A stretch of DNA of 21,787 nt from a virus. The translations under genes were made by a program, and so were the position numbers. The stretch is from IMG/VR virus record IMGVR_UViG_3300048583_000049, positions 1 through 21,787 of that record; one strand, written 5' to 3'. Of the stretch, positions 1 to 21,787 are shown piece by piece. The first letter of the stretch is position 1; every line of letters starts with the position of its first letter. The notes below the pieces were generated by a model, which ran no database searches, was not told where the DNA came from, and worked only from the letters and a program-made list of their open reading frames with translations.

Positions 1-8
1 GTGGTCAT
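1..8 (-). CDS. Start of next structural gene (partial)
   Basis: An ATG at 8-6 overlaps the TGA of the upstream gene in an ATGA arrangement. It follows a strong Shine-Dalgarno, GAAGGAG, about 7 bases upstream. Only two codons are visible before the window ends. By gene order after the connector and tail-completion genes, the major tail protein is a reasonable guess, but nothing in the visible sequence shows this. Confidence 0.5.
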
Positions 9-397
9 GGTGTTGCTCCTTCATCGGTGACGTGGACCAGTGCTTCGATGGTGGACACCATCAACTGCGTTGAGCCGATCTCGGTTGTGGTTGGTGCACT
101 GACATTACCAACCATCGCGCCAGCCGCACGTAGCTTGACGCTTGCTTGGCCGGCGAGGTCTTCGAGCTGGACGATCGCGGTGTTGTTGCTGCCGGTTGCC
201 TTGACGGCGATGTCGACGTAGACGGCAACCTCAGTCTTGGCGAGAGTGATCGGTCGCATCCACGGCTCGCGCGGACGGATGACCGCCATCGGAGGGTTGA
301 CTGCACCCTGCGGCCAGACCGCGTGAACTGTCAAGCCGTCGATCTCGTCGAGCGCTGTGCTCAACGCGACGCGAGCTTCCGTTGCTGGCGACGTCAT
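5..397 (-). CDS. Tail-terminator or head-tail connector-like protein
   Basis: This gene encodes a 130-aa protein. It starts at an ATG that overlaps the stop of the preceding connector gene (ATGA). I see no signature catalytic motif and no membrane segment; the sequence is a mix of beta-prone and helical stretches. The call comes mainly from position and size: in HK97-like siphoviruses the gene after the capsid and the first connector is usually another connector, a neck protein or a tail terminator of about 110-150 aa. Its stop overlaps the start of the following gene, so it sits inside a translationally coupled late operon. It could equally be a head-closure protein. Confidence 0.55.
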   Translation of the reverse strand: MTSPATEARVALSTALDEIDGLTVHAVWPQGAVNPPMAVIRPREPWMRPITLAKTEVAVYVDIAVKATGSNNTAIVQLEDLAGQASVKLRAAGAMVGNVSAPTTTEIGSTQLMVSTIEALVHVTDEGATP

Positions 398-741
398 CCG
401 ACCGTTGCACCACCGAACGCGGTGTACGGACCGATGAGGCCACGAACACGAGCGAGCAAGCCGATGCCGAGCAGATGAGGCGTCATCATAGGCGACAAGT
501 CCATGCCGACCATCTGCCCGCCAGGTGAATGGCGAGCTTGCCAGATCTGAACGGCAACCGCGAGACCAGCCTCGTTGACGGCAGCCACGTTCGAGTAGTC
601 GCCGTCTCGGAGGTGCGGCAGGATGACGCCATCGGTCGCATCGCAGACGCGCTGCAGGTCCGCCTCACTCGCATCGTCGATGCCGATGTTCAAGGCATCA
701 CGAAGCTCGTCAGTCGTGACCAGTGGACCGGTTGCAGTCAT
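394..741 (-). CDS. Head-tail connector protein (adaptor-like)
   Basis: This is a 115-aa protein starting at the ATG at 741. That start has a clean GAGGAGG Shine-Dalgarno at about 750-756 and lies 34 bases after the capsid stop, so the longer reading back to 828, which would overlap the capsid gene, is rejected. The N-terminal half (TTDELRDAL, then an acidic DASEADLQRVCDAT helix) followed by a helical core resembles the gp6/Gp15-type adaptors that dock on the portal and form the first connector ring. The position directly after the major capsid gene agrees. The family assignment is by pattern and synteny, not by a diagnostic motif. Confidence 0.65.
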   Translation of the reverse strand: MTATGPLVTTDELRDALNIGIDDASEADLQRVCDATDGVILPHLRDGDYSNVAAVNEAGLAVAVQIWQARHSPGGQMVGMDLSPMMTPHLLGIGLLARVRGLIGPYTAFGGATVG

Positions 742-775
742 CCTGCCGTACCTCCTCGACGGTTGATCGCTTGGA

Positions 776-1948
776 TCAGGGAACGACGACCGTGGCGGTG
801 CACTCGACGATCGCCTCAGGACGGTCAACGACCGTCTTCATGCGACCCTCGCCGAGCAGGCGGATGATGTTCGACGTGAACTCAGACGCGTGGCTGTCGG
901 TCATGTAGATCGACGTCACGTTCCGGTCGAACAGCGTCATGCCGCTCTTGAGGTCACCGACGTACGCGGTGCCGGGGGCGACGGCCGCGGCGGGGATGAC
1001 GCGCAGTCCCCACACCGGCGACTCGGCCCGCGCACCGTTGAGCGTCTTGGTGAGCAGGTCGATGTCGATCTCGGCGTAGTCGAACGGGTTGAGAACGACG
1101 GCGTCCGTCGCCCAACCGTCAGACTGGTTCTGCGCGAGACCCACGCGGATCGCCTCGAGCAGCGTGCCGCCCTCGGCAGTCGGGAACGTTGCCGCGACCA
1201 GAGCGGCAGCAGCTGCAGCTTCGGCCTTGAGCCACACACCACGCAGCAGCGCGTTCTGCACGACAGCCTGCACACGCGGAATGTCCTGCAACGCCTGACG
1301 CGTCAGCGGGATGTGATGGGCGTACGTGTCCAGCGTGCCTTCACGCAGGACAGGCGAGTACGTCATCTCGGGCTTGACTGCGCCCTCGGCCACGGCGCCG
1401 GCGAGCGGAACATCCGCCGGCCATTCGATCCACTCGATCGCGTTGCTGCCGACCGGCTCGTAGCCGATGGCGTTGAGCAGCGGGATCGGGTAGCTCGGCA
1501 GTGCCGCATCACGAACGCGGCTGCGCGGCGCGAGCGGGTTGTCGTTCGCGTCCTCGGTCGTGATGAGACCGAACGCGCTCGTCTTCGCTTCGAACCGGGC
1601 GGACGAACCGCTCGGGTTCGCGGCGTAGGCGGCGAACATGTCGGACCGAACGAACTGCTCGGCGAGGTTGGTGTCGTCCGTCTTGCTGGACGAGCCGGAC
1701 GCGCGCTCGGACCTGGCGAGGTCGAACTGCGCCTCGATCTTGTCCTGCTCAATGCGGCTCATCTCGGTCGTCACCAGCGCACCGATGCGCGTGTCGAGCG
1801 CGGTGGCTTCAGCGAGCAGTGAGTCCAGGTTCGCCTGGTCCTCAGCGCTGAGCTTGCCATCGGCGTCGGCCTTGGCGAGCACGGTGTCGGCAGTGGTGCG
1901 GATCTCGTCGCGATCGGCGCGAAGACGCTCGATCAGTCGCTTAGACAT
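776..1948 (-). CDS. Major capsid protein, HK97 fold
   Basis: This 390-aa protein is the predicted building block of the icosahedral head. Residues 1 to about 75 are highly charged and helical, like the delta-domain scaffold that the prohead protease removes in HK97-type phages. The remainder shows the usual pattern of the family: a segment ending in IPLLNAIGYEPV, an IEWIEWPAD strand, an EGAVKPEMTYSPV stretch resembling the E-loop/P-domain junction, a VVLNPFDYAEI motif, and a C-terminal LLGEGRMKTVVDRPEAIVE strand typical of the A/P domain end. It starts with ATG at 1948 after a GGAGG Shine-Dalgarno. The protease and portal genes lie directly upstream in the transcript. An isopeptide cross-linking Lys/Asn pair could not be assigned. 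Confidence 0.93.
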   Translation of the reverse strand: MSKRLIERLRADRDEIRTTADTVLAKADADGKLSAEDQANLDSLLAEATALDTRIGALVTTEMSRIEQDKIEAQFDLARSERASGSSSKTDDTNLAEQFVRSDMFAAYAANPSGSSARFEAKTSAFGLITTEDANDNPLAPRSRVRDAALPSYPIPLLNAIGYEPVGSNAIEWIEWPADVPLAGAVAEGAVKPEMTYSPVLREGTLDTYAHHIPLTRQALQDIPRVQAVVQNALLRGVWLKAEAAAAAALVAATFPTAEGGTLLEAIRVGLAQNQSDGWATDAVVLNPFDYAEIDIDLLTKTLNGARAESPVWGLRVIPAAAVAPGTAYVGDLKSGMTLFDRNVTSIYMTDSHASEFTSNIIRLLGEGRMKTVVDRPEAIVECTATVVVP

Positions 1949-2094
1949 GGTTGACCTCCAAGGTCACCGTAGTTGGGGAGTTGGCAGTGCGAACGGCGAC
2001 CGGGGTCGATGCTTGACCGGCGGGACCGACAAGCGGCGGGACCAGTATCGCGGCGACGGGAGTCTCCAACGAGCCGACCGTACCACACCACGGC
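1949..2094 (-). promoter_or_regulatory. Capsid gene leader region
   Basis: This 146-base gap between the protease stop and the capsid start is unusual in a module where neighbouring genes mostly overlap. It contains no convincing ORF. It holds a GGAGG ribosome-binding site next to the capsid ATG and a 9-base direct repeat, GTCCCGCCG on the minus strand, present twice within about 25 bases. A separate capsid promoter or a processed mRNA leader would be a natural use, but I cannot identify clear -35/-10 boxes. Confidence 0.35.
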
Positions 2095-2646
2095 TCATGA
2101 GTTCAGTGCATCGAACTTCGCTCGCACCAGGTCAAGCTGCAACCCGGTGTTGCCGTCATTCGCGACGGTGAGAACGCGAGCATCGCGGCCGAGTGCGCCG
2201 AACGTCACGACAGACAGTTCGCGAAGACGAGCCCTGGTGTGGAGGATCGTGAGCTTGTCGTCCTCGCGAACCTCAGTCCACTTCTGCCACTGGAAGCCGA
2301 CGCTGATCTCGTCGATGATGCCTTCGCGCAGCAGCGCCAGAGCCTTGCGAGCTTCCGGCACGTCAGCATGCTGCGTGATCTGCGCACTGAACCGCATGAG
2401 CTCCTCAGTATCGATGAGCTTCGTGGCGCGACCGATTGGCGAGTCGCTGTCGTGTTGCCACAACACCGAGACCCGAGCAGGATCGGCAACCTGACGGGAG
2501 AACGTTCCCGGCTCCACCATCTCGAACAGGTTGCGGCCACGTTCCACAGGCGTGTTGTAGCGAACCGCGACGCCTGTGATGAGGCCGGTGCCTTCATCGA
2601 CATCGTCGACCGTCGCAGCGAACTGGCTGAACTGCTGCTCAGTCAT
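2095..2646 (-). CDS. Prohead maturation protease (HK97 gp4-like, U35)
   Basis: This 183-aa serine protease matches the Caudovirus prohead protease family in length and motifs. The predicted catalytic residues are His65 in WQHDSDSPIGRA, Ser115 in DEISVGF and Glu143 in LRELSVV. These lie very close to the His65/Ser114/Glu138 spacing known for HK97 gp4. The N-terminal GVAVRYNTPVERG strand and the EMVEPGTF segment are also typical. It is expected to act inside the prohead, where it cleaves the capsid delta domain and then itself. It lies just after the portal gene, with a 10-base gap, and before the capsid gene. Confidence 0.92.
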   Translation of the reverse strand: MTEQQFSQFAATVDDVDEGTGLITGVAVRYNTPVERGRNLFEMVEPGTFSRQVADPARVSVLWQHDSDSPIGRATKLIDTEELMRFSAQITQHADVPEARKALALLREGIIDEISVGFQWQKWTEVREDDKLTILHTRARLRELSVVTFGALGRDARVLTVANDGNTGLQLDLVRAKFDALNS

Positions 2647-2656
2647 GGTTGCCTCC

Positions 2657-3820
2657 TCAGGCGGTTTCGAGCGAGTTGAGACCGGACGTATCGCCCATCG
2701 GGCCGAGGCCCTCAGAGCTGCGGACTTCCTCAGGGCTCAATGCCCCAAGCTCGACCGCAAGCTTGTAGACTTCCCAACGCGTCTTGGTGTCAGCGCGCGT
2801 CAGTGCATCAGTTGCCACGCGAACCTCAGTGCCATTCGGCTGTGTGGTGCTCATCGCGTCATTGATCGCTTCGGTGTACGTGCCGAGCGACGTGCGCAGG
2901 AACGTCACCCACTCCGTCTCCATGTTGCTGTAGACGCGGCTCTCCGACGGAACACCCAGCAGATACGGCGTGATGTTGAGGATGTCGCTGGCGAGACGTA
3001 GGTTGTACTCGCGCATCGGCACCAGAGCGAGGTCGTTGGCGTTCCACGTCACAGGACCGAACGTCGCGCGGCTCATCGCTGCGACGCTGCCTTCGTTCAT
3101 CGCCTTGACGAACGCATCCTTGTAGTCCTTGGCTTGCTCAGGAGTTGGGTCGCCCTCGAGGCTGATGATGCCGACAGGCCGACCGGACTTCATCACCACG
3201 TGGCTTGCGTGTTCCGTCTGCTTGATGAGCTGCAACGTATCCGGGTACATCTGCAAGATGCCGCGCCCCAGCTTGCAACCAGCCTTCGCGTTGACCTGGA
3301 AGTGCAGCAGGTCGCCCTCATCGACGTTCACCAGCTCAGGACCGACGCGCCACACCTTGTCGTAGTCGTCCCAGACGACGTCGGTTGCGCTGATCAGCGG
3401 CAGACGCAGCGGCCAACCGCGGCTGTCACTCACCTCAGGTCCGCGGTACGCGAACGCGTTGCCATGCCAGACGAGATCGGCCGTCACTGCACCCATCCAG
3501 CCGCTGCGCTTCAAGCCGATCGGATCAGGGTTGCGAAGGACTGTCGGCTGCGGCGCAACGGGGGTGTTGGGCGACGCAGGATCGAGCAAGCCTCGGTACG
3601 CAACCATCGGCAGCTGCGACACGACGCCGCTCATAAGTCGCACGCCGCGTCCCACGCCGGGAAGTCCCTCAGCGATCTCACGGCTCATCGGCGCAAAGCT
3701 CGCACCGTCGTTGATCAGACCTGGCCACAGGCCGAACTGGCCTTGACTCCAGTCAGAACCAAGCTGGACGCGTCCGCGTCGAGAGCTTGCAGGGAACAGC
3801 TCAGCCAGACCCATGGTCAT
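2657..3820 (-). CDS. Portal protein, HK97 family
   Basis: This 387-aa protein is predicted to form the dodecameric portal at one capsid vertex, through which the terminase pumps DNA. Family-like features include the N-terminal GLPGVGRGVRLMSGVVSQLP helix, which corresponds to the conserved start of the portal core, and the WHGNAFAY motif near residue 118. Further matches are a VMKSGRPVGIISLEGDPTPE stretch and the C-terminal VTFLRTSLGTY and LGALSPEEVRSSEGLGP segments. It is a little shorter than the HK97 portal. The start could be 3820 or a second ATG at 3814; the AAGGCGG site fits both. The start overlaps the end of the small membrane-protein gene by 20 bases. Confidence 0.92.
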   Translation of the reverse strand: MTMGLAELFPASSRRGRVQLGSDWSQGQFGLWPGLINDGASFAPMSREIAEGLPGVGRGVRLMSGVVSQLPMVAYRGLLDPASPNTPVAPQPTVLRNPDPIGLKRSGWMGAVTADLVWHGNAFAYRGPEVSDSRGWPLRLPLISATDVVWDDYDKVWRVGPELVNVDEGDLLHFQVNAKAGCKLGRGILQMYPDTLQLIKQTEHASHVVMKSGRPVGIISLEGDPTPEQAKDYKDAFVKAMNEGSVAAMSRATFGPVTWNANDLALVPMREYNLRLASDILNITPYLLGVPSESRVYSNMETEWVTFLRTSLGTYTEAINDAMSTTQPNGTEVRVATDALTRADTKTRWEVYKLAVELGALSPEEVRSSEGLGPMGDTSGLNSLETA

Positions 3821-3959
3821 CCGCCTTCTCGATGAGGTAGCCGACGACGACTAACGCGACGCCGCCTAGAACGAGTCCGAGCCACAGCTGCAGAAGCGAT
3901 GCGCCGATGCAGACGAGCGCCGCGCCAGCAAGCTGCAGTGCATTGCCAAGCCGCTTCAT
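3801..3959 (-). CDS. Small two-helix membrane protein between TerL and portal
   Basis: This 52-aa protein starts at the ATG at 3959, which shares one base with the terminase TGA stop (TGATG). A longer reading from 4001 would overlap the terminase end and is less likely. The protein has a short basic N-terminus (MKRLGN), then two closely spaced hydrophobic stretches at about residues 8-24 and 26-42, and a charged tail, IEKADDHGSG. It could form a membrane hairpin. I do not recognise a family. A membrane protein between terminase and portal is not part of the standard HK97 packaging module. A role in lysis or superinfection exclusion is possible but not shown. Confidence 0.7.
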   Translation of the reverse strand: MKRLGNALQLAGAALVCIGASLLQLWLGLVLGGVALVVVGYLIEKADDHGSG

Positions 3960-6004
3960 CACACCACCCACGCAACAGGTCGGTCCTTGCGGCTCGCCCA
4001 CCAGACGCTGACGGCAAGGGCGATCGCGGGCGCAGTCGTGTTGGGACTCAGCTTGTCGCTGATCCGATACGTGCTTGCTTCGCGACGGGCGACAGCGGTT
4101 CGAGCTGCATCACCCCAGTCTGCGGGACCATCGATCTTCAGCCAACCAGACTTGACGGCGGACAGCACCGTCGTTGTCGCGGCGGCGAGGTCACTCATGC
4201 CGAAGATCACGAGGTCCGTTGCTCCTTGTGGCTTAGTGATGCGGCCGCGGACGACGCGTGGAATGAGCAGCGTGACGCGCGAGCCGGGGAGGTTGATGAG
4301 GTCGTCGACGACAGCAAGTGCAGCGGTGTGAGAGCTGTACGAGCCCAAGTGTACCGCGGCAACCGTGTTGCTGGTGTCAGGCATTGCACCAACGAGCTGC
4401 CACCATTGCTGGTCGGTGTCAGGAACGAGCGTGACCGCGATGTCGCCGCGGAGCGTGATGCCGTCACGCTGCAAGTCCGCCCACTGACTTGGGTTGATCC
4501 ACGACTTGTCGCCGGCGTGGTCAGGCCAGATGTTGCGCCACTGCTGATCGAAGCCGGTGCGGCCGAGCTTCGCGGCGACGACTCGTTGACGCCGCTTCGT
4601 CCAGTGCGGACTCGCCTCACGCCAACCCTCGATGTCGTGGGCTGGGCGCGTTGGATCGCTGCTCCACTCAACCAACAGCGCGTCGTCCTCATCGACGATG
4701 TTCAACCGCGCGACCACCTTGCGACGCCGACCAGGGAACAGCTCGGTCGCTTCGCGGTGTGCGGTGCTGATGAGCCACAGTTGCGGCTGCTCGCGCTCCG
4801 CCAACACCGGCTCGATACCGTCGTCGACGACTTCGCTGCTGATGCCCCATGCTTCGTCCACCGCGCCGACGCCGGCTGAGTAGCCGTACACGCTACGCGT
4901 CGTGCGGATCGCCCAGCGACCTTCGTCAGGGAACTGGATCTCCTGCGTACCGGCGGAGTAGCGAACCTTGTAGCCAGCTTCCTCAGCCCAGACGCGACCG
5001 GGCCGCTGCACCTCGTCTGCGACGTTCAGATCCTTCGCGGTGTGCAGGATGAACTGCGGTTCGCCGAACAGCTCGGACGCGTGGCCGCGCCACAGGGCAA
5101 GTTCACGCAGCAGCACCGACTTGCCGACCTGCCGCGACGTCGACAGCAGCACCGTCTCCCAGACGAGCGCGCCATCCTCGTCGTGTTCGAGCACGCGGAC
5201 CACGAACAGCTTCTGAAACCACCGCAGCTTCTTCTGCTTGGCTGGGATCCGCTCATCCGCTGCCCGACGCTTCTCGATCCAGTCGATCGCGTCGTAGCCA
5301 TGCGTCCCCGTCGCAAGCGGGTGGCGACCACTCATCACGCGCGGCCACACCGCGTCGGGCCCCATCTGGTCTACAACAGGCTGCAACCACGGCATCAGGG
5401 CCGCGGCGGCCTGCGCCAGGGCTGCATCGTCCTGCGCCGGCCCGTGGAACGGTTCGGGCAGTCCGACATCAGTTGAGTACGGGCCATTGCTCGGGGCCAC
5501 AGGATCGCGCTCGGTCGCGTTGCGATCGTCCGGTGATTGCTTGCCAGGGCCTGCCTCCGTGGAGCTCTCTGAGCCCCTCGTCGCCTCCGAGGAGGAGTCC
5601 TTCTTGAGTGTCGGGGTTGGCTGCGCGCCCGTCGAGAAAGCGGGCGGCAACGCTGCGTGACGACCGGGTGGCTCGACGGCTTCATCGCCAGACTTCTGAT
5701 GCACCGCGCGCCTCGTGCTGGTGACGCCGAGGCTTCGCTTGCCTTCAGCCACGAGCGCAGCGATCTGCTTGCCACCATGGCTGGCATTGCAGCGCTGGTG
5801 AGACGGCGCAAGACGGTCCAACGGAACGATCTCGCTGTGACCCATCACCAACGGATCGAGGTGGTCGATGGTCGGACCGAACGGATGGTTGCCGCTCAGC
5901 TCGTAGTGGATCTGGCCGCCACACCTGCAGCACGGCTCATCGTCTTCGCGCGCCATCGCGAGCCGCTGCAATCGCAGCGTGTTCCAGCTACCCGGCTTCG
6001 TCAC
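3959..6004 (-). CDS. Large terminase subunit with N-terminal HNH domain
   Basis: This 681-aa protein starts at a GTG at 6004 after an AGGAGG Shine-Dalgarno. Residues 1 to about 85 form an HNH nuclease: a CxxC at 25-28, IDHLDP with His48, and HQRCN with His69 and Asn73. Residues 95-195 are a low-complexity linker rich in Pro, Ser, Thr and Glu. The rest is a TerL ATPase, with a Walker A-like SRQVGKS at 290-296, Walker B VDEAW at 382-386 and the coupling motif LISTA at 411-415. The C-terminal part, about 510-681, is where the RNase H-like nuclease should be, but its acidic triad is not obvious. TerL powers DNA packaging at the portal and cuts concatemers. HNH proteins beside terminases assist cos cleavage in HK97-type phages. 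No separate small terminase gene is seen nearby. The start overlaps the resolvase gene by 17 bases. Confidence 0.9.
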   Translation of the reverse strand: MTKPGSWNTLRLQRLAMAREDDEPCCRCGGQIHYELSGNHPFGPTIDHLDPLVMGHSEIVPLDRLAPSHQRCNASHGGKQIAALVAEGKRSLGVTSTRRAVHQKSGDEAVEPPGRHAALPPAFSTGAQPTPTLKKDSSSEATRGSESSTEAGPGKQSPDDRNATERDPVAPSNGPYSTDVGLPEPFHGPAQDDAALAQAAAALMPWLQPVVDQMGPDAVWPRVMSGRHPLATGTHGYDAIDWIEKRRAADERIPAKQKKLRWFQKLFVVRVLEHDEDGALVWETVLLSTSRQVGKSVLLRELALWRGHASELFGEPQFILHTAKDLNVADEVQRPGRVWAEEAGYKVRYSAGTQEIQFPDEGRWAIRTTRSVYGYSAGVGAVDEAWGISSEVVDDGIEPVLAEREQPQLWLISTAHREATELFPGRRRKVVARLNIVDEDDALLVEWSSDPTRPAHDIEGWREASPHWTKRRQRVVAAKLGRTGFDQQWRNIWPDHAGDKSWINPSQWADLQRDGITLRGDIAVTLVPDTDQQWWQLVGAMPDTSNTVAAVHLGSYSSHTAALAVVDDLINLPGSRVTLLIPRVVRGRITKPQGATDLVIFGMSDLAAATTTVLSAVKSGWLKIDGPADWGDAARTAVARREASTYRISDKLSPNTTAPAIALAVSVWWASRKDRPVAWVV

Positions 6005-6353
6005 GTCGAACCTCCTGGTACTGCTGCACCGCTCGGATCACCATCGGTACGTGGCGCGGATCGATCAGCCAATACGCATCCTCAGGACTGGTGCTACCTT
6101 TCCGCTTCGCGCACAGCAAGCCGAGCACAGCTCCATCGTTGTCCACCTCGCGCTGAAGCTCCTGCATCCATGGCTTCAGCGTCAGTGTGCCGTGGTTCTT
6201 CGCCTCGATCACGACTCCAGCCAGACCGGCGATGTCGCCACGATCTGCCGACCCCGTCAGCGCTCGACGCTCAACCGCCGTGTGACCGCGGCTGATCAGC
6301 CACTTCACGATGGACGATTCCCACCACGTACCCTTTGCCTTGGCTGCACTCAT
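5988..6353 (-). CDS. PD-(D/E)XK endonuclease, Holliday-junction resolvase-like
   Basis: This 121-aa protein has the layout of small archaeal-Hjc/VRR-type nucleases. It opens with a helix, GTWWESSIVKWLISRG, holding the first acidic residue, Glu12. A strand then reaches Asp40 in SADRGDIAGL, followed by Glu50-Ala-Lys52 in VVIEAKN. These make up the metal-binding PD-(D/E)XK site. The likely substrates are branched replication or recombination intermediates that must be resolved before packaging, which fits its place immediately before the terminase gene. The start at 6353 follows GAGGA. A role as an exonuclease or a packaging cofactor cannot be excluded. Confidence 0.8.
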   Translation of the reverse strand: MSAAKAKGTWWESSIVKWLISRGHTAVERRALTGSADRGDIAGLAGVVIEAKNHGTLTLKPWMQELQREVDNDGAVLGLLCAKRKGSTSPEDAYWLIDPRHVPMVIRAVQQYQEVRRDEAG

Positions 6354-6365
6354 AGTCGCGCATCC

Positions 6366-6533
6366 TCACACGTGTCGATGATCAACGCGTCCATGTGACC
6401 ACCGATCTTCATGCTCGGAGTCGTGGCATTCGCGCAAGCCGGCCAGCTTCTTCTCGTCTCCGACGTACACCCCGTGCAGCATCCACAGGTGGCTTCGTAG
6501 GTCCTGCGGTGTTGCTGGCTTCGGAACGTTCAT
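6366..6533 (-). CDS. Small His/Cys-rich protein, LxxHLxxxHG type
   Basis: This 55-aa ORF runs from the ATG at 6533 to a TGA at 6368-6366, just 12 bases before the resolvase start. It shows the spacing LRSHLWMLHG, then LAGLRECHDSEH, then a C-terminal VDHRHV. I recall this LxxHLxxxHG...LxxxHxxxH...HxH pattern from many small actinobacterial and actinophage proteins of unknown function. The regularly spaced His and the Cys suggest metal binding. The upstream GAGGCAGG is a passable ribosome-binding site. It is too short to be certain, but it fills the gap in phase with the operon. Confidence 0.6.
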   Translation of the reverse strand: MNVPKPATPQDLRSHLWMLHGVYVGDEKKLAGLRECHDSEHEDRWSHGRVDHRHV

Positions 6534-6552
6534 CAGGCCTGCCTCGAGCTGC

Positions 6553-6772
6553 TTGTCTCACGTCTCACGGGTATAGATACCCCCGTGAGACGAGACAAAG
6601 AGGCGGCTGTCTCACGAGACGCGATGAGACAAGATGAGACAGTGAGACAAAGTACTCCTTGGTCAACCCTGGCTTGAATCTCTTGTCTCACGGGCTTGTC
6701 TCACCATCTGGCAGATGGTAGCTCCCACGCTTGTCTCGTCTCACTCGCTTGTCTCGGTACAGGTGAGACAAG
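6553..6772. repeat. GAGAC/GTCTC repeat cluster
   Basis: Fifteen copies of the pentamer GAGAC or its complement GTCTC fall in 220 bases; most are extended to TGAGAC, and many to TGAGACAAG. They start near 6555, 6562, 6586, 6592, 6609, 6616, 6625, 6635, 6643, 6685, 6698, 6733, 6738, 6751 and 6764. Chance would give about half a copy. Copies at 6553-6598 form an inverted repeat around TATAGATA. The cluster spans the non-coding gap after the primase/helicase gene and runs into its last codons, where AGACAAG encodes Arg-Asp-Lys twice. A 15-base palindrome, CCATCTGGCAGATGG, sits inside it at 6704-6718. It has the look of an iteron-type origin or a multi-site operator. Confidence 0.85.
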
Positions 6773-8529
6773 ATTCTGTGGACCTTCGACTTGTCGTAAC
6801 CGGTCCTCTCGACCAGCTCCCGGATCGTCCGACAGTCCTCCATGGCGGCCAAGATCATGGCTTCCGCTTGCTCATCGCGGACGATGTCGTGGATGCTCGT
6901 CGGTGGATCGATGACGAGGACCACGCCGTCTCCCGTGCTGTCCATCGTCGCGGTCCCCCAGTGCCTCGCTTCAGCGTCTGCTCGTACACCGCCCAGCCTG
7001 TCCTTCTCGATGGTGAGCTTCAGCTTGCCGATCCGCCCTGGGACTGGCTGGGTGATGGCGTCCACGTAGATGTAGCTGCCGTTCACCATCGCCTTCTTGC
7101 CGCCAGCGCCGATCGCGTACTTGGTGTTGCCGGCGTCCTTGGTGATGTGGTCGACTGTGATGATGCAGCAACCAGTCTCATCGGCGAACAGGGCGAGAGG
7201 GCGGAGACCTCGCCGCACCTCGTCGTTGTCCAGGCTCTTGAGTCCCAGCATTGGCAGCAGCTCGCCGATCGAGTCCACAACCAGGAGCGTCGGCTTCTCG
7301 TCGATGAGCTGCTTCATCGTGATCCGGTACTGAGCAGCTCCATCTGGCTCGTACAGCCTGAAGCGGCTGGGGTCTGCGATCGCCGCCGGTTCAAGCCCCA
7401 AGGCTGCGAGCCACAGCACCAGCTGCTCGCTTCCGTTGTGGTCGATGTCGACGAACACCGCGAAGCCACCTTGCTTCACTTCCTCGACGATCGCCGCCAG
7501 CGCAATCCACGTCTTGCCAGACTCCGGAGCGCCGTAGATCCCGTTCACCTTGCCGCGGTAGAACAGGCACTTGCCATCGGCTCGACTTAGCAGCTCACCG
7601 GGTCGCGGCTTCGGCCACTGGTCTTCGGGGAGCAGGGCCCAGGACAAGTCCCGGAACTCACTGGTCGCGTCCTCTGCCTCGTCCGCATCATCGGTGGGTG
7701 CTTGCAAGGTCTCAGACTGGACGCGAGCAGACGGACCATCCAGGGTCCACGCTTGATCGAGCTCGTGGATCGCGTCGCTGAGCTCGTACGGTCGACGCGG
7801 CGTGGACTCGATCCGCGGCATCAGCTCGCGCATTGCGCGGACAGCCTGCGTGAACGTGAAGCCGCGAGCGCGAAGCGAGCAAGCGTACCTGTAGACGATG
7901 TCGTGGCGTTGCCCATCTGGGATCCAGTCCGGCAGCTCGAAGCCTGAGCCCAAGACGGCATGCACACCAGCGTCGATGCTGCCGCTTGGCTGGTCGTCGC
8001 GGCTTGGCAGCAGCTTCCGTAGCTCGAACGGAATCGTCGGGATACCGCCGCTCGTCTCCCAGTGGTAGACGTTCTCGCCGCCGTCCTTGTGGACCGTCGG
8101 CGCCGCGTGGATGTACCCCATGCCGGTCCTGGTGTCGATGCCCGGCAACACCTTGGTGCCTTGCTTCACCGTCCCGTCGCCGACGAAGACGAAGTGGTAG
8201 CCGCGGAACGTTCGTTGCTTCGGTGCTCCACTGCGCTCGAGCATCTCCAGCACGTCAGCCGTGACGGCAGTCGGATCGTCGACATCGATGACGACCAGCG
8301 ACTCGTGGTGAAGTCCGATGCCGTTCGCGGCGGTGCCGGCGAACATCGCAGTGATGACCTGCGGATCAGTCGACGCTTCCTTGAAGCCGTGCTTGGTCAG
8401 CGGGAACGTCATCTTGTTCTGCGTGATCACCGGGAACACTTCAATCCCACCGGACGCGTAGCTCAACGCCGCCTCGAGGAGTGATGCACCGGGATCTGGC
8501 GGGACGATCCTGAGGTTCGGCTCAGTCAT
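6688..8529 (-). CDS. Primase-polymerase/helicase fusion
   Basis: This 613-aa protein begins at the ATG at 8529, which has a GAGGAG site; the 61-residue extension to 8712 is low complexity and rejected. Residues 15-175 are a prim-pol (archaeo-eukaryotic primase) domain, with YASGGIEVFPV, KHGFKEAS and the metal-binding DVDD at 82-85. A linker and helical region follow. A RecA/RepA-like helicase ATPase comes next, with Walker A GAPESGKT at 333-340 and Walker B LLVVDS at 415-420. Residues 545-610 form a winged helix (SKVHRILSHLY) ending in a basic tail. It likely primes and unwinds phage DNA. No phage DNA polymerase is visible, so host polymerase is probably recruited. The gene's 3' end overlaps the GAGAC repeats. 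Confidence 0.88.
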   Translation of the reverse strand: MTEPNLRIVPPDPGASLLEAALSYASGGIEVFPVITQNKMTFPLTKHGFKEASTDPQVITAMFAGTAANGIGLHHESLVVIDVDDPTAVTADVLEMLERSGAPKQRTFRGYHFVFVGDGTVKQGTKVLPGIDTRTGMGYIHAAPTVHKDGGENVYHWETSGGIPTIPFELRKLLPSRDDQPSGSIDAGVHAVLGSGFELPDWIPDGQRHDIVYRYACSLRARGFTFTQAVRAMRELMPRIESTPRRPYELSDAIHELDQAWTLDGPSARVQSETLQAPTDDADEAEDATSEFRDLSWALLPEDQWPKPRPGELLSRADGKCLFYRGKVNGIYGAPESGKTWIALAAIVEEVKQGGFAVFVDIDHNGSEQLVLWLAALGLEPAAIADPSRFRLYEPDGAAQYRITMKQLIDEKPTLLVVDSIGELLPMLGLKSLDNDEVRRGLRPLALFADETGCCIITVDHITKDAGNTKYAIGAGGKKAMVNGSYIYVDAITQPVPGRIGKLKLTIEKDRLGGVRADAEARHWGTATMDSTGDGVVLVIDPPTSIHDIVRDEQAEAMILAAMEDCRTIRELVERTGYDKSKVHRILSHLYRDKRVRRDKRGSYHLPDGETSP

Positions 8530-8599
8530 TGGTACAGTTCTCCTCGGTTGCTTGGTGGCGACCAGCTCCGGCCGCTTCCCACGATTCGGTTGTTGAGCG

Positions 8600-8642
8600 A
8601 GCAACGGCGGCTGCTTTCCGCGAGGAGGCAGCCGCCGTTGCT
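8600..8642 (-). terminator. Perfect 15-bp stem hairpin
   Basis: The arms at 8600-8614 and 8628-8642 are exact reverse complements (15 of 15), with a 13-base loop. The hairpin starts 15 bases after the stop of the SSB-like gene and lies before the primase leader, where a transcription terminator or mRNA-processing hairpin would sit. There is no U-tract on either strand, so an intrinsic terminator of the standard type is not proven. Confidence 0.5.
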
Positions 8643-8656
8643 GTCTTACCGCCTGA

Positions 8657-9175
8657 TCAGAACGGCGGCTTGTCGCCGACGACTTCGCCGCCGAACGCCT
8701 CAGCAAGGTCATCAGCGTCGAGCAGAGCCGGCGGCGTGTACTTCGCCTCGAACTGCTTGGCTCCGTTCATGCCGCGCTTCTTGGGCTCAGCATCATCGGT
8801 GTACGTGACGCTGAGCGTCCCGCCAACCTCGAGCTTCGCTCCTGCCGCCCGCAGCGCCTTGGCGATGGCAGCCTTCATGGCGGCCTTGTTGATGACGATC
8901 TGGCGAGTACCGTCGTCATCCTCGATGGTCTTGTCGCGGAGCTCGGTCTTGACGATCACCGCAACCTCCATCATCGGGCTGCCGTCGTCCCACGTCTTCA
9001 GCTCGCCGGACTCGATGTCGCGGCTCTGCCGAGACTTGGCGGACTGCACGACACCGGTGACGGTTGCCCCGCGCTCCTTGAAGGATGCCCACGGAACGCC
9101 GCCACTCAGCAGCATGTCGTTGACATCATCGAATGCGTCATTCGCACTCATGTGTTCACCTGTTCCCTTGTTCAT
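8657..9175 (-). CDS. Putative single-stranded DNA-binding protein
   Basis: This is a 172-aa protein if started at the ATG at 9175, which overlaps the HNH gene stop (ATGA). An ATG at 9151 with an AGGTG site is an alternative and would give 164 aa. The core, ERGATVTGVVQSAKSRQSRD, then WDDGSPMMEVAVIVKTE, and later LEVGGTLSVTY, has the strand pattern of an OB fold and resembles a protein often seen next to actinophage replication genes. The acidic C-terminal end, DADDLAEAF to the final DKPPF, looks like the acidic tail and PF tip that SSB proteins use to recruit partners. It is placed directly upstream of the primase/helicase. Confidence 0.6.
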   Translation of the reverse strand: MNKGTGEHMSANDAFDDVNDMLLSGGVPWASFKERGATVTGVVQSAKSRQSRDIESGELKTWDDGSPMMEVAVIVKTELRDKTIEDDDGTRQIVINKAAMKAAIAKALRAAGAKLEVGGTLSVTYTDDAEPKKRGMNGAKQFEAKYTPPALLDADDLAEAFGGEVVGDKPPF

Positions 9176-9570
9176 GCACCATCTGGTGCGGTTGACCGCT
9201 CGAGGTACGCTACCGCCGAGCGGAGTAGTTGAGGATCATCGCGGAACGCCGCGAGCCCCCGGTTGCATTGCGCGCACAGTAAGCCGCGGACGCATTCGCC
9301 GCACGAGGTCTTACCGTTGCAGCAGGAGTGATCGTGGTCAACAGCTAGCCGTCGCGGATCGTCGCTTGGCCTCTTGCGACAGATCGCGCAGACTCCGCCC
9401 TGTGCTTCCAGCGTGGAGTCATACCAACTACCATGAAGGTTGAAGCGGCGGTTGCGCTGCTGCCGAGTGATGCATTCGATGCAATGGTTCTTGCGGCCGT
9501 CAACAGCCTTAGGGTGCTTGTAGAAGCTCGCGATGCTCAGTGTCTTGCCGCAGGTTCGGCATGTCTTCAT
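9172..9570 (-). CDS. HNH endonuclease, recombination endonuclease VII-like
   Basis: This 132-aa protein starts at the ATG at 9570, overlapping the preceding stop (ATGA); a TTG two codons earlier is less likely. The N-terminal half has a C4 zinc knuckle, Cys4/Cys7 and Cys30/Cys33. The C-terminal half is the endonuclease VII core, with CAIC at 61-64, AVDHDH at 76-81 and VRGLLCAQCNRGL (Cys99, Cys102, Asn103), then DDPQLLRSAVAYL, the typical family ending. T4 endonuclease VII resolves branched DNA. Here it may debranch replication products or act as a free-standing nuclease. It sits between a small unknown gene and the SSB-like gene. Confidence 0.88.
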   Translation of the reverse strand: MKTCRTCGKTLSIASFYKHPKAVDGRKNHCIECITRQQRNRRFNLHGSWYDSTLEAQGGVCAICRKRPSDDPRRLAVDHDHSCCNGKTSCGECVRGLLCAQCNRGLAAFRDDPQLLRSAVAYLERSTAPDGA

Positions 9571-9887
9571 GTCCAATCCTGTCCTTTGCGCGGCGTTTTG
9601 ATGAGTGGCAGCACAGCTCCACGAGCGCCAGGTCGCGACGCGAGCAATCCGGTGTTTACCGCCTTCATCGCAGCAGTGGTGGTGGCGAAGTCGCCGAACA
9701 CCTTGAGGTGAGCTGGAGCTTCCCCACTCCGTGGCTCCTCCACCACCACCACGTACCTTGTGCGTTCATCGTTCGCTGTGACAACTTCCATCAGCAGTCG
9801 ATCGATGAAGTCCTTGTCGTCGACGCCGCGGCTCGCCAACAGCTCAGCAGCAATACGCTTCTGTCCAGCGGTCACGCGGATCGTCAT
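9567..9887 (-). CDS. Conserved-looking protein of unknown function
   Basis: This 106-aa protein starts at the ATG at 9887, overlapping the stop of the zinc-ribbon gene (ATGA) with an AAGGA site. The longer reading to 10082 runs through that gene in another frame and is rejected. The N-terminus MTIRVTAGQKRIAAELLASR and the segment DDKDFIDRLLMEVVTAND are helical. The middle RTRYVVVVEEP is a beta strand, and the C-terminus is basic. I do not recognise a family. Neighbours are nucleases and replication proteins. Confidence 0.65.
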   Translation of the reverse strand: MTIRVTAGQKRIAAELLASRGVDDKDFIDRLLMEVVTANDERTRYVVVVEEPRSGEAPAHLKVFGDFATTTAAMKAVNTGLLASRPGARGAVLPLIKTPRKGQDWT

Positions 9888-10015
9888 CGCAATACGTCCT
9901 TGTCTTGTTCGATGCAGTCCTCGCAGACCGCGCGATCCTTGCTGACGTACTTGCTGAATCGCGTGTTGCAGATCCAGCAGTGCTGGCTTGAGCGGTGAGG
10001 TCCCGACGCGGTCAC
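9884..10015 (-). CDS. Mini zinc-ribbon protein (43 aa)
   Basis: This small ORF starts with GTG at 10015, overlapping the stop of the Cas4-like gene (GTGA), and ends with a TGA that overlaps the next ATG (ATGA). Both junctions are tight, which supports it as a real gene. The protein has CWIC at residues 13-16 and CEDC at 31-34, a C4 pattern with 14 residues between pairs, typical of a zinc ribbon, and a charged C-terminus. The role is unknown; it could bind nucleic acid or stabilise a neighbouring enzyme. Confidence 0.7.
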   Translation of the reverse strand: MTASGPHRSSQHCWICNTRFSKYVSKDRAVCEDCIEQDKDVLR

Positions 10016-10749
10016 TTGTTGTCGTTGCTCCACTGCCAGAGCTTGCGCGCGGCAAGCACGGCGTCGTACTCATCGGCACCAACCTTCATCTCGACGATGT
10101 CACCCTTGCCTTCCTTGGGGACCCACAGGATCGCGGCGCGTTGAATCTTCGGCGATCCATCCTCGTTGCGAAGCTGCACCTTGGCATTGCCCCTGTTCGG
10201 CATGTACCAATCGCACCAGCGGTACGCAGCGAGCTGCAGCGCCATGTCGGCGTAGACAGCCTTGCTCGTCTTCCAATCGAGCAGCCAGATCTCATCGTTC
10301 ATTGCGCCGATGAGGTCACACGTTCCAGCGTAGCCGGCGGACTCGTTCCACATGGTGACCTCGGTGTCGAACAGCTTGAAGCCGCGTTGCAGCAACTGCT
10401 CGATGATGGCGTCGACATTCTTCGCCTCGTTGGTCACCGCGTTGGGCGGCAGACCCAGCGTCATACGGTCCTCGGCGTAGCTGTGAGCATCAGTGCCGCG
10501 ATCCGCGCTCGACTTGGCGCGACTCCACGGGATGCCCTTGAGCAGCTTGACTGCGTCGTCATCAGGCAGGCCTTGCCACGACTCGCGATGTTCGACAGCG
10601 TACTCCGCGACGAGCTTTGCGGACCACCTGGGCAGCGCTGGCTTGTCCATGATGTTGAGGAACGTTGTGACGCTTGGTACCGCCACCGACTCGTCGTCTG
10701 GATGGATGTAGCGGCGACCCTTCGTCTCCGTCGTCTTCAGTGTTCCCAT
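10012..10749 (-). CDS. Cas4/RecB-like exonuclease, PD-(D/E)XK
   Basis: This 245-aa protein shows the RecB-type nuclease motifs: RGTDAH at 84-89, Glu130 in a beta strand, GTCDLIG with Asp145, LLDWKTSK with Asp158 and Lys160, and QLAAY at 172-176. These fit phage Cas4-like exonucleases, which resect DNA ends for recombination or end processing. The iron-sulphur cysteine cluster of CRISPR Cas4 is not evident, so no CRISPR link is implied. The ATG at 10749 follows an exemplary CCACCACCAAGGAG leader. The gene opens a run of nuclease genes going on to the HNH enzyme. Confidence 0.85.
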   Translation of the reverse strand: MGTLKTTETKGRRYIHPDDESVAVPSVTTFLNIMDKPALPRWSAKLVAEYAVEHRESWQGLPDDDAVKLLKGIPWSRAKSSADRGTDAHSYAEDRMTLGLPPNAVTNEAKNVDAIIEQLLQRGFKLFDTEVTMWNESAGYAGTCDLIGAMNDEIWLLDWKTSKAVYADMALQLAAYRWCDWYMPNRGNAKVQLRNEDGSPKIQRAAILWVPKEGKGDIVEMKVGADEYDAVLAARKLWQWSNDNK

Positions 10750-10779
10750 GATGCTCCTTGGTGGTGGTGGACTTTGAAC

Positions 10780-11580
10780 CTATGACCAGATGAGCCGGCT
10801 GAGGTGGCGTTCAAGCGGAGTCGACTCATCGATTCCGTAGTCCTCGTCGTTGAGGATCTGGCGAGCCGTTCGACTGACGTCATCCCATGATCGACCGTGC
10901 CAGCCGGTGCTCACGAAGTTGTCGTCGAGGCTGGTGTCCGTCAGCGCCAGTTCAACCTTGAGCCGGTCGCGGTCGTACAGATGCAACGAGCCAACCGAGT
11001 GGTGGTACCAACCGACGTCAAGCTGCAGTGCTGATGCCATCGCCTGCTGCAGGATCATGAACTGGACGACGTCGTACGGCAAGCCCAACCAGACGTCGTT
11101 GCTCCGCATGGTGACGCGCAGGCAGAGCTCGCCGTTGCGCACCATGAACTGCAGCGCAAGCGTGCATGGAACGTCCTTGGTCTGCCGCAGCAGATCCTGC
11201 TTGCCGTCATGGATCGTCACAACAGCTTGCCGGCTGTCGGGGTCGCGGTTGAGCAGGTCGAACACGCGACCAAGCTGGCCGAACGCTCGGATGCCGTAGC
11301 CGCCCTCGAAGATGCCGTGATCGGTGAACCGATACAGCGACTCGCACTTCTGCTTGATGAGCTCCGGCGCATGCGTCTGGCCAACCAGCTGCAGGGCTTC
11401 GACAGCACCGATGAACGGATTGAGACCAGCACGGCCGGGGATCGTGAACGGAATCACCGACGCGTCGTCAACAGTGCAGCTCCAGTTCGCGACCTCGAGC
11501 GTCTCGTGACCACGAGGGCTCACCAGATCTCCGTGGAGTACGTCAGACCAGGCTCGACGGATGAGGTCACTCGGGATCAC
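10780..11580 (-). CDS. Thymidylate synthase-family enzyme, possibly acting on dCMP
   Basis: This 266-aa protein starts with GTG at 11580, in a GTGA overlap with the kinase gene. It carries the thymidylate synthase core: SRQAV for the phosphate-binding Arg, VPC with the nucleophile Cys139, RSND at 159-162, LGLPYD at 165-170 and SLHLYD with His200 and Tyr202. The Asn that pairs with the uracil base (Asn177 of the E. coli enzyme) is Asp170 here. The same change distinguishes T4 dCMP hydroxymethylase (Asp179). The Gln before RS is Met and the His after the catalytic Cys is Thr. The product may therefore be 5-hydroxymethyl- or 5-methyl-dCMP rather than dTMP. Folate dependence is assumed from the family. 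Flanking genes handle dNMPs and dUTP/dCTP. Confidence 0.85.
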   Translation of the reverse strand: MIPSDLIRRAWSDVLHGDLVSPRGHETLEVANWSCTVDDASVIPFTIPGRAGLNPFIGAVEALQLVGQTHAPELIKQKCESLYRFTDHGIFEGGYGIRAFGQLGRVFDLLNRDPDSRQAVVTIHDGKQDLLRQTKDVPCTLALQFMVRNGELCLRVTMRSNDVWLGLPYDVVQFMILQQAMASALQLDVGWYHHSVGSLHLYDRDRLKVELALTDTSLDDNFVSTGWHGRSWDDVSRTARQILNDEDYGIDESTPLERHLSRLIWS

Positions 11581-12101
11581 GCGTCGCCTCCAACGCGCAG
11601 ACCTGACGCGGTAGTGATGCCGTCAGCGAAGCTCGGCAGCTCGCCGGTGAACACCTGGACGCGGAGGCCGCGTAGCAGCTTGACCATCCCGTCGTACTGC
11701 CGACGTGCTGCGAGGACCTCGCCAGTGGTATCAGCCTCACCTCGAGCCGTCAACTCATGGATGATCTGGTGCGGCTTGCGATCGAGCACGACGACGGTGA
11801 GGTCGACCCAGAAGTGAACCTGGTCGAGCCGACGCGGGATGTCGTACGCCGGCAGCAGCGGTTCACGGTGGCGTAATGCCGCCCAGACGGGCTCACCGAT
11901 GAAGCCACGGTCGTGGATCATCAGCGGCTCGCCGGTCTGGCTGAAGTCGATGATGTCGTCCATGTACTCCGCGTCGAACCCCTGGGTCGGAACGCCGTAG
12001 TGCTTGAGCGGCGCATCGTGCAGCTCCGCCCATTGCTTCGCGAGCGTCGACTTGCCTGTGCCGTCAGTGCCTTCGACGATGACGAGCTGCGGCCTACGCA
12101 T
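11577..12101 (-). CDS. Deoxynucleoside monophosphate kinase-like P-loop protein
   Basis: This 174-aa protein starts at the ATG at 12101, which has a GCAGG site and overlaps the dUTPase-like stop by 8 bases. An ATG at 12137 lacks a site. It has a classical P-loop, GTDGTGKST at residues 11-19, right after the first strand QLVIVE. Next comes a MIHDRGF segment typical of the DRx lid/substrate motif in thymidylate and deoxynucleoside kinases, then LVVVLDRKP. It would phosphorylate a deoxynucleoside or dNMP and feed the pool supplied by the adjacent thymidylate synthase-family enzyme. Specificity cannot be read from the sequence; it may accept a modified dCMP. Confidence 0.8.
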   Translation of the reverse strand: MRRPQLVIVEGTDGTGKSTLAKQWAELHDAPLKHYGVPTQGFDAEYMDDIIDFSQTGEPLMIHDRGFIGEPVWAALRHREPLLPAYDIPRRLDQVHFWVDLTVVVLDRKPHQIIHELTARGEADTTGEVLAARRQYDGMVKLLRGLRVQVFTGELPSFADGITTASGLRVGGDA

Positions 12102-12510
12102 GGCAAGCCTGCTCAGTGCAGTCGACAGCCGGGTCATCGAGAGCTCGGCTGCATTCCTTGCACTTGTTCAAGCCGTCGTATCCGCGAGCTTGACGGGCTG
12201 CGTTGATCGCAGCCTTCTCGAAGTACGCCGCCTCGACATCGTCCGCTGTCCACCCGGCGACGAGGAACAGGTTGACGAGGAAGTGCAGCGCATCGATGAG
12301 CTCGTTGCCGAACCGATCCTTGTGGAAGTGGCGACTTGTCTGCCACGCCTTCCAGCCGGTCTCGTTCAGCGCTTCGTGCAGCTCGTCCTGCAGCGCGAGC
12401 ATCATGTCGACGATGTAGTCGCGCCGACCCTCTGCATCGAGCTCGTTCGGTGAGACGCCGAAGCTCTTGCGCTGCAGCTCGAGCTGCCGCTCGAAGATCT
12501 TGTCAAGCAT
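12094..12510 (-). CDS. All-alpha dUTPase/dCTPase-like pyrophosphohydrolase
   Basis: This 138-aa protein starts at the ATG at 12510 with an AAGGAG site 7 bases upstream. The helices contain the metal-binding pattern of the dimeric dUTPase/MazG superfamily: DELHE at 42-46, a Trp-Lys-x-Trp, and NELIDALHF with Glu70 and Asp73. The family hydrolyses dUTP (and, in T4 gp56, also dCTP) to the monophosphate and pyrophosphate. Here this would supply dUMP or dCMP to the thymidylate synthase-family enzyme two genes on, and keep unmodified nucleotide out of DNA. The C-terminus has four Cys (117, 120, 131, 136) that could form an extra zinc site. Confidence 0.8.
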   Translation of the reverse strand: MLDKIFERQLELQRKSFGVSPNELDAEGRRDYIVDMMLALQDELHEALNETGWKAWQTSRHFHKDRFGNELIDALHFLVNLFLVAGWTADDVEAAYFEKAAINAARQARGYDGLNKCKECSRALDDPAVDCTEQACHA

Positions 12511-12931
12511 GTGTTGCTCCTTGGTCTTGGATGAGACGAACACCGGTGCGGAACGCTACCAACTGGATTGCTGAACGGTCGTAGACGGTCCAATCGAGCT
12601 CGTGCTTCCAGTTGATCTCGCCGACGCCGTACGCGGCAGCCAGCTTGATGCATTCCGCGCAGGGGTGGTGCGACGTTGCAAGCCATCCACCGGTCGCGAT
12701 CTGAGGCGTCGTGAGGCGCAGCGCATTCGCTTCTGCATGGATGACGTACGGACGCCTCTCGTCGCGACTGGTGGCTTCGAGGTCAACACCGGGCGGTGGT
12801 CCGTTGTAGCCGAGTCCGATGACGACTCCATCGGCCCGGCAGACGACGGCACCAACCTTGTGAAACTCCTCGCTGCGCGTCGCGGCTGTGAGCGCAAGGT
12901 TGATCGACCAGCTGCGCTTCGTCAACCTCAC
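12503..12931 (-). CDS. dCMP deaminase-like zinc enzyme
   Basis: This 142-aa member of the cytidine/deoxycytidylate deaminase superfamily has HAEANAL at 65-71 (zinc His65 and proton-shuttle Glu67) and PCAEC at 90-94 (zinc Cys91 and Cys94). A GYNGPPPG motif before it is typical of dCMP deaminases. It converts dCMP to dUMP, the substrate of a true thymidylate synthase. Its GTG start overlaps the stop of the small HTH gene (GTGA). Its end overlaps the start of the dUTPase-like gene by 8 bases. The gene belongs to the nucleotide-pool cluster. Confidence 0.9.
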   Translation of the reverse strand: MRLTKRSWSINLALTAATRSEEFHKVGAVVCRADGVVIGLGYNGPPPGVDLEATSRDERRPYVIHAEANALRLTTPQIATGGWLATSHHPCAECIKLAAAYGVGEINWKHELDWTVYDRSAIQLVAFRTGVRLIQDQGATHA

Positions 12932-13134
12932 GCCATCAGCTCCAGACGGATCCGGTAGATGGTGGAGCGGCTCAGCGAGCTCGCCGCTTCAACCTCGGCG
13001 AGTGATGCCCCTTGCAGCAGGGCATTGGCGACAGCCTTGCGCTCCTGCTCCTTGAGCTTGCGGTACTCCTGCTCGTCCGTCTCGACCTTCTGGCCGAGTA
13101 GCTCAAGCTTCCGGATTGCGGAATACTTGCTCAT
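12928..13134 (-). CDS. Small helix-turn-helix DNA-binding protein
   Basis: This 68-aa protein starts at the ATG at 13134 with a GGAAGGA site, overlapping the stop of the membrane mini-gene (ATGA). The N-terminal half is a charged helix that may be a coiled coil (KVETDEQEYRKLKEQERK). The C-terminal part, LLQGASLAEVEAASSLSRST followed by IYRIR, matches a resolvase/Hin-type helix-turn-helix. It is too small to be an enzyme and is probably a transcription regulator of the surrounding genes. Longer readings upstream to 13278 run through other genes and are rejected. Confidence 0.75.
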   Translation of the reverse strand: MSKYSAIRKLELLGQKVETDEQEYRKLKEQERKAVANALLQGASLAEVEAASSLSRSTIYRIRLELMA

Positions 13135-13268
13135 GACTTGTCCTTCCGCGCAGGGTATCGGCCCTGCTTGACAGCTCGATCCAGTGACCAGACTCCGGCG
13201 ACCCATCCAAGGATGAACGCGCCGCCGGAGACTGCGAGTAATGCGACAGCGAGCGCGACGGTCGTCAC
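13131..13268 (-). CDS. Single-span membrane mini-protein (45 aa)
   Basis: This ORF starts with GTG at 13268, overlapping the stop of the preceding gene (GTGA), and ends with TGA overlapping the next ATG (ATGA). These tight junctions at both ends support it. The protein is almost wholly one hydrophobic segment, about residues 4-27 (VALAVALLAVSGGAFILGWV), with a basic tail ending RKDKS. An N-out/C-in single span is expected by the positive-inside rule. The function is unknown; a spanin-like or small membrane effector role is open. Confidence 0.65.
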   Translation of the reverse strand: MTTVALAVALLAVSGGAFILGWVAGVWSLDRAVKQGRYPARKDKS

Positions 13269-13522
13269 GACTCGTCACCAGTGTGGAGCTGGATCGCTAG
13301 CTTGACGAGGTCGAGCCACTCCTCGCGGAACGTGTTGACCATGACCTCGACGCCAAGCATGACGTTGGTGAACTCCGCCTCGGTCTCGCCGAACTTGCCG
13401 GGTTCGATCGTGAGGAGCACTGATGCGCCGATGATGGTGAGCTTGATCTCGAGCTGCTCATCCTCGTTGACGCGTGATGCCGCATCGATGGCGATGAGAA
13501 CTGGTGTGGCATCGTCGCTCAT
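13265..13522 (-). CDS. Unknown 85-aa acidic protein
   Basis: This gene starts at the ATG at 13522, overlapping the methyltransferase stop (ATGA). The protein alternates beta-prone stretches (TPVLIAIDAAS, EIKLTIIGASVLLTIEPG) with a C-terminal helix, EEWLDLVKLAIQLHTGDES, and is acidic overall. I do not recognise a family. Overlaps on both sides place it in the methyltransferase-to-nuclease operon. Confidence 0.7.
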   Translation of the reverse strand: MSDDATPVLIAIDAASRVNEDEQLEIKLTIIGASVLLTIEPGKFGETEAEFTNVMLGVEVMVNTFREEWLDLVKLAIQLHTGDES

Positions 13523-14418
13523 GCGTCCACCGGCTTCCGGCAGATCCAGGTGTTGTTGCGGCTGTGGTCAGGGAATGCCGCAGCCAGCATACACGCAAGG
13601 ACGTTGTCGGTCAGGAACTCGCGGCAACGCTCGTACACGGCGAGTGCATCCGCGTGGCCGCCTTCCTTGAGGGCTCGCTTGATGTCGTGGTAGTTGGCGA
13701 ACGTGCCGAACCGCTGTTCGATGACGAAGCCCTGCGACTCGATGATGCCACGCAGCTCGTCGATGCCGAACTCATGGACGTGGTTGCGAGCGCGAACACG
13801 CTGCCCGCGGCTGTTGACCTCAACGACCGGCGTCGAGCAGATGAACCGTCCACCCGGCTCGAGGGCGAGGTACGCGTTCGCCACGTAGTCGACGACGGAC
13901 TCCGCCGGGAAGATGTGTTCCATGACCTCGAAGCTCGTGACGAGCGTGAACTTGCCGTGCAGCTCGATGAGGTCTTCGACTTGCTTGCGATCGGTCGCAT
14001 CGAAGTTGCTGCGGTGTTCGCCTTCCCACTTGCGTGGAGCTCGCTTGCCGACGTTCCGGCTGATCTTGCCGTAGTCGACGCCGACGTACAGATCAGGCAA
14101 GTACGTTCCCAGGCCGAAGTTGATGGTGTTGGCGAGCGGCATCGTCGATCCGCAGCCGAGGTCCAGGATCCGCTCGCCGCCCATGATGGTTCGACCGATC
14201 AGAGCCCAGCGAAGCTGGTGACCGAACAGGTCGCGGTGTTGCCACATGCCGTCGTTCACGGATGGGTCGAGCTCCGTGGTGTCCGGTGCATCTGGATCGC
14301 GGAGGTTGCCGTGCCGGTCGTACTGCGGCGACGGATCGAGCAGCGGATGGAGCTGCCGCATTCCAGCGTGAGCTGGGTCGACCTCACCGAGCTGGTCGAA
14401 GATGGTTGTCTGAGTCAT
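13519..14418 (-). CDS. Class I SAM-dependent methyltransferase
   Basis: This 299-aa protein has a SAM-binding Rossmann core: motif I ILDLGCGS at 84-91, motif II YVGVDYG at 111-117, an acidic motif SNFDATD near 137-143, the motif IV-like SFEVMEH at 162-168, and a later GGRFICSTP strand. The order matches the Methyltransf_11/23 type, which usually acts on small molecules or protein/RNA ends rather than DNA bases; no DNA target motif such as DPPY is present. An N-terminal extension of about 80 residues is family-atypical. It precedes the nucleotide-metabolism genes, so action on a modified nucleotide is conceivable but unproven. The AAGGAG site lies about 13 bases from the ATG. Confidence 0.8.
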   Translation of the reverse strand: MTQTTIFDQLGEVDPAHAGMRQLHPLLDPSPQYDRHGNLRDPDAPDTTELDPSVNDGMWQHRDLFGHQLRWALIGRTIMGGERILDLGCGSTMPLANTINFGLGTYLPDLYVGVDYGKISRNVGKRAPRKWEGEHRSNFDATDRKQVEDLIELHGKFTLVTSFEVMEHIFPAESVVDYVANAYLALEPGGRFICSTPVVEVNSRGQRVRARNHVHEFGIDELRGIIESQGFVIEQRFGTFANYHDIKRALKEGGHADALAVYERCREFLTDNVLACMLAAAFPDHSRNNTWICRKPVDA

Positions 14419-14454
14419 GTCTGGTCGCGTCTCCTTGGTTGGCCTTGTTAGTGG

Positions 14455-15216
14455 TCACGCACCGATTGCGCGTGACCCTCCGTTGATCCTCGTTGATCCA
14501 GTGTCTGCTCGTGAACCAGCGTCACGACCGGCCGACCGGCCAGCCGCGTTGCTTGCTCGTCCGCGGGCGTTCGTCTTGCGTGTTCCTTGCTGCGCGAAGA
14601 ACTCGTCGATCTCGCGCTGCTTGCGATCCTTGACGACGACCAAGCAGCCTTCGCCATGGGTCGATTCGTACTCGGTCTCAGCCGTCTTCTTGGCGACCTT
14701 GATGCGAACGGCCGCACCCTCGCCGAAGCTGCGGATGAACGCGCGGTTGGCGACCTCGCGCTCGGCCGCCGTCATCAGCTGCTTGCCGTCGAAGTCTTTC
14801 CACCACGCACGACGGGCGGAGTGGCACTGCAGCAGCAGTGATGCGATGAGGACGCGTGCAGATGCAGCGTCGCTCTCGTGGCCGATGACGTACAGCGGCT
14901 GGCCGTTCCGCATCTTGCCGTCGGCGTTCATGTACTTGCCGACGTGGCCCTTGTAGCCGGTCAGGCTGAGAGCTCGAACGACCTGCCACGCCATGAGCAG
15001 CTCATCCGCGTGGTACCCGCCGGTGAACACAACCGTCTTGCTCACCACGGCTTCAGCAGGCTTGCCGTCCGTCGGCAGCATCGATTCCTCGATGGCGTGC
15101 TTGAGCATCAGCTCCTCAGCCTTGGCACTGAACGCTTCGGCTTCGTGGGGGTTGGTCGTCGACTCCGCCTTGCGCAACAGCGCAGCGATCCGCTCGGCGA
15201 TCTTCTGGTCGGTCAT
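14455..15216 (-). CDS. DUF2786-domain protein
   Basis: This is a 253-aa protein. Its first 45 residues, with IAALLRKAESTTNPHEAEAF and AKAEELMLKH, are the DUF2786 signature found in many actinobacteria and their phages. The middle, about 60-200, continues as the usual partner domain with CHSARRAWWKDF and RSFGEGAAVRI. The last 40 residues are disordered and basic with Arg, Gly, Ser and Ala. The molecular function is unknown. The ATG at 15216 follows the full leader CCACCAAGGAGCAATC, one of the best matches to the extended ribosome-binding site seen across this region. Confidence 0.85.
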   Translation of the reverse strand: MTDQKIAERIAALLRKAESTTNPHEAEAFSAKAEELMLKHAIEESMLPTDGKPAEAVVSKTVVFTGGYHADELLMAWQVVRALSLTGYKGHVGKYMNADGKMRNGQPLYVIGHESDAASARVLIASLLLQCHSARRAWWKDFDGKQLMTAAEREVANRAFIRSFGEGAAVRIKVAKKTAETEYESTHGEGCLVVVKDRKQREIDEFFAQQGTRKTNARGRASNAAGRSAGRDAGSRADTGSTRINGGSRAIGA

Positions 15217-15247
15217 GATTGCTCCTTGGTGGCGTGGTGGCGGTGGC

Positions 15248-15535
15248 TCAGAAGCTGATGCGCTCGTCGTTGATGACGTCGCAGAACTCGCGGACTGTCG
15301 CGCCGAGCAGGTTGTCCACGATGGTGGCGCTGCCGTTCAGGCTGATCTCAGCGAGGATGACGCCGCGGCGGTTGAGCAGCTTTGCCTTGATGACGCTCTC
15401 GTGCTCGACGTAGACGGTGATGACGTGGTTGGTGACTGCGGACTCCAGTGAGACCGTCATGTCGTCGGTGTAGGCGACTGCGTATCCGTCGATGATGTTC
15501 TCTGCTGCGGCCTGGATGGTGGCGACGGTGTTCAT
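15248..15535 (-). CDS. Unknown 95-aa protein led by repeat copy A
   Basis: This gene starts at the ATG at 15535 after CCACCAAGGAG. The N-terminal helix (MNTVATIQAAAENIIDGYAV) is followed by alternating strands (VTNHVITVYVEH, AKLLNRRGVILAEIS) and an acidic C-terminal helix. It has no recognisable motif. It is the first gene downstream of the 36-bp element at 15571-15606, as are the other two genes that follow a copy. Confidence 0.7.
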   Translation of the reverse strand: MNTVATIQAAAENIIDGYAVAYTDDMTVSLESAVTNHVITVYVEHESVIKAKLLNRRGVILAEISLNGSATIVDNLLGATVREFCDVINDERISF

Positions 15536-15570
15536 GCTGTGCTCCTTGGTGGCTGGTGACTTGGTGGCTT

Positions 15571-15606
15571 GCCGTACAGGGAGAACCGTATCATGTGGAA
15601 CGTTTC
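15571..15606 (-). promoter_or_regulatory. 36-bp repeated element, copy A
   Basis: It matches copy B at 33 of 36 positions. It lies before the gene at 15248-15535 and partly overlaps the last codon of the preceding gene. An inverted repeat CGTTTC-actc-GAAACG follows at 15601-15616. On the minus strand it could be a promoter/operator or start a short peptide, MIRFSLYG. Confidence 0.65.
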
Positions 15607-15805
15607 ACTCGAAACGTGGGGCCCTCTCTGGAGCGGCCGAGCCGGCGGACCGGATCTGCGTCAGCTTGGTCGCGACGTATCGATGCGGCTGTTCGATCCG
15701 CCGACGTTCCATCTCGTCGAACGCTTTGCTTCGGTTGTTGAAGATGCCGTACACCTCGATTGCCCCGCTCCTGTCGACCATCACCACGACCCATCGACGG
15801 TTCAT
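15605..15805 (-). CDS. Unknown 66-aa protein
   Basis: This gene starts at the ATG at 15805, in an ATGA overlap with the upstream Cys-rich mini-gene. It has a strand (RRWVVVMVDRSG), then YGIFNNRSKAFDEMERRR and a short basic C-terminus. The sequence looks like a small beta-alpha fold of the kind common among phage accessory proteins; I do not recognise it. Its last codon and stop reach into repeat element A. Confidence 0.6.
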   Translation of the reverse strand: MNRRWVVVMVDRSGAIEVYGIFNNRSKAFDEMERRRIEQPHRYVATKLTQIRSAGSAAPERAPRFE

Positions 15806-15963
15806 TGCTCGTCGTAGCCTTGGTGCTGGTTGCAGAACTCCGAGCCGGGCTCAACCTCGCGGTCGCAGTACTCCGGCGGGTTGATCGCCGTTGGGCCGTA
15901 ACCCTCGCTGCGGACGACTGCGCTGCAGAGCTCCAGCTCGTGCGACCGCTCCTGCGGCGTCAT
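15802..15963 (-). CDS. Cys-rich mini-protein (53 aa), possible zinc site
   Basis: This ORF starts at the ATG at 15963, overlapping the stop of the upstream gene (ATGA), and its own TGA overlaps the next ATG. Cysteines occur at 13, 33 and 44, with a CNQH at 44-47. The segment YCDREVEPGSEFCNQH resembles the small C-x-C-x-x-H zinc-binding unit seen in actinophage accessory proteins. The protein is acidic. The function is unknown. Confidence 0.6.
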   Translation of the reverse strand: MTPQERSHELELCSAVVRSEGYGPTAINPPEYCDREVEPGSEFCNQHQGYDEQ

Positions 15964-16154
15964 GAGACGTTCACCCAACGCATCGCCGTCTGGATGACGT
16001 TGTCGTAGTCGCCACTGGTCGCCTCGCCGAAGAACGCGTTACGCTCCTCGGCCGAGACGCCAGCTTGCTTCATCTCGCGCTGCACAGCTCCGATGATGGC
16101 GAACGCGTTGCCGTCCTCGCCACTGAGCTTGACGTGGATGTCCGGGTACTTCAT
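15960..16154 (-). CDS. Small conserved-type protein, unknown function
   Basis: This 64-aa protein starts at an ATG that overlaps the end of the winged-helix gene. The pattern DIHVKLSGEDGNAFAIIGAV, then AGVSAEERNAFFGEA, then SGDYDNVIQTAMRWVNV is one I recall from actinobacterial and actinophage small proteins of unknown role. It is a beta strand followed by helices. It has no motif for catalysis. Confidence 0.7.
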   Translation of the reverse strand: MKYPDIHVKLSGEDGNAFAIIGAVQREMKQAGVSAEERNAFFGEATSGDYDNVIQTAMRWVNVS

Positions 16155-16492
16155 GAGGTGACTCCATCCTTGAAGCCGTCGCGGTAGCCGCGGCGGTACG
16201 CTTCCATGATGCTGTCGGTTGCAACCTCCAGCGTCGCGACTGGGAGCGCCTGAGGCTGCGCAGACTGGCCGACGAGCGGTCGACCATGTCGATACACCGC
16301 CGACCCTTCGCGACGCGACAGATCGCGATACACGATCCCGCGACCCTCAAGGACGTGGAGCGTCGAGCTGATCGAGCCCTTGGGGATGTTCGGCAGCAGA
16401 ACGCCGAGCTCGCTGCAGGTGGCGCCAGTCGCGCCAAGCTGCTTCAGCGTCTCGATGATGAGCTCGCGGTTGGAGCCGCGCCGGCGGCTCAT
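16151..16492 (-). CDS. Winged-helix DNA-binding protein
   Basis: This 113-aa protein starts at the ATG at 16492, overlapping the preceding stop (ATGA); upstream readings to 16657 are in a shadow frame of the zinc-finger gene. Residues 6-60 (ELIIETLKQLGATGATCSEL, then KGSISSTLHVLEGRGIVYRD) form a winged helix like MarR/BlaI-type regulators, with GSAVYRHG as the wing. A linker leads to the C-terminal YRRGYRDGFKDG, a YxxGYxDG type element. It is probably a transcriptional regulator of the accessory genes. Confidence 0.75.
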   Translation of the reverse strand: MSRRRGSNRELIIETLKQLGATGATCSELGVLLPNIPKGSISSTLHVLEGRGIVYRDLSRREGSAVYRHGRPLVGQSAQPQALPVATLEVATDSIMEAYRRGYRDGFKDGVTS

Positions 16493-16986
16493 GCTGCAAC
16501 CGCCTTGGCGGCAGCAAGCTTCGCGGCCTTGGCCTTGGCGCGACGGGTGGCGGCGTACTCCTTGTAGCAGTGCTTGCACCACGCGCGGAGTCCGTCCTCG
16601 ATGCTGAGGTCGACGTTGAAGTCGTGGCGACCGCGCGTCTCCTTGCAGCGACCGCACCGCTTCTCGGCCGGCGCGTTCTTGAGGACCGCGTCGCGGTCGC
16701 GCTGCATGAGCTTGTTGCGCTTCGCTCGCAGCTTCGCCGCCGCGACGACGCGGTCGGCTTGTGTCACGGGCGCGGCGGCCTTGGTGGCCTTCGGCTTTGC
16801 AGGCTCAGGCGTCGACGGCTTGTAGTCGAGTTCGCCGATGATGACCTTGCCACTGGGCGAGGCGATGACGGCAACGATCTGCTTGGTGCTGTCGGCTTCG
16901 TACTCGTCCACCGCGCGCTGGCGCTTGGTGAACGTCTTCAGCGTCTCGCCCTTGGCGTTGACGCAGCTGTAGATGGTGCTGGCCAT
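16489..16986 (-). CDS. Zinc-knuckle protein related to the EndoVII N-terminus
   Basis: This is a 165-aa protein. An N-terminal beta-rich region of about 55 residues is followed by a Pro/Ala/Lys linker and basic helix. A C4 zinc knuckle (Cys111, Cys114, Cys137, Cys140) comes next, and the tail is Ala/Lys-rich. The knuckle matches the N-terminal knuckle of the HNH enzyme at 9172-9570 in spacing: 22 residues between the pairs, Phe at +9 and Asp-Gly at +17 from the second Cys. The nuclease half is absent. A nucleic-acid-binding role is likely. It starts after AACAGGAG at the ATG 16986. Confidence 0.75.
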   Translation of the reverse strand: MASTIYSCVNAKGETLKTFTKRQRAVDEYEADSTKQIVAVIASPSGKVIIGELDYKPSTPEPAKPKATKAAAPVTQADRVVAAAKLRAKRNKLMQRDRDAVLKNAPAEKRCGRCKETRGRHDFNVDLSIEDGLRAWCKHCYKEYAATRRAKAKAAKLAAAKAVAA

Positions 16987-17043
16987 GATGGTGCTCCTGT
17001 TCGGTTGGTGTGGTTGGTGGCCTTGCAGTTGTGGCGCGAGTGG

Positions 17044-17289
17044 TCAGGCGTCGATGCGAGCGAGGCAACCCCCGCCGATCGACTTGGTTCCGTCGATTCC
17101 GAAGTCGACGTGAGCGCGGTTGCGGCCGAAGCCGATGACTGTGCCGGTGCGGCCGCAGTCCTCGCGGGTGGCGCCGTATCCGTACGCGAGGACGCGGACG
17201 GTGTCACCGATGTTGAGGACGAACAGGCCATGAACGAACTCACGGCCGCCGTCGGTGGTGATGAACTTGCCGCTAGCCTGGACGGCCAT
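17044..17289 (-). CDS. Small SH3/KOW-like barrel protein
   Basis: This 81-aa protein starts at the ATG at 17289 with an AAGGAG site. The pattern NIGDTVRVLAYG, then CGRTGTVIGFGRNRAHVDFG, then GGCLARIDA is that of a small beta-barrel of the KOW/SH3 type, with G-x-x-V-x-V and GxxGxVxxF motifs. Such barrels bind RNA or protein. The role in the phage is unknown. Confidence 0.7.
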   Translation of the reverse strand: MAVQASGKFITTDGGREFVHGLFVLNIGDTVRVLAYGYGATREDCGRTGTVIGFGRNRAHVDFGIDGTKSIGGGCLARIDA

Positions 17290-17327
17290 GACGGTTCTCC
17301 TTGTTGGTTGGTGGCGAACGTGGTGGA

Positions 17328-17672
17328 TCAGATGCTGTTGAGGATCGCGCGAAGCGTCGTAGCGCGCTCGCTGCGCAGGTCCGTGAGGTGGTCGATCTCA
17401 GCGGCGATGCGACCGATGGAGTTGGTAACGTGGATGCCGCGCTTGATTCCGTCGGTGATGCAGTCAAGCTCACGCTGCAGCTGGGCGCTGCGACGGACGA
17501 TGTCCTCATCAGTGGACGCGAGCTTCTCGGCGGCGCGGATGGCGAGCGCGTGCATCGTCGATGCTGCGCGGTCGAGCTCGAACGTCTCGTTGTGCCAGGT
17601 GAGGATGACGTGGTCGCGAGTGACGTAGTTGGTGTCGATTGTGCTGGCGATGCGGGCGGCGGCGGTCTTCAT
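17328..17672 (-). CDS. Unknown 114-aa helical protein led by repeat copy B
   Basis: This gene starts at the ATG at 17672 after CCACCAAGGAG. A beta strand (YVTRDHVILTWHNETFEL) is followed by long, charged helices (EKLASTDEDIVRRSAQLQRE, EIDHLTDLRSERATTL) that could form a coiled coil. I see no catalytic motif. It is preceded by the 36-bp element B and the hairpin at 17753-17782. Confidence 0.7.
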   Translation of the reverse strand: MKTAAARIASTIDTNYVTRDHVILTWHNETFELDRAASTMHALAIRAAEKLASTDEDIVRRSAQLQRELDCITDGIKRGIHVTNSIGRIAAEIDHLTDLRSERATTLRAILNSI

Positions 17673-17704
17673 TGCGGTTCTCCTTGGTGGCTGTTGCGGT
17701 TGGT

Positions 17705-17740
17705 GGCGTACAGGGAGAAACGTATCATGTGAAACGTTTC
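17705..17740 (-). promoter_or_regulatory. 36-bp repeated element, copy B
   Basis: It is near-identical to copies A (33/36) and C (32/36). It contains the perfect palindrome GAAACGTTTC at 17731-17740. It sits between a GC hairpin terminator and the ribosome-binding site of the gene at 17328-17672, the place of a promoter with operator. No canonical -35/-10 pair is clear. Confidence 0.65.
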
Positions 17741-17752
17741 GCCCGGCATGGG

Positions 17753-17782
17753 GCCCCGCCGATCCGTGTTGACCGGCGGGGC
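17753..17782 (-). terminator. GC-rich hairpin after the gene at 17790-18035
   Basis: Perfect 9-bp arms GCCCCGCCG and CGGCGGGGC flank a 12-base loop, 7 bases after the preceding stop codon. There is no U-tract, which is common for high-GC actinobacterial terminators. It is followed directly by element B. Confidence 0.55.
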
Positions 17783-17789
17783 GAGCGAA

Positions 17790-18035
17790 TCAGAGTCCAA
17801 TGAGTGAGTCCATGAAGCGGTCGCGCGCTTCTTCGTCTGAGCCGGCGTAGTTGCTGCCGCCGCGCTCCTCGAACCAACGCTCATTGGCAGCCTCAGCAGC
17901 GAGCTCTTGCTCTTGGGCGTACATTCCGTCGATGACTTCGTACGCCTCGTCGATGCTGCGAGTGGTGAACGTCGCGAGACCGTTCTGGACGACGTAGTTG
18001 CGGCCGTCCGTGCCGTGGACGAGCTTGGCGTTCAT
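17790..18035 (-). CDS. Unknown 81-aa acidic protein led by repeat copy C
   Basis: This gene starts at the ATG at 18035 after CCACCAAGGAG. A longer in-frame reading to 18101 passes through repeat element C and would add MIRFSLYG-type residues. The protein has an N-terminal beta part (NYVVQNGLATFTTRS) and acidic helices (EVIDGMYAQEQELAAEAAN). Its family is not recognised. It is the middle gene of two consecutive hairpin-element-gene units. Confidence 0.65.
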   Translation of the reverse strand: MNAKLVHGTDGRNYVVQNGLATFTTRSIDEAYEVIDGMYAQEQELAAEAANERWFEERGGSNYAGSDEEARDRFMDSLIGL

Positions 18036-18068
18036 GGTGTCTCCTTGGTGGCTGGTGCTTGGTGGCTT

Positions 18069-18104
18069 GCCGTACAGGGAGAAACGTATCATGTGAAACA
18101 TGTA
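18069..18104 (-). promoter_or_regulatory. 36-bp repeated element, copy C
   Basis: It matches copy B at 32 of 36 positions; the differences lie at the upstream end, where the palindrome of copy B is lost, and at its second base. It lies between the GC hairpin at 18115-18146 and the gene at 17790-18035. Confidence 0.65.
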
Positions 18105-18114
18105 TGCCGCAAAG

Positions 18115-18146
18115 GGGGCCCCAGCTGCTCGGTCAACTGGGGCCCC
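18115..18146 (-). terminator. GC-rich hairpin after the holin-like gene
   Basis: Perfect 10-bp arms GGGGCCCCAG and CTGGGGCCCC flank a 12-base loop, 6 bases after the stop of the holin-like gene. It may end transcription of the tail/lysis operon before element C restarts it. There is a short TTT after it on the minus strand, not a full U-tract. Confidence 0.6.
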
Positions 18147-18152
18147 GGCTTG

Positions 18153-18449
18153 CTACGGGATGATGTCGTCGTCGCCGCTCGGCGGATGCGATGCATCCCA
18201 CGCATCGAGCCCGTCGTTGTAGCCGCGTTCGTACTCGTCCTCATCACTCTTGGTCCCACCGAGGTACGTTGCCAACGCACCAACTGCGCCGCCAAGTACG
18301 GCTGACGCAAGTGTTGACGCTTCAGCCGACAGCTTCGACTGCTCGTCAGCGATGGCGAAGAACACGCCAGCCGTGAGGATCACAAGCGAGATGGCGACGC
18401 CAACGGCGAGCGCGAACGCAACGCGAGACGTTCCCCCGTGCTTGCTCAT
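18153..18449 (-). CDS. Holin-like two-span membrane protein
   Basis: This 98-aa protein starts at the ATG at 18449, overlapping the endolysin stop (ATGA). A short basic N-terminus is followed by a hydrophobic segment at about 10-33 and a second at about 47-64 (Gly/Ala-rich). The tail is strongly acidic, DEDEYERGYNDG to DDDIIP. Size, topology and position next to the lysin fit a class II-like holin that permeabilises the inner membrane at lysis. Holins are too diverse for a sequence-based proof. Confidence 0.7.
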   Translation of the reverse strand: MSKHGGTSRVAFALAVGVAISLVILTAGVFFAIADEQSKLSAEASTLASAVLGGAVGALATYLGGTKSDEDEYERGYNDGLDAWDASHPPSGDDDIIP

Positions 18450-19297
18450 GCGAACCGCTTGCACACTGCGTAGGGCATGATGTCGCAGGCCGCATCGAGA
18501 GCGCGAGCGCGGATGCGAACGCGACGGTTCGCGCTGCAGAAGCCGCTCAACCCAGCGAAACGAGCGGACACCAATCCGTCGCCGACGTCGAACGACTGCA
18601 CCGGGTACGCGACGCTCACGTTGTTGTTGCCATCGACGACGAGCGCCTGAACGCTCACGCGGTTCGCGCGCCCGCTCGGCACAACCAGCGACAGGGACAA
18701 GTCAATGTCCCAGCGGCGCGACGCCATCGAGAAAATGCCGTTCTGCCAGTGAACGCCGGACGTGTTGCGAACGTCGCGGTTGAAGGTGAGCCATGCCCAC
18801 TCGGACCCGACGCGCTGCGCCGCAGAACGAGTGACTTCTGCGTAGTCCATCTGAACCTCCTGAGGGTCGGGTGTTGTTGGTGCTCCTGGATTCGAGCCGC
18901 CACCACTCATGTCGAGCGGTAGCACGCGGCCGTTGAGCCATGAAGCCCAGCCGACGTTGCGGAAGCCCCAGCGATCACGAGGCCAGTTGATGTCGACGTT
19001 GCCGATGCGGTCCCGCACCGGCGAGTCAGTGCCCCAGATGCCGCCGCGATTGTCGGACAACTCAATGTGGCCATGGTTGCCGCCAGCCCAGAACACTGGT
19101 GCGCCAAGCGGCGGATTCGGCGACCATGGATGCTTGTGTTCAGGCGGAACCGCGGCCCACCAGTCGTTGGCGGAGTTCCACCCACCGGGTAGACCCCATG
19201 CCGTGCGGGATGCACGAAGGCACCAGCCCTGCCAACCAGTGGTGCCGCGCCGATTCTGGTCGATCATCCAGTCGATTGCGCCTTCGGCACTACGCAT
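18446..19297 (-). CDS. Endolysin-like protein with CHAP-type peptidase domain
   Basis: This 283-aa protein starts at the ATG at 19297 with a GAGGAGG site. The N-terminal part resembles a CHAP-type cysteine peptidase: WQGWCLRAS with Cys26, PPLGAPVFWAGG, and GHIELSD with His77 as candidate catalytic residues. Such enzymes cut peptidoglycan stem or cross-link peptides. After a Pro/Gly linker (about 130-145) comes a beta-rich C-terminal domain of unknown type, possibly for cell-wall or virion binding. The adjacent holin-like gene supports a lysis role. No amidase or muramidase domain is seen. A virion-borne peptidase is the alternative. Confidence 0.75.
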   Translation of the reverse strand: MRSAEGAIDWMIDQNRRGTTGWQGWCLRASRTAWGLPGGWNSANDWWAAVPPEHKHPWSPNPPLGAPVFWAGGNHGHIELSDNRGGIWGTDSPVRDRIGNVDINWPRDRWGFRNVGWASWLNGRVLPLDMSGGGSNPGAPTTPDPQEVQMDYAEVTRSAAQRVGSEWAWLTFNRDVRNTSGVHWQNGIFSMASRRWDIDLSLSLVVPSGRANRVSVQALVVDGNNNVSVAYPVQSFDVGDGLVSARFAGLSGFCSANRRVRIRARALDAACDIMPYAVCKRFA

Positions 19298-19433
19298 CGG
19301 TGACCTCCTCGCCTGCGGGCGGCTCGTAGTCGTCCTGCGGCGCGGGCGCCTCGGGGTCGAAGGCGTCGTCCGGCAGGTCGTCCAGCGGGCGGTCGTCGTC
19401 CTGTGGGTACCGATCCGGGTACGGCTCAGTCAT
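19290..19433 (-). CDS. Acidic mini-protein (47 aa)
   Basis: This ORF starts at the ATG at 19433, overlapping the tail gene stop (ATGA), and ends 8 bases into the lysin gene. It is made almost only of Asp, Glu, Pro and a few others, with DDD and repeated PxDD segments, so it is strongly acidic and surely disordered. It carries the lysin's GAGGAGG site in its last codons. The function is unknown; its main role could be coupling to lysin translation. Confidence 0.6.
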   Translation of the reverse strand: MTEPYPDRYPQDDDRPLDDLPDDAFDPEAPAPQDDYEPPAGEEVTDA

Positions 19434-20026
19434 GGTGTGATCTCCTCGTCCTCGGGCGGGGTGGGCGTGAACTCGGGCGTCTGTGCAGCGACTTCGCTCC
19501 CCAGCACCGTCAGCGGGCCGACGTCATCGATCCACCAGCGCGGGCTCTGCAGCGTGGCTCGCCCGTCGTTCGACAGCCGAGTGATGCGCATACTGATTGT
19601 GGCGTTGCCAGTCACAGTCGCGGTGAAGTTGATTGAGGCTTGCTGCCTGATGCGGTTGGCGTCGAACCTGCCAGCGACGAACGCGCGACCCCACGAACTC
19701 GCGGCCTGCGCGAGCGCCCCGGTGCTCTGCCACTCGGCGTTCACGCCAGTACCCGCGTTGTTCGTCGCGCTGGTGTCGGCGAAGGTCGCATCGAAGGTGA
19801 GTCGGTAGCGTCGACCCGCTTCGATGGCGACTGTCTCGGTCGCCGACCACGGGCTCGCCACGCCAGTCGCCGTTGACTCGACCGTAGAGCCGACCGCACT
19901 GAGCCGGATGAGTCCACGCGGCAGACGCAGCAGTAGGTCCTGCGCCCACTCATCCCATGCCTGTCGCGGGCTGAACCATGGATCTTGCAGCTGAGTCGGT
20001 AGCGCTGGCGGCAACTCGAGCGTCAT
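19430..20026 (-). CDS. Minor tail protein with beta-sandwich domain
   Basis: This 198-aa protein starts at the ATG at 20026, overlapping the upstream tail gene stop (ATGA). A short N-terminal helix region (FSPRQAWDEWAQDLLLRLPR) leads to a Thr/Ala/Ser-rich beta-sandwich similar to carbohydrate-binding modules: ATGVASPWSATETVAIEAG, then YRLTFDATF, later SPRWWIDDVGPL. The C-terminus is Pro/Glu-rich. In siphoviruses such proteins decorate the tail tip and may bind the cell envelope. The specific ligand is unknown. Confidence 0.65.
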   Translation of the reverse strand: MTLELPPALPTQLQDPWFSPRQAWDEWAQDLLLRLPRGLIRLSAVGSTVESTATGVASPWSATETVAIEAGRRYRLTFDATFADTSATNNAGTGVNAEWQSTGALAQAASSWGRAFVAGRFDANRIRQQASINFTATVTGNATISMRITRLSNDGRATLQSPRWWIDDVGPLTVLGSEVAAQTPEFTPTPPEDEEITP

Positions 20027-21492
20027 GCTGAACCTCCGTATGGACCGGCGCCGTATGGGCCGACGCCGTAACCGCTGAGCTCGGTCCATGCGGAGACCGG
20101 GCTCGTTCCGAGCTGAACGCGAAGGACTGGCTCGCCGTCGTCTTTGCGATCCCAGGAATGGATCATACCTTCGACGAAGACCGCCGTTCCGCCACCAAGA
20201 CCTGGTTGCTGCTCGTCGACGCCGTCGATGTTCACAGTGTCGTTAGCCTCAAGCCGCGTGATCATGTCGAACTCTGCTTCACTTGACGGCAAGCTGAGGT
20301 TGACGGTGATGGTGTGCAGCCAGCGCGGTCGCTTCCACCGCTTGATGACGCGGTTGCCGCGAGCTCCAACGCCAACGAGCTCGGAGTAGTAGGTCGTCAC
20401 GCTCGTCTCGTGAATGCCGAACTGCGCCTGCGACGGAAGGTCCTCGACGACGAGCGCAAGCTCGCCACTCGGCGAACCAGTGCTGATGCTGCAGACTGCG
20501 TTGTTTGTCGGCAACCCCGCTGCGCCGCTGCTGGCGTCGATCAACGTCAACGCGAAGACTTGACCAGTGATCGACCGGGCATTCACCACGCCGGTGAGGC
20601 GGCGGGTCTCAACCGGTGACAGCACGTAGACGCCGTTGCCCTCAATGGCGTTGAGCAGGTTGAGACGCTGGTTGGTGCCGTTGTTGTCGACCTCGTGGAT
20701 GCGAAGCGTCTGCGTCGTGAGGTCCCAATACACCTGACCAGCTGCGGGAGGTCCAGCTCCAAGACGCCACTGCCATTCACCGACCGTGCTGCCGTCACTG
20801 TCCTGCGGGAAGCGGCCATAGAGCATCGTGACTCGGTTGACGATCTCCGACTCGGTGTACTCCAACGGCATCTCGACGAGAGCTCGGCGGATCGTGTTCA
20901 CTGGCGGCGGAGCGGTCTCGCGGTACGCAGCTCCAACGTAGCGGACGCCACTCGCGCGCTCCCACACCGTGGAGCCGGTGGTTGAGCCGTGCTCTTGCAG
21001 CGCCTGCAGATACTCGCGGCCGACTGGCAACCACCAACCCTGCTGGCTTGACGGATCGGTCACGCTCTGAAGCGTCACAGGAGGATCTACGCCCGCGTCT
21101 ACGGACGCAGCGAACGCATCGATGAGGTCTTGCACCTGCTGCGCATCCGTGCCAGCAGGAATCCACACGGCGTCTCGCAGGAATGCGCGGTTGCCGCGGT
21201 ACGCCCAGCCAGTCCCAACGATCTGGTAGACCGGCTCGTCGTTGATCGACTGCCAGGACACTTCGCGCGCCGTGACGTCACCACGCCAGACGATGTTGCC
21301 ATCGAGCTCGATCTCGAGGCGGCTACCGCGTTGGAACGTAGGTTCGCCAACGTACTCGAACTGGCAGCCGCCAGGGTCGGGCTGCTGGTCAGGGCGCGAG
21401 CGGCCGTAGCCGTACTCCAACGGCAGCAGCACACGCCAGCTATCGAGGGCGACGCCGTCGACGTAGACGATCGGCAGGTGGAAGACGGTCAC
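20023..21492 (-). CDS. Minor tail protein, tail-tip/baseplate type
   Basis: This 489-aa protein starts with GTG at 21492, overlapping the tape measure stop (GTGA). The opening VFHLPIVYVDGVALDSW, an early WRGDVTAREVSW strand and GWWLPVGREYLQAL fit a tail-tip hub or baseplate protein (gp27-like) that follows the tape measure. The C-terminus ends in a Gly/Tyr repeat (GYGVGPYGAGPYGG), common in actinophage minor tail proteins. It would anchor the tail tip and possibly expose the receptor-binding parts. Confidence 0.75.
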   Translation of the reverse strand: MTVFHLPIVYVDGVALDSWRVLLPLEYGYGRSRPDQQPDPGGCQFEYVGEPTFQRGSRLEIELDGNIVWRGDVTAREVSWQSINDEPVYQIVGTGWAYRGNRAFLRDAVWIPAGTDAQQVQDLIDAFAASVDAGVDPPVTLQSVTDPSSQQGWWLPVGREYLQALQEHGSTTGSTVWERASGVRYVGAAYRETAPPPVNTIRRALVEMPLEYTESEIVNRVTMLYGRFPQDSDGSTVGEWQWRLGAGPPAAGQVYWDLTTQTLRIHEVDNNGTNQRLNLLNAIEGNGVYVLSPVETRRLTGVVNARSITGQVFALTLIDASSGAAGLPTNNAVCSISTGSPSGELALVVEDLPSQAQFGIHETSVTTYYSELVGVGARGNRVIKRWKRPRWLHTITVNLSLPSSEAEFDMITRLEANDTVNIDGVDEQQPGLGGGTAVFVEGMIHSWDRKDDGEPVLRVQLGTSPVSAWTELSGYGVGPYGAGPYGGSA

Positions 21493-21787
21493 AGGACGAT
21501 CCTGGGGCGTCGCGATCCCAGGCGGTTCTCCGTATCAGACAGAACCTGGCGGATGCGGCGACCGGTCGCATCAGGATCGATCGCGCCGTAGACGTTGACG
21601 ACGACGCCGGCTGATGCGGCGCGCGGAGCTGGCGAGCTCATCGCGAACGGCGACGCAACTGGACCAGCTGCTGAGAACGACGCGCCGCCGCCGAATGGGT
21701 TGATGCGGTCGACGATGCCGGACACCGAATCCCACAAGCTCTTGATCCGGTCGATGATGCCCTTGATGAAGTCGAACAGCGACTGGA
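21489..21787 (-). CDS. Tape measure protein, C-terminal end (partial)
   Basis: The frame is open to the window edge; 98 residues are visible. The visible start is not a true start, since the reading continues upstream as an amphipathic helix (FDFIKGIIDRIKSLWDSV). The pattern of IxxIIxxI-type helices, a Gly/Ala-rich segment and a final VVVNVYGAIDPDATGRRIRQ is typical of tape measure C-termini. The protein sets tail length inside the tube. The rest of the gene lies outside the window. Confidence 0.8.
   Translation of the reverse strand, partial: QSLFDFIKGIIDRIKSLWDSVSGIVDRINPFGGGASFSAAGPVASPFAMSSPAPRAASAGVVVNVYGAIDPDATGRRIRQVLSDTENRLGSRRPRIVL

Follow-up and report, generated by a model that had tools for sequence, protein, structure and literature searches.

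The question raised by this locus is whether a dense cluster of GAGAC/GTCTC repeats at the end of a phage primase-helicase gene serves as an origin of replication, as a control region or as a packaging site. The stretch of DNA analysed (the window) is a whole IMG/VR virus record of 21,787 bases, which is probably a fragment since it is classed as linear. The likely genes all lie on the minus strand and comprise tail, nucleotide-metabolism, exonuclease and endonuclease VII genes, the Prim-Pol/helicase gene (8712..6688), a 55-aa ORF, and RusA-like, terminase, portal and head genes. The large terminase ORF (3959-6004) consists of an HNH-endonuclease-like N-terminal part (PHROG 338 and 8660; residues ~6-90) fused to the terminase. 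The features of the locus are summarized in Table 1.

Table 1. Features of the repeat locus and their coordinates in the window
Feature	Position	Strand	Detail or basis
Iteron cluster, proposed replication origin core	6552..6772	.	15 GAGAC copies, consensus GTGAGACAAG, both orientations
Coding part of the iteron cluster, at the 3' end of the primase-helicase gene	6692..6772	.	Sites 6698, 6733, 6738, 6751, 6765
Inverted repeat CGTCTCACGGG-10 nt-CCCGTGAGACG, hairpin-forming	6561..6592	.	Further inverted iterons on the flanks
AT-richer stretch between iterons, weak candidate unwinding element	6600..6680	.	<=52% AT in 60 nt vs average ~37%
Primase-helicase, 674 aa, proposed initiator	6688..8712	-	Pfam, PHROGs, AlphaFold models, structure-profile search
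C-terminal winged helix-turn-helix, proposed iteron-reading domain	6718..6873	-	HTH_IclR; single-sequence model
55-aa ORF (MNVPKPATPQDLRSHLW...)	6366..6533	-	Directly 3' of the iterons

Number and background frequency of the repeats

The number, orientation and background of the repeats were analysed. Fifteen pentamers were counted at 6555-6769, eight as GTCTC and seven as GAGAC on the plus strand, with an irregular spacing of 5-41 nt, and within the cluster TGAGACAAG was present in five exact copies and in five more with one mismatch. In 300 first-order Markov simulations the richest 220-nt stretch held at most 6 pentamers (mean 4.35), and the 15 pentamers in 220 bases, in both orientations, given in the initial annotation are borne out by counts and simulations. 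No other 5-mer of the window was as strongly clustered locally as GAGAC, and pieces of GTGAGACAAG headed all the lists of clustered words from k=5 to k=10; such clustering of short direct and inverted repeats far above chance is the pattern of an iteron origin. The density had been put at about 30 times chance, a value that fits the observed background, as the rest of the window holds 46 copies or 0.47 per 220 nt, but is too high against dinucleotide shuffles (83.5 copies per window), relative to which the cluster is about 18 times as dense.

Avoidance of a restriction site was considered separately for the depletion of GAGAC outside the cluster against dinucleotide shuffles, and was dropped because second- and third-order expectations show no such depletion.

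Position and internal elements of the cluster

The cluster covers the final 85 nt of the primase-helicase gene and the gap behind the gene. The location at the gene end is as initially annotated, but the array already starts inside the gene, where the five coding sites at 6698-6765 fall in the last 28 codons and hence in the wing of the winged helix. The wing RDKRVRRDKRGSYH is coded by iteron DNA, and the proposed reading domain would be partly encoded by its own putative binding sites; in the related locus L008 (4303-4424) the repeats likewise lie within the 3' coding end.

The near-perfect inverted repeat that had been annotated at 6553-6598 exists as perfect 11-bp arms at 6561-6571/6582-6592, while ungapped 22-nt arms are 73% complementary. 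The stem of this hairpin includes GGTATCTATACC on the minus strand. The inverted pair around GGGTATCTATACCC resembles the layout of the relatives described below, but its G-rich arm precedes its C-rich arm. The GC skew revealed no switch at 6.6 kb in the window, the record being a probable fragment, and no usable switch in the relatives MinS1 and P8625.

The primase-helicase as proposed initiator

The Pfam matches of the protein were limited to Prim-Pol (residues 82-221, E 5e-22), an AAA_25/RecA-fold helicase (residues 383-527, E 2e-11) and a C-terminal winged helix of the HTH_IclR family (residues 621-660, E = 1.9e-5). The AAA_25 helicase presumably resembles RSF1010 RepA. A single-sequence model of the C-terminus gave a pLDDT of 77-91 across the winged helix, and the full-length AlphaFold model, built without phage-record proteins, was of mixed quality with a mean pLDDT of 67.5. 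A profile search against solved structures matched the protein to RecA and to the prim-pol of pRN1 ORF904 (1rni). When the winged-helix model was searched against PDB folds, IclR and Z-alpha winged helices were among the nearest hits, none of them below E = 0.001. As in known iteron origins, the repeats adjoin and overlap the gene of a replication initiator, here a proposed one.

Repeats at the same place in relatives

A single-protein peptide search of IMG/VR returned no relatives and blastn against 50,697 phage records gave no DNA match to the window; the relatives were obtained only through an alignment search, which provided the best 80 of 244 IMG/VR loci and 53 loci from actinobacterial genomes. 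Among the first four relatives, MinS1 and P8625 had dense repeats of unrelated sequence just 3' of the homologous gene, Hendrix had weaker ones, and Dulem virus 38 had none behind this gene.

The larger set of 94 loci contained phages, prophages, genome loci and two small plasmids, its IMG/VR part being taken from the best 80 of 244. The densest repeat window was centred at -200..+400 of the stop of the gene in 66 of these 94 relatives (70%), compared with 8.5% expected by position and 9/441 (2%) for the other ORFs of the same loci; the binomial value for this excess overstates the certainty, since the genome loci were not dereplicated. For dereplicated loci (IMG/VR again limited to the best 80 of 244), the 300 nt at the gene end outscored all other windows in 28 of 42.

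The repeat sequence turns over while its position is conserved, and the motifs vary by lineage (ACTGTTCCG, CTGTTTCCC, AACCGATCCG, AACCGAACC, GCGTTGTGG, ACCTCGTCCC and CTATCGGCA among others). Many arrays have a common layout of iterons, a gap, an iteron pair, a C-tract/TATA/G-tract hairpin at about +70 to +130, and inverted iterons. A small ORF stands at the place of the 55-aa ORF in several relatives as well. Some loci are exceptions: L168, L172, L173, L175, L178, L179 and L215 have the array at the 5' end of the helicase ORF, and L020 has it a few hundred bases farther downstream. In the former seven, which are actinobacterial prophages, the arrays are mostly CGGTTCCCGGTTCC and immediately precede the helicase domain, about 1.0-1.15 kb upstream of the helicase stop. 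Of the closer relatives, L017 has no cluster at the gene end and L007 a modest one, and the matches listed contained no relative in which an orthologous gene close to that of the window is accompanied by the same repeat. The comparison with related phages suggested by the initial annotation thus revealed repeats at the same place in most of them, with other sequences, and the absence on which the origin would have been given up was not encountered.

MinS1 is catalogued as infecting Microcystis, but an actinobacterial host is suggested by the presence of an Lsr2-family gene and by helicase relatives in Actinomycetota.

Joint exchange of winged helix and repeats

The relatives L036 and L054 represent a natural swap. 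Their proteins are 98% identical in the N-terminal part, 99% in the helicase and 43% in the C-terminal part, and their iterons are ACTGTTCCG and AACCGAACC, respectively. The DNA of the two loci is about 90-100% identical outside -300..+200, about 50% identical from -300 to +150, and recovers at +200. This drop in identity indicates that the winged helix and the repeats were exchanged as one piece, composed of about 300 nt encoding the winged helix and about 150-200 nt of repeats. In L021 and L022 the C-termini are identical and the repeats are one base apart. For helicase pairs more than 85% identical, the mean C-terminal identity was 0.77 with the same motif versus 0.61 with different motifs.

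Over all the relatives (IMG/VR: best 80 of 244), the similarity of the motifs had a partial rho of 0.01 with the C-terminus versus 0.22 with the helicase. Since this global partial correlation showed nothing, the evidence for reading by the winged helix is that of one clade, which excludes the window, and consists of the local swap and the within-clade trend. The evidence renders it likely that the phage's own primase-helicase reads the iterons through its C-terminal winged helix.

Plasmids and DNA-only search

The plasmids p-XQ-29-C (Streptomyces griseoaurantiacus) and pKRAD02 (Kineococcus radiotolerans) both carry the helicase gene with repeats at its 3' end, and a terminase annotation was found on neither. 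A blind scan of 2.9 M viral contigs, based on the DNA alone with three spaced TTGTCTC(A) as query, revealed 74 stretches. Ten dense clusters with a sizeable neighbouring ORF were chosen for identification of this ORF, which in nine of the ten was a replication protein of the AAA_25, DUF927, DUF3987 or O-type families and in the tenth could be assigned to no family; the repeats were just 3' of the AAA_25, DUF927 and DUF3987 primase/helicase genes and inside the O-type genes. When BLAST was added, at least 16 of the 74 stretches were at loci of these families. As judged from these sequences, the occurrence of clusters beside four families implies that TTGTCTC(A) octamer clusters arose beside several unrelated initiators.

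TTGTCTC(A) repeats directly 3' of a DUF927 primase-helicase gene were seen in L142, L145, L153, L155, L091, L096, L105 and L137. In L141 an O-type replication initiation gene contains ten copies of TGAGACA/TGTCTCA (3815-3952), an arrangement similar to that of phage lambda, whose origin lies in gene O.

Proposed mechanism

The iteron origin beside the prim-pol/helicase, as first proposed, is supported by the position of the repeats, the joint swap, the plasmids and the blind search, and the cluster is very likely the replication origin of this phage. The C-terminal winged helix would bind several GTGAGACAAG sites of both orientations, which lie in the 3' end of the gene encoding it and in the DNA immediately following. 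The assembled helicase would open the DNA at the iterons, perhaps with help from the hairpin (6561-6592) and the AT-richer stretch, and the first primers would be made by the Prim-Pol domain. Binding, opening, priming and origin activity are steps that we infer from sequence comparison.

Alternative explanations

An autoregulatory operator array, in which the winged helix or another HTH protein only controls transcription across the primase-to-terminase boundary as an early/late switch, is unlikely. The repeats do sit between the replication gene and the RusA/terminase operon, all on the same strand, and a repressor could occupy numerous short sites of either orientation. However, the repeats accompany the helicase gene in relatives whose downstream genes are not the same, several prophages, mycobacterial ones among them, carry the array at the 5' end of this ORF, and the plasmids and the blind search link such arrays to replication genes. 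The absence of terminator- or promoter-like sites in 6200-7000 neither favours nor excludes operators. The multi-operator option of the initial annotation is retained to the extent that the array may also repress its own gene, and is less likely as the sole function.

The packaging start site (of pac or cos type, recognised by the small terminase), also offered at first, is highly improbable. It would agree with the large terminase gene, which begins about 0.5 kb beyond the repeats in the window, and with the repeats of P8625 at the end of its record. It is disfavoured because the module is carried by two plasmids, which have no packaging and no annotated terminase, and because the terminase of MinS1 is about 6 kb from the repeats; the repeats also change together with the C-terminus of the helicase.

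There is very little probability that the inverted repeats act as an RNA element or terminator, folding in the transcript and stopping or protecting it. The single-strand DNA fold of 6540-6780 is far better than that of shuffles (z = -6.3) and a GC-rich hairpin is present in many relatives, but repeats in both orientations produce folding automatically. Moreover, no terminator-like site with a T run was found in 6200-7000, the Rfam search of the locus gave a chance match only, with no meaningful score, part of the array is coding, and structure cannot by itself explain a locus-specific common octamer that differs between loci.

Chance or a functionless local tandem duplication, in whose favour the closest relatives lack a shared sequence, is practically negligible, as the simulations never came near the count of the cluster, the spacing is irregular with both orientations, and the same position in most relatives (66/94; IMG/VR: best 80 of 244) contradicts it.

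Comparison with known systems

By analogy with SaPI Rep, SCCmec Cch2, P4 alpha and pRN1 ORF904 (PMC7581432, PMC4234260), the working principle of the proposed origin is already known. PMC7581432 assigns the SaPI Rep helicases to the DUF927 or D5/Primase_Cterm type, relating SaPIbov1 Rep to DUF927, and the C-terminal domain of Rep recognises a multi-iteron origin directly 3' of its own gene (Ubeda et al. 2007, via PMC7581432). Iterons directly 3' of the gene of a self-encoded helicase, here a predicted initiator, are likewise found in the window and in most relatives. In contrast to SaPI Rep, the window protein joins a RecA-fold (AAA_25) helicase to an AEP Prim-Pol and to a winged helix that Pfam recognises, with no DUF927 or D5/Primase_Cterm helicase in Pfam, and its iterons extend into the gene. 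Nor is the window a capsid-less satellite, as portal, major head protein and large terminase are encoded (PHROGs). In SCCmec, the C-terminal domain of the D5-type helicase Cch2 binds direct repeats 3' of its gene, three AAGTG iterons, and the A-family polymerase-primase is separate (PMC7581432). A helicase gene with repeats downstream and predicted C-terminal reading is common to both, whereas the window has about 15 sites and a fused Prim-Pol.

The architecture of Prim-Pol, helicase and C-terminal winged helix in one protein is that of pRN1 ORF904, which has an SF3 helicase and whose plasmid has an essential stem-loop element within 166 bp 3' of the ORF904 gene; specific binding by ORF904 could not be demonstrated, and similar phage proteins are mentioned (PMC4234260). 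The Prim-Pol of the window protein is related to it by profile (1rni). It differs in its AAA_25/RecA helicase, and 15 iterons with a short hairpin stand in place of one large stem-loop without iterons. As described in PMC4234260, P4 alpha is a multifunctional Toprim-type primase-helicase whose winged helix binds origin repeats, and RSF1010 RepA, RepB' and RepC carry out iteron recognition, helicase and primase functions at an origin with iterons and short ssi hairpins. The window protein is similar to P4 alpha as a primase-helicase with a winged helix and origin repeats, whose binding is predicted, and differs in its Prim-Pol; unlike the three separate proteins of RSF1010, it is a single fused protein. 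A short search of open-licence papers brought up no description of this type of helicase, of its fusion, of iterons reaching into the gene or of the scale seen in actinobacterial elements, and the main text of the P8625 and MinS1 genome papers has no passage on such repeats or an origin.

Biological significance

It is conceivable, though somewhat doubtful, that the winged helix and the iterons form an exchangeable 'specificity cassette', in which the reading domain is replaced along with its sites by recombination. As part of this tentative reading, the cassette would belong to phages, prophages and plasmids, mainly actinobacterial, that have AAA_25 primase-helicases and make up a large group not recognised so far. 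If this is true, replicons would switch their origin specificity, avoiding incompatibility or parasites, while the engine is retained. The finding supplies a testable origin for a phage group in which none was found described in a short search of open-licence papers, and with it a rule for finding origins, namely to search both ends of the primase-helicase gene for the densest short repeats. Natural pairs that share the motor and differ in both reading domain and repeats through a swap offer ready tests of how an initiator chooses its origin, and small actinobacterial vectors could build on such modules.
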